A stretch of DNA of 64,000 bases. Origin: Ignavibacteriales bacterium. Its GTDB lineage: Bacteria; Bacteroidota; Ignavibacteria; Ignavibacteriales; Ignavibacteriaceae. The stretch is from the NCBI GenBank assembly GCA_015709675.1, contig CP054182.1, positions 3,327,448-3,391,447 on the forward strand, written 5' to 3'. This document shows, one piece after another, positions 1 through 64,000 of the stretch. Positions within the stretch are counted from its first letter, which is position 1; every line of letters starts with the position of its first letter. A program made the translations under genes and the position numbers. The notes under the pieces were generated by a model, which made no database searches, was not told where the DNA came from, and was given only the letters and a program-made list of their open reading frames with translations.

Positions 1-438
1 CGCGGTAAGATATGCTTCGCGGTTAAAGTTGCCGAGCGAATCCATAAAGTTCTGCTTTAGAAACTCTGGCGGATTAGCGCCAAGGATTGCATCTCTGATT
101 TCATCATCAGTTACTTTGATACCGTATTTTTCAATCTGCTGTTCCGTTAATATCTGTGTAACAAGAGCGTCCCAAACCTGGTCACGGAACTGTGCCATCT
201 GATCTTCTTCGATATCCTGTCCGGTCTGATTCCGCTGATTTTCACGTGCCTGGTTTACGAACTCATCGAATTCAGTAATGGTTATATCTCTTCCATTAAT
301 TGATCCGACATTGTTTGCCCGGGCGCCCAGTGCCTCAAGAACATTCGAGTCAGAGATCACCATAAACAATACAAAGAGGACTCCCACCGTTATAATAAAA
401 GCCGGTGCAAGGTCTCTCATTCTGGCCATCATGGGCAT
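1..438 (-). CDS. PpiD/SurA-like peptidyl-prolyl isomerase, N-terminal part (cut by window edge)
   Basis: The visible N-terminal 146 codons begin with a short basic stretch (MARMRDLAP) followed by one hydrophobic segment of about 20 residues (AFIITVGVLFVLFMV), then a polar SurA_N-type region with NGREIT, EFDEFVNQARENQ and the VWDALVTQILTEQQIEKYG motif. A single N-terminal membrane anchor followed by a SurA-like chaperone domain is the PpiD arrangement, so this is probably an inner-membrane-anchored periplasmic foldase. The parvulin domain would lie beyond base 1 and is not seen. Start choice: three in-frame ATGs lie at 438, 432 and 429; the first has a GGAG about 11 bases upstream. It is divergent from the TetR gene at 604. 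Confidence 0.8.
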   Translation of the reverse strand, partial: MPMMARMRDLAPAFIITVGVLFVLFMVISDSNVLEALGARANNVGSINGRDITITEFDEFVNQARENQRNQTGQDIEEDQMAQFRDQVWDALVTQILTEQQIEKYGIKVTDDEIRDAILGANPPEFLKQNFMDSLGNFNREAYLTA

Positions 439-603
439 AGGTCTGTTAACTCCGATAATTTTAAAGAAAATACAAGACAACAAATTTAGCCAACCACCCC
501 CGAAAAATCAAAGAAATTCTTAGTTTCAGGGGTTGTTTGAGGTCTGTCAGGTAGTTATTTTACCCTCTCTTTATCAGCTATTTTATCCATTACCAGGACA
601 GCA

Positions 604-1194
604 GTGACAAAAGATCTACGGCAGAAAATTCTGCAGACCGCAAAAGAACTCTTCGCCAGGAAGGGTTATAAGGATACTGTCCTGCCCGATATTGCTTCAC
701 AGCTCAATATCGGTAAATCTACCCTGTACCATTATTTTGATTCCAAAGAGGATATCTATAAATGTGCGGTTGAAGAGGATATTGATCTCTATATTGCCAG
801 AATTGAGCAGATTTTTAACGATGAATCGGTAAGTCTGGAATCCCGGCTGCATCACTACCTGACCCTCAAAGAAAAATTATCCGATTTCTTCCCTGTACTG
901 GCTCAAAGTCTTTCAGATTTCATGAGAAAGAGCAACCCCATCTATCTGAAAGATATTATCCGCGGAATGCTTGCCCGGGAGGAACACATATTGCAGCTGG
1001 TGGTAAGTGCAATAAAAAGTACCTCACCGGAGTTTTCATCCTCCCTCCCTCTCAGGTTTTTTCCCCTTTCGCTCTTTTTCTATCTTAATATCACCCTGGT
1101 CTCCAGGGATTTGAAAGAAGAGGGAGAAAGCGACCCGGATTCCTCACTCATCACAAAAGCACTATTAAAGCTCTTTAACATCCCCGCTCCCTGA
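604..1194 (+). CDS. TetR/AcrR-family transcriptional regulator
   Basis: A 196-residue protein with a classical TetR N-terminal DNA-binding domain: helix 1 around residues 5-20 (ILQTAKELFARKGY), helix-turn-helix about 24-45 ending in the family hallmark GKSTLYHYFDSKEDIY. The C-terminal ligand domain (about 60-196) is not like any family I can name, so the inducer is unknown. GTG start with an AGGA about 7 bases upstream. It is divergent from the PpiD-like gene. The dyad TAACG-GT-CGTTA at 1464-1475, between this gene and the methyltransferase, has the usual form of a TetR-family operator and may be its target; that link is inference. Confidence 0.9.
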   Translation: MTKDLRQKILQTAKELFARKGYKDTVLPDIASQLNIGKSTLYHYFDSKEDIYKCAVEEDIDLYIARIEQIFNDESVSLESRLHHYLTLKEKLSDFFPVLAQSLSDFMRKSNPIYLKDIIRGMLAREEHILQLVVSAIKSTSPEFSSSLPLRFFPLSLFFYLNITLVSRDLKEEGESDPDSSLITKALLKLFNIPAP

Positions 1195-1221
1195 GCAGAC
1201 TAAAAATGTACTCCCAAAGCA

Positions 1222-1328
1222 GGTCCCCGAGCCGGTCCCCGAGCGAAGTCGAGGGGAAGTCGAGGGGCGCTCCCCAAGCCACTCTGCAATCCACTCCCAA
1301 ACTGGTCCCCGAGCGAAGTCGAGGGGGT
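1222..1328. repeat. Palindromic intergenic repeat cluster (copy 1)
   Basis: Two to three units of the form GGTCCCCGAGC(C/GAA)GTCGAGGGG lie in this stretch, just after the stop of the TetR gene. Each unit can fold because CCCCGA faces TCGAGGGG around a short GCGAAG loop. The same unit recurs at 9855-9918, 14793-14934 and 19291-19372. The 361 bases between 1194 and 1556 hold this cluster, then a candidate promoter and dyad; no gene is seen in them. Confidence 0.8.
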
Positions 1329-1411
1329 CCTTAACCATCGTCCCAAATGTCCCTCCCCTCTCACCCAACTCTCTCAAACCTCCCTGCCAAAACCTTTATT
1401 TTCCTCAAACC

Positions 1412-1442
1412 TTGGTCTTTTTGAAAGAATTAGGTAATTTTA
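1412..1442 (+). promoter_or_regulatory. Candidate promoter for the methyltransferase gene
   Basis: TTGGTC at 1412-1417 and TAATTTTA at 1435-1442 are separated by 17 bases, close to the Bacteroidota pattern with a TAnnTTTG downstream element (last base A instead of G). It faces the gene at 1556. Called by eye only; AT-rich DNA gives such matches by chance. Confidence 0.35.
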
Positions 1443-1463
1443 ACCCCTTAAAAACCAAAAACA

Positions 1464-1475
1464 TAACGGTCGTTA
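1464..1475. promoter_or_regulatory. Candidate TetR-type operator dyad
   Basis: TAACG-GT-CGTTA is a perfect 5-bp inverted repeat around two bases, lying about 20-35 bases downstream of the candidate promoter element, where a bound repressor would block early transcription. Short ACG/CGT-type dyads are typical TetR-family sites. Regulation by the neighbouring TetR protein is inferred. Confidence 0.4.
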
Positions 1476-1555
1476 AACTCTGGAAATTACGTCCTCTGCA
1501 CTTTTGCTCACAAAAGCGGACTAACCCATCATGAAGCTGAATTAAGGAATTTACA

Positions 1556-2488
1556 TTGCACTGGAAAACTAAAGCGAAAATTCAAAATCTGATATCACTC
1601 CTCCCCTCTGCCCTCTCCTATGAAGTATATTATCAGGTGCAGCGAAGAATGGGCAGGCTGCAGAACTTTGGTCCGGTAATCCGGCTCAATGCCGGTATTA
1701 CCACCTGGAAAAAACTGATCGAACACGGTTATCAGCCGGATGATAAAAGATTTTTTGAGGTAGGCACAGGAAGAGTTCTAAACGTTCCCCTGGCATTCTG
1801 GTTAATGGGTGCTGAATCCGTAACGACTATAGATCTGAATCCCTATCTGAAAGGCGATCTGGTCAGGGAAGATCTTCAGTATATATCAGATAACCGCAAA
1901 GAAATTGAAACATTGTTTGGCGGGCTGCTTCGCAAAGACCGTTTTGAAGAACTCATCTCATTCCAAAAAAGAACGCCGTTCATACTAAAAGACTTTTTAC
2001 AGCTTTGCAATTTTACCTATATAGCTCCGGGAGATGCCGCTAAAACCGGCATTGAAACCGGCAGTATTGATTTCCATACATCGTTCACGGTTTTTGAGCA
2101 TATTCCTGCTCCTATCCTCTCAAACATTCTCAAAGAAGGAATCAGGATTACCAATAAATCGGGTGCGTTTGTCCATTGTGTTGATTATTCCGATCATTTT
2201 TCCCATACTGATCACAGCATTTCCCCTATTAATTTTCTTCAGTACTCCGATAAGGAGTGGGATGCCTATGCCGGCAACCGTTATATGTATATGAACAGAC
2301 TAAGACATGATGAGATGGTGGAAATTTTTACATCAGCAGGATTAACAATACTTTCAGCTGTCCCTAATCTGCACGAAGAGTCACTCAACCTTATCAAAAG
2401 CGGAAAAATATCAATTGATCCGAAGTTCAGGAGCAAGTCAGACGAAATACTTGCAACTGTGGATTCCTGGTTTATAGCAAAAAGTTAA
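1556..2488 (+). CDS. Class I SAM-dependent methyltransferase-like protein
   Basis: A 310-residue protein with a recognisable SAM-binding motif I at about residues 67-78 (FFEVGTGRVLNVPL), an acidic residue ending the second strand (TIDLNPY, D93), and a motif-IV-like stretch SIDFHTSFTVFEHI around 170-182. C-terminal residues 200-300 contain several aromatic and histidine residues (HCVDYSDHFSHTDHS). The substrate cannot be read from the sequence; relatives occur in polysaccharide and lipid modification. The start is TTG, supported by AAGGA 7 bases upstream; no in-frame ATG nearby gives the motif-containing N-terminus. It is convergent with phoU. Confidence 0.8.
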   Translation: MHWKTKAKIQNLISLLPSALSYEVYYQVQRRMGRLQNFGPVIRLNAGITTWKKLIEHGYQPDDKRFFEVGTGRVLNVPLAFWLMGAESVTTIDLNPYLKGDLVREDLQYISDNRKEIETLFGGLLRKDRFEELISFQKRTPFILKDFLQLCNFTYIAPGDAAKTGIETGSIDFHTSFTVFEHIPAPILSNILKEGIRITNKSGAFVHCVDYSDHFSHTDHSISPINFLQYSDKEWDAYAGNRYMYMNRLRHDEMVEIFTSAGLTILSAVPNLHEESLNLIKSGKISIDPKFRSKSDEILATVDSWFIAKS

Positions 2489-2520
2489 CAGAGCGGGCAG
2501 CCCTCCGGCACGAAGTGATT

Positions 2521-2553
2521 CTCTTTCACGGAACTTTCCGGTGAATTAAAGAG
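2521..2553. terminator. Possible shared terminator hairpin between convergent genes
   Basis: CTCTTTCACGGAA and TTCCGGTG...AAAGAG form an imperfect hairpin between the convergent methyltransferase and phoU genes. There is no clear T-run on either strand, so this is a weak call. Confidence 0.35.
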
Positions 2554-2565
2554 ACCGGTTAATTC

Positions 2566-3255
2566 TTAATCCTCGTCATCGTCATCCCCGAAGAGATACT
2601 TTTCATAGTTGTGCTTTATCATTTCAGCTTCAACGATGAAATATACATCCTCGGCGATATTCGTCGCATGATCACCCAGACGCTCTAACTGGCGGGACAT
2701 AACCAGCAGATGAACAGCCGGTTCTATATTCTCCGGGTTTTCCTTCATGATATCAATCAGAATCCGGTGATTTTCATTGTTCAGCGAATCAAGACGGTCA
2801 TCACTCTGCACTACTTTTTCCGCAAGTTTTGCGTTTCCCTCAATAAATGCATCTATCGCGTTTTTAATCATCTCCTTTGCAAGGAGTGACATTGCGTGAA
2901 TATGAATCCTTCCCCAGAATTCAGGTTTCTTCTTCAGCAGCATGGCCCCTTCAGCAATATTTACCGCAATATCACCTATTCTCTCAAGATTGGAATTGAT
3001 GGTCAGTGAGGACATTATCAGCCGTAAATCCATGGCAACCGGCTGATTCAGCGCGAAAATCTTCTGACAGATTTTATCAATCTTCACATCATATTTGTCA
3101 ACCTTGCTATCCCTCTCTTTAACCAGAGCAGCAAGTTCCAGATTTTCTTCTTCAACCGAACGGAGTGCAAACTCAACCTGCTCATCAACCAGACTGCACA
3201 TTTTTATAACTCTGGTTTTCAGCTTCTCTATCTGATGTTCAAAATGTCTTTCCAT
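2566..3255 (-). CDS. phoU: PhoU, phosphate uptake negative regulator
   Basis: A 229-residue cytoplasmic all-alpha protein with the two tandem three-helix PhoU repeats (about 10-100 and 115-210); the metal-site helices show the usual E/D-rich pattern (LERIGDIAVNIAE and LERLGDHATNIAED). It ends in an acidic tail DDDDED. In the family it links Pst transporter status to the PhoR/PhoB signalling pair and restrains uptake. It is the last gene of the phn-pst operon, 11 bases after pstB. No PhoR/PhoB pair is in the window. Confidence 0.95.
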   Translation of the reverse strand: MERHFEHQIEKLKTRVIKMCSLVDEQVEFALRSVEEENLELAALVKERDSKVDKYDVKIDKICQKIFALNQPVAMDLRLIMSSLTINSNLERIGDIAVNIAEGAMLLKKKPEFWGRIHIHAMSLLAKEMIKNAIDAFIEGNAKLAEKVVQSDDRLDSLNNENHRILIDIMKENPENIEPAVHLLVMSRQLERLGDHATNIAEDVYFIVEAEMIKHNYEKYLFGDDDDED

Positions 3256-3266
3256 AGTTATCTTTC

Positions 3267-4025
3267 TTAACCGAATCGTCCGGTTACATAATCCTCAGTT
3301 TGTTTATTTGAAGGATTGGTAAAAATTCTTGTTGTTTTATCATATTCTATAAGTTCCCCCATATAAAAGAATGCCGTAAAATCACTCACGCGGGCGGCCT
3401 GCTGCATATTGTGAGTAACAATCACAATGGTATAGTTCTGCTTAAGTTCATGAATCAGATCTTCCACCTTTGCTGTGGAAATTGGGTCAAGCGCGCTGGC
3501 TGGTTCATCCATCAGAAGAATTTCCGGTTCAACCGCAAGAGCGCGGGCAATGCAAAGGCGCTGCTGCTGTCCGCCTGATAGACTAAGTGCAGGTTCATAC
3601 AGCCGGTCTTTCACTTCATCCCAGATCGCTGCCTGCCTGCAGGTGCGCTCCACAGTTTCCATAAGAACGTTTTTGTCCTTAACGCCGTTCAGTTTCGGGC
3701 CGAATACAATATTTTCAAAAATGGACTTGGGGAACAGGTTGGATTTCTGAAAAACCATCCCCACCTTTTTCCTCAGATTCACCACATCAATGGAGGGTTC
3801 GTATATATCTACATCCTCAATATATACCTTACCGTCAATTTTTACATTGTCAATCAGGTCATTCATTCTGTTGAGCGTTCTGAGGAATGTTGATTTTCCG
3901 CAGCCCGATGGGCCGATAAACGCAGTCACCCGCTTATCACGGATATTCATGGAGATATCATTCAGAGCACGGTTCTTGCCGTAATAGAGTGATAACTTGT
4001 CAACAGCTATTTTAATTTCTCTCAT
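3267..4025 (-). CDS. pstB: PstB, phosphate ABC transporter ATPase
   Basis: A 252-residue ABC ATPase with Walker [10 protein letters not shown] (38-46), Q-loop around residue 93 ([11 protein letters not shown]), signature LSGGQQQR (149-156), Walker B ILLMDEP (169-175) and switch histidine at about 205 (VTHNMQQA). The [13 protein letters not shown] and MNDLID stretches are PstB-specific. It energises PstCA-mediated phosphate import from the cytoplasmic face. It starts one base after the pstA stop, consistent with translational coupling. Confidence 0.97.
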
Positions 4026-4026
4026 T

Positions 4027-4980
4027 CTAAATCCTTCCCAGCGCTTTTCTGAAGCGGTAGCGGAAAATTATTGCAGTAAGATTAAGAAGAATCGTCAGCC
4101 CGATTAATACAAGGGTTGAACCGTATTGCAAAGGCAGTGTTAATGTTGGATTTGCAGACTGCGTAGAAAGTATGAAAATATGATACGCCAGATACATAAA
4201 CTGTTCTGTAGGATTCACCATTGGTATGCAGTAGTCCCCGATACACAAATCTACCACCGGAAGATTCGGCAGAAAAAATGCACACCCGAGAAAAAGTATC
4301 GGAGCAGTTTCACCCACTCCGCGGCTTATTGCCAGTATTACTCCCGTAAGAATACCAGGACGAGCCTGCGGCAAAACAACTGTACTGATCGTCTGCCATT
4401 TAGTCGCTCCCAATCCATATGAGGCATCGCGGTGGCTTTTAGGCACTGAGTTCAGCGCTTCAAGAGTGGAGACAATAATTATCGGAAGTACAAGAACCGC
4501 CAGTGTGGCCGCTGCCCATATCATTGCCGGCTGGCCAAAAAGCAGTCCGGTGCCAAGCACTTCATCAAGATTTTTTCCGATGAAGAGGATAAAAAATCCC
4601 AGTCCGAACAATCCGAAAACAATCGAGGGAACGCCTGCAAGATTATTAATGGATGTTCTTATAATACGGGTATATATTGAATCTTTCGCGTATTCACTGA
4701 GATAGATGGCTGAAAACACTCCTACCGGAAGCGCAAGCAGTATCATGAATACCGTTACTGCAAGAGTGCCGAAAATCGCCGGCCAGATTCCACCTTCAGT
4801 CATGTTATTGCGCGGTTCATCAAACAGAAACTCAAGCGAGAGAACACTTGCGCCGTTAATCACGATATTTCCGATAACAACAACGAGCAGCAAGACAATA
4901 AAAATAAAGATAGCCGTAATCAGGCCGATGCTTAGGGTTCCCGTTAAATCTCTGCGTTTGCTTCCGAATCCATTTGCCAT
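4027..4980 (-). CDS. pstA: PstA, phosphate ABC transporter permease
   Basis: A 317-residue permease with about six hydrophobic segments; the BPD_transp_1 core carries the cytoplasmic EAA loop [20 protein letters not shown] that docks on PstB. An approximately 40-residue loop near residues 235-255 has two cysteines (CIGDYCIPM) and probably faces the periplasm. It lies one base after pstC, so it is translated as part of the same unit. Confidence 0.96.
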
Positions 4981-4981
4981 A

Positions 4982-5959
4982 TCAGAACGTATTCCTTTTC
5001 CTCATTCTGCTGACGATAATTTCGGCAATCAGATTCAGAAAAAATGTAATGATAAAAAGTATCACCCCGATAAAAAACAGCGCGTAGTAATGATCACTTC
5101 CCTGCGATACCTCACCCATCTCAGCGGCAATGGTTGCGGTCATGGTTCTGACACTCATAAAAATATTCGCCGTGATATTGGATGCATTGCCTGAAGCCAT
5201 CAGTACAATCATGGTCTCGCCTATCGCTCTGCCAAAGCCAAGTATGATACTTGCTGATACTCCGCTGAATGCGGCAGGAAGGATAACCCTCGAAATCGTC
5301 TGCCATTTGGTTGCGCCAAGACCATAACTGGCCATTCGAAGTTCCATAGGTATGGATCTGAGTGCGTCTTCGGTCAGAGAAGCAATAATCGGAATAATAA
5401 CCATAGATAAACCAACCGCTCCCACGAATGCATTCAGCCGGTTCGGCGGATTGAGCAATTCATTAAAAAATGATGCCCCAACAACCAGCATAAAAAATCC
5501 GAGCACTACAGTAGGTATAGCAGCAAAAAGTTCAATGACCGGTTTAAGGAATTCTTTAATCTTGGGGTTTGCTATCTCACTCAGATAGATACCAGCCCCG
5601 ACGCCAAGTATCGTTGAAAAAATTGTTGCGGGTATAGCAGCAAGAAGAGTCCCGATAATAAGCGGTATCAGTGAATGGCGTGCATTGCCTGCGGTCGGAA
5701 ACCATTCATAAACGGTTTTTAGAATACCCTCTTCATCCGGTTTCTGTGAAGAGATGAAATCTGAAGCGCTAATATGATTAAAGGCGTTAATCCCCTCCTT
5801 AAAGAGGAATATAAAGATCAGAATAATAAAGACCAGCGCCGTCAGTCCGTTTAAAAGAAAGAAAGCACGGATAATGCTCTCTTTTATCCGTGTTTCTTTC
5901 TTAATTTTTTTGGAATACGGTGATACCGCAGTTCCGTTTTCTGCCATATTTTCGGGCAT
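4982..5959 (-). CDS. pstC: PstC, phosphate ABC transporter permease
   Basis: A 325-residue permease, partner of PstA. A basic N-terminal stretch (KKIKKETRIKES) precedes the first membrane helix at about 33-55, then a periplasmic loop, then the BPD_transp_1 core with the EAA loop LTEDALRSIPMELRMASYG. The GRAIGETMIVLMASGNA stretch is characteristic of PstC. The start at 5959 has AAGG about 9 bases upstream; an ATG four codons in is possible. Confidence 0.96.
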   Translation of the reverse strand: MPENMAENGTAVSPYSKKIKKETRIKESIIRAFFLLNGLTALVFIILIFIFLFKEGINAFNHISASDFISSQKPDEEGILKTVYEWFPTAGNARHSLIPLIIGTLLAAIPATIFSTILGVGAGIYLSEIANPKIKEFLKPVIELFAAIPTVVLGFFMLVVGASFFNELLNPPNRLNAFVGAVGLSMVIIPIIASLTEDALRSIPMELRMASYGLGATKWQTISRVILPAAFSGVSASIILGFGRAIGETMIVLMASGNASNITANIFMSVRTMTATIAAEMGEVSQGSDHYYALFFIGVILFIITFFLNLIAEIIVSRMRKRNTF

Positions 5960-5976
5960 AAGCAGCTACCTTTTCC

Positions 5977-6873
5977 TTACCGGGGAAGAGGTATATACTC
6001 CATGGTTTCTACAATTTTCTGCCCCTCAGGTGAAAGAACAAACTGCATGTACGCTTCAACCCCGCCTGCCGGCTTCTTTGAGGTAAACATGTAAAGATAA
6101 CGGGAAATGGAATATGCTCCGTTCCAGATATCCTCAAAATTCACCTTGCCGTCTCTGGCAGGATATATAGCGGGTGAGTCTGCATCTTTTTTAACGCCGA
6201 GAATCTTAACATCGGTTCTCATGGCAAAATACCCAACGCCGCCGTAGGCAATGGCGTTCTTATCGCGGGCAACAGCCTCGGCAAGTGCAGCGGTTCCCTG
6301 CAGTACCTGTGTATTGGTTGCGTAATCAATTTCGTTGCCGTTTTTGTCTTTGCCAAGAACATGCTCACGGAAGAACTCATACGTACCGCTGGAGTTTTCT
6401 CTGCCGTAAAGGGTAATCTTTCCTTTGCCTGACTTTAAATCAGCATAATCTTTGATTTTACCGCTGAATATATCCCTGATCTGGTCCATGGTCAGTTCAT
6501 TCAGAGGATTCTCAGGATGAACAATAACAGCTATACCGTCAAGAGCAACCTTAAACTCTTCATACTGAATATTCTTAGCGGCTGCCTGTTCTTTTTCCTT
6601 TGATTTTAGCTCACGGCTTGAGGCGGCAATATCAGTTGTTCCGTTAAGAAGTGCTGCAACTCCGGTTCCTGAACCGCCTCCGGTTACCTGAACAGAAATG
6701 TTTGCATTCTGATTCATAAATACCTCTGCCCATTTCTGAGCCAGGTTTACCATGGTATCAGAGCCTTTTACACTTATAACTTCCTTCTTGACTTCTTCTT
6801 TCTTCTTGCAAGCCTGGAAGAGAAAAACCGATGACAGCAGTATTATCGCATGGAGAAAAATTGTTTTTTTCAT
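5977..6873 (-). CDS. pstS: PstS, phosphate-binding lipoprotein
   Basis: About 298 residues. The N-terminus MKKTIFLHAIILLSSVFLFQAC is a lipoprotein signal peptide with the lipid-modified cysteine at 22, followed by a lysine-rich linker. The phosphate-binding fold shows GSDTMVNLAQKWAEVF and GGGSGTGVAALLNGTTDIA, the latter with the serine/threonine ligands typical of PstS, plus GRENSSGTYEFFREHVLG. It captures phosphate in the periplasm for PstCA. The start at 6873 is chosen because it begins the signal peptide and has an AGAG about 8 bases upstream; an in-frame ATG at 6879 is an alternative. Confidence 0.95.
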   Translation of the reverse strand: MKKTIFLHAIILLSSVFLFQACKKKEEVKKEVISVKGSDTMVNLAQKWAEVFMNQNANISVQVTGGGSGTGVAALLNGTTDIAASSRELKSKEKEQAAAKNIQYEEFKVALDGIAVIVHPENPLNELTMDQIRDIFSGKIKDYADLKSGKGKITLYGRENSSGTYEFFREHVLGKDKNGNEIDYATNTQVLQGTAALAEAVARDKNAIAYGGVGYFAMRTDVKILGVKKDADSPAIYPARDGKVNFEDIWNGAYSISRYLYMFTSKKPAGGVEAYMQFVLSPEGQKIVETMEYIPLPR

Positions 6874-6883
6874 ATACATCACT

Positions 6884-7948
6884 CTACTTAATTGATTCAC
6901 GAATTTTTGCACTGATATAGTCCATTATCCAGACCACAATGGCTATCATAATTACAATCAGTCCTACTTCTTTCCAGAGAGCAAGCCCCTGATACTGCAT
7001 CAGCATGGTGCCGATACCGCCTCCGCCCACCAGACCGATGATGGTTGCCATTCTTACGTTGATATCCCAACGGTAAATGGTAAAGGAAAGAAACGGCAGC
7101 ACAATCTGAGGCACAACCGCGTACCAGATTATCTGCAGCTTGTTTGCTCCGGTGGCTGCAATCGCTTCAATCGGGCCTTCTTCAATTCCTTCAATAGCTT
7201 CAGAATAAAGCTTTGCGTTTGAGGCAATCGTATGAACCAGCAAAGCAATCATACCGGCATAAGGACCAATACCCACCCACACGGAGAAGATAATCGCCCA
7301 GATAAGCGGTTCTATTGATCTCACAAAATTCAGCACCACACGCAGCACATAATATGAGGCGAATGCAGTTTTTGAATCTTTCATCAGATTCCGCGCGGTG
7401 AGGAAACTCAGAATGAGTGTCGGAGGTATTGAGATCAGCGTCGCGATAAGCGCTATATATATCGTTTCAATTATCGCGAACAGCGCGTCATCAAATATGT
7501 TGAACTCCGGTGTGAAAAGTGAGCCGAATATCCTCTGAGCTCCCTCAATTCCGTCCGGAGAAAATATATCAACAATGGATATCTTGGTGATTATCCATCC
7601 GGATATAAAGGTAATATTAAACAGGAACCATCCGAACAGTTCGGTTGTCAGATCCGTCACTTTTCCTTCTTTGGCCACACCGAACAGTTTTGCTGAAAGT
7701 GATGTCTTGCTGCTTGCCCAGGCAAATCCTATGACGATACTGAGGATGAAAATAATCCCAATTTCGCTCCAGGAGAAAGGCATCTCCCTGAGATCAAGGA
7801 TCAGCTTGTAATAGATCGCGCGCTGCAGCACGATCATGGAGTAAAACACAAAAAAGATATCAAGCAGAATTGCTTTGGTCAGGTTAATCCTGGCCTCACG
7901 TTCCTTCTTAGCCCCTATTATTGCATGTGGTGTTGAATGACTGCTCAT
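6884..7948 (-). CDS. phnE: PhnE-type phosphonate/phosphite ABC transporter permease
   Basis: A 354-residue permease with an N-terminal cytoplasmic and membrane extension (about 1-100) before the usual BPD_transp_1 core; the EAA-like loop reads EAIEGIEEGPIEAIAATGAN, a PhnE hallmark, followed by QIIWYAVVPQIVLPFLSF. Single-domain PhnE proteins are usually about 260-280 residues, so this one is longer at its N-terminus. It overlaps phnC by four bases (ATGA) and is followed 10 bases later by pstS. The transported ligand may be a phosphonate, phosphite or hypophosphite; the sequence does not decide. Confidence 0.92.
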   Translation of the reverse strand: MSSHSTPHAIIGAKKEREARINLTKAILLDIFFVFYSMIVLQRAIYYKLILDLREMPFSWSEIGIIFILSIVIGFAWASSKTSLSAKLFGVAKEGKVTDLTTELFGWFLFNITFISGWIITKISIVDIFSPDGIEGAQRIFGSLFTPEFNIFDDALFAIIETIYIALIATLISIPPTLILSFLTARNLMKDSKTAFASYYVLRVVLNFVRSIEPLIWAIIFSVWVGIGPYAGMIALLVHTIASNAKLYSEAIEGIEEGPIEAIAATGANKLQIIWYAVVPQIVLPFLSFTIYRWDINVRMATIIGLVGGGGIGTMLMQYQGLALWKEVGLIVIMIAIVVWIMDYISAKIRESIK

Positions 7949-8706
7949 CTGATTTCTACCTCCTCTGCTTCTTCACCGTAAATGGTTCTGAACCAGTTAT
8001 CATCAATATCAGACGGCAGTCCTTCATAGATAATACTGCCTGCTTTCAGTGCGATCACTCTTGTGGCATAACGGCGAACCAGACTTAAAAAGTGCAGATT
8101 ACATATAACCGTTGTGCCGAGTTCCTTATTCACTTTTTCAAAATACTGCATGACCGAGTTCGAAGTTGCCGGATCAAGTGATGCTACCGGTTCATCTGCA
8201 AGCAGTAGTTTTGGCTTTTGCATCAGACTGCGTGCAATAGCAACTCTCTGCTGCTGTCCGCCAGATAAATTGTCAGCTCTTATGTGTGCTTTTTCAGGAA
8301 TGCCGACTGTTTCTAAGTTGTGCATCGCCTCCGCAATCACTTCCGGTGAAAACTTTTCTATCAGTGTATCCCACGTTTTTAAATATCCCAGTTTTCCTGT
8401 GAGCACATTGGTTAACACCGATCTTCTTTTTATCAGATTGAACTGCTGAAATACCATTCCGATCTGTTTTTTTACTTCACGAAGTTCATGCCCTCTCACA
8501 TGAGTGATATCCTTCCCCAGAAATTCAATCTTGCCTGAAGTCGGCTCAACCAGATGGTTAATGCACCGCAGCAGAGTTGACTTACCCGATCCGCTCAGAC
8601 CGATTATTACAAGGAACTCCCCTTCATGTACTGTCAGGTTTATACCCTGAAGAGCATGAGTACCGTTGTCATAAATCTTGTGTAGATTTTCAATTTTTAG
8701 TATCAT
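7945..8706 (-). CDS. phnC: PhnC-type phosphonate ABC transporter ATPase
   Basis: A 253-residue ABC ATPase with Walker A GLSGSGKST, Q-loop VFQQFNLIKRRSVLTNVLTG (the RRSVL.NVL.G stretch is diagnostic of PhnC), signature LSGGQQQR, Walker B LLLADEPVASLDP and switch histidine in CNLHFLSLVRRYATR. It powers the PhnE permease. It overlaps phnD and phnE by ATGA at both ends, so the three genes are translationally coupled. Confidence 0.94.
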   Translation of the reverse strand: MILKIENLHKIYDNGTHALQGINLTVHEGEFLVIIGLSGSGKSTLLRCINHLVEPTSGKIEFLGKDITHVRGHELREVKKQIGMVFQQFNLIKRRSVLTNVLTGKLGYLKTWDTLIEKFSPEVIAEAMHNLETVGIPEKAHIRADNLSGGQQQRVAIARSLMQKPKLLLADEPVASLDPATSNSVMQYFEKVNKELGTTVICNLHFLSLVRRYATRVIALKAGSIIYEGLPSDIDDNWFRTIYGEEAEEVEIR

Positions 8707-9632
8707 TTTTTCACCAAACCCTGTAATGAAACACCGAGATTCTTGAGCATATTTCTGAGTACATCATAATCAGAGTCGTTTGTTTCAATAAAACCCCTTA
8801 CATCATAAATTTCGTAAAGAGCATGCTGTCCCTCAGGAGTGGAAACAAATTTAAGAAGTGCGGCTTTTACCTTTATTTTCATCACTTCAGGAAGGTCTTT
8901 TCTGAAAACAATCGGGTCATTCGGTATCTCATCAGTCAGAGCGATGATTTTCACCACATCCCCCACATCCGGAAATTGCGTAAGAACCCGCATTCTTGCA
9001 TCAAGAATTGCGCCTGTGGCCGGGTCAGGAGGTGCATAATACGTCGCACCTGCATCCACCTGCCGCTGATACACCATTGTAATCACATTATCATGCTTTA
9101 TGGCGAATACTGATTCTGAGGGTTTTATATTATTTTTATCAAGAAGGGACTTTGGAAGGATGTAACCGGAGGTTGAGGCAGCGTCGGTGTAAGCAATGGT
9201 CTTTCCGTTTAGCTGCTGAATCGAGTCTATCCCGGAATCGGTTCGTACCACAATCTGACCGCGGTAAGAAATTTCACCATTATCACGGACAATTCTGAGT
9301 GCCGCTTCGGCTCCATAACGTTCATTTGCCATCAGGTAGGAAAACGTGTTAATCGAAGCAATATCAGCTTTTTTACTCCCGAATGCCTCAACTACTGCCA
9401 CAAAACTGCTCGGAACCGCTGTTACAAAATGGTATCCTGTCTCTTTTTCAAGAAACTCCAGCAGAGTCCTGGCATTAGAAGTAATCTTTTTTGAGTCAAC
9501 CGAAGGGGTAAAATAGATTTTAATGGGATTGCTGACACTGCCCAGTTCTTTTCTTTCGATTTCTTTAACCGTCGTGACAATCACGAAGATCAAGAAAGGC
9601 GCTGAGAGAAGGATGTATTTGAGTAGTTTCAT
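8703..9632 (-). CDS. phnD: PhnD-type phosphonate/phosphite-binding protein
   Basis: A 309-residue type II periplasmic binding protein. The N-terminus has a hydrophobic segment (LLKYILLSAPFLIFVIVTTV) without a lipobox, so it is either cleaved or membrane-anchored. The family motifs are PSSFVAVVEAFGSKKADIA, YRGQIVVRTDSGI, and the oxyanion-binding stretch TDAASTSGYILP. First gene of the phnDCE-pstSCAB-phoU operon. PhnD, PtxB and HtxB share this fold, so phosphonate, phosphite and hypophosphite remain possible ligands. A possible Pho box lies 70-87 bases upstream. Confidence 0.9.
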   Translation of the reverse strand: MKLLKYILLSAPFLIFVIVTTVKEIERKELGSVSNPIKIYFTPSVDSKKITSNARTLLEFLEKETGYHFVTAVPSSFVAVVEAFGSKKADIASINTFSYLMANERYGAEAALRIVRDNGEISYRGQIVVRTDSGIDSIQQLNGKTIAYTDAASTSGYILPKSLLDKNNIKPSESVFAIKHDNVITMVYQRQVDAGATYYAPPDPATGAILDARMRVLTQFPDVGDVVKIIALTDEIPNDPIVFRKDLPEVMKIKVKAALLKFVSTPEGQHALYEIYDVRGFIETNDSDYDVLRNMLKNLGVSLQGLVKK

Positions 9633-9648
9633 AAATTTTTAAAGGTAG

Positions 9649-9654
9649 ATTCTA
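9649..9654 (-). promoter_or_regulatory. Possible -10 element of the phn-pst operon
   Basis: TAGAAT on the minus strand, 17-22 bases before the phnD start. The hexamer 17 bases further upstream (AAACGG) is a poor -35 match, which would suit an activator-dependent promoter. Weak on its own. Confidence 0.3.
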
Positions 9655-9702
9655 AATATGCGAATCACCGGCCGTTTAACCAATCCGGAGCGGCCGTGCT
9701 TA

Positions 9703-9719
9703 TGTTAAGAAATTGTTAA
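9703..9719 (-). promoter_or_regulatory. Candidate Pho box (TTAACA-N5-TTAACA)
   Basis: On the minus strand TTAACA occurs twice with exactly five bases between, a period of 11. This matches the Bacillus PhoP consensus (two TT(A/T/C)ACA boxes spaced about five bases) and the 11-bp periodicity of PhoB boxes. It lies about 50 bases upstream of the possible -10 element of the phosphorus uptake operon. Confidence 0.5.
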
Positions 9720-9854
9720 CAGAGTCAATTTCACCCCAAAGCTCATCCGCCATTACCGCCCCCCACAGGAATCAGCTCCCATCCGCCCTTAAAGTTCTAC
9801 CCCAATGTCCCCATTTTCCCATCATCCCAGGTAACCCATTAGACCCTTTCTCCG

Positions 9855-9918
9855 TTCCCCGAGCTGGTCCCCGAGCCGGTCCGCGAGCCGGTCCCCGAGC
9901 GTAGTCGAGGGGCAGTCC
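9855..9918. repeat. Palindromic intergenic repeat cluster (copy 2)
   Basis: Tandem half-units GTTCCCCGAGCTG, GTCCCCGAGCCG, GTCCGCGAGCCG and a full unit GTCCCCGAGCGTAGTCGAGGGG. Same family as 1222-1328. It lies in the 418 bases between the phnD start and the lptB stop, which also hold the Pho-box region and a 7-bp tandem array; no gene is seen there. Confidence 0.8.
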
Positions 9919-9951
9919 CACGCTCGCCGCTTCCCAATCGGGAGAGGGAGC

Positions 9952-10046
9952 ATTCACAATTCACAATTCACAATTCACAATTCACAATTCACAATTCATA
10001 CTTCATAATTCATACTTCATACTTCATACTTCATAATTCATAATTC
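9952..10046. repeat. Heptanucleotide tandem array (ATTCACA / WTTCATA)
   Basis: Six perfect ATTCACA units (9952-9993) are followed by seven units of ATTCATA or CTTCATA and a final partial unit, all in 7-base register, ending five bases before the lptB stop codon. Relics of the same array in reverse orientation are at 42817-42840 and, as ATTCTTC units, at 61585-61598. Confidence 0.9.
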
Positions 10047-10050
10047 AAGA

Positions 10051-10788
10051 TCAGTATCTGTCCAGCTTAAACTTCTCACCCAAATAAAGCCTCCTGACCT
10101 CCTCATCCTCTGCCAGTTCCTCGGCTTTACCTGACTTAAAAATCTTCCCGCTTATAAGAATATACCCCTTATCCACAATACTCAGAGTCTCATGAACGTT
10201 ATGATCAGTAATCAGAACCCCAATACCCCGGTTCTTCAGACCGGCAACAATGTTCATAATATCCTCCACCGCTATCGGATCAACACCCGCGAATGGTTCA
10301 TCCAGCAAAATAAAAGATGGATTAGTCGCAAGAGTCCGGGCTATTTCAGTCCTCCTCCGCTCCCCGCCGCTTAGCTGAAAACCAAGATTCTTTCTGATAT
10401 GTCCGATATTCAGTTCTTCAATAAGCTTTTCACACCGCTCATGCCTCTCCTGCTTGGAAAGTTTCGTGGTCTCAAGCACTGCCATAATATTCTGCTCTAC
10501 AGATAGCGTCCGGAATACCGATGCCTCCTGCGGGAGATATCCCACTCCCATGCGCGCGCGTTTATACATCGGCACATTGGTTACCTCAGTATCATCAATA
10601 AAAATCTTTCCTGAATTCGGACTCACCATCCCCACCATCATATAAAACGTTGTGGTCTTCCCCGCTCCGTTCGGACCAAGCAGACCAACTATCTCACCTC
10701 TCCTCACGGAGATGGTTGATTTATTTACAACTGTGCGCTTTTTATATATCTTTACCAGATCTTCCGACCTGAATACATCATACTGCAT
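10051..10788 (-). CDS. lptB: LptB, LPS export ABC transporter ATPase
   Basis: A 245-residue ABC ATPase with Walker [11 protein letters not shown] (38-47), signature LSGGERRR (139-146) and Walker B with the LptB hallmark [19 protein letters not shown] (159 on), then the switch histidine in LITDHNVHE. It drives LPS extraction from the inner membrane together with LptFG (not in this window). It lies 11 bases downstream of the OstA-like gene and closes the kdsD-lptC-ostA-lptB unit. The [13 protein letters not shown] stretch is also typical of LptB. Confidence 0.96.
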
Positions 10789-10799
10789 GTTTCACCATA

Positions 10800-12188
10800 T
10801 TAATCTTTTTTACCCGGAAGTCTCAGAAGATCACGCTTCTCAGGCCTTCCCTGCCGCAGAAGGAACCCCGGCAGCGTAAATGCTTTTTCATTACCTGCAA
10901 GAAGTGTTTCCGGATGATACTCACTTTTCGGCTCACCAAGAAATTTTACCGTCTCAACCTTTTTATCCTTAAATCCTATCCATGCGTTTAATCCGCTCGC
11001 TTTAATTACACCGTTCCCGGCTTCATCCTCATAAACATAATAGATACCAAGCACATTCTCAAATATCTCCGTATACGAAAGCTGATTTTCCGCGAAATGC
11101 ATGCGGATCCTTCTGCCGAGTATCTGATCAAACCTGAATGGATATGCCTCATTCTTCGAAACAAGAAAAGCGTTTGCGTTAATATCAATCCGGCTGATCG
11201 CGTTATCGCTCAGGAAGATATATACTGAGTCCCCAGTCAGCTGTGAGTTATCATACCAGAGTACCGGCACCTCCCCCTTCTCACTCGTTTTAAACGTCGT
11301 AATCATTTCCGCGGATTTATCATACCGCGTCAGATCATTAACCGAGGCAAAACTCCCCCGGAGTACCTTTACCGAATCCTTTGCTGTAAAAAGCGATATC
11401 GTATCCCTGTCAGATTCCATCGTAAAAGATTTTATAATCAGCGTATCAACTGAGAGCAGAGTATCCGCCCCGGCAGCAAAGACACTGTCAATCTGAATAA
11501 GCAGCGCGTTCCCTCTTACCATGCTGTATTTGCGCACACGGTAATCCTCCATATAGTCGCCGTTAATCACCGTATTATCTGCCCGGTTCACTAACTGAAC
11601 ATTACCAAAACAATGCGTAATCTGCGTTCTTCTGTCATGCGTCAGACTGTCCGTCCGAATCCGGTTTACACTGTCCTCGAGCACCACATTATACTGCGCC
11701 ACGGCGAATTCAGTATCACGGAAATACACCAGTTCTTCCGATGTCATCATCGAAAGACTGTCCGAGAGCACCACATTACTCCGGAAGTCCGCTTTGTTTT
11801 CCTTAAAAAAATATTCGCCTATTCTGGCAGAAAGAATTACCTTTCCGTCATCAAGTGTTACACCCCGCTCGGAATATGCTCTTCTTTCATTACCGTAATA
11901 AAAACCCTCCGGAGTTTTTATCGTAAGATTATTCTGCCTCACTACCACATTCCCGATCAGCCGTGCATTGTTGGCCGCCAGATATTGTATCGCCCGTTCA
12001 CAGGTGATAACCACATTCCCCTGCGTCAGTACCACGTTCCCCGTAACTTCCCGCACGGCGAATCCGTTTTCCATCCTCCCCGTCAGCTGATCCCCCGTTA
12101 CACTGATCGGGCCTCCGGTCTGCGGGTATATATAACTAACCGTAAACAGCAGGACAAAAAATATCGAAATTCGTAAACTCAGATTCAA
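10800..12188 (-). CDS. OstA/LptA-like periplasmic LPS transport protein
   Basis: A 462-residue protein with a signal peptide (about 1-24, ending YIYPQ) and a series of beta-rich OstA repeats: GDQLTGRMENG, EVTGNVVLTQGNV, LIGNVVVRQNNLTIKTPEG, DFRSNVVLSDSLSMM, HCFGNVQLVNRADN. Such repeats form the beta-jellyroll that carries LPS across the periplasm. At 462 residues it is much longer than E. coli LptA (185) and lacks the LptD barrel; this long OstA-like form is usual beside LptC/LptB in the Bacteroidota. It overlaps lptC by four bases. Confidence 0.85.
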   Translation of the reverse strand: MNLSLRISIFFVLLFTVSYIYPQTGGPISVTGDQLTGRMENGFAVREVTGNVVLTQGNVVITCERAIQYLAANNARLIGNVVVRQNNLTIKTPEGFYYGNERRAYSERGVTLDDGKVILSARIGEYFFKENKADFRSNVVLSDSLSMMTSEELVYFRDTEFAVAQYNVVLEDSVNRIRTDSLTHDRRTQITHCFGNVQLVNRADNTVINGDYMEDYRVRKYSMVRGNALLIQIDSVFAAGADTLLSVDTLIIKSFTMESDRDTISLFTAKDSVKVLRGSFASVNDLTRYDKSAEMITTFKTSEKGEVPVLWYDNSQLTGDSVYIFLSDNAISRIDINANAFLVSKNEAYPFRFDQILGRRIRMHFAENQLSYTEIFENVLGIYYVYEDEAGNGVIKASGLNAWIGFKDKKVETVKFLGEPKSEYHPETLLAGNEKAFTLPGFLLRQGRPEKRDLLRLPGKKD

Positions 12189-12715
12189 AACGTTGTTATA
12201 TAGTTAATTTTATATATTACATAATTCCTGATATGCTGATCAGATTCAAACCCGTACCCCTGTATACTCTCATACTTCGAAGTAATAGTCACAAATTTAT
12301 CAGTCCGTATCTTTGCCTCATTATTCCTCCAGATCAGTTCATCACTTTTCAGCACGACACCGCTGTCATTAACCGCTACCACATTGCCGTAGGCATATAA
12401 ATCTTTTGTCTCATCATCAATCCTTCCCCTGTCGGCTGTCAATGTCGTCGTCTTCAGCCGCTGTTCATTGTAAAAATCAACTTTCAGCCCCTTTTCAAAC
12501 AGCGTCTCCTTGTTTTTATAATAGACCCGGATATGACCGGAAGTAATCAGCGTGCGCAGTCCTGTCGTGTCAATCAGCATCACTTCACTGTCCCAGCTCT
12601 CCTGATCCGGAAGATCTGCCGGTTTTACCTCCGTATTTACTTCAGGTTTTATCTTCTCCTGATTGCAGCCCGCAAAAAAAATCAGTGAAAAAAACAGCAG
12701 AACAAAAGTTCTCAT
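12185..12715 (-). CDS. lptC: LptC-like LPS export lipoprotein
   Basis: A 176-residue protein with a lipoprotein signal (MRTFVLLFFSLIFFAGC, modified cysteine 17) and an LptC/OstA-like beta domain: SGHIRVYYKNKETLFEKG, LTADRGRIDDETKDLYAYG, VVLKSDELIWRNNEAKI. LptC links the LptBFG complex to the periplasmic bridge. E. coli LptC is held by a membrane helix; a lipid anchor as seen here is common in the Bacteroidota. It overlaps kdsD by four bases at its 5' end and the OstA-like gene by four at its 3' end. Confidence 0.88.
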   Translation of the reverse strand: MRTFVLLFFSLIFFAGCNQEKIKPEVNTEVKPADLPDQESWDSEVMLIDTTGLRTLITSGHIRVYYKNKETLFEKGLKVDFYNEQRLKTTTLTADRGRIDDETKDLYAYGNVVAVNDSGVVLKSDELIWRNNEAKIRTDKFVTITSKYESIQGYGFESDQHIRNYVIYKINYITTF

Positions 12716-13689
12716 CTGATTTTTAATCCGAGATTAACCAGCTCATGAAGATGAATAATCCCTTCCGGCTTCTGCTCCTCATCCACCACAATCAGCGAGG
12801 TTATCTTATAATTTTCCATAAGCTGCAGCGCGCGTGAAGCAAGTATCTCCCTGGTAATTGTTTTTGGTGAACGGTTCATAATATCCTTCGCCTGAAGATG
12901 CGTTATCTCCATTGTCTTCTCAAGAAGACGGCGTAAATCTCCGTCGGTAATAATTCCCGAAAGTCTGCCTTCCTCATCCACAACCGCGGTTGTCCCGTAT
13001 CGCTTGCTCGAAATTTCATAGATAGCATCCTTAAGAGATGTGGTTTCCGATACAACCGGTACATGATCCCCCTTCGCCATAATCTCCTCTAACCGCAGAG
13101 AAAGCCGCTTCCCCAGACTCCCCCCCGGATGCAAAGACGCAAAATCCTGTTCAGTAAACCCGCGCATCTCAAGCAGCACTACCGAAAGTGCATCTCCCAT
13201 GGCAAGAGTTGCCGTCGTTGATGAAGTCGGAGCCAGATCAAACGGACATGCTTCCTCAGTTACATCAATAAACAGATTGATATCCGCTTCCTTTGCCATC
13301 TTGGAACTCTCATTCCCCGTCATGCTGATAAGCTTAATCCCAAGCCGCTTCAGCAGAGGTATCAGATGCAGCAGATCTTCAGTCTCACCGCTCTTTGAAA
13401 TAAGAATAACCACATCCTCTTTCCTCACCATACCCAGATCACCGTGAAACGCATCGGCCGGATGAAGATAAATAGCCGGTGTACCTGTCGAGTTCAGAGT
13501 CGCCACAATCTTTCTGGCAATCAGACCCGATTTGCCCATACCGGTCATTACTACCCTGCCGGTGCACGCATATATACACTCTGCTGCTTTTACAAATTCT
13601 TCATTTATGCTTCCAAGCAGGCGGGATATCTGCTCCGATTCTATCCGGATAACATCCTTGCCCCGCTTAATAATCTGACGTTCGGTCAA
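12712..13689 (-). CDS. kdsD: KdsD/KpsF-type D-arabinose-5-phosphate isomerase
   Basis: A 325-residue protein with a SIS sugar-isomerase domain (about 30-180) and two CBS domains (about 205-325), the KdsD architecture. It converts ribulose-5-phosphate to arabinose-5-phosphate, the first step to Kdo. Catalytic positions known from E. coli KdsD are present: K53 in GMGKSG, E102 in SKSGETEDL and H187 in SLHPGG. It sits between the unknown gene at 13686 and lptC, overlapping both by four bases. Confidence 0.95.
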   Translation of the reverse strand: MTERQIIKRGKDVIRIESEQISRLLGSINEEFVKAAECIYACTGRVVMTGMGKSGLIARKIVATLNSTGTPAIYLHPADAFHGDLGMVRKEDVVILISKSGETEDLLHLIPLLKRLGIKLISMTGNESSKMAKEADINLFIDVTEEACPFDLAPTSSTTATLAMGDALSVVLLEMRGFTEQDFASLHPGGSLGKRLSLRLEEIMAKGDHVPVVSETTSLKDAIYEISSKRYGTTAVVDEEGRLSGIITDGDLRRLLEKTMEITHLQAKDIMNRSPKTITREILASRALQLMENYKITSLIVVDEEQKPEGIIHLHELVNLGLKIR

Positions 13690-14414
13690 TGCTGATTGCC
13701 TTTGAATATTCTGTCAAAAAAACCTGATTTCTGTTTCTCCTGGGCGGTTGGAGTAATCTCAAGATGCTCAATCTTCTTGAATAACTTATTGTATTTAATA
13801 AACGCCTTAATGATCATCTCGTCACTCACCCCGTCTATGAGAGCAAATATCTCCTTTGGCTTTAAATCCCCCTTCATCCCCGCCACAAACCGGATCTCAT
13901 TAAGAAGATTGGTCGCCGGGATAATCCGGTTAAACTCCCGCTCGTATTCATGAATCCAGAACTGCCTCTTCTCCCGGTCACAGGCAAGAAGCAGCTTCCC
14001 TTTTGTCAGAGTAATCTCCCTTACCCCCTCCCTGCTCCCCGGCAGTTTTTTCCCCGGCTTCCACCGGGATAATGTATATGCTGCATCCCCCTCCTCCGCT
14101 TTCTGCGTCATAATATCAAACTCAGCCTGCCCCTCCACCATCGCGTGAAGAAGCAGCTCGGTTCTCGTTCCGTTTTCCATATATACACCGGCCGCAAAAA
14201 TACTCCCAAGCCCCGAGTGATGCGTGTTAAGAGTTTTCTCCTCCCCAATCACAAGATTTTCATGACCGAACCTCCCGTGCCCTATCACCCACAGCCCCGA
14301 AAGCTGCTTATAATAATCATCATAGACGAGGATATCCTCAGGCAGGATGTATCTCAGATACTTCATCTCAGTTTCGGTTAGTCTGCGGGGGTACTGTTCC
14401 CTTAATTCAGGCAT
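13686..14414 (-). CDS. Hypothetical protein in the Kdo/LPS-export operon
   Basis: A 242-residue protein that I do not recognise. It appears soluble: no signal peptide or membrane segment. Visible blocks are PEDILVYDDYYKQLSGLWV, VIGHGRFGHENLV, NTHHSGLGSIFAAGVYMENG and LIDGVSDEMIIKAFIKYNK, and the C-terminus is basic (KNQH-type end after FFDRIFKG). It overlaps kdsD by ATGA, so it is co-translated with Kdo/LPS genes and may serve the same pathway; this is inference from position only. The ATG at 14414 lacks a clear ribosome-binding site; a later ATG at 14366 is possible but would lose conserved-looking sequence. Confidence 0.75.
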   Translation of the reverse strand: MPELREQYPRRLTETEMKYLRYILPEDILVYDDYYKQLSGLWVIGHGRFGHENLVIGEEKTLNTHHSGLGSIFAAGVYMENGTRTELLLHAMVEGQAEFDIMTQKAEEGDAAYTLSRWKPGKKLPGSREGVREITLTKGKLLLACDREKRQFWIHEYEREFNRIIPATNLLNEIRFVAGMKGDLKPKEIFALIDGVSDEMIIKAFIKYNKLFKKIEHLEITPTAQEKQKSGFFDRIFKGNQH

Positions 14415-14420
14415 ATGTTT

Positions 14421-14575
14421 TATAACGGTATCAATATCATTAAATTGAAAAAGCAGAACTTCAGGCAGATGCAGATAAAGCTGACTGACACTGCGTTACT
14501 CATTAAACTAAATAGCTCCGGATACATTTCAGGAAAAAATCCGTCAATGCCCTCTCCCATCGCTCCGCAAAATAG
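14421..14575 (-). pseudogene. Remnant of a kdsA 3' end
   Basis: This stretch aligns colinearly with the 3' end of the intact kdsA (14951-15103). By hand count, 49 of 67 bases match at a fixed offset of 530 (14421-14487), then after a two-base indel 53 of 81 match at offset 528 (14490-14570). At protein level GIDGFFPEMYPELFSLMSN faces GIDGLFLEVHPEPKKAMSD of KdsA; the indel then shifts the frame. The copy ends against the start codon of the unknown gene at 14414, just where the kdsA stop would fall. The 521 bases from 14415 to 14935 otherwise contain only the palindromic repeat cluster. Confidence 0.7.
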
Positions 14576-14792
14576 CTGATTAAAAAGACTGGAACTCCTC
14601 ATCAAATCCGCCTCTGCCCCGCCTTAAGATCAGGCGAGTGGGGTGAGAGGATAAAAACAACCAAACCTTATAGAAGAGAACAGTCGCCCAAATTTAATAC
14701 CCTCCCCTAAAACTGCCAAACTCAAAATCCCCTCCCGCTCCCTAAAACACAAAAACCACCCATCCTCCTCAGTCCCCAAACGCAGCAAATTC

Positions 14793-14934
14793 CGGTCCCC
14801 TAGCTGGTCCCCGAGCGAAGTCGAGCGCCGGTCCCCGAGCGGAGTCGAGGGGAAGTCGAATCTGGTCCCCGAGCGAAGTCGAGGGGAAGTCGAGGGTGGT
14901 CCCTGAGCCGGTCCCCGAGCGAAGTCGAGGGGGC
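14793..14934. repeat. Palindromic intergenic repeat cluster (copy 3)
   Basis: The longest cluster: at least four full units GGTCCCCGAGC(G/GA)AGTCGAGGGG with intervening GAAGTCGA and GGTCCCTGAGCCG half-units. It runs up to one base before the kdsA stop codon, separating kdsA from the kdsA-tail remnant. Confidence 0.85.
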
Positions 14935-14935
14935 C

Positions 14936-15745
14936 TTACCTATATTTTCTAATAACCATATCAATCTCTTTCAGCTGAACAAGCAGTTCCTCCAGCAGTT
15001 TCAGATCAAGCTGGCTGTCCGCGTCACTCATCGCTTTTTTCGGCTCCGGATGCACCTCAAGAAATAACCCATCAATACCTGCGGCCATCGCTGCTCTAGC
15101 TAGAGGTTTTATATATTCCGGCTCTCCTGAAGTTTTCCCCCCTGCTCCCGGCAGCTGCACCGAGTGGGTCGCATCCATAATCACCGGATAACCTAGTTTC
15201 CTCATCATTATGAAAGAACGCATATCCACCACAAGATTCCCGTAGCCAAATGTCGTTCCCCGCTCTGTCAGCCAGATATTCCTGTTACCCGTTGAGGCAG
15301 TCTTTTCTGCAGCGAACTTCATATCCCAAGGCGCCAGAAACTGCCCCTTCTTGATGTTCACTGCTCTTCCTGTTTTTCCCGCCGCAATCAGCAAATCAGT
15401 CTGCCGGCAAAGAAATGCAGGTATCTGCAGAACATCTACGTAGGCTGCTGCAAGCGCTGCTTCCTCCGGCGAGTGTACATCCGTCACCACCGGTACACTA
15501 AATTTCTCACGAACCTCTTTCAGATACTCCAGCGCCTCAAGATCACCGATGCCGGTGAAGGCCTCAAGACTTGTTCTGTTCGCTTTTTTATAACTCGCCT
15601 TGAATATATACGGTATACCAAGCCGCCCCGTTATATCGCAGGCTGCTTCAGCCACCGTAAAAAGCAGTTCCCGTGATTCTACCACGCACGGCCCTGCAAG
15701 AAGAAAAAAACTGTTCCGTTTCGTTATTTCTGATATATCCGTCAT
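14936..15745 (-). CDS. kdsA: KdsA, 3-deoxy-8-phosphooctulonate synthase
   Basis: 269 residues, the usual length. It condenses phosphoenolpyruvate with arabinose-5-phosphate to Kdo-8-phosphate. Family motifs: AGPCVVES, FKASYKKANRTS, KKGQFLAPWDM, TERGTTFGYGNLVVDMRS and DATHSVQLPG. The N residue of KANR (rather than the cysteine of metal-dependent forms near the N-terminal AGPCVVES) leaves the metal class undecided; AGPC does carry a cysteine in the position associated with metal-dependent KDO8P synthases. The ATG at 15745 overlaps the ruvB stop (TGATG); a GTG one codon earlier is possible. A decayed copy of its 3' end lies downstream. Confidence 0.96.
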   Translation of the reverse strand: MTDISEITKRNSFFLLAGPCVVESRELLFTVAEAACDITGRLGIPYIFKASYKKANRTSLEAFTGIGDLEALEYLKEVREKFSVPVVTDVHSPEEAALAAAYVDVLQIPAFLCRQTDLLIAAGKTGRAVNIKKGQFLAPWDMKFAAEKTASTGNRNIWLTERGTTFGYGNLVVDMRSFIMMRKLGYPVIMDATHSVQLPGAGGKTSGEPEYIKPLARAAMAAGIDGLFLEVHPEPKKAMSDADSQLDLKLLEELLVQLKEIDMVIRKYR

Positions 15746-16776
15746 CACATACCCTCAAATAATCCGCCTGCTGCAAGCGGTTTTTGTTTTCCTAATCGTT
15801 TATAACCCAGAGGAGTTACTTCCCTCCCCCTTGGTGTTCTGTTCAAGAATCCCTGCTGAATCAGAAACGGTTCATAGACCTCCTCTATCGTCCCCGCATC
15901 CTCATTCACCGCCACTGCAAGAGCATTCAGCCCAACCGGTCCGCCGCTAAATTTCTCAATTATCGTAAGAAGTATATCTTTATCCATCTCATCAAGCCCG
16001 TATTCATCCACCTCAAGTGCATTAAGCGCTGTGTTGGCTATCTCCTGATTAATCCGGTCCATATTCTCATAGTCAGCAAAATCCCGCGTTCTCCGGAGAA
16101 GCCGGTTCGCTATTCTGGGAGTTCCTCTCGAGCGCTTTGCGATCTCCAGTGCAGCACTCTCTTCGATCTTCACTTCAAGCAGTCCCGCTGAGCGAAGCAC
16201 AATCGTTTTTAACAGCTCTGCTTCATAATAATCCAGCCGGAACTTAATCCCAAACCTGTCCCTTAGCGGTGAGGTCAGCATCCCCGCCCTTGTAGTCGCG
16301 CCTATCAGAGTATATCTCGGTAAACTGATCTGTACGCTTCTCGCGTTTGGTCCAGAGTCAATCATAATATCAATTCTGAAATCCTCCATCGCTGAGTAAA
16401 GAAATTCCTCTACCACAGGGCTCAGTCGGTGTATCTCATCAATAAAAAGCACCCCCCCTTCCTCAAGATTGGTCAGAACCCCGGCCAGATCTCCCGGCTT
16501 TTCAAGCACCGGTCCGGATGTAACCTTAATCGGTTTATCCATCTCATGTGCCACGATGTTTGCAAGAGTAGTCTTTCCCAGTCCCGGAGGCCCAGTCAAT
16601 AGCATATGATCAAGCGCTTCCCCCCTCTTGCGGGCTGCTCCGATAAATACTTTCAGATTATTTACAATTTTTTCCTGCCCTTTGAACTCATGCAGCCGTG
16701 AGGGCCTCAGCGCTGAATCAATCTGTATATCCTCATTAAGAGGATCAGGCGTGGTGGTTTTTGATTTTCTGCTCAC
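15745..16776 (-). CDS. ruvB: RuvB, Holliday junction branch-migration ATPase
   Basis: A 343-residue AAA+ motor with Walker [10 protein letters not shown] (62-70), Walker [11 protein letters not shown] (about 109-118), sensor I in LIGATTRAG and the arginine-finger region SPLRDRFG, and the C-terminal winged helix ending in [19 protein letters not shown]. With RuvA it drives Holliday junction migration. Its stop is fused to the kdsA start (TGATG). Neither ruvA nor ruvC lies in the window. Confidence 0.98.
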
Positions 16777-16782
16777 AAAGTT

Positions 16783-17880
16783 CTACGATGTTACAAGCTG
16801 TCTGTTTTTGAAATTCAGTTTATTAAAGATTATCACCATGGCTATCATTAAACCAAACATTACTAAGGCGGCTGTCACCGTTTCAAGTGGAGTAAACGTA
16901 TATCCAACAAACCGGTTAATCCCCGCGCTCCACGGACTGCCGTAAAGTATTACCAGATGAACTACATAAATAATCAGCGTGTTTCTTCCAAGCAGAACAA
17001 TGACCTTGGGTATATTCCTCACGCCAATTGAAATAAAAATAAAAAGTGCCGTTACGATCAGCACCAGACCAAGCCGTAAAAATACCAGCGCCGGACTGTG
17101 CATCCAGAAGGTCGAGTTTCCTGTAATATATACCTCTGCCAGTTCAGAAAGGAGTGCGGCCAGAAGCATCACCATCCCTGAGACCGATACCGTCACCCCC
17201 AGGTTCCTCTCCTGCTGTATCCTCCCCGCCTTTGCAAGATAACTCCCTAAAATTCCGCCTGCCAGTATATACGCCAGCCACGGAAATATCGTGAAAAGCG
17301 AACCATGATCCATATACAGATAATTCGCCGCTGATAATGGAAGATAATCCGTCCACGAAATATTAAGTACCACCGGTGCCAAAAAAGTCGTAATCAGCAC
17401 TCCCGTTCCCAGCAGGTAAATATCTTTAATTTTGAACCGTTCAGCCAGATACAGGTACAACAGTAAAAAAAGAAGTCCGAAGGATATTATCTGCAAAACA
17501 TCAGCGGCAAAAAACAGCTCCCATTTCTTCTCCGGCACATCCAAAATATAAAGCGGATTTCCCGTCGGGAGTTTTATCAGATATCCCGTAAACAGCAGAA
17601 GCATCGCACGCTTGAATCCTTTAGCAAAACGGGGATTATCCGTAAAGCCTGAGGACTGTATCCTGAACAGATACGTAAACGTTGTTCCTGCCGTAAACAT
17701 AAAAAGCGGTGCTGTCATCCCCCGGTTAAAATTCCAGATACCGTACAGCAGATAATCTAATGAACGGTAATCTTTGCTCAGAAGCACATCTATCGTATGC
17801 CCCTGAACCATATTCAGCACAGCGAAAGCCCGGATTAAATCCAGGAATATCACCCGGTTTCTCTTAGCCGTCTGAGTCAT
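16783..17880 (-). CDS. Heparan-alpha-glucosaminide N-acetyltransferase-like (DUF1624) membrane protein
   Basis: A 365-residue polytopic protein with about ten hydrophobic segments. The N-terminal block VIFLDLIRAFAVLNMVQGH and NFNRGMTAPLFMFTAGTTF are typical of the DUF1624/YeiB/HGSNAT acyltransferase superfamily, which moves acetyl or acyl groups across the membrane onto sugars. The acceptor is unknown; the neighbouring Kdo and LPS genes make an envelope glycan a reasonable guess. It is six bases upstream of ruvB and 12 after ridA. Confidence 0.8.
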   Translation of the reverse strand: MTQTAKRNRVIFLDLIRAFAVLNMVQGHTIDVLLSKDYRSLDYLLYGIWNFNRGMTAPLFMFTAGTTFTYLFRIQSSGFTDNPRFAKGFKRAMLLLFTGYLIKLPTGNPLYILDVPEKKWELFFAADVLQIISFGLLFLLLYLYLAERFKIKDIYLLGTGVLITTFLAPVVLNISWTDYLPLSAANYLYMDHGSLFTIFPWLAYILAGGILGSYLAKAGRIQQERNLGVTVSVSGMVMLLAALLSELAEVYITGNSTFWMHSPALVFLRLGLVLIVTALFIFISIGVRNIPKVIVLLGRNTLIIYVVHLVILYGSPWSAGINRFVGYTFTPLETVTAALVMFGLMIAMVIIFNKLNFKNRQLVTS

Positions 17881-17892
17881 AGGTCTGAATTA

Positions 17893-18360
17893 TCAGTTAA
17901 GCGGTTTAAGCTTAACCGTCATCTCAATTTCAACAGAAGAGTTCTTCGGAAGACCGGCTGCCCCTACTGCCGAACGCACATGTTTTCCCTTCTCTCCGAA
18001 AATCTTCTCAAGCAGCTCCGAAGCCCCGTTTGCTATCATCGGCTGATCGCCGAATCCCGCGGCTGAATTAACAAATACCGTCAGCTTTATAATCCGGTCA
18101 ATTGCATCCAGAGAACCCGTAAGTCCCTTAATGGCAGCCAGACAGTTCAAACAGCAGATTTCGGCTGCTTTCCTGGCATCCTCAGCGCTCAGCTCCGTGG
18201 GCACCTGACCAGTATAAAGTATCACTCCATCCTGAAGAGGCACCTGACCGGATGTAAATACCAGATCTCCGGTCTGTATGGCTGGAATATATGCTGCAAG
18301 AGGTTTGGCGGGTTCCGGAACGGCAAGCCCCAATGCCTTAATTTTTTCTTCTATTATCAT
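17893..18360 (-). CDS. RidA/YjgF/UK114-family protein
   Basis: A 155-residue RidA-fold protein. The substrate-binding arginine lies in HVRSAVGAAGLPKNSSVEIEM (R at about 129), and GDLVFTSGQVPLQDG is the usual N-terminal block. Canonical RidA (about 128 residues) deaminates reactive enamines and imines from amino acid metabolism; the extra N-terminal 20 residues and DARKAAEICCLNCLAAIK place this in a longer subgroup whose substrate is not established. Divergent from mazG. Confidence 0.88.
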   Translation of the reverse strand: MIIEEKIKALGLAVPEPAKPLAAYIPAIQTGDLVFTSGQVPLQDGVILYTGQVPTELSAEDARKAAEICCLNCLAAIKGLTGSLDAIDRIIKLTVFVNSAAGFGDQPMIANGASELLEKIFGEKGKHVRSAVGAAGLPKNSSVEIEMTVKLKPLN

Positions 18361-18429
18361 CTGTCTTCTTTTCCTATTTTAAATGCTGTTTTGAAGAGAA
18401 TTCAGTGAACATCCCGCAGGATATTTTGA

Positions 18430-19197
18430 ATGTCTGAAGTTAAATTTAACGAATTTATCGCTATCGTGAAACGCCTCCGCAAAGAATGTCCGTGGGACAG
18501 GGAGCAGACTAACGATTCAATTAAAGCCAATACCCTTGAAGAGGCCTATGAAGTAGTCCATGCAATTGATGAGGGAAATTATTCCGAACTCAAAAAAGAA
18601 CTCGGTGACTTGCTCCTCCATGTAGTCTTCCATACTATTATGGCAGAAGAAAAGAAAGAGTTTACCATTGATGATGTAATAGATTCCATCACGGAAAAAC
18701 TCATCAGGCGGCATCCGCATGTCTTTGGCGAAACTGAAGTCAGCGGTTCCTCCGAAGTCAAAAAAAACTGGGAAACCATTAAACTTGCTGAAGGAAGAAC
18801 TTCTCTTTTGGAAGGAATACCTTCGGACCTCCCCGCCCTTCTCAAAGCCCACCGCATTCAGGAAAAGGCATCTAAAGTCGGATTCGACTGGTCTCACAAA
18901 GATGAAGTCTGGAAAAAAGTAACTGAGGAAATTTCAGAATTACACGAAGCCGAAGAAAAGGGAAACAAAGAAAAAACAGAGGAAGAGTTCGGAGACCTCC
19001 TGTTTGCGCTGGCAAATTACTCCCGGTTCATTCACGTTAACCCGGAAGATGCTTTGCGGAAATCAACCGCAAAGTTTATTAGACGATTCAGATATATAGA
19101 GGATGAGCTCCGAAAAAAAGATATCCCTCTGCCTGAAGCCGGTCTCAAACTGATGGATGAACTCTGGGAAGAAAGCAAGAAAAAAGAAGTATCCTGA
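18430..19197 (+). CDS. mazG: MazG nucleoside triphosphate pyrophosphohydrolase
   Basis: A 255-residue protein with two MazG-type all-alpha domains. The metal-binding ExxE...ExxD pattern is intact in both: LEEAYEVVHAID with KKELGDLLLHVVFH in the first, and TEEISELHEAEEKG with EEEFGDLLFALANYSR in the second. The start WDREQT/CPWDREQTNDSI region is typical. It hydrolyses non-canonical or excess NTPs to NMPs and pyrophosphate. AGGA lies about 10 bases before the ATG. It is convergent with phoH across a repeat cluster. Confidence 0.95.
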   Translation: MSEVKFNEFIAIVKRLRKECPWDREQTNDSIKANTLEEAYEVVHAIDEGNYSELKKELGDLLLHVVFHTIMAEEKKEFTIDDVIDSITEKLIRRHPHVFGETEVSGSSEVKKNWETIKLAEGRTSLLEGIPSDLPALLKAHRIQEKASKVGFDWSHKDEVWKKVTEEISELHEAEEKGNKEKTEEEFGDLLFALANYSRFIHVNPEDALRKSTAKFIRRFRYIEDELRKKDIPLPEAGLKLMDELWEESKKKEVS

Positions 19198-19290
19198 ACC
19201 GATATATATCACCCCGCACGCACACCACCATCTTTCCCATGTCGCTCTCGGTGCTTGCCCTTTCGTAAACGATGGCCGGTTCCAGCGCTT

Positions 19291-19372
19291 GCCCCGACGC
19301 AGTCGGGGTAGTCGAGGGGCGGTCCCCGAGCCGGTCCCCGAGCGGAGCCGAGGGGTAGTCGAGGGGTTCCCC
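19291..19372. repeat. Palindromic intergenic repeat cluster (copy 4)
   Basis: A unit GCCCCGACGCAGTCGGGG (a clean 6-bp inverted repeat, CCCCGA/TCGGGG) leads into GTCGAGGGG and GGTCCCCGAG units as in the other clusters. It lies between the convergent mazG and phoH genes and could end transcription from both sides. Confidence 0.8.
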
Positions 19373-19422
19373 TAACTAAATCAATCGAGCATCAGCTCTG
19401 AAAAAAAACAGAAAAAAAGAAA

Positions 19423-20388
19423 TTACTTTAAAATCTTCTTATCCTGATACTTCTCATATGCGTCAATAATATCCTTCACCAGTTTATGGCGCACAACATC
19501 GGACTTCTCAAAGTATATAAACCCAACGCCCTCTATCCCCTGAAGGATTTCCTGCGCTTTAATCAGCCCGCTTGCGGTTTTTGTCGGCAGGTCAATCTGA
19601 GTTATATCACCGGTGATTATGGAGCGCGAATTTGCCCCGAGCCGTGTAAGAAACATCTTCATCTGCGTGTCAGTGGAGTTTTGCGCCTCATCAAGAATAA
19701 CGAATGCATTATTCAGCGTTCTTCCGCGCATATACGCAAGAGGGACAATTTCAATAATCCCTTTCTCTATATATGACTTCAGCTTTTCCGTGGGCAGCAT
19801 ATCATCAAGTGCATCGTATAACGGCCGTAAATAGGGATCAATTTTTTCCCTGAAATCTCCCGGCAGAAACCCGAGGCTTTCACCTGCTTCAACCGCCGGA
19901 CGCGCCAGCACGATCTTCTTTACGAATCCGTTTTTTAGTGCACTCACGGCAAAGGCAACAGCCAGATACGTTTTTCCGGTACCCGCCGGCCCGATCGCAA
20001 AACAGATATCATTCCTCCGCGCCATCTGCAGATAAGCAATCTGCCCGGGTGTTTTCGCTTTAATAACATCATTCTTTGTGTAAAGAATAATGGAGTCAAA
20101 GTCCTTATCATTTACCATCTCCTTCCCCTTGCCCACCAGCTCAACAATCATAGCCACATCCCGCTCGGAGAGTTCCCCTTTGGTATTCAGGACAAAGGCC
20201 ATCTCCTTAAGCAGTTTCTCCACAATTTCTACTTCCTGCTGCACTCCGCGTATCAGCAGAGATTCCCCGCGCGCAATCAGCGTGGTGTTGTAGCGGTTCT
20301 CAAGAAGACGAAGGTTGGTGTCGTTAAAGCCAAAAAAGGTGAGAAGATTTATTCCCTCAAGGGAAAAACGTTTTTCAAACTCAGCCAT
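19423..20388 (-). CDS. PhoH family ATPase
   Basis: A 321-residue PhoH/YbeZ-type protein: an N-terminal KH-like segment (LLENRYNTTLIARGESLLI, about 30-50), Walker A GPAGTGKTY (133-141), the FLPGDFREKIDPYLRPLYDA block and Walker B FVILDEAQNST. The family is linked to RNA metabolism and often sits with ybeY; ybeY is not nearby here. The ATG at 20388 with AAAGG about 6 bases upstream is chosen over an upstream in-frame start at 20436, which would read back into the terminator region. Confidence 0.94.
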   Translation of the reverse strand: MAEFEKRFSLEGINLLTFFGFNDTNLRLLENRYNTTLIARGESLLIRGVQQEVEIVEKLLKEMAFVLNTKGELSERDVAMIVELVGKGKEMVNDKDFDSIILYTKNDVIKAKTPGQIAYLQMARRNDICFAIGPAGTGKTYLAVAFAVSALKNGFVKKIVLARPAVEAGESLGFLPGDFREKIDPYLRPLYDALDDMLPTEKLKSYIEKGIIEIVPLAYMRGRTLNNAFVILDEAQNSTDTQMKMFLTRLGANSRSIITGDITQIDLPTKTASGLIKAQEILQGIEGVGFIYFEKSDVVRHKLVKDIIDAYEKYQDKKILK

Positions 20389-20396
20389 ATATACCT

Positions 20397-20439
20397 TTAA
20401 AAATAAAAAGCCCCGGCTGCCGGTTAAGGCAGCCAAGGC
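20397..20439 (-). terminator. Rho-independent terminator of the LysM/lipoprotein unit
   Basis: On the minus strand GCCTTGGCTGCC (20439-20428) pairs with GGCAGCCGGGGC (20421-20410) to give a 12-bp stem including two G-U pairs, loop TTAACC, followed by TTTTTATTTTT. A strong intrinsic terminator, lying just before the phoH start. Confidence 0.9.
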
Positions 20440-20469
20440 ATATATACTTATCTGACGTGAGAGGTCAAA

Positions 20470-21162
20470 TTACTGCACTGGTGCAGGCTTATAGTTCCTT
20501 CTCAGTTTGTCATACTTTTCTTTTTCATCAGCGGTCAGAGCCGGAATGGTGAAGACCTGCTTCGGATAAATCAGATCAGGATTCTTGATCTGATCTCTGT
20601 TTGCCTGGTAAATCTTCGGCCATGCAAAGCCGTTGCCGTAGAATTCTTTTCTGCGTGCGATAAACCAGAGGCAGTCACCTTTTACTACAGTGTAGTTATT
20701 ATCTGCTTCAACTTTAGCGGTTTCTTCTACCCAGTCATTCAGCATCTTCTGCATCTGATTGTGTACTCTGTCATAGAACTCAGGAAGCGCGCTGATTTTG
20801 TTAGCTTTCAGTGCATCAAGATCTTTCTGTCTGTCAGCCTTAGGGCCTTCTTTTCTTCTGATCTTTCCTTCGAGCTCATTTACTGCTTTACGGAAATTAT
20901 CAACTTCAGCTTTTTTAGCACCAACGAGTGCATAAGCATCATCCATACAGTCTTCAAATGACTGCATTTTTGAAAGCTGATTGTTGAGATTGCTGATATC
21001 AGAGTTAAGTGTCTCAATCTCTTTCTGGAGTGAGGTTACTTTTGCTCTGTTTTTGTCCATTTCGTTCTGCCACTCTTCAACTGTCATCTCTTTATTCTGA
21101 GCATAGAGATTCAGGCTTAAAGCGAGTACGAAAACAAATGCAAACATTCTATTGAATTTCAT
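20470..21162 (-). CDS. LysM-domain envelope protein with coiled coil
   Basis: 230 residues: signal peptide (about 1-21, ending LNLYAQ), a coiled-coil region of about residues 30-125 (heptad-like VTSLQKEIETLNSDISNL), and a LysM domain at about 157-208 (YTVVKGDCLWFIA ... NPDLIYPKQVFTIP) expected to bind peptidoglycan. LysM spacing here includes an insert (RRKEFYGNGFAWPKIYQANRD) typical of LysM proteins of the XkdP/YgaU type. It follows a small coiled-coil lipoprotein gene by 18 bases; the two may work together as an outer membrane to peptidoglycan link (inference). Confidence 0.88.
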   Translation of the reverse strand: MKFNRMFAFVFVLALSLNLYAQNKEMTVEEWQNEMDKNRAKVTSLQKEIETLNSDISNLNNQLSKMQSFEDCMDDAYALVGAKKAEVDNFRKAVNELEGKIRRKEGPKADRQKDLDALKANKISALPEFYDRVHNQMQKMLNDWVEETAKVEADNNYTVVKGDCLWFIARRKEFYGNGFAWPKIYQANRDQIKNPDLIYPKQVFTIPALTADEKEKYDKLRRNYKPAPVQ

Positions 21163-21180
21163 GTTTTTTCCTCACTTTCC

Positions 21181-21447
21181 TTACTTATTCAGTTTCTGTA
21201 AATTAGCCTGAGTTTCCTGCTTAATCTTAGCGCACTCTTCAAGCTTTTTGTTTTTATCAGAGATTTCTTTCTCCAGTCTTGCTCTCTGTTCTTTCAGGCT
21301 GTTCACCTGCTTTTCAAGGGAGCTGACTTCGTTTTTGATAGACTGGAGCTGAGCTAACTGTTCTTCAGTAACTCCGCCGCAACCTGCAAAGAAGGAAGAA
21401 ATTCCGAAAACACCTACCATAGCGATCGTTCTCAGAGATTTTCTCAT
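21181..21447 (-). CDS. Small coiled-coil lipoprotein
   Basis: 88 residues. The signal peptide ends in the lipobox FFAGC (cysteine 23) and the mature 65 residues are almost entirely one predicted coiled coil (LQSIKNEVSSLEKQVNSLKE, then ARLEKEISDKNKKLEE). Size and design resemble Lpp-type or trimeric coiled-coil lipoproteins, but no peptidoglycan-attachment lysine pattern of Lpp can be claimed beyond the C-terminal LNK. It has a very strong GGAGGA ribosome-binding site 8 bases before the ATG and a good promoter, suggesting high expression. Confidence 0.88.
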   Translation of the reverse strand: MRKSLRTIAMVGVFGISSFFAGCGGVTEEQLAQLQSIKNEVSSLEKQVNSLKEQRARLEKEISDKNKKLEECAKIKQETQANLQKLNK

Positions 21448-21502
21448 CGTTGGATTCCTCCGTTTAGTTGATTAAATAATTACGATTTTTTTAAATTCTT
21501 AT

Positions 21503-21531
21503 CTAATAACCGGCTGGAAAACCGGGTACAA
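21503..21531 (-). promoter_or_regulatory. Candidate promoter for the lipoprotein/LysM operon
   Basis: On the minus strand TTGTAC (21531-21526), 17 bases, then TATTAG (21508-21503), about 55 bases before the lipoprotein ATG. Spacing is ideal; the spacer contains a CCGG...CCGG motif. Confidence 0.45.
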
Positions 21532-21694
21532 CTGTTAAAAAACAGAAATAGTCCCACAAATATAAGATGACTTACCCGCAGAGTCAATTTAAATCGGTCA
21601 TCCCCCCCCTATTTCTGCCATTTTATGCTATTCTTACCCTGTATGACGATGACCTGAACTAAATGTTTCCGGCCCCTCAAAAAAATTAAAGAAA

Positions 21695-22429
21695 TCAGAT
21701 TTTTGTCAGATAATCGTGAACATCCGTAATCAGTCCCTTGGCCGCAAAACTGGTATAACTGTTACCCGCAATAATGATATGATCCAGCACCTTAATCGAA
21801 AAAATCTGTCCCGCTTTAACCAGCCGGTCAGTAATAGCAATATCTGCTTTGCTGGGCTCAGTATTTCCGCTGGGATGATTATGCAGCAAAATGATGGATT
21901 TTGCGCTATTTTCCACCGCGAACTTAAATACCTCCCGGGGGTGAACCACGCTGGCATCAAGATGTCCGGATGAGATCATTTTACTTGAGATGATGCTGTT
22001 GGCTGCATTGAGGGCAATTACGTAAAATTTCTCAACCATCTCATTTCTAAGCTCAGAACTGAACTTGTTCACGATGTACTCAGGTGAGGTCACTCTTATA
22101 TTCGGATCTTCATAGCGTTCATCCGGTTTAAGGCGGCGGGCTATCTCAAAGGCCGCAAGAAGTGTGGCTGCCTTATCCGCTCCAATACCCTTATGCTCGG
22201 TGAGTTTCTGCGATGTTCTGACCTGTGAAAGAATTGTCAGATTCTTATGTTCAAGAATCAGCCCTCTGGCGAGATCAAGCACGGATTTGTTCTTAGTCCC
22301 TGTTCTGATCAGAATCGCGAGCAGTTCGGATTCGGAAAGTTTATCAGCGCCATACTTCAGGAGTTTTTCTCTGGGTTTATCATCCTCAGGAAAATCCCGG
22401 AACTTTAGCGGTTCATCACTTCCGTTCAT
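21695..22429 (-). CDS. radC: RadC-family JAB1/MPN metalloprotease-like protein
   Basis: A 244-residue protein with N-terminal helix-hairpin-helix-like region (LSESELLAILIRTGTKNKSV; KGIGADKAATLLAAFE) and a JAMM domain: HNHPSG (183-188) and the matching D196 complete the zinc site, and the HPREVFKFAVENSA stretch is diagnostic. Despite the name, RadC proteins have no established role in DNA repair. It is the last gene of the guaA-TPR-binding protein-radC run, overlapping the previous gene by ATGA. Confidence 0.95.
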   Translation of the reverse strand: MNGSDEPLKFRDFPEDDKPREKLLKYGADKLSESELLAILIRTGTKNKSVLDLARGLILEHKNLTILSQVRTSQKLTEHKGIGADKAATLLAAFEIARRLKPDERYEDPNIRVTSPEYIVNKFSSELRNEMVEKFYVIALNAANSIISSKMISSGHLDASVVHPREVFKFAVENSAKSIILLHNHPSGNTEPSKADIAITDRLVKAGQIFSIKVLDHIIIAGNSYTSFAAKGLITDVHDYLTKI

Positions 22430-24168
22430 CGGCTCACCCTGAACCGGTCAATTAGTTCGAAACCTCCGTTCTTATACCGGAAGAATATCATATAACGGTT
22501 TGTTCTGCCGTCACCAAAACTGAGAGAATTATGGAAGCCGTCAAAACTGGTTTCCTTTTTAAGTGCTTCGGTTAGATTTTCATCTTTGTGCTTCTGGACC
22601 AGAGGGAGCAAACCTGCCATGAGGTCGTAGCCGTAAAAGTGATTACGGAGTGGTTCATCACCGGTAAGGTCGTAAAACTGTTTAGCAAACTGCTGATATG
22701 CAGGTGAGGCGTATTCTACAAAATAGTCAGATGAAATTACCATATTATCTGTAAGCTGCTGGTTAAGTGCCAGTTCCTTTATGGAAAACCAATCCTGATT
22801 TCCGTACAGATTCATCTTAAAACTGGTTCTGGTAAAGGCATTATTCAGAACGGAAATGAACTTTTTATCCGCAAAGGGAAAGAACAAACCCTCCGTTCCT
22901 GCCGTGCTCTGGACCGCCAGATTAGCGGTAATGGACTGAATCTCACTGCCTGTGGAAGAGACCGGTTCGAAGAGCGTTACTCTGCCGCCAAGTTTTTCAA
23001 ACTCCCTCCGGAAAGAGAACGCAATAAGCGATGCATAGGTCTGATCCTGATAGACTACCGCTATTCTTCTTTTCCCCTCGGTATATACCAGATACTGTGC
23101 CATTGATTCCCCCCTGATTGAGAAAGAAGGATTTGCCTGAAAAAACCTTTGATGAGAAATGGTAAGACTGTCGTCAGTTGCGGTAGGAGAGATTACCGGA
23201 ACATCAAGATCATGCAATAGATAACACAGAGTGTTGGTTTCACTGCTGAAAAGTGAACCAATAACCGCCTTCAGCCCCTCAATCTGCTTAATTTCCGAAG
23301 CGATGCGGATTAGCTCGGAGTTTTCTCCTCTGGTATCATATATAACAATTCCGATATTGGAATCATTACTACGGTTAAATTCATCAACAGCAAACTGTAT
23401 ACCGCCAAGCACCTGTGTACCGGCCGTATTGGGCTCTCCGGTCTCGGGATTGGTCAGGGGCAGCACAACTGCTAATACACCAATCCGGGCTTCCGCCTCA
23501 CCGCCGAAAATTTCCTTAAATGTTACCAGAATTTCAGATGTCTTTTCATGCACGAAAGATCCGGGAGGAGTCTGAATAATATCCAGCAGCAGTTTATGTG
23601 CCTGTTCAGCACTTCCCGTATGTATGAGTTTTTCGGCAAGTGCCAGTATTAAAAAAGGTGCTTCTTTACTGCCGCTGTAGGATTCCGCCTTTCCTCGTAT
23701 ATATTGCTCATCAATAAAATAGATGGAAAGATTTTCAAGATTATTGAAAAAGGCAACCGTATCTTCACCTCCTGATAAGAAAGGGAATGAACTGAGGAGA
23801 AGGTCAAAAGACTTATTGAATTCTGTCAGATTATAAGAAACTTCACTCCCCAGAAAGAACCATTCTTTTTTCAGCGGTTTTTCAAGACGTGAAGTATCAA
23901 TTCCTGCAAGAATACCTGCTGCTTCATTATATTTTTTTGTCTGTAGATGGTACCTGGCAAATAGGAGAGAAGCGGAAGATGATACCGGCGCGGAATCGGA
24001 TTTTCTGAGTAATTCAATAATTGGCAAAGCTTCGGCGTATCTTGCCTCACGAAGATATCCGGAAACCTGCAGAAGTCTGGCAGCATCTGCAGAATCAACC
24101 TGTAGATTCTGTCCGCTGAGAAATGCCGGTATCAGAATCAAAAAAAGTAAGAATATAAAATTTTTCAT
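22426..24168 (-). CDS. Periplasmic-binding-protein-like (Peripla_BP_6/LppC-like) protein with N-terminal helical region
   Basis: About 580 residues: signal peptide (1-20, ending AFLSGQ), an N-terminal alpha-helical TPR-like region to about 220 (LLQVSGYLREARYAEALPI, AGILAGIDTSRLEKPLKKEW), then a type I periplasmic binding fold (IGVLAVVLPLTNPETGEP; GGIQFAVDEFNRSNDSNIG; VPVISPTATDDSLT). The same layout, TPR plus a Leu/Ile/Val-binding-like lobe pair, is found in LpoA/LppC activators of penicillin-binding proteins; there are no transporter genes nearby, which favours a non-transport role. The ATG at 24168 shares a base with the preceding stop (TGATG). Confidence 0.82.
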   Translation of the reverse strand: MKNFIFLLFLILIPAFLSGQNLQVDSADAARLLQVSGYLREARYAEALPIIELLRKSDSAPVSSSASLLFARYHLQTKKYNEAAGILAGIDTSRLEKPLKKEWFFLGSEVSYNLTEFNKSFDLLLSSFPFLSGGEDTVAFFNNLENLSIYFIDEQYIRGKAESYSGSKEAPFLILALAEKLIHTGSAEQAHKLLLDIIQTPPGSFVHEKTSEILVTFKEIFGGEAEARIGVLAVVLPLTNPETGEPNTAGTQVLGGIQFAVDEFNRSNDSNIGIVIYDTRGENSELIRIASEIKQIEGLKAVIGSLFSSETNTLCYLLHDLDVPVISPTATDDSLTISHQRFFQANPSFSIRGESMAQYLVYTEGKRRIAVVYQDQTYASLIAFSFRREFEKLGGRVTLFEPVSSTGSEIQSITANLAVQSTAGTEGLFFPFADKKFISVLNNAFTRTSFKMNLYGNQDWFSIKELALNQQLTDNMVISSDYFVEYASPAYQQFAKQFYDLTGDEPLRNHFYGYDLMAGLLPLVQKHKDENLTEALKKETSFDGFHNSLSFGDGRTNRYMIFFRYKNGGFELIDRFRVSR

Positions 24169-25085
24169 CAATATTTTCTTGCTATTATTTCCAGAGCATG
24201 TTTTGCTTTTACATTATCGGGATCACCGGCTAAAATTTCAAGGTATTTACGCCGGGCATGTGCATACTTCTTTGCATGCAGCAAACCTTCGGCCTGCCAA
24301 TGAATAATTCTATTCTTCACCGTCTGAGAAGGATTATCAGCGACTGACTCATATTGCTGAATGAGTTTTAATGCTGCCTGACCCTCCCTGTTCTGAAGCA
24401 GAACAGATATCGCCAAGGCAAGCATTTTCCTGTTTTCGGGCAGCAGTTCAAGAGCTTTCTTAGCCGCCTGAAGCGCATGCTCAGGCATGCCGCATTTCAC
24501 ATACATATATGTCAGCTGCCGGGCGACCCGCGGGTTATCCGGAAACAGATCTGACAGGCTTTCTATCAGAGGAAGCCCCTCATGGTGCATTCCGGTCTTT
24601 GCGTATACAAGTGATAAAAAGTAATATGCAACAGAGTGTATTCCCTTTTCTTCATTTCTTCTGATGTAATATTCTAGATATTTTCTGGCTGCCGTCAGCC
24701 GGCCGGCTCTGAATGAACAATAACCACTGAGCAGAGCGAGATTGGGAAATCTGGTGATGCCAAGGGAACGAAAGACTTTGAGCGCTTTTATCCATTTCTT
24801 ATGGTGAAAAAGAAATCTGCCATAGGAAAGGACAATCCAGTCATCATCAGGATTTGAATCCAGATAATCAAGATAAGCATCATTAGCCCGGCCGATTTTC
24901 CCCTGCCGTATATAATATTCTATCAGAAGTTCTGTAATCCTGAATTCATCCGGAAATTCGATACCGGCCTTTTCTAAAAGCTGATAGGCATGCAACATAT
25001 CCCCGGAATCCATTAAATTCCGGATCTTTTTTACCTCATGATCAAGCTTATAATTAGGAGCAGGTTTAAGCCGGATTATTCCCAT
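24168..25085 (-). CDS. TPR-repeat protein
   Basis: A 305-residue protein made of consecutive tetratricopeptide-like helical hairpins (for example DSGDMLHAYQLLEKAGIEFP, GRANDAYLDYLDSNPDDDW, EHALQAAKKALELLPENR, AHARRKYLEILAGDPDN). There is no signal peptide, so it is expected in the cytoplasm. Its ATG overlaps the end of guaA by 10 bases and its stop overlaps the next gene start. TPR proteins are scaffolds; the partner cannot be read from sequence. Confidence 0.88.
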   Translation of the reverse strand: MGIIRLKPAPNYKLDHEVKKIRNLMDSGDMLHAYQLLEKAGIEFPDEFRITELLIEYYIRQGKIGRANDAYLDYLDSNPDDDWIVLSYGRFLFHHKKWIKALKVFRSLGITRFPNLALLSGYCSFRAGRLTAARKYLEYYIRRNEEKGIHSVAYYFLSLVYAKTGMHHEGLPLIESLSDLFPDNPRVARQLTYMYVKCGMPEHALQAAKKALELLPENRKMLALAISVLLQNREGQAALKLIQQYESVADNPSQTVKNRIIHWQAEGLLHAKKYAHARRKYLEILAGDPDNVKAKHALEIIARKY

Positions 25086-26614
25086 TCAATAGTCGCCGGT
25101 GGTTTTGAACTGATATCGTAGACAACCCGGTTAATTCCTTTGACCGAATTGATAATCTGATTTGAAACATCCGCAAGAAATTCACCATCAAAACGGAACC
25201 AGTCTGCAGTCATACCATCTTGTGATGTCACCGCCCTGAGAGCAAGAACATTCTCATAGGTACGGGCGTCACCCATTACACCCACTGACTGTACCGGCAG
25301 GAGCACTGCAAAGGCCTGCCATATCTGATTATATAAACCCGCTCTTTTGAGAGATGATATATAAATATCATCCGCATCCCTCAGAACACTAAGTTTTTCC
25401 TCCGTTATATCTCCGAGAATTCTTACAGCCAATCCCGGACCCGGGAAGGGATGCCGCTCCAGGAAATCAGCAGGGATACCGAGTTCTGACCCAATCAATC
25501 GCACCTCATCCTTAAAGAGCTCTCTGAAAGGTTCGATCAGTTTAAGGTTCATTTTTTCAGGAAGACCGCCGACGTTATGATGGGTTTTAATTTTGTGAGA
25601 GGTGCCGCGCAGTGAAACAGATTCAATTACATCCGGATACAGCGTACCTTGCACAAGATACTCTATTTCACCTGCCTTTTTTGCTTCATGCTCGAAAATT
25701 TCGATAAACGTATTCCCGATAATTTTTCGCTTTTTTTCGGGATCGGAGATTCCGGCAAGCCGTGAGAGGAAGACATCCGCTGCATGGACAAACGAAACAT
25801 GAAGATCAAGTTGTTCGTTAAATAGCTTTAGTATCTGGCTGCTCTCATTCTTGCGCATCAGCCCGGTGTCAATATGAAAACAAAGCAGATTCTCACCAAT
25901 GGCTTTTTTCATCAGCACCGCTGCCACGGTGGAATCAACACCGCCGCTAAGAGCGAGCACCACTTTTTTACCTCCGGTTTTTTCCCGGATTGACTCAACA
26001 GCATGAGAGATAAAATTGCCCGGAGTCCAGTCAGGTTCACAATTACAGATATTGAATACAAAATTGCTGATTAAGCGGAGTCCCCCTGCAGTGTGATGCA
26101 CTTCCGGATGGAACTGCACTCCGTATATACGATCCGCATCATTGGCTATAACGCAATGAGGGGTGTTATCCGTTGAAGCAATATTGATATATCCGCCGGG
26201 AATAGCAGTTACTTTATCTCCATGGCTCATCCATACCGCTGAACCGTTATCCAGAGACTGTAATAACGGATGCTGCTGTTCTACTGAGAGAATTGCCTTA
26301 CCATATTCTCTTGCACCGTCACTCTCAACCACTCCGCCGTTGAGGTGGCAGATCAGCTGCAGACCATAACAAATACCAAGAACCGGTATACCCTCTGTAA
26401 AAATTCGCTTATCAATTAGAGGAGAGCCCTCATCATACACGCTCACCGGACCGCCGGAAAGAATGATTCCTGCGGTATCCTTCAGAGGAAGTTTTTCATA
26501 AGGCATTGTTGCCGGAACAATTTCCGAAAAGACCTTCAGTTCGCGGACCCGCCTGGTTATCAGCTGAGTGAACTGCGAACCAAAATCAATAATCAGTATT
26601 TTTCTGGAGCTCAT
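25076..26614 (-). CDS. guaA: GuaA, GMP synthase (glutamine-hydrolysing)
   Basis: A 512-residue protein of the full-length, two-domain type. Class I glutamine amidotransferase: nucleophile C82 in LGICYGLQ, with the H/E pair in GVQFHPEVHHT. ATP pyrophosphatase: PP-loop LSGGVDSTVA; C-terminal dimerisation domain ending VYDISSKPPATIEWE. It turns XMP into GMP using glutamine and ATP. It is the first gene of a four-gene coupled unit and is separated from gcvH upstream by a terminator. Confidence 0.98.
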   Translation of the reverse strand: MSSRKILIIDFGSQFTQLITRRVRELKVFSEIVPATMPYEKLPLKDTAGIILSGGPVSVYDEGSPLIDKRIFTEGIPVLGICYGLQLICHLNGGVVESDGAREYGKAILSVEQQHPLLQSLDNGSAVWMSHGDKVTAIPGGYINIASTDNTPHCVIANDADRIYGVQFHPEVHHTAGGLRLISNFVFNICNCEPDWTPGNFISHAVESIREKTGGKKVVLALSGGVDSTVAAVLMKKAIGENLLCFHIDTGLMRKNESSQILKLFNEQLDLHVSFVHAADVFLSRLAGISDPEKKRKIIGNTFIEIFEHEAKKAGEIEYLVQGTLYPDVIESVSLRGTSHKIKTHHNVGGLPEKMNLKLIEPFRELFKDEVRLIGSELGIPADFLERHPFPGPGLAVRILGDITEEKLSVLRDADDIYISSLKRAGLYNQIWQAFAVLLPVQSVGVMGDARTYENVLALRAVTSQDGMTADWFRFDGEFLADVSNQIINSVKGINRVVYDISSKPPATIEWE

Positions 26615-26639
26615 GATGAGTTAGGTAAGTAAAGTCTAT

Positions 26640-26671
26640 AAACAAAACTGCCGGACTATCAGCCCGGCAGT
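26640..26671 (-). terminator. Rho-independent terminator after gcvH
   Basis: On the minus strand ACTGCCGG (26671-26664), nine-base loop, CCGGCAGT (26654-26647), then TTTTGTTT. A perfect 8-bp GC-rich stem with a T-run, between gcvH and guaA. Confidence 0.9.
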
Positions 26672-26679
26672 CAATCAAA

Positions 26680-27060
26680 TCAGTTGCCAGTCAGAGCAGC
26701 GTAGGTGCTGCTGTCAAGCAGTTCCCCCAATTCTGAAGTATTGGTGATTTCAATTTTAATCATCCATCCTTCTCCGTAGGGGTCTGAGTTTACCTTGTCA
26801 GGGTTATTATTCAGATTCTGATTAATCTCCAGCACTTTGCCTGAGCAGGGTGCGTAGAGATCTGAAACAGTTTTAACCGCTTCGATTGATCCGAATATCT
26901 CACCTGATTTCAGTTCGGTCAGTGAAGGATTTATATCAACGAAAACAACATCACCAAGCTCGCCCTGAGCATATTCTGTAATGCCGATTACACCGGTATT
27001 GCCTTCAATTCTGATCCACTCGTGGTCTTTTGTATATTTTAATTCTGACGGGAAATTCAT
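26680..27060 (-). CDS. gcvH: GcvH, glycine cleavage H protein
   Basis: 126 residues, the normal size. The lipoyl-bearing lysine is K63 in GSIEAVKTVSDL; other family blocks are TKDHEWIRIEGN, GITEYAQGELGDVVFVD and NPDKVNSDPYGEGWM. It shuttles methylamine in the glycine cleavage system. The ATG at 27060 has GGAG 6 bases upstream; a much longer reading upstream would lie inside accC and is rejected. It is 10 bases downstream of accC rather than with gcvT or gcvP, which are not in the window. Confidence 0.96.
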   Translation of the reverse strand: MNFPSELKYTKDHEWIRIEGNTGVIGITEYAQGELGDVVFVDINPSLTELKSGEIFGSIEAVKTVSDLYAPCSGKVLEINQNLNNNPDKVNSDPYGEGWMIKIEITNTSELGELLDSSTYAALTGN

Positions 27061-27070
27061 ATCTGCTCCG

Positions 27071-28417
27071 TTAATTCGATTTGTTCTTGAGAAATTTGTC
27101 CAGGAATGAAGTATCAAAGTTGCCTGAAAGGAATCGCTCGTCCTGCAATACTTCAAGGTGGAATGGAATGGTGGTCTTGATGTCTTCAACCGTGAATTCT
27201 TCCAGAGCACGTCTTGCTTTTGCAATAGCACGCTGGCGGTCTTTACCCCAGACGATCAGTTTCGCAACCATTGAATCATAATAAGGAGGAATAACATAGG
27301 ATTGATATATATGTGAATCAATTCTTACGCCCATACCGCCGGGAAAATGAAGTGAATCAATTTTACCGGGAGACGGACGGAAATTGTGATCAGGGTCTTC
27401 AGCATTTATTCTGAATTCTATTGCATGACCTCTCGGTTCCCCCGGTGAAGAATGCAGTTTTTCTCCCATGGCTACCAATATCTGCTCCCTGATAAGATCA
27501 ACATCGTAAATCATCTCCGTAACAGGATGTTCTACCTGTATACGTGTGTTCATCTCCATAAAATAAAAGTTCTTATGCTTGTCAACCAGGAACTCGATCG
27601 TACCGGCTCCTTCATAGTTAACCGCTTTTGCGCCGAGTACAGCCGCTTCACCCATTCGTCTTCTGAGGTCTGCGTCCACAATGGGAGAAGGAGCCTCTTC
27701 AATCAGTTTCTGATGCCTTCTCTGCACAGAGCAGTCTCGCTCTCCGTAATGATACACATTTCCGTGTGAGTCCCCCATCACCTGGATTTCAATGTGGCGC
27801 GGTTCTTCGATGTATTTTTCGATATAAATATCAGGATTTCCGAACGCTGCCTCTGCTTCGGTGCGTGCCATCTGATAAGCATTTTCAAGCTCTCCTTCTT
27901 CAAGGACCACACGCATTCCCTTTCCGCCGCCGCCTGCCACTGCTTTGATAATGACGGGAAGTCCCATCTCCTGGGCAACTTTTCTTGCGGTCTGTAAATC
28001 GGGCACAACACCATCGCTGCCGGGAATGACCGGAACGCCATTACGTTTCATGGTGTCCTTTGCGATTGCTTTATCCCCCATCATATTGATCATGTGGGGA
28101 GAAGGTCCGATAAACTTAATGCCGGAATCAGTACAGATTTCAGAGAAATTTGCATTCTCAGAAAGAAATCCATACCCGGGATGAATCGCATCAGCTCCGG
28201 TGATCTGAGCGGCAGAAATCAGAAGAGGAATTTTAAGATAGCTTTCTTTACTCTGAGGAGGTCCGATGCACACTGCTTCATCAGCAAACGTTACATGGAG
28301 TGAATTCCTGTCTGCTTCAGAATAAACGGCTACCGTTTTAATTCCTAACTCTTTGCAGGTTCTGATAACCCTGAGGGCAATTTCGCCTCTGTTTGCAATC
28401 AGTATTTTTTTAAACAT
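27071..28417 (-). CDS. accC: AccC, biotin carboxylase subunit of acetyl-CoA carboxylase
   Basis: 448 residues, standard length. ATP-grasp enzyme that carboxylates biotin on Acc[20 protein letters not shown] at the N-terminus, glycine-rich loop [11 protein letters not shown], the catalytic [18 protein letters not shown] and the bicarbonate/biotin region. It follows accB by 8 bases. Together with accA (43962-44912) it forms part of acetyl-CoA carboxylase; accD is not in the window. Confidence 0.98.
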
Positions 28418-28425
28418 TTACCGGC

Positions 28426-28905
28426 TCAAATCTCAATAAGGAAGAGCGGCTGATTGTATTCCACCGGCTTGCCATTTTCAACAAGAATTTTTACTACTTT
28501 GCCGGAAACATCAGACTCAATTTCGTTCATGAGCTTCATTGCCTCCACGATGCAAAGAACCTGACCAACAGAAACTTCATCACCAACTTTTGCGTAAGAA
28601 TCAGCATCAGGAGCAGGAGCGCGATAAAACGTACCGACTATTGGTGACTTAACTTCATGCAGATTGGAGGGAAGGTTTTCTTTTGGTTTTGGAGAAACTG
28701 CCGGTTCCTCGGCAGGTCTCAGATGGGCATGCTGTGAGGCAACAGGCACCGGAAACTGAGCAGCGGGATGCTGAGGAACAGCCATATGAACAGCACCGGT
28801 ATTTTTCGAAATTTTAATCCTGCTGTTTTCCTCTTCAATTTCCAGCTCGGTGATGCTGCTGTCTTCAACAATTTTAACAATTTTTTTTAGGAGATTAATA
28901 TCCAT
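28426..28905 (-). CDS. accB: AccB, biotin carboxyl carrier protein
   Basis: 159 residues. The N-terminal helical part ([17 protein letters not shown]) binds AccC; a proline/alanine-rich linker (about 45-82) leads to the biotinyl domain with the biotin-lysine K124 in [13 protein letters not shown] and the thumb motif [14 protein letters not shown]. The ATG at 28905 has AGGG about 7 bases upstream; an upstream in-frame start would add an uncharacteristic hydrophobic stretch. A perfect 12-bp dyad lies 39-67 bases upstream. Confidence 0.97.
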
Positions 28906-28943
28906 GTTGATGCCCTGCAAATAATTTAAACATGAAACAAGAG

Positions 28944-28972
28944 AAATGGCAAAATACACAATTTTGCCATTT
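28944..28972. promoter_or_regulatory. Perfect 12-bp inverted repeat upstream of accB
   Basis: AAATGGCAAAAT and ATTTTGCCATTT flank a five-base centre (ACACA). It stands in the 131 bases between the porV-like stop and the accB ATG. It could be a terminator for the TonB/T9SS/porV unit (minus-strand T-rich tail) or a regulator site for the acetyl-CoA carboxylase operon; the sequence alone does not decide. Confidence 0.6.
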
Positions 28973-29036
28973 TTCTCATTTATTTAATAAAACAGGTACA
29001 AAAGTAACAAAAAATTGCAATTTTTCTTAAAAATTG

Positions 29037-30050
29037 TCAAAATTTGATACTTACTGAAATATGCTGAGCATTCTGGAGCCGGCCAAAATCCTGATAGGCA
29101 TAATCCATATAAAGCACCGCCGCGTTAAATAACCGCGTATTAAAGCCAAAACCGAAGGTCAGCCCCTGCTCTCCCCCTTCCTCGAACAGCGATTTTACCC
29201 CTGCCCTGAAAAATACGGTTTCGTTCCAGGCATATTCCATTCCTGTATTCACTACCTCGGTATTATCATTCGGATGAACCGCATCCACCGCCGCGGTTAC
29301 TCTCTGATCCTGAGTTTTCACAAAATCAGCGGCGACACCTACCCTGAAGGTAAGGGGCAGTTCAAACTCTTCCAGTTCTACCAGGGTATTAATCTGATTA
29401 CCGATTCCTCCGCCGATGTGAACTATCCGGTAAAGATCACGTCCCTCCATTTTCATCTTTGGACCAAAATTGGAAATTGAAGCGCCAATCCTGAATTCAT
29501 TAAAGAGCGGAATCGTATAAAGCGTGCCAATATCCAGAGCCAGCGCTGACGCAGTTTCATTGTAAAGTTTTTCGCGAATATATTTTCCATTGAACCCAAT
29601 GGAAAAATTATCCGTGAGATTGCGTGCATAACTGAGTCCGATCATCAGAGTACCGTAGTTAAAAAATTCTCCAGTACCTTCCGGCTGCTCAATGGTTCTT
29701 ACCATCATCTCCCCCATGGAAAGGACAGAAACAAAAAGACCGACGGTACCAAGATCAGGGATTCCGGTCGCAAAGGAAGCATAATCATAGTTCACATCTG
29801 CAATCCAGTCAATATGGTTGAAGTTCACCTCGCGTGAATATATATGCGCGATGCCTGCCGGATTCCAGTACATGGAATTCAGATCTCCCTTAAAGGTGGT
29901 AAATGCTCCGCCTAGACCAAGTGCCCTTGAGCCTACTCCGATTTTCAGAAACTGGGCTGCCGTCGTTCCGGTTTTATTGGTGCCTGACTGTGCAAGATTT
30001 ACGTTCACTACAATCATGAGAAGAATGAGAGTCTTAACTAATGTTTTCAT
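29037..30050 (-). CDS. PorV/PorQ-family outer-membrane beta-barrel-like protein
   Basis: About 337 residues: signal peptide (1-20, ending VNVNLAQ), then the PorV/UPF0164 pattern SRALGLGGAFTTFKGDLNSMYWNPAGIAH, repeated beta strands and a C-terminal strand AQHISVSIKF fitting an outer-membrane barrel of the FadL superfamily. PorV proteins shuttle type IX secretion cargo to the cell surface; others of the family have no known role. The start at 30050 is used because AGGAGG lies 7 bases before it (an ATG two codons earlier is too close to the site). Five genes' distance to the T9SS-type cargo upstream is only a few bases. Confidence 0.85.
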   Translation of the reverse strand: MKTLVKTLILLMIVVNVNLAQSGTNKTGTTAAQFLKIGVGSRALGLGGAFTTFKGDLNSMYWNPAGIAHIYSREVNFNHIDWIADVNYDYASFATGIPDLGTVGLFVSVLSMGEMMVRTIEQPEGTGEFFNYGTLMIGLSYARNLTDNFSIGFNGKYIREKLYNETASALALDIGTLYTIPLFNEFRIGASISNFGPKMKMEGRDLYRIVHIGGGIGNQINTLVELEEFELPLTFRVGVAADFVKTQDQRVTAAVDAVHPNDNTEVVNTGMEYAWNETVFFRAGVKSLFEEGGEQGLTFGFGFNTRLFNAAVLYMDYAYQDFGRLQNAQHISVSIKF

Positions 30051-30061
30051 GTTCATTCCTC

Positions 30062-33000
30062 CTACTTAATAAGTGCAAATTTGACGATTTTCTCACCGAT
30101 ACCAGGGGCATCAATGTGAGCAAAATAGATTCCGTAAGAAACACTGAACCCGTCCTCATTGAGCAGATTCCAGAACTCCTGTGCCCGTTCTGTAGTACCA
30201 TCGTGTTCTATTCGCTTAACCAGTTCACCCGAAAGCGTATAAATTCTGATGGTGCAGCGCATCGGAAGATTCTCGAAGTATATCCTCCGTTCACCCCTGG
30301 TTTTACCGGGGAGAGCATTGGTTGGCTCAAGTTCATTAAATCCAACGTACGGATTCGGAACTACATAAACATTATCGAGTGCGGAATTTGCATCAGGCTG
30401 CGCGTAGGTTCCGCCTTTAACAGAGAAGGTGAACTGATCATCTTTCCTGAAAGGACGGTACGTGCGCAGGAAAAACTTATCACCATCGGTCGGCACTTTC
30501 ACACCGCCTGTAGTATCAGCCGGAGGTTGCAGAACCACGCCCCATCCGACCGTATCGGTCTCAGTACCATTTACACCGGTTTTGAAAATCACGATTTCCT
30601 CACCGGGTTCCCATTTCTGATTGCGCGGCGGAACAGCTTCATAAACATAAGCCCAGACACGCCGGGGGACGGATGTGGTGATATCCTTAATTGAAAAATT
30701 CACCGGTGCAGACATAAGCCGGTTATTTGTTCCAAGGAACTTTGCCGAATCAATTGGTGTGGAAGAAAAAGTTATCTCATAATCAGCCGGGAATTTATCT
30801 TTTCGCAGCGGCAGATTTGAGAGGCGTACGATATACCTGAAATTTGTATTTCCGGCTATCCATCCTGAGCCAATTGAATCATAATCAATCGAGGTATAAT
30901 CATTAATCTTGATATTCATTCCGCCAAAGACAGGATTTCCATCCTCACTCTTTAGCAGAGTGCTCTGGAAGACAGCATAATGCTTGTAGGTTACGCTGTA
31001 TGTTCTGCTGAGCGGCATGGTTGAGGTTCCTGTCCTTCTTACTATTCCTCTTAGGTAATCAACTTCATAATCCGTGCCTTCAGTATATATGGTACCATCG
31101 GTACCCTTTACCTGGAATCCGGAAGCTTTGTCAATTGCAAGCTTTGAAAGTTTGGTAAAGTTGGTATCATAGAATACAACATTATCCGTATGATCTGCCA
31201 TATCAAGGACGGAATAGTTCTTGAACGGGAGTGTATCGAACGGAGAATAAAGCAGATCAGAGAAAGTGATGCGGTAATTTCCGTTTTCAGGAACCTGCAG
31301 ATCATCTATCAATGAAAGTTTAATTGCGCCGTTTCCGATACCGGATTCGTGTGTGAGCGGAATATCAGATACCGAGGGAGGAGTATATCCGTTCGTCCGG
31401 GGACCAGGTATTACCATCAGAGTATTATCATCAAATTCATACTGACCGGTTATCGGGTTCAGTGTGATCTTTCTTGTTGTCTCAGTAGGCGGAATGCCCA
31501 CAGAGTCGCCGTGATCATAAGCAACCAGAGCGTAGAAATACGTCTGCCCGTTTATGACGTTATTTGAATCAACATAGCTGTGCACCAGACCGGAGTTATT
31601 GCCGATGAAATACTGAATTCCTCTTCCAAGGAAACTGACCGGGTGATACCCCTTCCACCAGTCCGGTATATTAGCTGACCAGCTGCCGTTGGTATTAATA
31701 TCAACAAAAGGTTCACCAGCATCGTACTTTTTATTTCCGTTCAGATCTGTGTACGGTTCATCCCGCCGGGCTACATCCCATTTTGCTTCAGCACCGCTGA
31801 TATCTTTAAGGGGAGTTGAAAAGAATGCATTACCCTTTCCGTCAGTTACCGTCTGAATATCACTGAAGGCATAATCGGTACTTCTGTAAAGGACATAGCC
31901 TTCAAAATCATTTCCGGTGAGCGGGTCACGGCTTGCTTCCGCTTCGGAATCCCAGTAAAGGGTTACCTTTTTATCATCCGCAATCGCTGAAAGCTTAGGA
32001 GTTTTCGGCGGCTTGAAGAAACGGTAATTTGCATTGTATATACGCTGAACAGTTTCTGCCGAAATAAGGAGATCATCCAAAGTCTCGCCGAACAGGAGGG
32101 ACATGGAAATACGTTTGATTTCCTGTTTATGCAGCTTAATAATACCGGAACCAAAAATAAATACGATATCGGTATTCTGAATAATATCGCTGAAGTTACC
32201 TGCGCGGATCCGGTTCCACATGGACTCATCATTAGAGACTTTGTCCTGATTCCAGCTCCAGCTGTTAAAGCTGGTAAGACCAATCTGATCTGCTTCATCA
32301 AGATCAGTATATTCAAAGTTTGGCTCACCGGGGCTCAGCGGATTAAGAGTACCATTCGGAAGAATTGCTCCTCTGGTTGGTATTCCGTCACCTTCGCCAA
32401 AATCTCCGGTGTTGGCAATTCCGTCCAGTCCCAGATCATCAGTGACTGGATTCCAGTCACCATCGTTATCTATTCCGTCTGACTGTGACTCATCGGTCAT
32501 ACCGTCACCGTCATTGTCAATTCCGTCAAGAGGATTACCGGGGCTCTCAAGAAACTTTGAAGCAACATAGCCGACTTTTATGCCACGGTCACCTGTTCCG
32601 TCAGGGTCAAAGAAATACACCATACTGCGGGAGTAAACGGGTATATCGTCAACGTTATGATTCCCGTCATAATCATACGGCGGAACAAAAAGACCATTAT
32701 CATCAGTATTTTCGGGTGATCCGCCTCCGACATCACAATCCCCATATATACCAAAATAAACCGAGTCAAGATCTTTCTCACTGACATTGGTTACCGTATA
32801 GACAAAAAATATGCTGTTCTCTGCAAGAGTGTTACTCCACTGCAGCGCTCTTCCGTCAACCTGAAGTCCAAGACCTCTGAGAAGAGTGTCTGATGGGTAA
32901 GGATAGTAAGGGAACTCTGCATTGTGGCGGTCATCCATCGCCCAGAAAACCTCTAAATCAGCATTCGTAGCATCCAGTTCAAGATAGCCAGGCCATACAT

Positions 33001-33658
33001 ATTTCCCGAGGGTCGGGTTGTACCATTCACGGGGCCATGAATCTGGTTTTCCGTCATTATCCGAATCAACCGCCGGATTGGATGCCATGAAATTAGAATT
33101 TGAATCGCTGTATCCTGGTATCGGTTCAAACATCCACCGCTCACCTGTGGGTGAAACTTCGCGGAGGTTCGGGTAATCCCACAATCCGTCTGAAACAATA
33201 TGAAGATAATTGGCAGGGTTCAGATCACTTGGAACAGATGCGGCAAATAAAGGGCAGAACTGGAAAATATAGGATGATCCGCGCCAGACACCATTATTAA
33301 CACCTCTTATCAGATCATAACCCGGGGCAATAGCGCCGTAATTATATACATCCGTCTGAACTTTATTGCCGTTCATGAAATAGCTTTTTCTTCTTTCATG
33401 AGACTGCACAGCCCCTTCTTTATAAAACTCGTTAACTGAGTAACTCTTGCCCTGCTGGGGTGCTGAACTCACCGGCTGAAGCCCGAAAGTCCTTGCAATA
33501 AATGCCTTAACGGCATTGTGATCGGCCGCCCGCTTCTGTGCAGAAGACTGCTGTGCGTTAAGAGGAACGAGCAGCGCCGCGATAATTATATATACCCGCA
33601 GACCGGAAGCAATTGATAGTTTTGTTCTCATAAACCTGGCTGATGAAACTGTTTTCAT
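30062..33658 (-). CDS. Giant secreted protein with T9SS-type C-terminal sorting domain
   Basis: 1198 residues. A long signal peptide (to about 38, ending in LVPLNAQQ) is followed by a beta-rich region, a cluster of DNDGDGxxDE-type calcium-binding thrombospondin-3-like repeats at about 375-420 (GIDNDGDGMTDESQSDG, GIDNDGDWNPVTDDLG), FN3-like modules at about 553-740 (PKTPKLSAIADDKKVTLYW) and a last 100 residues matching the type A T9SS sorting domain: VVPNPYVGFNE, MRCTIRIYTLSGELVKRIEHDG, GIYFAHIDAPG. It is expected outside the cell, attached or released. Function is unknown. It overlaps the TonB receptor by four bases and precedes the PorV-like gene by 11. Confidence 0.85.
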   Translation of the reverse strand: MKTVSSARFMRTKLSIASGLRVYIIIAALLVPLNAQQSSAQKRAADHNAVKAFIARTFGLQPVSSAPQQGKSYSVNEFYKEGAVQSHERRKSYFMNGNKVQTDVYNYGAIAPGYDLIRGVNNGVWRGSSYIFQFCPLFAASVPSDLNPANYLHIVSDGLWDYPNLREVSPTGERWMFEPIPGYSDSNSNFMASNPAVDSDNDGKPDSWPREWYNPTLGKYVWPGYLELDATNADLEVFWAMDDRHNAEFPYYPYPSDTLLRGLGLQVDGRALQWSNTLAENSIFFVYTVTNVSEKDLDSVYFGIYGDCDVGGGSPENTDDNGLFVPPYDYDGNHNVDDIPVYSRSMVYFFDPDGTGDRGIKVGYVASKFLESPGNPLDGIDNDGDGMTDESQSDGIDNDGDWNPVTDDLGLDGIANTGDFGEGDGIPTRGAILPNGTLNPLSPGEPNFEYTDLDEADQIGLTSFNSWSWNQDKVSNDESMWNRIRAGNFSDIIQNTDIVFIFGSGIIKLHKQEIKRISMSLLFGETLDDLLISAETVQRIYNANYRFFKPPKTPKLSAIADDKKVTLYWDSEAEASRDPLTGNDFEGYVLYRSTDYAFSDIQTVTDGKGNAFFSTPLKDISGAEAKWDVARRDEPYTDLNGNKKYDAGEPFVDINTNGSWSANIPDWWKGYHPVSFLGRGIQYFIGNNSGLVHSYVDSNNVINGQTYFYALVAYDHGDSVGIPPTETTRKITLNPITGQYEFDDNTLMVIPGPRTNGYTPPSVSDIPLTHESGIGNGAIKLSLIDDLQVPENGNYRITFSDLLYSPFDTLPFKNYSVLDMADHTDNVVFYDTNFTKLSKLAIDKASGFQVKGTDGTIYTEGTDYEVDYLRGIVRRTGTSTMPLSRTYSVTYKHYAVFQSTLLKSEDGNPVFGGMNIKINDYTSIDYDSIGSGWIAGNTNFRYIVRLSNLPLRKDKFPADYEITFSSTPIDSAKFLGTNNRLMSAPVNFSIKDITTSVPRRVWAYVYEAVPPRNQKWEPGEEIVIFKTGVNGTETDTVGWGVVLQPPADTTGGVKVPTDGDKFFLRTYRPFRKDDQFTFSVKGGTYAQPDANSALDNVYVVPNPYVGFNELEPTNALPGKTRGERRIYFENLPMRCTIRIYTLSGELVKRIEHDGTTERAQEFWNLLNEDGFSVSYGIYFAHIDAPGIGEKIVKFALIK

Positions 33659-36411
33659 AAATTAAACTCGAATGATACTCCTAAACGGACTTCTCTGGGA
33701 GGGAAGAAATAATTAGGCCGCTGAAAGTATTCCTGCGGGGAATGAATGCCGGGAATGGTTTCAGAAAGCTCCTGAGTGGTTTTTGTTCCGCCGGAGTTCT
33801 GGAAAAGAGAGTACGTCGCGCGGCCGGTATCAAAATATACTACTCTTTCATTCAGAGTATCGAACAGGTTGAATATCTTAAGGAACAGATTTAAACGGAT
33901 ATCGAAGAGAGATATAGTTTTTTCGGCAAGCAGGTCAACGCGTGCATTCGAAGGCCTGCGTCCGCTGTTGGTTTTAGCATAGAGCTGGGTCTGAGTAATC
34001 TGCGGGGTATACGGAAGACCAGTTCCGAGACGTCCGATAAGACTCACATTCCAGTCTCCTGCCTCCCCGACACTCACCGTCGTATTTAGCGTATGTGTCT
34101 GATCCCATGGAAGATATACAACTACTTTCTCACTCTGTCTGCCTGATGAGAGATCAAGGAAAAATGCATCTGCATCGGTATCATTTCCTTCTGCGATCTG
34201 TAGAGTATAGTCGAGAGTTACGCCAAGCCAGTCACTCTTAGTTCTCCTTTTTGTCAGTGAGAAGGTAAACCCTTTTATTCCGCCGTAATCCTTATTCACA
34301 TATTTAAGGTAGGTCTTATCACCAGCAACACGGACAACCTGTGTAGCCAGCAGATCACGGACATCCTTAAAGAATCCGGTAACGTTAAAAGCAAGATCTT
34401 CCGTTAACTGCTGCTGAAGGCCAAGTTCATATGTAACGGTTTTTTCAGGATTCAGATTTGCATTGCCATAAAGGGGCTGCCCGACCGAGTAACTGAACTT
34501 AAAATCAGAGTTTGAATAGAGATACTGAAAAGGAGGAATCTGGAAAAAATGACCATAGGAAAAATGGATAATTCCTTTGTCAGTAATCGGGAAGGAGATG
34601 CCGAGACGCGGTGAAATCTGATGTTTTACCGATGCATCCTTAAGCAGTTCATCTTTGTTGATATATGGCGGTATCTCCGGATCATTGGGAGTGGGATAAA
34701 AGATATTCACTGAGGCCCGGGATTCAGGATTAAACATATCATAGCGGATACCAAGATTCACGATGATATTGTCATACTCCATTTTATCCTGAATATATGC
34801 TGAAATCTCAAATGGCTTTTTTACGTAATAATCATGAAACGCGGTACTTACAGGCAGGATAGTCGGCTCAAGGAACCGTGAGGAATCACGTTTCACGGTG
34901 AAGTTCTGATAGTCCATAGTGTGTGACTTTACTTCAAAACCGGTTTTTATCTCATGATTCATGTCAATCTGAGAGACAATATCAAACTTTGCCAGAAGAG
35001 TCTGTGATTTTTCGTAATTGTGGTTATTTTGTGTGCCTCCGAAATAGAACATATACGGGGCGGGAGTGGTAAGTTTTTCTTCAGGCTGATGCCGGGGGTC
35101 GGGGCGAAGTCCGGAGAGTGACATTCCCGGTTCAAAATCAACCTGATTACCTGATGCATTAAGCAGAGGATAAAGATAAGCAGATGATTTATTGTAATTA
35201 TGTGAACCGCGCAGGGTATAGAATGTTTTGTCGCTGATTGCCTGACGGATTTCAATCGAGTTCAGCATACCGTCATCATAATAGGTTCTGGTGCCTTCAG
35301 GATTATACTTAAAGTTATGATCATATCCCTTACCGGTGGAACCGGAAAGAATTAAATCGTAATTTATTTTAACCGCGGTCCAGGGTTTAAGGGTCAGTTT
35401 AAAAGTTGCCGAATACGATTCATTCCAGTTCATGGGAACAATGGCATTATCACCGGTCAGAGCAATACGAATATCATTGGGATTCATCGGATTAACATAG
35501 GCAGAATCAGAGGTTTTGTGTTCCCTTATTCCGTAAAGCCAGCCGTCATCTTTATCATGACGCCCTGAGAAAAAGAAGCCCAGCATTTTTTCAAGACCAG
35601 GAACCGGACCGCCGAGAGTGAATTCTGTAACAGAATTACTCAAGACATCAAGATCGTCTATATTTGGAAAACGGGAAGTTTTTCCACTGAAATGGTCTCC
35701 GGTATAAAAAGAAAATTGCCCGGTATATTTCTCTCCCCCCTCTTTCGTAATACTGTTTACGATACCGCTCATTGCATTGCCATATTCAGCATTAAAAGTA
35801 CCGCTTATCACGGAGAGCTCCTGTATCGCATTTGTTGCAAGCTGCACTGTCGCACTGTTATCAAACGGGTTTGAAACCGGAATTCCATTAATGGTATATT
35901 GAATTTCGCTGGATCTTCCGCCGCGGATATGAATACTTCCGTCCACACCCTGCGTGACTCCCGCCTGAAGCGTTAATAACTGAGATATACTTTCAACAGG
36001 GAGTGTTTTAATCTGCTGGGCATCAATGGTTGATTGCGATGAGGTGAGGTCTTTCCGGACGAGGGGAGCTTTTGCTTCAACGACCACTGCATCAAGCAGA
36101 ACATCTTCAGTGCCAAGATTCACATCCAGGCGCGTTGTGAAGTCAACATTGATTTTTACTGAAAGGAATTTTTTTGACTGATAACCGACGGCTGAGAAGA
36201 TAACAGTATATTCACCCGGGGGGATATTATTGATGAGGTAGTTACCATTCAGGTCAGTCGCTGCACCAAAACCTGTGCCTTCAAGGATGATGTTCACTCC
36301 GTAGAGCGCCTCACCGGTTGACTCATCTTTTACTCTTCCGGAAAGTTTACCTGTTGTGCCGGCAAGCAAAAGCTGAACTGAAAGTAAGCACAGTAGCAGT
36401 ACTTTTTTCAT
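33655..36411 (-). CDS. TonB-dependent receptor with CarboxypepD-reg-like N-terminal domain
   Basis: 918 residues: signal peptide (MKKVLLLCLLSVQLLLAG), carboxypeptidase-regulatory-like domain (about 22-108; GKLSGRVKDESTGEALYGV, YTVIFSAVGYQSKKFLSV), plug (about 115-235; TLQAGVTQGVDGSIHIRGGRSSEI), then a 22-strand-type barrel ending in EVRLGVSFEFNL with a terminal phenylalanine near the end. The start has GGAG 8 bases upstream. No SusD partner is adjacent; instead the next gene is the T9SS-type giant protein, overlapping by ATGA. The ligand is unknown. Confidence 0.92.
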   Translation of the reverse strand: MKKVLLLCLLSVQLLLAGTTGKLSGRVKDESTGEALYGVNIILEGTGFGAATDLNGNYLINNIPPGEYTVIFSAVGYQSKKFLSVKINVDFTTRLDVNLGTEDVLLDAVVVEAKAPLVRKDLTSSQSTIDAQQIKTLPVESISQLLTLQAGVTQGVDGSIHIRGGRSSEIQYTINGIPVSNPFDNSATVQLATNAIQELSVISGTFNAEYGNAMSGIVNSITKEGGEKYTGQFSFYTGDHFSGKTSRFPNIDDLDVLSNSVTEFTLGGPVPGLEKMLGFFFSGRHDKDDGWLYGIREHKTSDSAYVNPMNPNDIRIALTGDNAIVPMNWNESYSATFKLTLKPWTAVKINYDLILSGSTGKGYDHNFKYNPEGTRTYYDDGMLNSIEIRQAISDKTFYTLRGSHNYNKSSAYLYPLLNASGNQVDFEPGMSLSGLRPDPRHQPEEKLTTPAPYMFYFGGTQNNHNYEKSQTLLAKFDIVSQIDMNHEIKTGFEVKSHTMDYQNFTVKRDSSRFLEPTILPVSTAFHDYYVKKPFEISAYIQDKMEYDNIIVNLGIRYDMFNPESRASVNIFYPTPNDPEIPPYINKDELLKDASVKHQISPRLGISFPITDKGIIHFSYGHFFQIPPFQYLYSNSDFKFSYSVGQPLYGNANLNPEKTVTYELGLQQQLTEDLAFNVTGFFKDVRDLLATQVVRVAGDKTYLKYVNKDYGGIKGFTFSLTKRRTKSDWLGVTLDYTLQIAEGNDTDADAFFLDLSSGRQSEKVVVYLPWDQTHTLNTTVSVGEAGDWNVSLIGRLGTGLPYTPQITQTQLYAKTNSGRRPSNARVDLLAEKTISLFDIRLNLFLKIFNLFDTLNERVVYFDTGRATYSLFQNSGGTKTTQELSETIPGIHSPQEYFQRPNYFFPPREVRLGVSFEFNL

Positions 36412-36623
36412 TATTTCGACTCCTGTTGTTGAAGAGGGATGCATCAGAGATCGATTAGGTCATTTAAAAATGCCCTGAGATGCAAAACCTAAAAATAAGT
36501 AAGCCCGGGCATCTGACCAAATACTGTTCTGATATTTTGAGAGGGAATTTTGTTCGAGGGAGCAGAGATTGAAAAATTCGGAAAATAATCTGATAAACTT
36601 AAAATCTAAGTTCATCAGGAATC

Positions 36624-36668
36624 AAAAGTATGCAAATTTGCAATCTGACTGCAAATTTGCATACTTTT
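36624..36668 (-). terminator. Perfect 19-bp hairpin (terminator or dyad) between DUF1460 gene and TonB receptor gene
   Basis: Arms AAAAGTATGCAAATTTGCA (36624-36642) and TGCAAATTTGCATACTTTT (36650-36668) with loop ATCTGAC form a perfect 19-bp stem. Each arm also contains the 12-bp palindrome TGCAAATTTGCA. T-rich ends occur on both sides, so it could end transcription of the DUF1460 unit; paired palindromes could also be regulator sites for the TonB receptor gene downstream. Confidence 0.65.
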
Positions 36669-36685
36669 TAACCCGCAAGGGCAGC

Positions 36686-37540
36686 TTAAATCTCTGCCGG
36701 TCTCAGGACCATTATCCCGGTGTGTTTTTTTATTCCGGCCAGGTATTTGTCAAGGGGGACATCGGTTATCTGCACTTTGGCACCGACCTGAGGAGCATGC
36801 ATAAAATGAATCCTTCCATTTATCTCAACAGCTATGCCAACGTGATTGATATCGAGACCGTTTACACTTGAAGTGATAGCGATCAGGTCTCCGTTTTTAA
36901 TTTTCTCTTCAGCTATGGAAACATTTTTCTTAGGGATGTAATAATACTGACGGCTGTTAATCTCATTCTCGGTTTCCTTAATTGCCTTCAGATTTTCCGG
37001 ATTCCCTTTAATCTGCTTATAAAGGTTCTGATTTTCAGACATGAAAGAAACCTTTTTGTTATAAGGCACTCCCCCGGTCTCCTTCGTGATATCCATAACA
37101 ATTCCCTTGGACTGATTATCATGAATCCAGTCGGTAAAATAGTGGAGACGAGAGGGGTAACCGTCAATTCTGCCTCCGCGGTAACGTATATACTGAAGTT
37201 CTGCCAGATATGCTTCAAAGCCGTTTTTCCCCTGCTTTATGAGCCGGGCAAATACAAGACTGTTTTCAAGAAAAGTTGTGCAATCAAGACTCCTGAGATT
37301 CACGACAAGTGACTCTTCTCCCGGCTTCTCAAGCGTGAATGCTTCGTAATCCACGCCCAGAAAGGATTTACCTATCTCAACAATCACATCCCCTGCCGGA
37401 AGCTCAGAAAGACCTTTACTAACAGCAAGTTCAAATTTTGATTTGCAGATTTCCATATCCTTTTTGTCATGATCACCAGCCATCATAATGAATGGAATGA
37501 TTATGAACAAAATCATAAAACGGAGGTCAGAACGGACCAT
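36686..37540 (-). CDS. DUF1460 (N-acetylmuramoyl-L-alanine amidase-like, NlpC/P60-fold) exported protein
   Basis: About 284 residues. After a hydrophobic signal segment (FMILFIIIPFIMMAG) the catalytic-cysteine block is NLRSLDCTTFLENSLVF and further conserved blocks are YIRYRGGRIDGYPSRLHY, HYFTDWIHDN and the C-terminal LDINHVGIAVEINGRIHFM with its catalytic histidines. DUF1460 enzymes cleave or bind peptidoglycan-type peptides in the envelope; the exact substrate here is not known. Start at 37540 (ATG with GAGG 6 bases upstream) overlaps the dnaB coding end by 14 bases; later ATGs exist. Confidence 0.8.
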   Translation of the reverse strand: MVRSDLRFMILFIIIPFIMMAGDHDKKDMEICKSKFELAVSKGLSELPAGDVIVEIGKSFLGVDYEAFTLEKPGEESLVVNLRSLDCTTFLENSLVFARLIKQGKNGFEAYLAELQYIRYRGGRIDGYPSRLHYFTDWIHDNQSKGIVMDITKETGGVPYNKKVSFMSENQNLYKQIKGNPENLKAIKETENEINSRQYYYIPKKNVSIAEEKIKNGDLIAITSSVNGLDINHVGIAVEINGRIHFMHAPQVGAKVQITDVPLDKYLAGIKKHTGIMVLRPAEI

Positions 37541-38981
37541 CTTCATCCTCATCTTGATATTTTTTAATTCCGGCCTGAACACTTTCAGGTATCTGATAAT
37601 GCTCACCGGCAAAACTTTCGAATCGGGAATATTCTCCGATAAAATTCAGATTAATTTCACCGGTCGGGCCGTTCCGGTGTTTCGCGATAATGATTTCCGC
37701 CAGCCCTTTTTTTGCTTCTCTTTCCGGATTGTTTTTCTGCATATAATATTCCGGCCGGTGGATAAACATCACCACATCCGCATCTTGTTCAATTGCACCG
37801 GATTCACGAAGGTTGGAAAGCTGAGGACGGTTATCTTTCTGATTTTCCACTTCACGGTTTAGCTGTGAAAGCGCCATGACGGGGATATTAAGATCCTTGG
37901 CCATCGCTTTTAATGACATGGATATATACGCAATTTCACGCTCGCGGCTTTCCGACACTTCAGGGGCGCGGATTAGCTGCAGGTAGTCAATAATGATAAA
38001 CTGTACATTATGCTCAAAAACCAGACGCCTGGCTTTGGCACGGATATCCATAATGGTCTGCCCTGCGCCGTCATCAAGAAAGATGGGTGATGATCTTAGT
38101 TTGGAAGTAGCAGTTGCAAGTTTTCTGAAGTCATCATGCGAAAAATTACCTTTCCGCAGGCGGTTCGAATCCATTCGTGCCTCTGCTGCAATCAAACGCA
38201 TCATCAGCTGAATGCGGCTCATTTCAAGCGAGAAAATCGCTACCGGCGCATTGCTGAGTACGGCAACATTCCTCATCAGGGAGAGAGCAAGGGCAGTTTT
38301 TCCCATAGCGGGACGGGCAGCAAGAATTATCAGATCAGATTTCTGAAAGCCGTTTAGGATATTATCAAGATCATAATAGCCGGTTTTAACAGCGTATTTA
38401 TCGGTATCCCTGTCAAGCAGATGCTCGATATATTCAAGTGCCTCCATTGCAGCACTGGACATCTTTACAAAACCTTTTCGGGTCTGCTCCTGTGAGATCT
38501 GCATCAGTTTGCTGTTTGCGTGGTCCAGAATCTGAAACGCATCATCCTCCCCTAAATACGCTGCCTGAGCAGTTTCATTTGAAACCGCAATCAGCTGCCG
38601 GAGAATGTTCTTTTCCTGAAGCACTCTCGCGTAGTATTCAACATTTGCGGCTGAGGTAACATTCTGTGTCAGCTGAGCGATATAAGCTACTCCCCCCGCC
38701 TGCTCAAGTTTACCGGCCTTTTTCAGCTGCTCAATAACCATAACGCCGTCAACCGGCTGGGTCATGCTAAAGAGTTCATACACCGCTTCATAAATTAAAC
38801 GGTTAGCTTCTGAATAAAAGGATTCAGCAGTAAGAATACCCAGAACTTTTGGAACCGCCGCCTGATCAAGCAGCACAGCACCCAAAACTTTCTGTTCAAC
38901 ATCCGGCGCGGATGGTGTTACTAGTACACCGTCAATTGTTTCCGGTTCTCTCTGCTTTTTTCTTTTCTGATATCGTTCCAT
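37527..38981 (-). CDS. dnaB: DnaB, replicative DNA helicase
   Basis: 484 residues. N-terminal domain (about 28-150; PDVEQKVLGAVLLDQAAVP), linker helix, and RecA-like helicase core with Walker A ARPAMGKT (222-229), Walker B VQFIIIDYLQLI and the C-terminal motif LRESGAIEQDADVVMFIHRP. The hexamer unwinds DNA ahead of the fork. No intein insertion is present. The 3' end (DEDEDGPF) overlaps the start of the DUF1460 gene. Confidence 0.98.
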   Translation of the reverse strand: MERYQKRKKQREPETIDGVLVTPSAPDVEQKVLGAVLLDQAAVPKVLGILTAESFYSEANRLIYEAVYELFSMTQPVDGVMVIEQLKKAGKLEQAGGVAYIAQLTQNVTSAANVEYYARVLQEKNILRQLIAVSNETAQAAYLGEDDAFQILDHANSKLMQISQEQTRKGFVKMSSAAMEALEYIEHLLDRDTDKYAVKTGYYDLDNILNGFQKSDLIILAARPAMGKTALALSLMRNVAVLSNAPVAIFSLEMSRIQLMMRLIAAEARMDSNRLRKGNFSHDDFRKLATATSKLRSSPIFLDDGAGQTIMDIRAKARRLVFEHNVQFIIIDYLQLIRAPEVSESREREIAYISMSLKAMAKDLNIPVMALSQLNREVENQKDNRPQLSNLRESGAIEQDADVVMFIHRPEYYMQKNNPEREAKKGLAEIIIAKHRNGPTGEINLNFIGEYSRFESFAGEHYQIPESVQAGIKKYQDEDEDGPF

Positions 38982-38990
38982 ATATACTCG

Positions 38991-39797
38991 TTACTCTGCC
39001 GGAAGTTCGTCATAGAGTTTTCTAAACTGCTGCACATCAGTCCAGGTATCCCTCTTGAGGGCAGGGTTTCTTAAGAGTGCGGCCGGGTGGTAGGTAACCA
39101 TTACCCGTGCATGGCCGTACTCAAACACCTTACCGCGCATAGAGGAAAGAGTGGCCTTTTTGCCCAGAAGCCCAAGAACCGCAGTCGCTCCGAGAAGCAG
39201 AATCAGTTTGGGTTCAACCAGATCAATCTGCTTTTGCAGATATGGCATGCATGCTTCAATTTCAGCAGGAAACGGAGTACGGTTTGCCGGAGGCCTGCAT
39301 TTTACAATGTTTGCTATATATACTTCTTCCCTGGTAAATTTTATGGCTTTAAGGATATCGGTTAAAAGCTGGCCCGCTTTGCCTACAAAGGGCTCACCCT
39401 GCCTGTCCTCATCCGCCCCTGGTCCTTCGCCTATGAGCATTACTTTTGCATTCGGATTTCCTTTACCGAAGACAAATTTATTACGGCCTTTTGCGAGCTC
39501 ACACTTCTGACAATTGCATATTTTCTGTTCAAACTCGTGCAGTGTGGTAATGTGATTAAACACCTGAAGCACTTCTGAGGGTATAATACGTTCGGTCTGA
39601 AGCGGAACACTGGCCGGCTGAACCGGAGAAGGTGTGGAACGGGTAATAATTGCAGATTCCGCGCCAGGCTCTTTCGCAGATACTGATCTTCTCTCATTAA
39701 GAAGTGAAGGTATTTTCACGCTGAGCGGCTGATATAAATCATCACCGAAAATCTCCTGCTGCTTTTTCAGCAGATCAATCAGTTCAGTTCTTTCCAT
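38991..39797 (-). CDS. Family 4/5 uracil-DNA glycosylase with 4Fe-4S cluster
   Basis: 268 residues. The glycosylase domain starts at about 85: cluster cysteines fit C96-x2-C99 plus C167-x15-C183, exactly the family 4 spacing; motif A is GEGPGADEDRQGEPFVG and motif B is TYHPAALLRNPALK. It removes uracil from DNA. The first 85 residues (proline- and serine-rich, e.g. TPSPVQPASVPLQTE) are an extension that looks disordered. It overlaps coaBC by 14 bases. Confidence 0.95.
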   Translation of the reverse strand: MERTELIDLLKKQQEIFGDDLYQPLSVKIPSLLNERRSVSAKEPGAESAIITRSTPSPVQPASVPLQTERIIPSEVLQVFNHITTLHEFEQKICNCQKCELAKGRNKFVFGKGNPNAKVMLIGEGPGADEDRQGEPFVGKAGQLLTDILKAIKFTREEVYIANIVKCRPPANRTPFPAEIEACMPYLQKQIDLVEPKLILLLGATAVLGLLGKKATLSSMRGKVFEYGHARVMVTYHPAALLRNPALKRDTWTDVQQFRKLYDELPAE

Positions 39798-41013
39798 GAG
39801 ACTTTCTGTAGTCTATGATCTGATCCAGCAGTCTGTTCGCTACTTCGAATTTTGAGGCCATCCCTATTTCTTTTTTTCCTCCATCTGAGGTAAATACCGT
39901 TACTGAATTGGTCGGCACCTCAAAACCAGAGCCGGCATTATTCAAGGAATTCAGCACAATCATATCAAGCCCTTTTTTGCTGAGCTTTTTTTGCGCGTTT
40001 GATTCTTCATTATCCGTTTCAAGAGCAAAGCCAACTACGGTCTTTCCCTTTTTTTCGACTGATGCAATAAGATCTGGATTTTCTGTCAGAGCAATTGAAC
40101 CAACTGATGATTCTTTTTTAATCTTTCTATCAGATATAACAGCCGGACGGAAATCAGCCACTGCTGCCGCCATAATCGTAATATCTGTTTTGGCTGAGGA
40201 TTGCAGCAGTGCTTCCTGCATCTGAAGAGCAGAACGTACTGAAGTAAATTTCATTTCAGGGTAAGGTGTATATACCGAAGGACCGGAAATCAGTTCAACA
40301 TCAGCACCCCTGAGCCAGGCTGCTTTTGCGATTGCATATCCCATAAGTCCCGTTGAGCGATTGCCGATAAACCGCACGGGATCAATATCTTCATAAGTAG
40401 GTCCGGCAGTTACCGTAATTGAAGTTCCGGCAAGATCACGTTTATACCCCATGAGCACAGAGGCGGCTGCTTCAATGATCTTTTCCGTTTCAGGAAGTCT
40501 TCCGATTCCCTGAAGACCTGAAGCAAGTTCACCTGATTCAGCAGGGAGAATATGATATCCTCTTCTCTCAAGGACCTTGATATTTTCCGCGGCTGCGGGA
40601 CTGTTATACATATCCAGATCGGCGGCGGGACAAATCAGTACCGGTGAGCGCATCGCGGAAAAAAGTACGGTCAGTGCATTATCAGCGATACCATAAGTAA
40701 TTTTTGCGACAGTATTCACTGTGGCAGGAGCAATGATCATTAGATCGGCTTTAAGCGCCAGGTCAATATGCCAGGTGCCTAGTGAGGAACCGGATTTCTG
40801 ATTTTCAGGAAAAACATTGATGATGACAGGGTTTCCGGAGAGTGCGGAAAACGTGAGAGGGGCAACAAACTCAGCGGCAGAGGAGGTCATGATAACATGA
40901 ACCTCCGCTCCGCTTTTCTTTAATTCTCTAACGAGCAGACATGCCTTATAGGCAGCAATTCCTCCTGTAACTCCAAGAAGAATTTTTTTCCCGGAGAAGA
41001 CTTCCGGGAGCAT
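39784..41013 (-). CDS. coaBC: CoaBC, bifunctional phosphopantothenoylcysteine decarboxylase/ligase
   Basis: 409 residues: flavin-dependent decarboxylase (1-190) and CTP-dependent ligase (190-409). Decarboxylase marks: ILLGVTGGIAAYKA, catalytic His82 in GTWHIDLALKADL, and APATVNTVAK. The usual PxMNxxMW motif reads PAADLDMY (129-136), so the E. coli Asn is Asp132 here, and the clamp cysteine of E. coli is replaced (LASGLQGIGR, serine 165). Ligase marks: TAGPTYEDIDPVRFIGNRSTG and VGFALETDN. Two steps from pantothenate to CoA. It starts one base after rpoZ. Confidence 0.96.
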   Translation of the reverse strand: MLPEVFSGKKILLGVTGGIAAYKACLLVRELKKSGAEVHVIMTSSAAEFVAPLTFSALSGNPVIINVFPENQKSGSSLGTWHIDLALKADLMIIAPATVNTVAKITYGIADNALTVLFSAMRSPVLICPAADLDMYNSPAAAENIKVLERRGYHILPAESGELASGLQGIGRLPETEKIIEAAASVLMGYKRDLAGTSITVTAGPTYEDIDPVRFIGNRSTGLMGYAIAKAAWLRGADVELISGPSVYTPYPEMKFTSVRSALQMQEALLQSSAKTDITIMAAAVADFRPAVISDRKIKKESSVGSIALTENPDLIASVEKKGKTVVGFALETDNEESNAQKKLSKKGLDMIVLNSLNNAGSGFEVPTNSVTVFTSDGGKKEIGMASKFEVANRLLDQIIDYRKSHGKN

Positions 41014-41014
41014 G

Positions 41015-41314
41015 TCACTTTTCCTTTCCCTTGTAGGTGTATTCGATCTCGTCGTTGAGGAACTGTTTCAGAGCATGAATGTGGGGTTTATCCCTTTTTT
41101 CAAACTCAGCAGAAAGACTTCTCTGCTGCGGATTGTTGAAATCCTCTGCATCATCATCAACCACGGTACCAACAACATCCTTAAGGCGGTTCTCAAATTC
41201 AAGTTTTACTTCATCATTGAGATCGCGGGCTTTGCGTCCGGCTATGACTATAGCTTCATATATATTACCGGCTCTTTTATCTATCTCACGCAGATCAATT
41301 GGTTCTAACGGCAT
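41015..41314 (-). CDS. rpoZ: RNA polymerase omega subunit-like protein
   Basis: 99 residues. The omega core is visible: IDKRAGNIYEAIVIAGRKARDLNDE, in which the N-Y-E-A-I and R-K-A-R positions match RpoZ, followed by a divergent acidic tail (DDDAEDFNN) and QFLNDEIEYTYKGKEK typical of the Bacteroidota-type protein. Location gmk-rpoZ-coaBC is the classical bacterial arrangement, which supports the call. Confidence 0.85.
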   Translation of the reverse strand: MPLEPIDLREIDKRAGNIYEAIVIAGRKARDLNDEVKLEFENRLKDVVGTVVDDDAEDFNNPQQRSLSAEFEKRDKPHIHALKQFLNDEIEYTYKGKEK

Positions 41315-41902
41315 CTATTCGTTTCCTTTTTGTTTAATTTCATCAATAAGACGGTCAAGTTCGAAGACGGCTTTTTCAACATCAGAATTAACCAGATGAT
41401 ATTCAAAATGCTCTTTCTGGCTTATTTCCATTTCGGCTCTGTTAAGACGTTTTGCCAGGTCCTCTTCAGTCTCCGTTTTTCTTTTTGTCAGCCTCTCCCT
41501 AAGCGCTTCAAGCGAGGGGGGCTCAATAAATATCAATGCTGCCCCGGGATAGCTTTTCTTTATCGAAAGCGCTCCCTTCACGTCAAGTTCAAGCAGAATA
41601 TGACGGCCGTTTTCAATGGTTGTGCTGATAAACTCCTTCAGAGTGCCATAATAATAATCATACACTCTTTCCCATTCAGCAAATTTATCTTCGGCTATCT
41701 TCTGTTCAAACTCCTCACGGCTTATGAAGAAATAATCTCTGCCGTGAACTTCCCCTTCTCTCATTTTTCTTGTGGTTGCAGAAACCGAAAATACAATATC
41801 CGGGTGTTTCTGCAAAACCTGTTTCAGAATGGTTGTTTTTCCCGTTCCGCTGGGGGCCGAAATAACCAGAATTTTACCCTTCTGCAGAACCGGATTATTC
41901 AA
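41315..41902 (-). CDS. gmk: Gmk, guanylate kinase
   Basis: 195 residues. P-loop SAPSGTGKT (15-23), the GMP-binding block SVSATTRKMREGEVHGRDYFFI, ELDVKGALSIKKSYPGAALIFI and the LID region with RLTKRKTETEEDLAKRLNRA. It phosphorylates GMP to GDP with ATP. Its start overlaps the end of yicC by eight bases and it is immediately followed by rpoZ. Confidence 0.97.
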   Translation of the reverse strand: MNNPVLQKGKILVISAPSGTGKTTILKQVLQKHPDIVFSVSATTRKMREGEVHGRDYFFISREEFEQKIAEDKFAEWERVYDYYYGTLKEFISTTIENGRHILLELDVKGALSIKKSYPGAALIFIEPPSLEALRERLTKRKTETEEDLAKRLNRAEMEISQKEHFEYHLVNSDVEKAVFELDRLIDEIKQKGNE

Positions 41903-42770
41903 TATTCTGAACCTGTTCCTTTATTTTCTCAATTTCCTCTTTGATGACCAGAGTCTCATGGATGATTTCGGCTGCAATGGATTTCGCGGAAATCGTGTTA
42001 CTCTCGCGATGCAGTTCCTGACAAAGGAAATTAAGTTTTCTGCCAACTTCACCGCCAGTTTTGAGGGTGGTGGTAAATACTTTAATATGGCTTTTAAGCC
42101 GGGTGCATTCTTCAGTAATATCGGCTTTATCCGTTAAAAGCGCAAGTTCCAGTTCAAGACGTTCGTTGAATGAAGTGGATTCCGCCACTAATTCGCGGGC
42201 ACGTTCTTTCTGCTTCTCAAAATGCTCTTTAAGCGATGACTTGAATGCTCCCATAATTCTCTCAAGTGCCTCATCTATCAGTTTCAGCCTCGAAAGCAGA
42301 TCATCTTTAAGATGATCTCCCTCTTTGCCCCGCATTCCTGAAAGGTTATCAACAGCATTGCCGAGCACTTTTTTCACCCCTTCAAAGGTCTCATCGTCCA
42401 CTCCGTCCGATTCGATAACAAACAGTTCCTTGAATGCAGTCAGGTGGCTGAGCCCGACATCTTCCTTCAGACCAAATTCCTCTTTAACTGTTCTGAGTAG
42501 ACTGATAACCTCTGAAAAGCGTTCTTTATCAATTGTTTCAGCGTTTACGGTTCCGGGTTCTGACCTTTGGGAAATATAGAGAGAAATCTTGCCCCTTTTA
42601 ATTCTCTCTCTGAGAAGCTCCCTGATTTCGAATTCACGGCTCTGCAGCGAGGCAGGCAGCCGCATACCGACTTCTAAAAATCGGCTGTTTACGCTTTTAA
42701 TTTCGACTTCAAAAAAGAGACCGTTGGAAGACCCTGAGGCCTTGCCAAAACCGGTCATACTGTAAATCAT
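41895..42770 (-). CDS. yicC: YicC-family (endo)ribonuclease-like stress protein
   Basis: 291 residues, canonical length. It begins IYSMTGFGKASG, has the N-terminal YicC domain (EIKSVNSRFLEVGMRLP) and the DUF1732 C-terminal domain (LELALLTDKADITEECTRLKSH; LNFLCQELHRESNTISAKS). YicC proteins have been reported to act as RNases and to affect stationary-phase fitness. It heads the yicC-gmk-rpoZ-coaBC-udg-dnaB-DUF1460 run. Confidence 0.95.
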   Translation of the reverse strand: MIYSMTGFGKASGSSNGLFFEVEIKSVNSRFLEVGMRLPASLQSREFEIRELLRERIKRGKISLYISQRSEPGTVNAETIDKERFSEVISLLRTVKEEFGLKEDVGLSHLTAFKELFVIESDGVDDETFEGVKKVLGNAVDNLSGMRGKEGDHLKDDLLSRLKLIDEALERIMGAFKSSLKEHFEKQKERARELVAESTSFNERLELELALLTDKADITEECTRLKSHIKVFTTTLKTGGEVGRKLNFLCQELHRESNTISAKSIAAEIIHETLVIKEEIEKIKEQVQNIE

Positions 42771-42816
42771 GCAAAATCCGGGATAAAAAGACCTTAAAGA
42801 TAGGGAATTTTTAAGG

Positions 42817-42840
42817 AATTATGAAGTGTGAAGTATGAAT
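42817..42840. repeat. Short relic of the heptanucleotide array
   Basis: Read on the minus strand this is ATTCATA CTTCACA CTTCATA ATT, in the same 7-base register as 9952-10046, just upstream of yicC. Confidence 0.65.
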
Positions 42841-42973
42841 TAAGAAAATTTGGTCAACGGTATCCGGCAGAAGTAAGGATTATCAGCACCAAGTTCCCCG
42901 AGTCAGTGATATTTCACCTCAACCAACATGAACCGTCAGCGCGGGTGACTGGTTGGCATAGTCTGTTATGACC

Positions 42974-43162
42974 AAAATCCCCGAGCCGCAGAGCGGCGAC
43001 ATATTAATAACAACCAACAATTCCCAAAATCCCCGAGCCGCAGGGCGGCGACATATTAATAACAACCAACAATTCCCAAAATCCCCGAGCCGCAGGGCGG
43101 CGACATATTAATAACAACAAATAATTACCAAAATCCCCGAGCCGCATCGCGGCGACATTTTA
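42974..43162. repeat. 52-bp tandem repeat with conserved hairpin, 3.6 copies
   Basis: AAAATCCCCGAGCCGC starts at 42974, 43026, 43078 and 43130: exact period 52. Each copy carries GCCGC-NNN-GCGGC; the three-base centre varies (AGA, AGG, AGG, ATC) while the stem is kept. The remainder of the 443-base gap between 42770 and 43214 shows a heptamer relic and no gene. Confidence 0.9.
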
Positions 43163-43213
43163 CTATTCTTTCAAAACATTCACTCAGTTTTCAGACCCTC
43201 AGGGCTGATCCCG

Positions 43214-43444
43214 CTACTTCTCCTTTTTGCCCAGCAGAACTGCCATTCGTTTTTCTCTCCGGTCTTTGTCAGCTTCTTGAATTGTTTTGAATTTATAAAT
43301 TCCGGGTTTGTAACCTGTCCTGAAATCTATCAGTTTTTCAGTAAAATCAAAGAATGCTCTCAGCCGGTCATAGTACTCCTGATCAGGATTCGAAACCCAG
43401 AGGTCACGGCGGGCTTCTTCAAAGGTTTTGAATTTTTTAATCAT
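43214..43444 (-). CDS. Small protein paired with a nucleotidyltransferase
   Basis: 76 residues, charged, without signal or membrane segment. It contains two copies of a short motif: IKKFKTFEEARRDLW near the N-terminus and IYKFKTIQEADKDRR near the C-terminus, separated by a helical stretch (YYDRLRAFFDFTEKLIDF). From memory, proteins of this build are found beside AbiEii-like or MNT-like nucleotidyltransferases. Its ATG shares one base with the stop of the nucleotidyltransferase gene (TAATG), so the pair is translationally coupled. Function unknown; an antitoxin-like or adaptor role is a guess. Confidence 0.7.
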   Translation of the reverse strand: MIKKFKTFEEARRDLWVSNPDQEYYDRLRAFFDFTEKLIDFRTGYKPGIYKFKTIQEADKDRREKRMAVLLGKKEK

Positions 43445-43911
43445 TACTTTTTGAATTTTTCCTTCAGCATTTCACTGATGAACAAGGAATCCTCCTGGTC
43501 AATTGGCCTATAGGTATTTTGCTTAAGTTTAAAAAGTGTTTCCAGAGAAGCAACTCTTATTGAATTTCCATCAACCAGAATATCCTCAAAAACTAAATCG
43601 TCAATTGAGAACATTTCCCCTAAATTACTAATAATATCGATAGTAATTTCCTCCTCTGAAATGAAACGCAATACCGAATACTCATTAAGTTCTGATACAG
43701 TTATTTCCTCAATAGACTGTTCATTGAAAACACTTTTGAGTGCCTCTCTTAACTTATGCAGGTTTTCATCCGTAGTCCGTACAAAAATATCCAGGTGTGT
43801 CGTTGTACGCTGGGAACCATGAAGAATAACGGCATATCCTCCCACAAGAACATATTCCACTCCCTTATCTTTGAGCGCCTTTAGAACCGCAAGAAACTTT
43901 GCATATCTCAT
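43444..43911 (-). CDS. MNT-type nucleotidyltransferase-like protein
   Basis: 155 residues. The nucleotidyltransferase fold is seen as VEYVLVGGYAVILHGSQRT (Gly24-Gly25) followed by THLDIFVRTT and a third acidic site EITIDIIS (D92). The usual D-x-D pair reads H39-L40-D41: the first aspartate is replaced by histidine. Start at 43911 (MRYAKFLAVLKAL) fits the family; an upstream GTG at 43935 would add eight residues. It follows accA by about 50 bases and is coupled to the 76-residue gene. Confidence 0.78.
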   Translation of the reverse strand: MRYAKFLAVLKALKDKGVEYVLVGGYAVILHGSQRTTTHLDIFVRTTDENLHKLREALKSVFNEQSIEEITVSELNEYSVLRFISEEEITIDIISNLGEMFSIDDLVFEDILVDGNSIRVASLETLFKLKQNTYRPIDQEDSLFISEMLKEKFKK

Positions 43912-43961
43912 TTTGTCAGCGGTCTTTTCAACCACTTAACAATACTTTGCGATGCCTAAGC

Positions 43962-44912
43962 CTACTCCTGATACGCCCCCATATTCGCGAATTTTTCGAT
44001 GCGGTTTTCAACCAGGCGGTCGGGTTTAATTTTAACGAGCTGGTTGAGTTCTTCAATCAGCGCTTTTTTCAGAAGAGACGCTGCTTCCTCGTGGTTTTTA
44101 TGAGCACCGCCGAGAGGTTCGGGAACGATGCGGTCAATTACTTTCTGCTCGATCAGATCTGGTGCAGTAAGTTTAAGAGCTTCAGCTGCCTGTTCCTTGA
44201 AATCCCAGCTTCTCCAGAGAATCGAGGAGCATGACTCCGGACTGATTACCGAGTACCAGCAGTTTTCAAGCATAAGGATTCTGTCTCCAACTCCGATACC
44301 GAGAGCACCTCCGCTGGCTCCTTCGCCAATGATGACAACAATGATCGGGACTTTTAGCCGCGCCATCTCAAAGAGGTTTCGAGCAATGGCTTCGGCCTGC
44401 CCCCGTTCTTCTGCTTCAAGCCCGGGGAAAGCGCCTGGGGTATCGAGCATTGTTATTACGGGCTTGTTAAATTTTTCAGCAAGTTTCATCAGCCGCAGAG
44501 CTTTACGGTAACCTTCCGGATTCGGCATACCAAAATTGCGGTAGAGATTTGACTTCGTGTCTCTTCCCTTCTGGTGCCCTATCATCATGACCTTATAATC
44601 GCCAAGCTGAGCAAATCCGCCGACGATTGCTTTGTCATCCTTAAAATACCGGTCACCGTGAAGCTCAACAAAATGCTCGGTCATCAGATAAATATAGTCC
44701 AGGGTATAAGGCCTTTCGGGGTGCCGGGCAAGCTGAACCCTCTGCCACCTTGTGAGTCCCTTATATATACTCTCCTTGAGTTCGTTGACTTTCTTCTCTA
44801 TCTGAAGAATCTCGCCTTCAATTTCAAGTGCATCCGACATTTTTTTCATTTCTGCCAGCTTTTCTTCCAATTCTACAATTGGCTTTTCAAATTCCAGGTA
44901 ATTTTTTGCCAT
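43962..44912 (-). CDS. accA: AccA, acetyl-CoA carboxylase carboxyltransferase alpha subunit
   Basis: 316 residues, standard length. Family blocks: [72 protein letters not shown], and [19 protein letters not shown] that contribute the carboxybiotin/malonyl-CoA site. With AccD (not in window) it transfers CO2 from biotin to acetyl-CoA. It lies 15 kb from accBC, immediately downstream of the fused glycosyltransferase gene. Confidence 0.97.
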
Positions 44913-46883
44913 TTACTGCTGCTTTAGTGTTTTTAATACTGTTTTCCCAAGAATATCCAGATCAAGCCAGACATTCTGATTTTTTGCGTAATATAAATTC
45001 AGTTTTGCTTCATCCTCTCTTCCCTCAAGAAACCAAAGTCCCGTAATACCGGGTTTGCCGACATAAAGTCCGTCAAGATACTCAGATTCGGCCGGACCAA
45101 CAAAACTCTTTCTTCCCTTCAGGATTTCCGGCACCTGTATCAGCATCCGGTGAAGTTCTCCCTTTTTACTTCTGAGAAGCGCCAGTCCAAAAGTGAAGGG
45201 CAGAACCAGAAGAAAAATAATTGATGCAAAGGTATAATCAAAAACAAATTTAATTGCCTTATTAACCGGCAGAGAGATATTGTACGAAATCTCAATAAGC
45301 GGAACATCTTCCGTAAGGGTAACCGAGTGCTTGCCTACAAGGAAATCATTCTGACCTCCCGCAATCCGAAACTCGATATTACTGCCGCTATTTTCCGAAA
45401 TAATACTCATTATCCGGTTATATGATAAACCCGGGGGACAAAAGATAATTTCCGATATTCTATGTTCTTTAACGATTTTCGGGATATTGGAGATATGCCC
45501 AATTACCGGTGTACCCTGAATTTTCTCCCCCGTTTCGCTCAGCAGCGGAGTTGCCACGCCAACCAGAGTATGATAAAGCGGAAATTTCCCCGACAGACGG
45601 TTAACCAGTTTTTCTGCTTCCGGCTTTTCACCGATGATCAGGGTTCTGATACGGGGTCTGAGAGTTTCGTTGCCGAATCCGGCAAAAAGTTTGATCGCCG
45701 CCCTCCAGAATATCAGAAGGAAGAATATATAAACGTATGCCTGGATGAGCACACCGCGGCTGTATGCAAAATCCTTAAAGAAAAAGGTTGTTGCGGAAAG
45801 GAAGACAAAACTAAAAACCGTGGCTGCCAGAACGGGAAGCACAGAAATTCTATCCCGCCGGTAAACACGCATGACTGACGAGGTGAGCAGATGAATAATA
45901 ACCGGAATCGTATATACCACGGGAAGGGCGAAATCGGGGAATTCCCTGAACCGTTCGGATAAAATATACGTATGCTCAGCCAGATAAAGCGAGAGATTAT
46001 AAAATACCGTATCAAGAATTACTGAAAGTATAATGGTTTTTCTCGCGGCAGCATAAGCCATGCTCTCCCTGAGACCTATTGCAAATCTGAGCATCAGTTT
46101 TACCAGGAAAGAACCTGAAAGATTCTTTTTTACGAAGAGATGCATTGCATTATAAAAATGCCTTGTTTCATCTATACTGCTGCGCTTGGTACTTTCTCCC
46201 TTATAGTGGATAATCTGTGTTGAGTGAACATAGTGAACCTTATAACCGGCTTTCTGAACCCTGAGGCACCAGTCAAGGTCTTCGCCATACATAAAATAAC
46301 TTTCATCAAGCCCCCCCATTTTTTCATACACTTCCCTTTTCACCATCATGAATGAACCGGAAATAGCATCTACTTCATAAGATTTATTTTCATCCAGAAA
46401 AGTGAGGTTATAACGGGCAAAAAGAGGACTATGCGGGAACAATGCACTGAGACCAGTGATACGGCAGAAAGATACCCAGGGGCTGGGGAAACTTCTCCGG
46501 CAGGCAAGCTGAAGGGTTCCGTCGGGATTAAGAATTTTGCATCCTGCCATCCCTATTGAGGTATCCTGTTCCATATACTGCATCAGTACGCGGAATGTGT
46601 CTTCCCTGACCAGTGTGTCAGGGTTAAGCAGGAGAAGATATTTTCCGGTTGCTGCTTTCAGACCGATATTATTTGCTTTGCTGAATCCGGCATTAACCCG
46701 GTTTTCAATTAGCATTACCCGGGGATGATTTTGTTTTATATACTCCTGGCTGCCGTCAGCGGATGCATTATCAACCACAATAATTTCCGCCTCGATTCCC
46801 TCTATCGCCTTATATAGAGTATCGAACAGATTAGCGAGGAATTCCCTCACATTATAATTAACAATAATGATTGATAACTGCAA
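44913..46883 (-). CDS. GT2 glycosyltransferase fused to a membrane region and a reduced PHPT-like sugar transferase domain
   Basis: 656 residues in three parts. 1-250: GT2 of the rhamnosyltransferase type (SIIIVNYNVREFLANL, VVDNASADGSQEY, LLLNPDTLV, SGSFMMVKREVYEKMGGLDE, YGEDLDWCLR). About 290-400: several membrane helices. About 410-510: a Rossmann-like nucleotide-binding segment (RTLIIGEKPEAEKLVNRLSG). About 535-656: end of a bacterial sugar-transferase domain (FDYTFASIIFLLVLPFTFG, VGPAESE, GKPGITGLWFLEG). The last domain lacks the catalytic KFRSM stretch and has GPAES for GPRPE, so it may not be active. TTG start; no ATG fits. Probably makes part of the surface polysaccharide. Confidence 0.8.
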   Translation of the reverse strand: MQLSIIIVNYNVREFLANLFDTLYKAIEGIEAEIIVVDNASADGSQEYIKQNHPRVMLIENRVNAGFSKANNIGLKAATGKYLLLLNPDTLVREDTFRVLMQYMEQDTSIGMAGCKILNPDGTLQLACRRSFPSPWVSFCRITGLSALFPHSPLFARYNLTFLDENKSYEVDAISGSFMMVKREVYEKMGGLDESYFMYGEDLDWCLRVQKAGYKVHYVHSTQIIHYKGESTKRSSIDETRHFYNAMHLFVKKNLSGSFLVKLMLRFAIGLRESMAYAAARKTIILSVILDTVFYNLSLYLAEHTYILSERFREFPDFALPVVYTIPVIIHLLTSSVMRVYRRDRISVLPVLAATVFSFVFLSATTFFFKDFAYSRGVLIQAYVYIFFLLIFWRAAIKLFAGFGNETLRPRIRTLIIGEKPEAEKLVNRLSGKFPLYHTLVGVATPLLSETGEKIQGTPVIGHISNIPKIVKEHRISEIIFCPPGLSYNRIMSIISENSGSNIEFRIAGGQNDFLVGKHSVTLTEDVPLIEISYNISLPVNKAIKFVFDYTFASIIFLLVLPFTFGLALLRSKKGELHRMLIQVPEILKGRKSFVGPAESEYLDGLYVGKPGITGLWFLEGREDEAKLNLYYAKNQNVWLDLDILGKTVLKTLKQQ

Positions 46884-46928
46884 TAGTGTTACGGTGATTC
46901 TTTGAGAACAGTTTGCTCAGTTAAATAA

Positions 46929-47654
46929 TTACTGTATTCTGCCAAAAATGCTCATGATTCTGAGCTTCCAGACCAGTGTAACAGCTTCGCGCACTATCTT
47001 TTTCGACATTTTGCTCTTGCCCATGTAGCGGTCAACAAAGATAATCGGAATCTCCTTTATGCGGAATCCTTTTTTCCATGTCTTAAAGTTCAGTTCAATC
47101 TGGAATGCATATCCGTTTGATGTAATCTTATCCAGATTTATGGATTCCAGAACTTCGCGCCGGAAACATTTATATCCGCCGGTTGAATCATGAACCGGCA
47201 TTCCTGTTATAAACCGGGTGTACTGATTCGCAAACCAGCTAAGAAGAAGGCGCTGCATGGGCCAGTTAATCACATTAACGCCTGTAAGATACCGGCTGCC
47301 AAGAACCAGATCTGCATTTTCGATTTCACGAAGAAAAACAGGGAGCTCTTTGGGATCGTGTGAAAAGTCAGCATCCATTTCAAAAATAAAGTCATATCCG
47401 TTTTTTATGGCATAGCGAAAACCGTCAGTGTAGGCAGTGCCCAGCCCCATCTTTTTCGGCCGGCTGAGAAGGTGAATCCTTTCATCTTTTTCAGAGAGCT
47501 CTTTGATATATCCGCCCGTTCCGTCAGGGGAATTGTCATCAACCACAAGAATATGAACATTACTGTCAGTATACTGATATACAGCAGGAATGAGGCGGGT
47601 TATATTTTCCATCTCATTATATGTCGGGATGATGATAAGTGCTTTACCTGGCAT
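46929..47654 (-). CDS. Polyprenol-phosphate mannosyltransferase (DPM1-like GT2)
   Basis: 241 residues of the short, soluble Dpm1 type. Visible are PTYNEMENITRLIPAV, VVDDNSPDGTGGYIKEL, FEMDADFSHDPKELP (DxD), LGSRYLTGVNVINWP and YKCFRREVLESI. Such enzymes load mannose (or another hexose) from a GDP-sugar onto a polyprenyl phosphate for periplasmic transferases. It lies between the fused GT and the WcaJ-type gene. Confidence 0.92.
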   Translation of the reverse strand: MPGKALIIIPTYNEMENITRLIPAVYQYTDSNVHILVVDDNSPDGTGGYIKELSEKDERIHLLSRPKKMGLGTAYTDGFRYAIKNGYDFIFEMDADFSHDPKELPVFLREIENADLVLGSRYLTGVNVINWPMQRLLLSWFANQYTRFITGMPVHDSTGGYKCFRREVLESINLDKITSNGYAFQIELNFKTWKKGFRIKEIPIIFVDRYMGKSKMSKKIVREAVTLVWKLRIMSIFGRIQ

Positions 47655-47671
47655 ATGTTAACTCCTGCTTA

Positions 47672-49078
47672 TTATTCAAAATGCCCTTTACCAAAGGACA
47701 CTACAAAAACGGTACGTAAAAGAATTTTAAAATCCATCCTCAGGGACATATTTTCGATATAAAATAAATCGTATCTGATTTTTCCTTTAACATCATCAAG
47801 GGTTTCATCATACTTATGACGCACCTGAGCCCATCCGGTTATACCCGGACGTACCCTCAGGCGCCTTTTATAATAGGGGATTTCCTGTGAGAGAAGTTCC
47901 ACAAAATAAGGACGTTCCGGTCTCGGTCCAATCAGACTCATTTCTCCTTTGAGAACGTTAAATACCTGCGGAATCTCGTCTATACGTACTTTTCTAATAA
48001 ATCTGCCAACACGGGTAACCCTCGGATCATCTTTTGTTGACCAGACAGGTCCCGTTTTGGCTTCCGCGTCTGTATACATGGACCTGAACTTTACAATCTT
48101 AAAAAGTCTCCCTTTCAGTCCTACTCTTTCCTGTGTAAAAAATACCGGCCCTCTGCTGTCAAGTTTAATGGCTATTGCCGTTAGTATGATAACTGGGAGA
48201 GATAGGATAAGCATAATCATTGAAAAAACGATATCCATGAGCCGCTTGGTATTTTTTTCCCAGTCTTTCATCGGCTCAGGATTAATATCAATCAGCGGAA
48301 TGCCATAAAGCTGCGAGGTTCTTGCCTGACCGCTCAGAATTTCATACATCTCAGGTACCATCTTCATCCCCACATCATGAGTCTCGCATCTGCCAATGAT
48401 ATCAACAATGACGGAATCATGATGCTGCTCAAGAGCAATTACCACTTCTTCGATACGATTTTCTTTTATGATCCTTTCGATATCATGAATTCCGCCCAGT
48501 ACCGGTACTCCTTCAAGTGAATCCCCCGGGCCCTGATTCTCTATATCAATAAATCCGGCAATGCGTACACCTAAAGCCGGATGAGCATTGATATCCTTAA
48601 AAACATCCACCGCTTTTTGTGTGCTACCGACGATGATGCCTTTTTTAGTACCGACTCCCCTTATCAGAAGATTTCTCTGCATACTGCGGACAAACAGCCT
48701 GCCTGCACCTACAAACGCAAGCAGGAATCCCCAGTAGTAAAAAATGATCACTCTTGATGTGGATTCAACTCCATGCGAATAGTCATCAAAGAAAATCAAA
48801 AAGAAAAGGATGAATATGCCAACAAAGGTAACCTTAAACAGCTCGGATAACTCATCGAAACGGGAAGGGGCAAACACATGTTTATACATCCCGACAAAGT
48901 TAAAAATAAACAGCCAGTAGCCGTTTACAATCAGCATGGGAAGAAGGAAATCAGGCTGAAGAATAAGATCAAACCATCCGGTGGTGACTCTGAAATAGAA
49001 GAAGAATATATATCCCAGCATCAGAGATATAAAATCGGCGGCAAATACCGTAAGCCGGAGTACTTTTTTACCGTCCAT
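47672..49078 (-). CDS. WcaJ/WbaP-type undecaprenyl-phosphate sugar phosphotransferase (PHPT)
   Basis: 468 residues with the full polyisoprenyl-phosphate hexose-1-phosphate transferase layout: N-terminal four to five helices, a Rossmann-like CoA-binding segment (GIIVGSTQKAVDVFKDINAHP) and the C-terminal PglC-like catalytic domain with KRLMDIVFSMIMLILSLP, FFTQERVGLKGRLFKIVKFRS, DELPQ-type stretch IDEIPQVFNVLKGEMSLIG, then GPRPERP and PGITGWAQ. It starts the polysaccharide on the lipid carrier. Shares a base with the GT4 gene stop (TAATG). Confidence 0.95.
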   Translation of the reverse strand: MDGKKVLRLTVFAADFISLMLGYIFFFYFRVTTGWFDLILQPDFLLPMLIVNGYWLFIFNFVGMYKHVFAPSRFDELSELFKVTFVGIFILFFLIFFDDYSHGVESTSRVIIFYYWGFLLAFVGAGRLFVRSMQRNLLIRGVGTKKGIIVGSTQKAVDVFKDINAHPALGVRIAGFIDIENQGPGDSLEGVPVLGGIHDIERIIKENRIEEVVIALEQHHDSVIVDIIGRCETHDVGMKMVPEMYEILSGQARTSQLYGIPLIDINPEPMKDWEKNTKRLMDIVFSMIMLILSLPVIILTAIAIKLDSRGPVFFTQERVGLKGRLFKIVKFRSMYTDAEAKTGPVWSTKDDPRVTRVGRFIRKVRIDEIPQVFNVLKGEMSLIGPRPERPYFVELLSQEIPYYKRRLRVRPGITGWAQVRHKYDETLDDVKGKIRYDLFYIENMSLRMDFKILLRTVFVVSFGKGHFE

Positions 49079-50307
49079 TAGATTGCCTGCTCCCTTGCTC
49101 CCGAAAGTGATAATCGCTTTCGTGAAGAAAGCAATTCCAGTTCCTGTTCAAACCCGCTGAGGATTGTATCCCATGAAAGTTTCTCTCTTATTACCGCAGA
49201 TAACTGTTTCGATTCTCCGGCATATTTCTCTCTGTTCCGTAATACATCAACAACAAGTTTAGCGAACTCTTCAGGAGTATCCCCTGCCGGGATTCTGCTT
49301 TTAATCTCGGCGGGAAGCCCCGATACCGCCATTGAAGTTGAAACAACCGGAATACCAAGGGCAAGGGATTCGATAACTTTATTGAGGGTACCGGCTCCGA
49401 AGCGGATTGGTGCAATGTTTACCGCGCTTTTACAATATTCAGCGCGTATATCTTCAACAAATCCCGTTACAATCACACTTTGTGATGCGAGATCTTTAAC
49501 TGCCTGCGGAGGTTTCTGTCCGACTATATAAAACCTTGCATCAGGTATCTCTTTGAGTACCAGAGGAAAAATCTCCCTCACGAAATATACTGCTGCATCC
49601 GAATTTGCAAAGTATGGCATGTTACCGGTAAAAATAATCCGGTTCGGCTCATAGGGAATATCAATCGGGGAAAAAGTTTCAAGATTGACACCGTTCATCA
49701 GAAGACTTATTTTTTTTCCATCATATCTTCCGCTCAGATAATCACGGTCTTTTTCACTGCAGACGTATATCGCATCGAATGACCGGGCTTCTTTTTCATA
49801 AGATTCGATCCTTTTTGCCTCTTCACCGATTCCGAATTTCTTAACCGGATTTTTTTCTGCCATCAGGTAACGGCTGAGATACATTGAGACTGCGTCAGTA
49901 AAATCCTGAACCTTGACAGCCGAAGTTCCTGAAACATATTTCAGATATTGTGTTGTGCGGATCAGATGGAAATAAATTACATCATATGAGTTATCCCTGG
50001 TGATTTCTCTCAGTTTTTCTCCAAATGCCTCTGACTGATAGAAGAGAACCTGGAAGGGCAGCTTCGAAAATATACCCTTTCCAACACTCAGGACGGATTC
50101 CGCCAAAGTACGCCTGATTGCGAAGGCGGAGTGGGTAATCTTCTCAATTTCCCTGAAATCGCCGTGAAGCTGCGTTTCATTTTCGTAGAAAGTCAGCAGA
50201 GATACAGCGTGATTTTTAGAGAGATATTTGATAAGATTGAAAATTTTCAGTTTGTCTCCGCGGTACGGGGGATAAGGAATCCGCGGGGTAACAATAAGAA
50301 TCTTCAA
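49078..50307 (-). CDS. GT4 glycosyltransferase (EpsH1/PEP-CTERM sugar transferase-like)
   Basis: 409 residues, GT-B fold. N-terminal TPRIPYPPYRGDKLKIFNLI and AIRRTLAESVLSVGKGI match the TIGR03087-like sugar transferases; the C-terminal donor side has FTGNMPYFANSDAAVYFV, GFVEDIRAEYCKSAVNIAP, FGAGTLNKVIESLALGIP. The C-terminal 40 residues are basic. TTG start with no obvious ribosome-binding site; the true start may differ slightly. Divergent from the GT9 gene at 50382. Confidence 0.9.
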   Translation of the reverse strand: MKILIVTPRIPYPPYRGDKLKIFNLIKYLSKNHAVSLLTFYENETQLHGDFREIEKITHSAFAIRRTLAESVLSVGKGIFSKLPFQVLFYQSEAFGEKLREITRDNSYDVIYFHLIRTTQYLKYVSGTSAVKVQDFTDAVSMYLSRYLMAEKNPVKKFGIGEEAKRIESYEKEARSFDAIYVCSEKDRDYLSGRYDGKKISLLMNGVNLETFSPIDIPYEPNRIIFTGNMPYFANSDAAVYFVREIFPLVLKEIPDARFYIVGQKPPQAVKDLASQSVIVTGFVEDIRAEYCKSAVNIAPIRFGAGTLNKVIESLALGIPVVSTSMAVSGLPAEIKSRIPAGDTPEEFAKLVVDVLRNREKYAGESKQLSAVIREKLSWDTILSGFEQELELLSSRKRLSLSGAREQAI

Positions 50308-50381
50308 ATTTCAGAATTATTTTTAATAAATTGAGTAAAATAATAAATAAGATTTAGATTGACAGGCCAAAACCGCATCTT

Positions 50382-51458
50382 ATGAACAATTCGAGCGTTT
50401 ACGTTAAAACAGACTGCCTTAAATTCCGGGGGGATTTACCCTGCCTTCCGCATAAAAAATTCGGCTTTCACTGCCAGAATTGCCCGGAATATGTGCAAAC
50501 TAAGGGAAAAATCCTTATAATTAAGCTCGGGGCTATCGGTGATGTTATCAGAACCACCCCGCTTCTCCATAAAATTGCAGCAGAATACCCTGATTACGCT
50601 GTCCACTGGCTGACCTATTCTCCCGAAATCCTTGATAAAGACTCAGTTACGAGGATTTTCCCCGTAACGGTGGAGAATATCGAACTGATCAAAAACATCA
50701 AATACGACCTGCTTTTTAATCTGGATAAAGATCCCATAGCCATTGCACTGGCTAATCAGGTGCAGGCGAAGAAAAAGCATGGATTTACCATTGATGAATT
50801 CGGACACGCCACCTATTTCCCTTCTGAGGCCTCAAAGCATAAATGGCTTACAGGGCTTTTTGATGACCTGAATAAAGAGAACACAAAGCACTATGTGCAG
50901 GAGATTTTCGAAATCTGCGGATTTGAATTCGGCGGAGAAGAGTACATCCTTAAAGTGGAAGAGCCCTTTGCCGAATACGTACCGGAACCCGGTAAAAAAG
51001 TTGTCGGGCTTAATACCGGATGCGGCGGAAGATGGACATCCCGCCTCTGGGCTGAAGACTATTGGGTTACAACTGCAAAATCTCTTCTTGAGAAAGGATA
51101 CGATGTTATCCTGCTCGGCGGAGAACAGGAACACGAAAAGAATCTCCGTTTGCAAAAAGCGAGCGGAGCAAAATACTTCGGCTACTTCCCCCTTAAAAAA
51201 TTCATTGCACTGGTTGACCGCTGTGACCTGGTAATTACTGCGGTAACCATGGGAATGCATATCGCGATAGGTCTGGGTAAAAAACTTGTTCTGTTTAACA
51301 ATATTTTTAACAAGAATGAGTTTTATCTTTATGATAAGGGAGTAATCCTGGAACCGGATTATGACTGCCCATGCTATTTTGCTGCAACCTGCCCGAATGA
51401 CTGTATGCAGTATCTCTACCCGGAAACTGTGATAGAAGAGACGGGGAAACTTCTTTGA
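50382..51458 (+). CDS. GT9 (heptosyltransferase-like) glycosyltransferase with cysteine-rich ends
   Basis: 358 residues. GT9 core: ILIIKLGAIGDVIRTTPLL near residue 44 on and the donor side GLNTGCGGRWTSRLWAEDY, DVILLGGEQEHEKNL, DLVITAVTMGMHIAIGLGKK. Four cysteines lie at the N-terminus (12, 21, 31, 34) and four near the C-terminus (329, 331, 337, 341; DCPCYFAATCPNDCMQYLYP). A CxPCY...CP...CM-type end is known in many GT9 proteins; the N-terminal set may bind with it a metal. It overlaps the TylF-like gene by four bases. Confidence 0.88.
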   Translation: MNNSSVYVKTDCLKFRGDLPCLPHKKFGFHCQNCPEYVQTKGKILIIKLGAIGDVIRTTPLLHKIAAEYPDYAVHWLTYSPEILDKDSVTRIFPVTVENIELIKNIKYDLLFNLDKDPIAIALANQVQAKKKHGFTIDEFGHATYFPSEASKHKWLTGLFDDLNKENTKHYVQEIFEICGFEFGGEEYILKVEEPFAEYVPEPGKKVVGLNTGCGGRWTSRLWAEDYWVTTAKSLLEKGYDVILLGGEQEHEKNLRLQKASGAKYFGYFPLKKFIALVDRCDLVITAVTMGMHIAIGLGKKLVLFNNIFNKNEFYLYDKGVILEPDYDCPCYFAATCPNDCMQYLYPETVIEETGKLL

Positions 51459-52186
51459 ACTATCCCCGCCCCTGTGTTTATAAAGATTACCAGCAGCCTC
51501 CCCTCATGCTGCATCAGAAAGTATTCAGGGCTCTGGCCAGGTTTCTCGCGAAAAAGAATATATACCTATCGAAGTCGCTGAGCTATGCCGCATATCCGCA
51601 AAGAGTTTCGGTTGAACGTCTGGATTTTGTCAGGCTGGCAATGCTTGACCTTGCGGCAAATGAAATATACTCAAAGAATATGAAAGGCAGCACCGCAGAA
51701 CTAGGGGTTTATAAGGGGGAGTTTTCAGCTGAAATTAATACTGCCTTCCCTGACAGAAAACTTTATCTGTTTGACACCTTTGAAGGATTTGACAACCGCG
51801 ATGTTTCAGCCGAACGGGAAAAAGGATATTCGAGAGGAAATCAGGATTTTTCTGATACCTCTGTTGATGCGGTCCTTTCGAGAATGCCGGTAAAACAAAA
51901 CTGCATCGTCAGAAAAGGCTATTTTCCTGAAACTGCTGAGGGGATTGATGATACGTTTGTCTTTGTAAGTATTGATACCGATCTTTATGAACCCATATAC
52001 GCAGGATTAAAATATTTTTATCCGCGCCTGGCTCAGGGGGGCTTTATCTTTGTGCATGACTATCATAATCATGAATATCCCGGAGCAAAAGAAGCTGTCG
52101 AAAAATTCTGTGTGGAGATGAGCGTGGCTTTTGTCCCCTTTCCTGATAACGGGGGTTCTGTGGTAATCAGGAAACCGCAGAGCTAA
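51455..52186 (+). CDS. TylF/MycF-family O-methyltransferase-like protein
   Basis: 243 residues. TylF-type core: GSTAELGVYKGEFSAEINTA, LYLFDTFEGFDNRDVSAE, VRKGYFPETAEGIDDTFVFV, SIDTDLYEPIYAGLKYFYP and FIFVHDYHNHEYPGAKEAVE, with acidic residues typical of the magnesium site. Members methylate sugar hydroxyls in macrolides and in surface glycans, so it may cap or decorate the product of the adjoining GT9 enzyme. It ends tail-to-tail with the next minus-strand GT4 gene, overlapping by four bases. Confidence 0.88.
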   Translation: MNYPRPCVYKDYQQPPLMLHQKVFRALARFLAKKNIYLSKSLSYAAYPQRVSVERLDFVRLAMLDLAANEIYSKNMKGSTAELGVYKGEFSAEINTAFPDRKLYLFDTFEGFDNRDVSAEREKGYSRGNQDFSDTSVDAVLSRMPVKQNCIVRKGYFPETAEGIDDTFVFVSIDTDLYEPIYAGLKYFYPRLAQGGFIFVHDYHNHEYPGAKEAVEKFCVEMSVAFVPFPDNGGSVVIRKPQS

Positions 52187-53391
52187 TAGGCTACGGACTT
52201 CAAACTTTTTCCTGAGTAACACTCCGTAAATTTTTTGGCAATACTGCTCCAAGTATAGTTTTGCAGGATAAACTCCCTGGCGTTAACTCTGATGCTTTGG
52301 GATTCATCAGGATGATTTATAACCCGAAGTATCTTCTCCACAAATATTTCTGCTGAATCTGCAACCAGTATTTCCTTTCCATCCGATGCATCAATCCCCT
52401 CCTTTCCGATAGAAGTACTGACCACAACTTTTGACAATGCCAGCATTTCAAGAACTTTAATTCTGATTCCGCCTCCGACCGAAAGCGGAACAATGCACAT
52501 ATGCTTGTCTGCAATTTCTGCAAGTAAATCCTTAACATAGCCGGTTATATTAACAGCGTCTTTTACATCAGAAGGGACGGTAAGTTTCTCAACAGCTTTA
52601 CCGTATATATGCAGACGGATGCGGGATTCACGTTTTATAAGTTCAGGCATTACCCGGTCAATAAACCACTGCAATCCGGTGTAATTGGGAATCCATTCAA
52701 GTGAACCTACATGAAAAAGAGTAAAAGGATCCGTCTCACCAGCCGGCTGGTTTAGAAATTCTTCAGTAACCCCCGCCGGGATTACCGTTGTCTCCAGCCG
52801 TGTATCAAAGGAAAGAAGTTTGTCCCTGTCAACTTGTGTGATCATCATGGCAGTATCAGTCATACCGCAAAGGCGGGGTTCGTAACGTCTGAATTTCTGA
52901 TATTGCATCCAGGCAAAAAATTTAATCAGCGGATTCTTTTGATTTTCATAAAACCGCTGCATAATCTCCATCTCAAGATTATGTTCTCTGAGAACGACCC
53001 TGATGTTTTTAATTTTCTTTATCTCCCCTGAAAGCCATGCGAGATGCAAATGATCAATGTGAACAACGTCATAATCATTCTTCAGTACAAGTTCTTTTAC
53101 TTTAGCAAGCATCTCCGGACGGATATACTTAGAGATATTATATGGAACCAGGGAAAACAGATTTTGCAGTGCCCCAACAGGTGAATCTTTTGTGTCAGCC
53201 ACTACAAAATGAGGTGTGCAGAATTCAGAGAGCACATCTGAGGCCTCTTGATTCCCCTCAGTCTGGGAATACATAACCAAATCAATTTTATGACCAAGCG
53301 CGGCAACATACTTTGTGATGTTAAATATACCTATTCTGCCCCCGGCATCAAGGGGATAAGGAACCTGGGGAGCAATCTGCAGGATTTTCAT
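52183..53391 (-). CDS. GT4 glycosyltransferase
   Basis: 402 residues, GT-B fold. N-terminal ILQIAPQVPYPLDAGGRIG (the acceptor-side loop), VDLVMYSQTEGNQEASD-like region, then the C-terminal donor side: FHVGSLEWIPNYTGLQWFI, NITGYVKDLLAEIADKHMCI, VPLSVGGGIRIKVLEMLALS, VVSTSIGKEGID. The E-x7-E pattern lies in GIRIKVLEMLA. Last gene of the wzz-wzy-wzx-GT2-GT4 unit, ATGA-coupled to the GT2 gene. Confidence 0.92.
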   Translation of the reverse strand: MKILQIAPQVPYPLDAGGRIGIFNITKYVAALGHKIDLVMYSQTEGNQEASDVLSEFCTPHFVVADTKDSPVGALQNLFSLVPYNISKYIRPEMLAKVKELVLKNDYDVVHIDHLHLAWLSGEIKKIKNIRVVLREHNLEMEIMQRFYENQKNPLIKFFAWMQYQKFRRYEPRLCGMTDTAMMITQVDRDKLLSFDTRLETTVIPAGVTEEFLNQPAGETDPFTLFHVGSLEWIPNYTGLQWFIDRVMPELIKRESRIRLHIYGKAVEKLTVPSDVKDAVNITGYVKDLLAEIADKHMCIVPLSVGGGIRIKVLEMLALSKVVVSTSIGKEGIDASDGKEILVADSAEIFVEKILRVINHPDESQSIRVNAREFILQNYTWSSIAKKFTECYSGKSLKSVAY

Positions 53392-54329
53392 TCCTGAATC
53401 CTGTATTTGCCTTTGGGATAAATAAAGAGCATCTTACAGAAAAACCATCCACGTACAATCAATTGCTTTTTCATAGTGAGCACACCGGCAATCAGGTTAA
53501 GCACTCCCCGGATGATATATCCAAGATACTGTGAAAGAAGTACGACGGGAAATCGTACTCCTTTAAACCATTTCTTAAAAAGTACGATTCTGCTTTCAGC
53601 AACATTGCGGAACTTAAACCAGGAGTAGGATCCGGTGCTTACTTCTCCGTAATGGATGATACTGGTCAGGGGATAAAAAAGAACCTTTCCGATATTCTTC
53701 TGAAATCTGCGGCAAAGGTCGGTTTCCTCGGAATAAAAGAAAAAATCTTCATCAAAACCTTTTAACCGGTTGTTTGCCTCGGCTGAAAGAAAAATAAAAC
53801 ACCCCTTAACCACATCAGTCTCAATTGGCTTTGTCCCCTCATAATAACTTGGGGCAAAGAAATTAAAAAATGCCGAACGGGGAAAAAATTTAGCCAGATA
53901 GATGCTTTCAAAAAAGATATGCCTGAGCCCGGGGAAAAGGAAAATGGACTCCTGCAATGTCATATCAGCATTCAGTACTTTACAGCCAAGGAGGACTTCT
54001 TCATTTGAGGCATCAGAATATGTTACCAGTATGGACAAGGTATCCTCAAGAAACAATGTGTCATTATTCAGGTAGAGGATATACCTTCCTTTTGCCAGAG
54101 CTGCACCCATATTATTTGCAGCTCCAAATCCCCGGTTCAATTTGTTTTTAATGATGCGCAGATCATCTGATTCAGAAAGGTGGTCAAGGATATCCCCTTC
54201 GGTAGAGCAGTTATCAACCACAATGATTTCGTATGTTACACCCTTTGTATGCTCCCTGAGAGAATCAATACACTTTGTAATAAATTCAAATGCATTGAAA
54301 TTCACAATGATTACCGAAACATCAACCAT
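53388..54329 (-). CDS. GT2 glycosyltransferase (rhamnosyltransferase-like)
   Basis: 313 residues: GT-A core with SVIIVNFNAFEFITKCI, VVDNCSTEGDILDHL, GRYILYLNNDTLFLE (DxD region), VVKGCFIFLSAEANNRLKGFD and FYSEETDLCRRF. The C-terminal 60 residues include a hydrophobic segment (VVLLSQYLGYIIRGVLNLIAG), probably membrane-associated. It overlaps wzx by eight bases and the following GT4 by four. Confidence 0.92.
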   Translation of the reverse strand: MVDVSVIIVNFNAFEFITKCIDSLREHTKGVTYEIIVVDNCSTEGDILDHLSESDDLRIIKNKLNRGFGAANNMGAALAKGRYILYLNNDTLFLEDTLSILVTYSDASNEEVLLGCKVLNADMTLQESIFLFPGLRHIFFESIYLAKFFPRSAFFNFFAPSYYEGTKPIETDVVKGCFIFLSAEANNRLKGFDEDFFFYSEETDLCRRFQKNIGKVLFYPLTSIIHYGEVSTGSYSWFKFRNVAESRIVLFKKWFKGVRFPVVLLSQYLGYIIRGVLNLIAGVLTMKKQLIVRGWFFCKMLFIYPKGKYRIQE

Positions 54330-55740
54330 TACGCACCATCATAATGATATCACGGACTTCTTTCTGTTTGTTCTCGGAGAGTACAAAACGAAATGTAAGA
54401 TAAGACACCATCAGGAGCCCCAGACCAGCCAGAATCTTCACCACTAATTCCTGATAGGTAATATAATACACAGCAACAGTGCCGGCTGAGAAAAGAAGCA
54501 ATATGGCAGTTATAAGTTTATATGAGACGAATTTTTCGATACTACTGTTTAAGAAATATAAATGCACGATTATACCCGCAAGATATCCGCACCACATTGC
54601 AATACTCATGCCGAGTGCGCCGTAAAATGAACCTGCCAGAATAAGTGATCCAATCACTATTGCGTTAAAGAATGAAAGCTTTACCATGAGCCGTTCCTTA
54701 CCTGCAGAGACCATTACTGTACCAATAAAGCTATGGAACATCATATTCAGTGTAATCCAGAATTGCAGAGCAAGAGGAAGTGAGGCCGGATCATAAGGTG
54801 CGCCTAGAAAAAGTAAAATCATTTCCCTGCTAAACGTGCCTGAAACAAAACTTAACAGGATTCCTCCGAGAGCAATAAGCAGAAAGAGATTACGGGTCAT
54901 TATTCTGAAGCTCTCTTTGTCTGCCGTATATTTTTGTGAGAGTTTTGGAAGAATGATGGTATTAAGATTATGAATCAGAAGGGTAATAGGAACAGTAAAT
55001 TTGGAAATCGCGGCAAAATACCCTACCTCTGCTTTACCAGAAAACTGACTGAGGAATAACACCGGCATTTGTATTATCGGAAGAGAAAGCAGCACTGTAC
55101 CATAGAGCGGCAGACTTGAAACAAGCAGTGAGAAATTCCCCTGTTCACTAGCTGATTTATTGCCGTACAAATCATGAAGAAAATAACTCATAACCAGTAA
55201 TTTCAGCAATCCGCCGGAAGCCATAATCACCAAAGCGAGCGTAAGCTGACTGCTGTTCTTTACTCCGAAAAACACTGAAACAAAAATAACAATCGCAAAA
55301 ACAGCCCCTGTTAATCCGGTAAGGCGGAACTTTGAATAGCCGAAGGCAATTGCCTCAAAATAATTCCATCCGGTGTTTATAAAAAATAACAGACAGATAA
55401 TGATCAGGATAGTTATATCAGAGACAGCTTCAAAATTGAAAAGGTAAATGACGGTAATAATCGAAGTAAGTAACGCTGCATAACTTAAATACATCCTGAA
55501 ATTCCGGATCAACACCGGGGCACTTTCAGGACGGGCGGCAATTTCTCTTGTAACTATCCGGCTCATACCAAGGGAAGCTATAAGCTGGGCAATGGAAACA
55601 GCCGTAAGTATTACAGAAAAGCGGCCGTACTCTTCCGGCTTAAAGACCCTTGCCAAATAAAGATAAGTAACTGCGGTGAATCCGTGCTGAATGACATTAC
55701 TGCCAAGCAGAATGATCCAGTCCTTAAGCAAACCTGCCAT
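54322..55740 (-). CDS. wzx: Wzx-type polysaccharide flippase
   Basis: 472 residues and 12 to 14 membrane helices of the MATE/MOP type. N-terminal GSNVIQHGFTAVTYLYLARV with FKPEEYGRFSVILTAVSIAQ is typical of oligosaccharide flippases. It would turn lipid-linked repeat units across the inner membrane. It lies between the Wzy-like gene and the GT2 gene, overlapping the latter. Confidence 0.92.
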   Translation of the reverse strand: MAGLLKDWIILLGSNVIQHGFTAVTYLYLARVFKPEEYGRFSVILTAVSIAQLIASLGMSRIVTREIAARPESAPVLIRNFRMYLSYAALLTSIITVIYLFNFEAVSDITILIIICLLFFINTGWNYFEAIAFGYSKFRLTGLTGAVFAIVIFVSVFFGVKNSSQLTLALVIMASGGLLKLLVMSYFLHDLYGNKSASEQGNFSLLVSSLPLYGTVLLSLPIIQMPVLFLSQFSGKAEVGYFAAISKFTVPITLLIHNLNTIILPKLSQKYTADKESFRIMTRNLFLLIALGGILLSFVSGTFSREMILLFLGAPYDPASLPLALQFWITLNMMFHSFIGTVMVSAGKERLMVKLSFFNAIVIGSLILAGSFYGALGMSIAMWCGYLAGIIVHLYFLNSSIEKFVSYKLITAILLLFSAGTVAVYYITYQELVVKILAGLGLLMVSYLTFRFVLSENKQKEVRDIIMMVRNG

Positions 55741-55743
55741 GTA

Positions 55744-57087
55744 TCAGGAATCGCTTTTTAACGGTGTGAACACTTTTTCTGAGTAGTTCTTGTGAAACTC
55801 GACAGCTTTAATAATCAGATAAACTGATACAAGACTAATAAGCCAGATTGATACCTTTGTTACCAGAATCATAAAACTCATCCCTATTCCGATATAAATA
55901 TAACTCAACAGCAAAAGATCAGTAATCTTGCCGCGCTCGTAAAACCGCATCCAAAAGAATGAGGCCAGCAGACCCGTTAAAAATGGAGGAATGAACAGGC
56001 CAAATAATCCAAAATCCTGATGCAGATAGCGGTAAACTGTTGAAGTATTGCTCCACATGGGTATAAAAAAGCCCTTATCATACATTTCGGGAGCTTTCAC
56101 CAGATCGAACTTGCTAAGAATATTATAAACAGAGAAGAACGTTGTTTCTCCGGGAGGAAATTCTTTTTCAAAATCTTTATCAAGATATTTGCTTAATACA
56201 CCTGCATGACTTGATATATAAAGATACAAGGAGGGAGTTATGAAGAAGCCCCCCGCCGTTTTGTTGAGTGATGAACTTGCGGCTTTATATGATTCGAAGG
56301 TTCCTCTAAAAGTACGAACCAGCCCTGCCGAACCAATGACCAATCCGATAATAATTAAAAGAGGAAGTATTGAACTTTTATTAAAAAAACTTTTTGAACC
56401 CTGGGATGAATTCGCCTGAATAGAGTAGCGGCTCAGAAAAATAACACTTATGAACATCATAAATGCAAATAAAATACCTGCTCTGCCAACATTTGCTAGT
56501 TCACGCAGAATAACTCCGATAAACGGGCTTAATGAAAGCAGACCGACTTTTCCTTCCTTAGCCACTTTAATTCCGGCAAAAAATACTCCCGCAAACGCCA
56601 TGACAAATGCGTAAGGAATAAGTCCTTCTATTTTATTCTCGACACGAAGACGATAAATCACATTATAATTGATAAGGACTTTGGTCAGACTCCCGAACAT
56701 ATCAATAAGTACAAACCAGTGGTGAACAGCCGAAACAATACCAATAAAACTGCAGAGGAAGATGAGTCGGTTCAACAATTTATCATTTTCGAAGAATATT
56801 TTATACAGAGGATCAGATCCCGCTGAGACTGAACTCCTAGATTCAAAAGCCTTTTTAATGGCTGGATATAAGAGAGATCCAAACAAAAAGGAAAGCGAAC
56901 CGGCAAATACCACCAGCCAGAAACGGTCGGATAAGTCAAAATATGCCATCAGTTTCATTTCATAAAATGAAACCATGCCTGCCCAGAGCGCAAAGTAAAA
57001 AGAGATGTGATTAAACCATTTGCCGAGAACCGCGCGGGACACAACTATTGCCAGAAATGAAACCAGCAAAAAGAGTCCGAAATACAT
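55744..57087 (-). CDS. Wzy-type O-antigen/oligosaccharide repeat polymerase-like membrane protein
   Basis: 447 residues and about 11 membrane helices with one large central periplasmic loop (about 255-345; RTFRGTFESYKAASSSL ... KDFEKEFPPGETTFFSVYNI). This, with location between Wzz and Wzx, points to a polysaccharide polymerase; polymerase sequences vary so widely that the name rests on context and topology. Its ATG shares a base with the wzz stop (TGATG). Confidence 0.8.
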   Translation of the reverse strand: MYFGLFLLVSFLAIVVSRAVLGKWFNHISFYFALWAGMVSFYEMKLMAYFDLSDRFWLVVFAGSLSFLFGSLLYPAIKKAFESRSSVSAGSDPLYKIFFENDKLLNRLIFLCSFIGIVSAVHHWFVLIDMFGSLTKVLINYNVIYRLRVENKIEGLIPYAFVMAFAGVFFAGIKVAKEGKVGLLSLSPFIGVILRELANVGRAGILFAFMMFISVIFLSRYSIQANSSQGSKSFFNKSSILPLLIIIGLVIGSAGLVRTFRGTFESYKAASSSLNKTAGGFFITPSLYLYISSHAGVLSKYLDKDFEKEFPPGETTFFSVYNILSKFDLVKAPEMYDKGFFIPMWSNTSTVYRYLHQDFGLFGLFIPPFLTGLLASFFWMRFYERGKITDLLLLSYIYIGIGMSFMILVTKVSIWLISLVSVYLIIKAVEFHKNYSEKVFTPLKSDS

Positions 57088-58307
57088 CAGTTGTCAGAAA
57101 CCCTGAAAAATCTTTTACACCAGTTTGCAAATCCTCTCATCTTTACTTCAAGTGCATTGGATGCTGTATCGGTTTTCAGAAAATATTCATTCGTAAAAAC
57201 AATAACCGCAACGCCAAAAAAGCTTATAAAGAAGCCGAAGAGCACAATCAGCATTCTCTTGGGACTATCCTTAAGCATGGGGGGAACTGCCGGGTCGAGA
57301 ACCATTACTGTTGGAAGGCTTTTTTGTTCCTCAACTTTAGCCTGTTCATACAGAGGCAGTACTACCTCCAGTATTTTTGATTGTATCTCTATCTCACGGA
57401 AATACCGGAAATACTGAAGTGTTAGAGAAGGGACTTCCTTGAACGGAAGAAATACATTTGACGGATTAGAGAGCTTGTCCGAGAGTTTCAGTTCGCTAAC
57501 TTTGTTCTTAAGCAATTTCAGTTCAGCCTCTACAAGCGCCGCCTGCTGTGATGTCTTTCCAAACTGTTCCTGCATGAGAAGCAGGGCTATCTCCTGTTTT
57601 ACAATCTGTGATTCCAGTTCGGCAGAAGCTTTTACCGCTGCCTCAAGCTGTTCAGGCACGGCAAATACGCCGTACTTCTTCTGGAATATATATAAAGAAT
57701 CCTCTGCGTTTTTAAGATCAAGAACATTTTGCAGATAACGTTTTTCTATAAACAGACGGTTATTTGTGGCTTGCTCCACATTGATTTTCCGGTTGAGACT
57801 GTCCAGGAGAACAACAAAATAATTTGCCATTTCAGCGGCAAGTTTTGGATCTTCGTTTATAACCTCAATCTCTATCATACCCCATTCATTCGGAGAAAAA
57901 ACCACATCTTTGGTGAAAGCTCTTAAGATTTTATCGGTATTACCGTCATCAATCTCATAATATTCCGCAAGATTATATCTTTCCACTACATGAACAAGTG
58001 ACGTGCGGGAATTCAGAATACCGAGCAGCATATCCTCAGAGGAAGAGGAAATTCCAAAAAGTTTAGCTCCGAGAGCCGCTGTAGAAGATTTACCGCCAAG
58101 GAGTCCTGTGAGTCCGCCAAGCCCCATTTCGGTGCCCTGGGGTACAACAACAACTGTAGATGCCTTAAATTTCTCCGGAATCAGATACGAAATAACGACT
58201 GAGACCGCTGTAATGAATATGACAATCGAAAGGATTAAACTCTTCCATTTGTACATAACACCCAGGTAATCTATAAGACCCGGTTTTTTGCTTTGTTCGA
58301 GCTCCAA
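57087..58307 (-). CDS. wzz: Wzz-type polysaccharide chain-length determinant
   Basis: 406 residues with the two-helix PCP layout: first membrane helix about 18-40 (SLILSIVIFITAVSVVISYL), a periplasmic alpha-helical coiled-coil body, and second helix about 355-380 preceded by the proline-rich MVLDPAVPPMLKDSPKR. No kinase domain, so a PCP-1-type. TTG start supported by AGGA 6 bases upstream. First gene of the minus-strand polysaccharide unit. Confidence 0.92.
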   Translation of the reverse strand: MELEQSKKPGLIDYLGVMYKWKSLILSIVIFITAVSVVISYLIPEKFKASTVVVVPQGTEMGLGGLTGLLGGKSSTAALGAKLFGISSSSEDMLLGILNSRTSLVHVVERYNLAEYYEIDDGNTDKILRAFTKDVVFSPNEWGMIEIEVINEDPKLAAEMANYFVVLLDSLNRKINVEQATNNRLFIEKRYLQNVLDLKNAEDSLYIFQKKYGVFAVPEQLEAAVKASAELESQIVKQEIALLLMQEQFGKTSQQAALVEAELKLLKNKVSELKLSDKLSNPSNVFLPFKEVPSLTLQYFRYFREIEIQSKILEVVLPLYEQAKVEEQKSLPTVMVLDPAVPPMLKDSPKRMLIVLFGFFISFFGVAVIVFTNEYFLKTDTASNALEVKMRGFANWCKRFFRVSDN

Positions 58308-58334
58308 ATACTATCCTATGCTAAAAAAATTAAT

Positions 58335-58366
58335 ATAATTTAGTAAATTAACGAGTAATATTTCAA
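58335..58366 (-). promoter_or_regulatory. Candidate promoter of the wzz operon
   Basis: On the minus strand TTGAAA (58366-58361), 18 bases, TAAATTAT (58342-58335), about 30 bases before the wzz start. The DNA here is very AT-rich, so the match is modest evidence. Confidence 0.35.
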
Positions 58367-58419
58367 AAAAAAACCTGATTCAGCCGGGGGAAAGAAATGC
58401 CCCCGCCGGAAGACACCAG

Positions 58420-59172
58420 ATGTCCGATAAAATTCAAAAAGAAAAAGAGTTTCATAATCACGCCTTCTCCGATAAACGGAGATCCAAACTGGATTCAATT
58501 TACACGATCGTTGAACCCAGCCGGTCTTTTTATCAGAGTCTGATCTCATCAGAATGCAGAGGCAAAAAGGTACTTGAATATGGATGCGGTCCTGGCAGCC
58601 AGTCCTATCTGCTGGCCTCCAAAGGCGCCGAGGTCACCGGAATAGATATCTCTGAAGTAGCGATTGAACAGGCAGTCGAAAAAGCTGAAAAAGAAGGTCT
58701 TAAGATTGAATTCAGGGTGGCGAACGCTGAAGAACTCGATTTCAGGGATAATGAATTTGACCTGATATGCGGAAGCGCAATTATCCATCATTTGGATATT
58801 GAAAAATCTTTCAAATCCGTTACCAGAGTTCTTAAATCAAACGGGGAGTGTATTTTTTTTGAACCCCTGGGCCACAATATTTTCATTAATCTTTTCCGCA
58901 AACTTACTCCCGGACTTAGAACAGAGGATGAACATCCCCTTACGAGCGGAGAATTAGAGACCATCAAAAATTACTTTTTTGAGAGCAAAATCCGCTATTT
59001 TCATCTGATTAGTCTGTTTTTAATCCCTTTTACCCGATTCCGCTTTTTCCCTGGGCTGCTTAGTTTTACCGAATTTCTTGACAAAATTCTCTTTAAAATC
59101 CTGCCATTTCTTAAAAATCAGGCCTGGATTGTCGTAATTCACCTGAAAAGACCCAAAAAAGCACAGAACTGA
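58420..59172 (+). CDS. Class I SAM-dependent methyltransferase (UbiE/Methyltransf_11-like)
   Basis: 250 residues. Motif I KVLEYGCGPGSQSYLLASKG, acidic motif II VTGIDISEVAIEQA, motif IV DLICGSAIIHHLDI, motif V/VI VLKSNGECIFFEPLGHN. After the core, residues 165-245 hold hydrophobic and aromatic segments (YFHLISLFLIPFTRFRFFPG), suggesting a membrane-associated or lipid/polyprenol substrate. GGAAG lies 7 bases before the ATG. Divergent from wzz; possibly part of the same polysaccharide locus. Confidence 0.9.
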   Translation: MSDKIQKEKEFHNHAFSDKRRSKLDSIYTIVEPSRSFYQSLISSECRGKKVLEYGCGPGSQSYLLASKGAEVTGIDISEVAIEQAVEKAEKEGLKIEFRVANAEELDFRDNEFDLICGSAIIHHLDIEKSFKSVTRVLKSNGECIFFEPLGHNIFINLFRKLTPGLRTEDEHPLTSGELETIKNYFFESKIRYFHLISLFLIPFTRFRFFPGLLSFTEFLDKILFKILPFLKNQAWIVVIHLKRPKKAQN

Positions 59173-59175
59173 CGC

Positions 59176-59190
59176 CGGTAAATTTTACCG
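59176..59190. other. Short palindrome after the methyltransferase gene
   Basis: CGGTAAA-T-TTTACCG, directly after the stop codon. The centre is only one base, so it would be a poor RNA hairpin unless the stem is frayed; possible weak terminator. Confidence 0.3.
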
Positions 59191-59444
59191 CTCGTCCTGT
59201 TTTGTTGTGATTTAATTAAAAACCGGATTATATTGTTCTGTTCTTTTACTGAAAACTTGATGAGGCCGGAAATGTGCTTCGGAACACTCCAGTAAATATG
59301 CAATTCCCGGTACATGAAACTTTTTTACCCATATGAACATCTAATCAGGTAAAATGAGCAATCTTTACGGCGGATTTAAAATGCCGGAACTAAAATTTAA
59401 TTACTATTTGTTATCGTGCTAAAACGGAGGTCATTTAAGGTTTC

Positions 59445-59479
59445 TTGATACTTTCTTAAAATAGTCAAAACTGTATCAA
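59445..59479. promoter_or_regulatory. Spaced inverted repeat upstream of the small unknown gene
   Basis: TTGATAC (59445-59451) and GTATCAA (59473-59479) are a perfect 7-bp inverted repeat with 21 bases between (two turns), ending 20 bases before the ATG at 59500. Half-sites two turns apart suit a dimer-of-dimers regulator. The 327 bases between 59173 and 59499 otherwise show only the palindrome at 59176. Confidence 0.4.
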
Positions 59480-59499
59480 CTAAAAGAAGGATGTGTACT

Positions 59500-59748
59500 A
59501 TGAACACTCTTAAAGCACGGATCGAAAACCCGCTTTCTGATTTGATAAGCGATGATATCTATGAACTGCTGAATTCCCATCAGCTTATTGATGAAAAAGC
59601 CGTCAGAGATTATCACATCAGAAAAAAATTCAGACAAATGCGGCACGAAAAAGTCAGCGCAGGTGATGCTATTGACAACATCAGAGAACAGTATCCTTAC
59701 CTGCAGTTTGATACTATCAGAAAAATTGTTTATCAAATAAATAAATAA
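59500..59748 (+). CDS. Small hypothetical protein (82 residues)
   Basis: MNTLKARIENPLSDLISDD... 82 residues, strongly charged, probably all helical, no signal or membrane segment. Blocks YELLNSHQLIDEKAVRDY, HIRKKFRQMRHEKVSAGDA and YPYLQFDTIRKIVYQ read like a helix-turn-helix-type small regulator, but I do not recognise the family. The start at 59500 is chosen because AAGAAGG ends 9 bases upstream; the ATG at 59491 abuts that site. Confidence 0.7.
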   Translation: MNTLKARIENPLSDLISDDIYELLNSHQLIDEKAVRDYHIRKKFRQMRHEKVSAGDAIDNIREQYPYLQFDTIRKIVYQINK

Positions 59749-59761
59749 TTTTAAATAGTGC

Positions 59762-59792
59762 TTGACAGAACATCAAAAATTTTCTAATTTTG
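59762..59792 (+). promoter_or_regulatory. Bacteroidota-type promoter
   Basis: TTGACA (59762-59767), 17 bases, TAATTTTG (59785-59792). This is an exact match to TTG and TAnnTTTG with ideal spacing. Transcription would start at about 59798, at the beginning of the structured region that follows. Confidence 0.75.
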
Positions 59793-59797
59793 TGATG

Positions 59798-59882
59798 TCT
59801 TGTCTGTAGGTTTCTCCCCTGGCCTACGGACCTTAGTAAGAGACAGCCCAGTGTATCCCCCAGCGCTGGGCTTTATTATTTT
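59798..59882 (+). ncRNA. Candidate structured small RNA or leader/attenuator with two C-rich loops
   Basis: Hairpin 1: GTCTGTAGG (59802-59810) with CCTACGGAC (59823-59831), nine pairs including one U-G, loop TTTCTCCCCTGG. Hairpin 2: AGCCCAGTG (59845-59853) with CGCTGGGCT (59864-59872), loop TATCCCCCAG, followed by TTTATTATTTT, an intrinsic terminator. An alternative pairing TGTCT (59801-59805) with AGACA (59841-59845) exists. The promoter at 59762, two hairpins and a terminator make a transcript of about 85 bases. It ends about two bases before the GGAG ribosome-binding site of the DUF3098 gene, so an attenuator is equally possible. I do not recognise it as a named RNA family. Confidence 0.6.
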
Positions 59883-59893
59883 ATGGAGCAAGA

Positions 59894-60187
59894 ATGGCAA
59901 AAACAAAAAAAAGTACTTCAGTTAAATCAGCTAAGCGCGTTATTCAGTCACCGTTCAGTATTTACTGGACAAAAACGAATTATATATTCTTCAGCGCTGC
60001 AGTCCTCCTGATAATCATTGGTTTTTATGTAATGTCCATTGGTCCTTGGGATAATGTGACCGGACTGGTTTACGCTCCGATTATATTATTTGTTGCATAT
60101 ATCATTTTGCTTCCGCTTTCAATTCTCTACCGTGACAGGAATTCTGCTAAAGCAGACGAGTCAAAAATTGATACTGGCAAAAGTTAA
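59894..60187 (+). CDS. DUF3098 small membrane protein
   Basis: 97 residues: basic, lysine-rich N-terminus (AKTKKSTSVKSAKRV), then two membrane helices (about 31-50 IFFSAAVLLIIIGFYVMSIG and 62-82 GLVYAPIILFVAYIILLPL). The IGPWDN loop between them is typical of DUF3098, a Bacteroidota-associated family without known function, often near cell-division genes such as ftsX. GGAG lies 5 bases before the ATG. It overlaps the EutN-like gene by 20 bases. Confidence 0.85.
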   Translation: MAKTKKSTSVKSAKRVIQSPFSIYWTKTNYIFFSAAVLLIIIGFYVMSIGPWDNVTGLVYAPIILFVAYIILLPLSILYRDRNSAKADESKIDTGKS

Positions 60188-60443
60188 AGGAAACATTGTT
60201 GCAACCCAGAAGGACTCCCACCTGGTGGGACATAAACTTCTGATTGTGCAGCCGGTTGATCTTTCTGGGGAATATCTCTCTTCATCTGAAATAGTCGCTA
60301 TTGATCTGACAGGAGCCGGAGCAGGTGAAACTGTTCTGGTTACGCAGGAGGGAGATGCAGTTCAGCAAATTCTGGGACATAATAAAGCACCTGTAAATAC
60401 TATTATTGTCGGAATCGTTGACTCAGTTGATGTAGAGGGGTAA
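60168..60443 (+). CDS. EutN/CcmL-family microcompartment vertex protein (lone)
   Basis: 91 residues. MILAKVKGNIVATQKDSHL followed by GHKLLIVQPVDL, AIDLTGAGAGETVLVTQEG and IVGIVDSVDV is the EutN/CcmL pattern; such proteins form pentamers that cap the vertices of bacterial microcompartments. The start is TTG at 60168, the only initiator that places the conserved MILAKV at the N-terminus; it lies 20 bases inside the DUF3098 gene. No shell hexamer (BMC) or compartment enzyme is in the window, so a role outside a microcompartment is possible. Confidence 0.85.
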   Translation: MILAKVKGNIVATQKDSHLVGHKLLIVQPVDLSGEYLSSSEIVAIDLTGAGAGETVLVTQEGDAVQQILGHNKAPVNTIIVGIVDSVDVEG

Positions 60444-60451
60444 TAAGCAGC

Positions 60452-61579
60452 GTGTTCGGCCAGGAAATCAGGGAACTCTCAGCACTGCGCCTTCTTCTTT
60501 CGGTGGAGGGAGTTGGCTCAAAAAAAATTGCATCGCTTGTCAGTAAATTTCGTTCCCCCTCACAAATTTTAGATTCCTCCGTTAACTCCCTTGCAGCTTC
60601 TGAAGGTATAGGTCCTCTTCTGGCTTCGCGAATCAATCTTGCAGCAAAGGGCATTGATGTATTCACACAAACAACACAAAAACTGATTGATACCTGCCAC
60701 AGAAAAGATATCGGTCTTCTCACTCTCTGGGATGACGAATATCCATATCTGCTAAAAAACATCTCTGATCCCCCTGTTATTCTTTATTATAAAGGAGCCC
60801 TCCTTAATCAGGAAGTAAACCCGGTGGCTATTGTGGGAACAAGAACACCAACTCAATACGGCAAGAATCAGGCGGAACGTATGGCAGTTATCCTTGCCCA
60901 GAAGAATATCACGATTATCTCCGGAATGGCACGGGGCATTGATTCTATTGCTCACCGCGGAGCTCTCTCAGCAGGTGCAAGGACTCTAGCCATCCTCGGC
61001 AGCGGAGTTGATGTGATCTACCCGCCAGAAAATGCCGACCTTGCTTATGAAATAACAAAAAACGGTCTGCTCCTTTCTGAATTCGAACCCGGTACAAAAC
61101 CGGACGGTATCAATTTCCCCAAACGAAACAGAATCATTGCCGGTATGTCGCTCGGTACAATTGTAGTTGAATCAGGAATAGAAGGAGGTGCAATTCATAC
61201 CGCTAAACTTGCTCTTGACAGCGGCAGGGAAGTTTTTGCAATACCGGGAAACATTGGTGTAAAACAATCTGAAGGGCCAAATTATCTCATTCAAAACAGC
61301 GGAGCTAAACTGGTAACTTCTGCTGATGATGTTATATCTGAACTGAGAATAGAAGCAGGAGAAAAAAGCATTTCCTCTCCCCCGCCTGAAATTTTTAATC
61401 TGAATATTTTTGAAGAAAAAATTATCTCACTACTGAACAAAGAGAATCCGGTACATATAGACAGTATCTCTAAACTTGCAGGCATGAGCACATACGATGC
61501 TCTTACCCATCTGCTTCAGTTGGAGTTCAAAGGTGCAGTCAAACAACTGCCGGGAAAGAACTTTATAACTTCTTTCTGA
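60452..61579 (+). CDS. dprA: DprA/Smf, DNA-processing protein
   Basis: 375 residues. N-terminal helix-hairpin-helix-like part (LLLSVEGVGSKKIASLVSKF), Rossmann DprA core with VAIVGTRTPTQYG, ISGMARGIDSIAHRGAL, GSGVDVIYPPENADL, FPKRNRIIAGMSLGTIVVE and a C-terminal winged helix (about 315-375; IISLLNKENPVHIDSISKLA). It loads RecA onto incoming single-stranded DNA during transformation. GTG start; GAGGGG lies upstream. It follows the EutN-like gene by eight bases. Confidence 0.96.
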   Translation: MFGQEIRELSALRLLLSVEGVGSKKIASLVSKFRSPSQILDSSVNSLAASEGIGPLLASRINLAAKGIDVFTQTTQKLIDTCHRKDIGLLTLWDDEYPYLLKNISDPPVILYYKGALLNQEVNPVAIVGTRTPTQYGKNQAERMAVILAQKNITIISGMARGIDSIAHRGALSAGARTLAILGSGVDVIYPPENADLAYEITKNGLLLSEFEPGTKPDGINFPKRNRIIAGMSLGTIVVESGIEGGAIHTAKLALDSGREVFAIPGNIGVKQSEGPNYLIQNSGAKLVTSADDVISELRIEAGEKSISSPPPEIFNLNIFEEKIISLLNKENPVHIDSISKLAGMSTYDALTHLLQLEFKGAVKQLPGKNFITSF

Positions 61580-61584
61580 TAAAT

Positions 61585-61598
61585 GAAGAATGAAGAAT
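61585..61598. repeat. Short heptamer relic after dprA
   Basis: On the minus strand ATTCTTCATTCTTC, two 7-base units related to the ATTCAYA array at 9952-10046. It lies in the 130 bases between the convergent dprA and rarA genes, where no clear terminator is seen. Confidence 0.4.
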
Positions 61599-61709
61599 TA
61601 AAAATGAAAAATTGTCTTTAAAGAGCCAAGTATCTCACCGTTGTTATCCCTAATGTCGTTGCAGTCCTTGTTGTCTTTATTGTCCTTGAATACATACTGC
61701 AATACATTC

Positions 61710-62999
61710 TCACTCATACCTCTTCTTCCCTTTCCATAAGGCTTTCAGACGGTCTTTAAGGGACTTTTCCTGCCCCTCCTCTTTCGGAAAATAAAACTGA
61801 CTTCCGATCAGATCTTTGGGCAGATAATCCTCTAAAATAAATCCATTAGGGAAATCATGAGGATAGCGGTATCCCTTGCCGTATCCTTCGCTTTTCATAT
61901 ACTGTGTTACGCCATTCCTTAAATGAAACGGTACCGGTTTATCTCCGGTTCTCCGTACAGACTCTGCTGCTTTTTCGATACCAAGATAAGAGGCATTTGA
62001 TTTTGAAGCCGAGGCAAGATAGGTAACAGTTTGCGCCATGACTATTCTTCCCTCAGGCATTCCGATTTTTTCAAGCGCCTGAAAACAAGCAACCGCCAAA
62101 AGCAGTGCACTCGGTGATGCATTGCCGATATCTTCTGATGCAAATACAATCATCCTGCGTGCAATAAAAAGCGGATCTTCTCCCCCTTCAATCATTCTTG
62201 CCATCCAGTAGAGTGCTGCATCAGGATCACTCCCCCGCATACTTTTAATGAAAGCAGAAATCAGATTGTAATGCCCCTCACCGCTCTTATCATACAGCGT
62301 ATTCTTCTGCTGAAGAACATTCTCGATAATCTGCTGTGTAATTTCTGTTTTACCTTCATGTACTGCATACTCAGCGGATGATTCAAGAAGATTCAGCAAT
62401 GTTCTTGCATCCCCTCCTGATACAAACAAAAGATAATCTTCATCAGCAAGCGTAATCTTATTTCCGGTTATCAGGGAATCTTCTTTTACAGCGCGGTGAA
62501 GAATGAAACGTAGTTCTTCTTCACTCAGACTATGAAGCATAAAAATTCGCATCCGGGAACGGAGCGCGGGAATAACCTCAAACGAAGGATTTTCGGTAGT
62601 TGCGCCAATCAGTATAATGATCCCCTGCTCAACAGGATTCAGAAGAGCATCCTGCTGGGCTTTATTAAAACGGTGAATCTCATCAATAAACAGAATTGTG
62701 CCCTTACCCTGCCGGCGGTTATCAACAGCTTTTTCAAGAATATCACGTATATCCTTTACACCGGAGGAAACCGCGTTAAGCTGATAGAATATATATCCGG
62801 ATGAAGCGGCAGCAAGTTTGGCGATGGTGGTTTTACCGGTGCCGGGAGGTCCCCAAAGAATAAACGAATATAGTTTTCCGCTTTCAAAAAGCATCCGTAG
62901 CGGTTTTCCTTCTCCCAGAAGATGCTGCTGGCCGGCAATGAGATTTAATGAATCGGGGCGGAGCCTTTCAGGAAGCGGCTGCCTTATCTGATCAGCCAT
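61710..62999 (-). CDS. rarA: RarA/MgsA, replication-associated recombination AAA+ ATPase
   Basis: 429 residues, normal length. Walker [10 protein letters not shown] (50-58), Walker [21 protein letters not shown], sensor [14 protein letters not shown] and the tetramerisation domain ([42 protein letters not shown]). RarA acts at stalled replication forks and at single-stranded ends. It is convergent with dprA and seven bases downstream of the ftsB-like gene. Confidence 0.97.
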
Positions 63000-63006
63000 A
63001 TCTTTA

Positions 63007-63288
63007 CTATTTTTCGCTCTTTATAATAAGAAGCTGTTCCCCCGGCTTCAGCATGGAGTATTTCTCGCGGGCAATTTTTTCCATCTTAAAAGGAATCTTT
63101 TTTTCGACCGAATCTATTTCGGCTTCAAGAAGAATGTTGGCCTGTTCAACGGAATCAAGAACAGCATACAGTGAGTCATTCCGGGAGGAGGCAGCAGAAT
63201 AATCAATATATCCTTTATCCCAGAAGAGAATTATTCCGGAAAATATCAGAATAATGGAAAGATAAATAAGGGCTGCAACACTTTTCAT
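63007..63288 (-). CDS. FtsB/DivIC-like septum formation initiator
   Basis: 93 residues: one N-terminal membrane helix (about 4-24; VAALIYLSIILIFSGIILFW), then a coiled coil (about 38-70; LYAVLDSVEQANILLEAEID) and the C-terminal DivIC-type block MEKIAREKYSMLKPGEQLLII, which matches the conserved AREKYGMVKPGE form. The protein would join the divisome at mid-cell. It overlaps ddl by ATGA. Confidence 0.9.
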   Translation of the reverse strand: MKSVAALIYLSIILIFSGIILFWDKGYIDYSAASSRNDSLYAVLDSVEQANILLEAEIDSVEKKIPFKMEKIAREKYSMLKPGEQLLIIKSEK

Positions 63289-64000
63289 TTCAGACTGACT
63301 TTTATTATCTGCTCTATCAATTCTAAAAAGGAATATCCTTTGGCCTGTGCCATTTTAGGCAGGAGACTTGTGGCTGTCATACCAGGAAGTGAATTCATTT
63401 CAAGGCAGGAAAATCTTCCATCGGGAGTTAATCTGAAATCGGCCCTTCCGTATCCTTCGCATCCGAGTGCATGAAAAGCTTTATTGCCTGCTTCAACAAT
63501 TTTCGCGGCAAGTGCTTCAGGTAAATCAGCCGGACAAAAGTAATCTGTCATTCCCTGCGTATATTTACACTCATAATCGTATAGGTCGTGTTTAGGCTTA
63601 ATTTCTACCACAGGCAGTTCCCAGCCTTCAACCACTCCAACGGTTAGTTCGCGCCCGGGAATAAACTCCTCAAACAAAACCTTTGTTGAAAACTTCCCGG
63701 CCAGTTCAAAGGCCTTATGAAGTTCAGCGGGACTTTTACAGATGGTCAATCCAACCGTTGATCCCTGATCGTTAGGTTTAACCACAACCGGGTACCCGAT
63801 TATTTCATCAGCTAATTTCAGGATATCCGCTGAGGTATTACGAGAGGAGATACAAAAACCCTTCGGCACATCAACACCGGCAACACTGTGCATCACAGAC
63901 TTTGCTATATGTTTATCCATAGATAGCGCTGAAGCCATTACGCCCGAGCCTGTATATGGAATCTGCTTTAATTCGAGTAGAGACTGAATAACACCATCCT
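63285..64000 (-). CDS. ddl: D-alanine--D-alanine ligase, C-terminal part (cut by window edge)
   Basis: The visible 238 residues carry the middle and C-terminal ATP-grasp domain: DGVIQSLLELKQIPYTGSG at the cut end, VMASALSMDKHIAKSV, VVKPNDQGSTVGLTI, FEEFIPGRELTVGV, and the magnesium/product site GRADFRLTPDGRFSCLEMNS, NSLPGMTATSLLPK. It joins two D-alanines for peptidoglycan. The N-terminal domain lies beyond base 64000. It heads the ddl-ftsB-rarA run. Confidence 0.95.
   Translation of the reverse strand, partial: DGVIQSLLELKQIPYTGSGVMASALSMDKHIAKSVMHSVAGVDVPKGFCISSRNTSADILKLADEIIGYPVVVKPNDQGSTVGLTICKSPAELHKAFELAGKFSTKVLFEEFIPGRELTVGVVEGWELPVVEIKPKHDLYDYECKYTQGMTDYFCPADLPEALAAKIVEAGNKAFHALGCEGYGRADFRLTPDGRFSCLEMNSLPGMTATSLLPKMAQAKGYSFLELIEQIIKVSLK

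Follow-up and report, generated by a model that had tools for sequence, protein, structure and literature searches.

The window, a 64,000-nucleotide stretch of contig CP054182.1 from an Ignavibacteriales bacterium, carries a short intergenic region between the gene for a conserved 82-amino acid protein and a gene for a small DUF3098-like membrane protein. The features recognized in and around this region are listed below.

59500-59748, + strand: gene for the 82-amino acid protein, found by neighbourhood comparison directly 5′ of the RNA order-wide
59762-59767, + strand: -33 promoter element TTGACA, read from the sequence; family members carry the strict TTGAC form at equal distance
59785-59792, + strand: -7 promoter element TAATTTTG, Bacteroidota type TAnnTTTG, read from the sequence; TTG-N18-22-TAnnWT is common in members
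59795-59880, + strand: small RNA, as the extent of the covariance-model match (own-genome matches, fold z -5.8)
59797-59801, + strand: 5′ strand of stem P1, GUCUU, partner 59840-59844; double changes in 5 of 5 pairs and 93.8% of cells paired (A3 alignment)
59802-59831, + strand: hairpin P2, with loop 1 (UCUCCCCU) at 59813-59820; double changes in 11 of 11 pairs, 97.3% paired; loop CCCC at about 2 bits per position
59832-59839, + strand: linker or bulge CUUAGUAA, 8 nt, unpaired in the fold, on the 3′ side of P1-P2; variable class-wide
59840-59844, + strand: 3′ strand of P1, GAGAC, from fold and covariation
59845-59872, + strand: terminator hairpin P3, with loop 2 (AUCCCCCA) at 59855-59862; double changes in 10 of 10 pairs, 98.5% paired; also found by terminator scan
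59873-59882, + strand: terminator T-tract, interrupted by A in the window's DUF3098-linked copy (sequence, terminator scan)
59885-59888, + strand: Shine-Dalgarno sequence GGAG of the DUF3098 gene; the 16S 3′ end contains CACCTCCTTT
59894-60187, + strand: gene for the DUF3098-like small membrane protein, ATG at 59894; directly 3′ of linked copies class-wide

The promoter, with 17 nt between TTGACA and TAATTTTG, and the two hairpins with C-rich loops lie where a preliminary description of this DNA had placed them. In the minimum-energy fold, nucleotides 59802-59812 pair with 59821-59831 to form P2, and 59845-59854 pair with 59863-59872 to form P3, whose T-rich tail was picked up by the terminator scan, in agreement with its earlier designation as a terminator. 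Loop 1 is C-rich, as had been proposed, but shorter than described, at only 8 nt, since the two U residues at 59811-59812 are base-paired with GG. The RNA from 59795 to 59880, whose 5′ end probably lies at about 59796-59798, folds at -37.5 kcal/mol compared with -20.6 kcal/mol for dinucleotide shuffles (z = -5.8).

A potential pairing between TGTCT and AGACA had been taken as an alternative structure, indicative of a switch or attenuator. This pairing is instead a third stem, P1, which encloses the first hairpin and covaries alongside P2 and P3, and all three stems are present together in one minimum-energy fold. Because P1 coexists with the other two stems, no switch is suggested, and one based on this pairing was rejected.

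The assignment of the downstream gene to DUF3098 proved right though weak in the window protein itself, whose match (E 0.0012) falls under the Pfam cut-off; a relative's protein at the same locus reaches it. The 82-amino acid protein on the other side has 25 invariant residues in 24 sequences and a predicted structure of four helices (pLDDT 87). Pfam and NCBIfam gave no match to its sequence, and no significant PDB match to the predicted fold was found.

Four clear copies of the RNA occur in its own genome: that in the window, two in tandem, at 3781351 and 3781556, and a fourth on the opposite strand at 182072. These stand in different gene contexts, and all four are equipped with a TTGACA-like -33 box and a TAnnTTTG-like -7 box of their own and with a terminal U-tract. 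The folds of the three paralogues are also more stable than shuffled sequences (z = -6.0, -6.5 and -4.1), and the copies differ from one another in paired fashion, with UGUAGG/CCUACG against UUUAGG/CCUAAG and CCCAG/CUGGG against CCCGG/CCGGG. A fifth sequence (G000:C1:2071437, 40 bits) was rejected as a clear member, its loops being without a C-run and no promoter being seen. At locus L002 (1292-1582), the tandem pair (c3/c2) lies 179 bases 5′ of a gene for a protein that by eye resembles GTP-dependent phosphoenolpyruvate carboxykinase, and the sister species is arranged alike.

The RNA is a member of an uncatalogued family of about 85 bases found across the class Ignavibacteria. A covariance model built on the four own-genome copies (R1) matched 148 of 295 relatives from the same family, order and class, with up to 7 copies per genome. 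A genome of the same genus (G001) and Ignavibacteriaceae bacterium SJ115 share one three-copy array at identical positions, and the matches from a pattern scan of named genomes lay mostly in metagenome-assembled genomes labelled Ignavibacteria, Ignavibacteriae or Ignavibacteriales, some being labelled only Bacteroidetes. When a second model (R2), built on 77 members, was run against 395 genomes of the phylum, strong matches were restricted to the class; outside it no match was convincing, the best having E = 5.8e-6 and the rest mostly about 1e-3, a level that is unreliable for this model, whose calibration was shortened. Matches outside the class, and those in metagenome-assembled genomes labelled Rhodospirillaceae (L107) and Marinimicrobia (L103), were set aside as chance or terminator-like, with weak scores and no promoter, and the family was not matched in the viral contigs searched. 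In genome G099 (L188, 581-874), a unit of about 110 bases that ends in a terminator-like hairpin occurs three times in tandem in near-identical form; it is unrelated to the family and was excluded from it.

Support for the structure comes from 77 aligned members comprising 73 distinct sequences, in which standard pairs occupy 97.1% of 1866 cells and double compensatory changes occur in 26 of 26 base pairs. The covariation score is 0.659, compared with 0.237 for shuffled alignments and 0.04-0.13 with slid partners (maximum 0.126), and 0 of 500 shuffles reach the observed measures. Fitting the alignment to the structure biases the covariation counts; the effect size and the initial comparison of four copies are independent of that bias. 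A plain intrinsic terminator belonging to the upstream gene, accompanied by a chance hairpin, would account for the presence of a terminator 3′ of the 82-amino acid gene, but not for the paralogues, the class-wide covariation in all three stems, or the conserved promoter and loops, and it is already refuted by the covariation. Compensatory stem changes and retained UCCCC loops, the features sought among homologues, are both found. The earlier proposal of an undescribed small RNA is strongly upheld: the RNA has paralogues and a class-wide family, all of its stem pairs covary, the UCCCC loops are conserved along with the promoter and the terminator, and no Rfam family matches it.

The promoter is shared by most of the family. 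Of 111 members, 95 have a TTG-N18-22-TAnnWT element adjoining the RNA start, where shuffles give 8.4, and 84 have the strict TTGAC form with equal spacing (0.4 expected); among the members compared, no conservation was found in the remaining upstream 50 bases. Members in family f3 lack this promoter element and lie about 3-35 bases 3′ of the 82-amino acid gene. At two further loci, L202 (1041-1198) and L238 (1020-1178), a copy devoid of its own promoter directly follows a tRNA-Met(CAT) gene, a layout that looks as if the RNA were released as a tRNA trailer. These copies, in f3 and at both tRNA loci, may be processed from longer transcripts.

Conservation is concentrated in the loops. Loop 1 is nearly invariant, and its CCCC and the C-run of loop 2 are the best conserved bases of all. 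The CCCC and, in loop 2, the central C reach 1.9-2.0 bits per column, while many columns of the hypervariable stems carry 0.2-1.0 bits; the conserved cores are UCUCCCC in loop 1 and usually at least four C residues in loop 2. As a model-based collection favours loop-bearing members, this conservation is partly one of ascertainment, though exceptions in family f2 show that loop loss is still detectable. In the linked copies of f2, loop 1 no longer has its C core, but both the promoter and a run of at least five C residues in loop 2 are kept. In genus g35 of the same family, four stand-alone copies (three in G086 and one in G104; L229, L230, L231 and L243) carry a GCAA tetraloop where loop 1 would be and retain a six-C run in loop 2 on the terminator hairpin. 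Conversely, a few stand-alone copies in family f1 keep loop 1 and have a degenerate loop 2. Because the f2 and g35 copies keep just loop 2 and some f1 copies just loop 1, a single C-rich loop is apparently enough, much as the UCCC sites of LhrC are redundant (PMC4132741). A division of labour in which loop 1 is the trans-acting and loop 2 the cis-acting part was dropped, given that the stand-alone g35 copies retain only loop 2.

The position of the RNA relative to DUF3098 bears on whether it functions as a separate molecule. In 90 of 112 distinct members the next gene downstream is one for DUF3098, 21 are without it, and one contig ends; the linked share of about 80% refers to the sampled members, a non-random set in which the best matches were fetched first. 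The four g35 copies bring the unlinked total to 25. Linkage on this scale would be needless for a purely trans-acting RNA. It would be expected of a 5′ leader that acts in cis on DUF3098-EutN-dprA, with P3 gating transcription and the C-rich loops sensing a ligand, protein or RNA on which read-through depends, the more so as the upstream gene changes between families, from the 82-amino acid protein in the window's order to what is often, judged by eye from the sequence, an ABC-transporter ATPase. In the window, moreover, another promoter would not fit between the terminator and the DUF3098 start codon. We nevertheless consider such a leader unlikely. All 25 unlinked copies retain the structure plus at least one C-rich loop. 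Even when the 21 copies without DUF3098 are taken alone, 95.6% of cells are paired, double changes occur in 23 of 26 pairs (0 of 500 shuffles reach this), and loop 1 is kept in 20. Tandem arrays of two or three full promoter-terminator units would hardly be sensible for attenuation, and the mutually exclusive antiterminator and terminator pairings that define an attenuator or riboswitch are not seen: no antiterminator pairing was found, and P1, P2 and P3, all covarying, form together. Since the unlinked copies keep the structure and a C-rich loop, the RNA appears to work apart from DUF3098, and these conserved copies are the main evidence, drawn from sequence comparison, that it acts independently of that gene.

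Linked and unlinked copies also differ in their terminators. Uninterrupted T runs average 5.3 in linked and 6.8 in unlinked copies (Mann-Whitney p = 2e-6, uncorrected for kinship), a difference that favours some action in cis. In the own genome, in G001 and among the three copies arrayed in G036, the copy with the interrupted T-tract is the linked or DUF3098-proximal one, although such within-genome comparisons are few and include ties. At locus L013 (1340-1743), three complete tandem copies precede DUF3098, and the U-tract is interrupted only in the proximal one. The shorter runs would fit leaky termination feeding the DUF3098-EutN-dprA operon, and a role of the terminator in cis on DUF3098 is possible, because the linkage is class-wide and the U-tracts of linked copies are weaker. 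One tentative extension is that a single promoter has two outputs, a trans-acting C-loop small RNA and, through a deliberately leaky terminator, the DUF3098-EutN-dprA operon, with the ancestral locus kept class-wide and the dispersed or tandem full-terminator copies raising the dose of the small RNA alone. Were this so, a class without Hfq would own a global silencer of ribosome-binding sites.

The interpretation that we favour, with a probability of roughly two in three, is that this locus is an independent gene of about 85 nt for a trans-acting, Hfq-independent small RNA that represses mRNAs through C-rich pairing loops. Several features that characterize trans-acting small RNAs are present, namely an own promoter, an intrinsic terminator, a conserved structure and copies independent of one mRNA. 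From the family, structure, promoter, terminator, loop conservation and copies apart from DUF3098 observed here, we infer that the RNA is transcribed, that it acts in trans by base-pairing, and that the outcome is repression. A sigma-A-type promoter would start the RNA at about 59797, and the P3 hairpin with its U-tract would end it just 5′ of the DUF3098 ribosome-binding site. The product is predicted to consist of the P1-P2 stem with its 8-nt side bulge, followed by P3, and to display C-rich loops on P2 and P3. These conserved loops would then pair with G-rich mRNA stretches at or near ribosome-binding sites and repress without Hfq, which is absent from the own genome and gave no match above cut-off among the 59 genomes searched. 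Pairing with specific mRNAs is suggested by this anatomy and by analogy with known small RNAs of the same design.

The search for targets is less favourable to mRNA pairing. The anti-Shine-Dalgarno sequence of the 16S rRNA is normal (CACCTCCTTT), and the genome's ribosome-binding sites are of the AGGAG/GGAGA type. Within loop 1, UUCUCC is complementary to GGAGAA, which is 6-fold enriched at ribosome-binding sites simply as part of the Shine-Dalgarno sequence; enrichment of GGGG or GGGA at these sites was not found, and complementarity of the whole loops to 903 start regions did not rise above that of shuffled loops. The two best candidate targets are xerC and batA, and the sister species lacks the extended match in xerC. 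These results, together with an f2 loop 1 that lacks the C core even as loop 2 keeps it, count against the proposed repressor.

An RNA that instead sequesters or guides an RNA-binding protein through its two C-rich loops, with copy number setting the dose, would need no mRNA targets. CsrB-type RNAs bind protein in this manner through GGA loops. The repeated loop motif on hypervariable stems, the several copies per genome, and the failure to find either Hfq or target enrichment are all in keeping with this idea. We regard it as rather improbable, however, as there is no candidate protein, the one or two loops per RNA fall below the usual number for a sponge, and the C-rich loop is an mRNA-pairing motif in comparable known small RNAs (PMC4132741, PMC7143759).

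Neither Rfam nor the open-licence literature searched yielded a small RNA family of Ignavibacteria, and in Rfam 15 no family reached its gathering score with the window RNA or 12 other loci. The best weak match is alpha-r14 (RF02344), at 25.7 bits for the window and 28.4 bits for L037 against a cut-off of 58.8, and in the window copy this match takes promoter sequence as the first hairpin. The alpha-r14 or cuckoo RNAs, such as NfeR1, have hypervariable stems, unpaired loops with anti-Shine-Dalgarno motifs, multiple copies and a conserved sigma-70 promoter (PMC7143759). The Ignavibacteria RNA resembles them in its variable stems with constant C-rich loops, its several copies per genome and its conserved promoter; alpha-r14, however, has three hairpins with CUCCUCC-type loops and belongs to Alphaproteobacteria, whereas the RNA described here has two loops, UCUCCCCU and AUCCCCCA.

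LhrC of Listeria is likewise multicopy, with two hairpins, UCCC in both loop A and the terminator loop, and no need of Hfq (PMC4132741). The Ignavibacteria RNA shares the multiple copies and the UCCC motifs in its first and terminator loops. LhrC differs in its unrelated phylum, its length of 111-114 nt and its third, single-stranded UCCC site, and the Ignavibacteria RNA in its P1 stem with a side bulge, its almost invariant UCUCCCC loop and its lack of a match to Rfam families. RsaE and other UCCC-loop small RNAs of Firmicutes act on ribosome-binding sites through a C-rich loop motif (PMC4132741); the motif is shared, but no relation in sequence or structure was found. The 6C RNA has been reported to bind mRNAs via C-rich loops without chaperones (as cited in PMC9569102). 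It too has C-rich loops and extra copies in some genomes, but is confined to Actinobacteria, a different distribution, and the Ignavibacteria RNA gave no match in Rfam. CcsR1-4 of Rhodobacter are related small RNAs encoded behind a small protein gene (PMC8625941), an arrangement also seen here; they are processed from the 3′ UTR of ccaF1, which encodes an RNA-binding protein, whereas most of the Ignavibacteria RNAs come with a promoter of their own, and the 82-amino acid protein showed no relation to CcaF1.

By analogy, the RNA most likely works like LhrC, alpha-r14 and 6C RNA, though by the comparisons made here it is a member of none. A strongly covarying, multicopy RNA present class-wide offers a concrete entry point to post-transcriptional control in a group that is known largely through metagenomes, and it would represent a further case, of apparently independent origin, of the C-loop design used by Firmicutes, Alphaproteobacteria and Actinobacteria.
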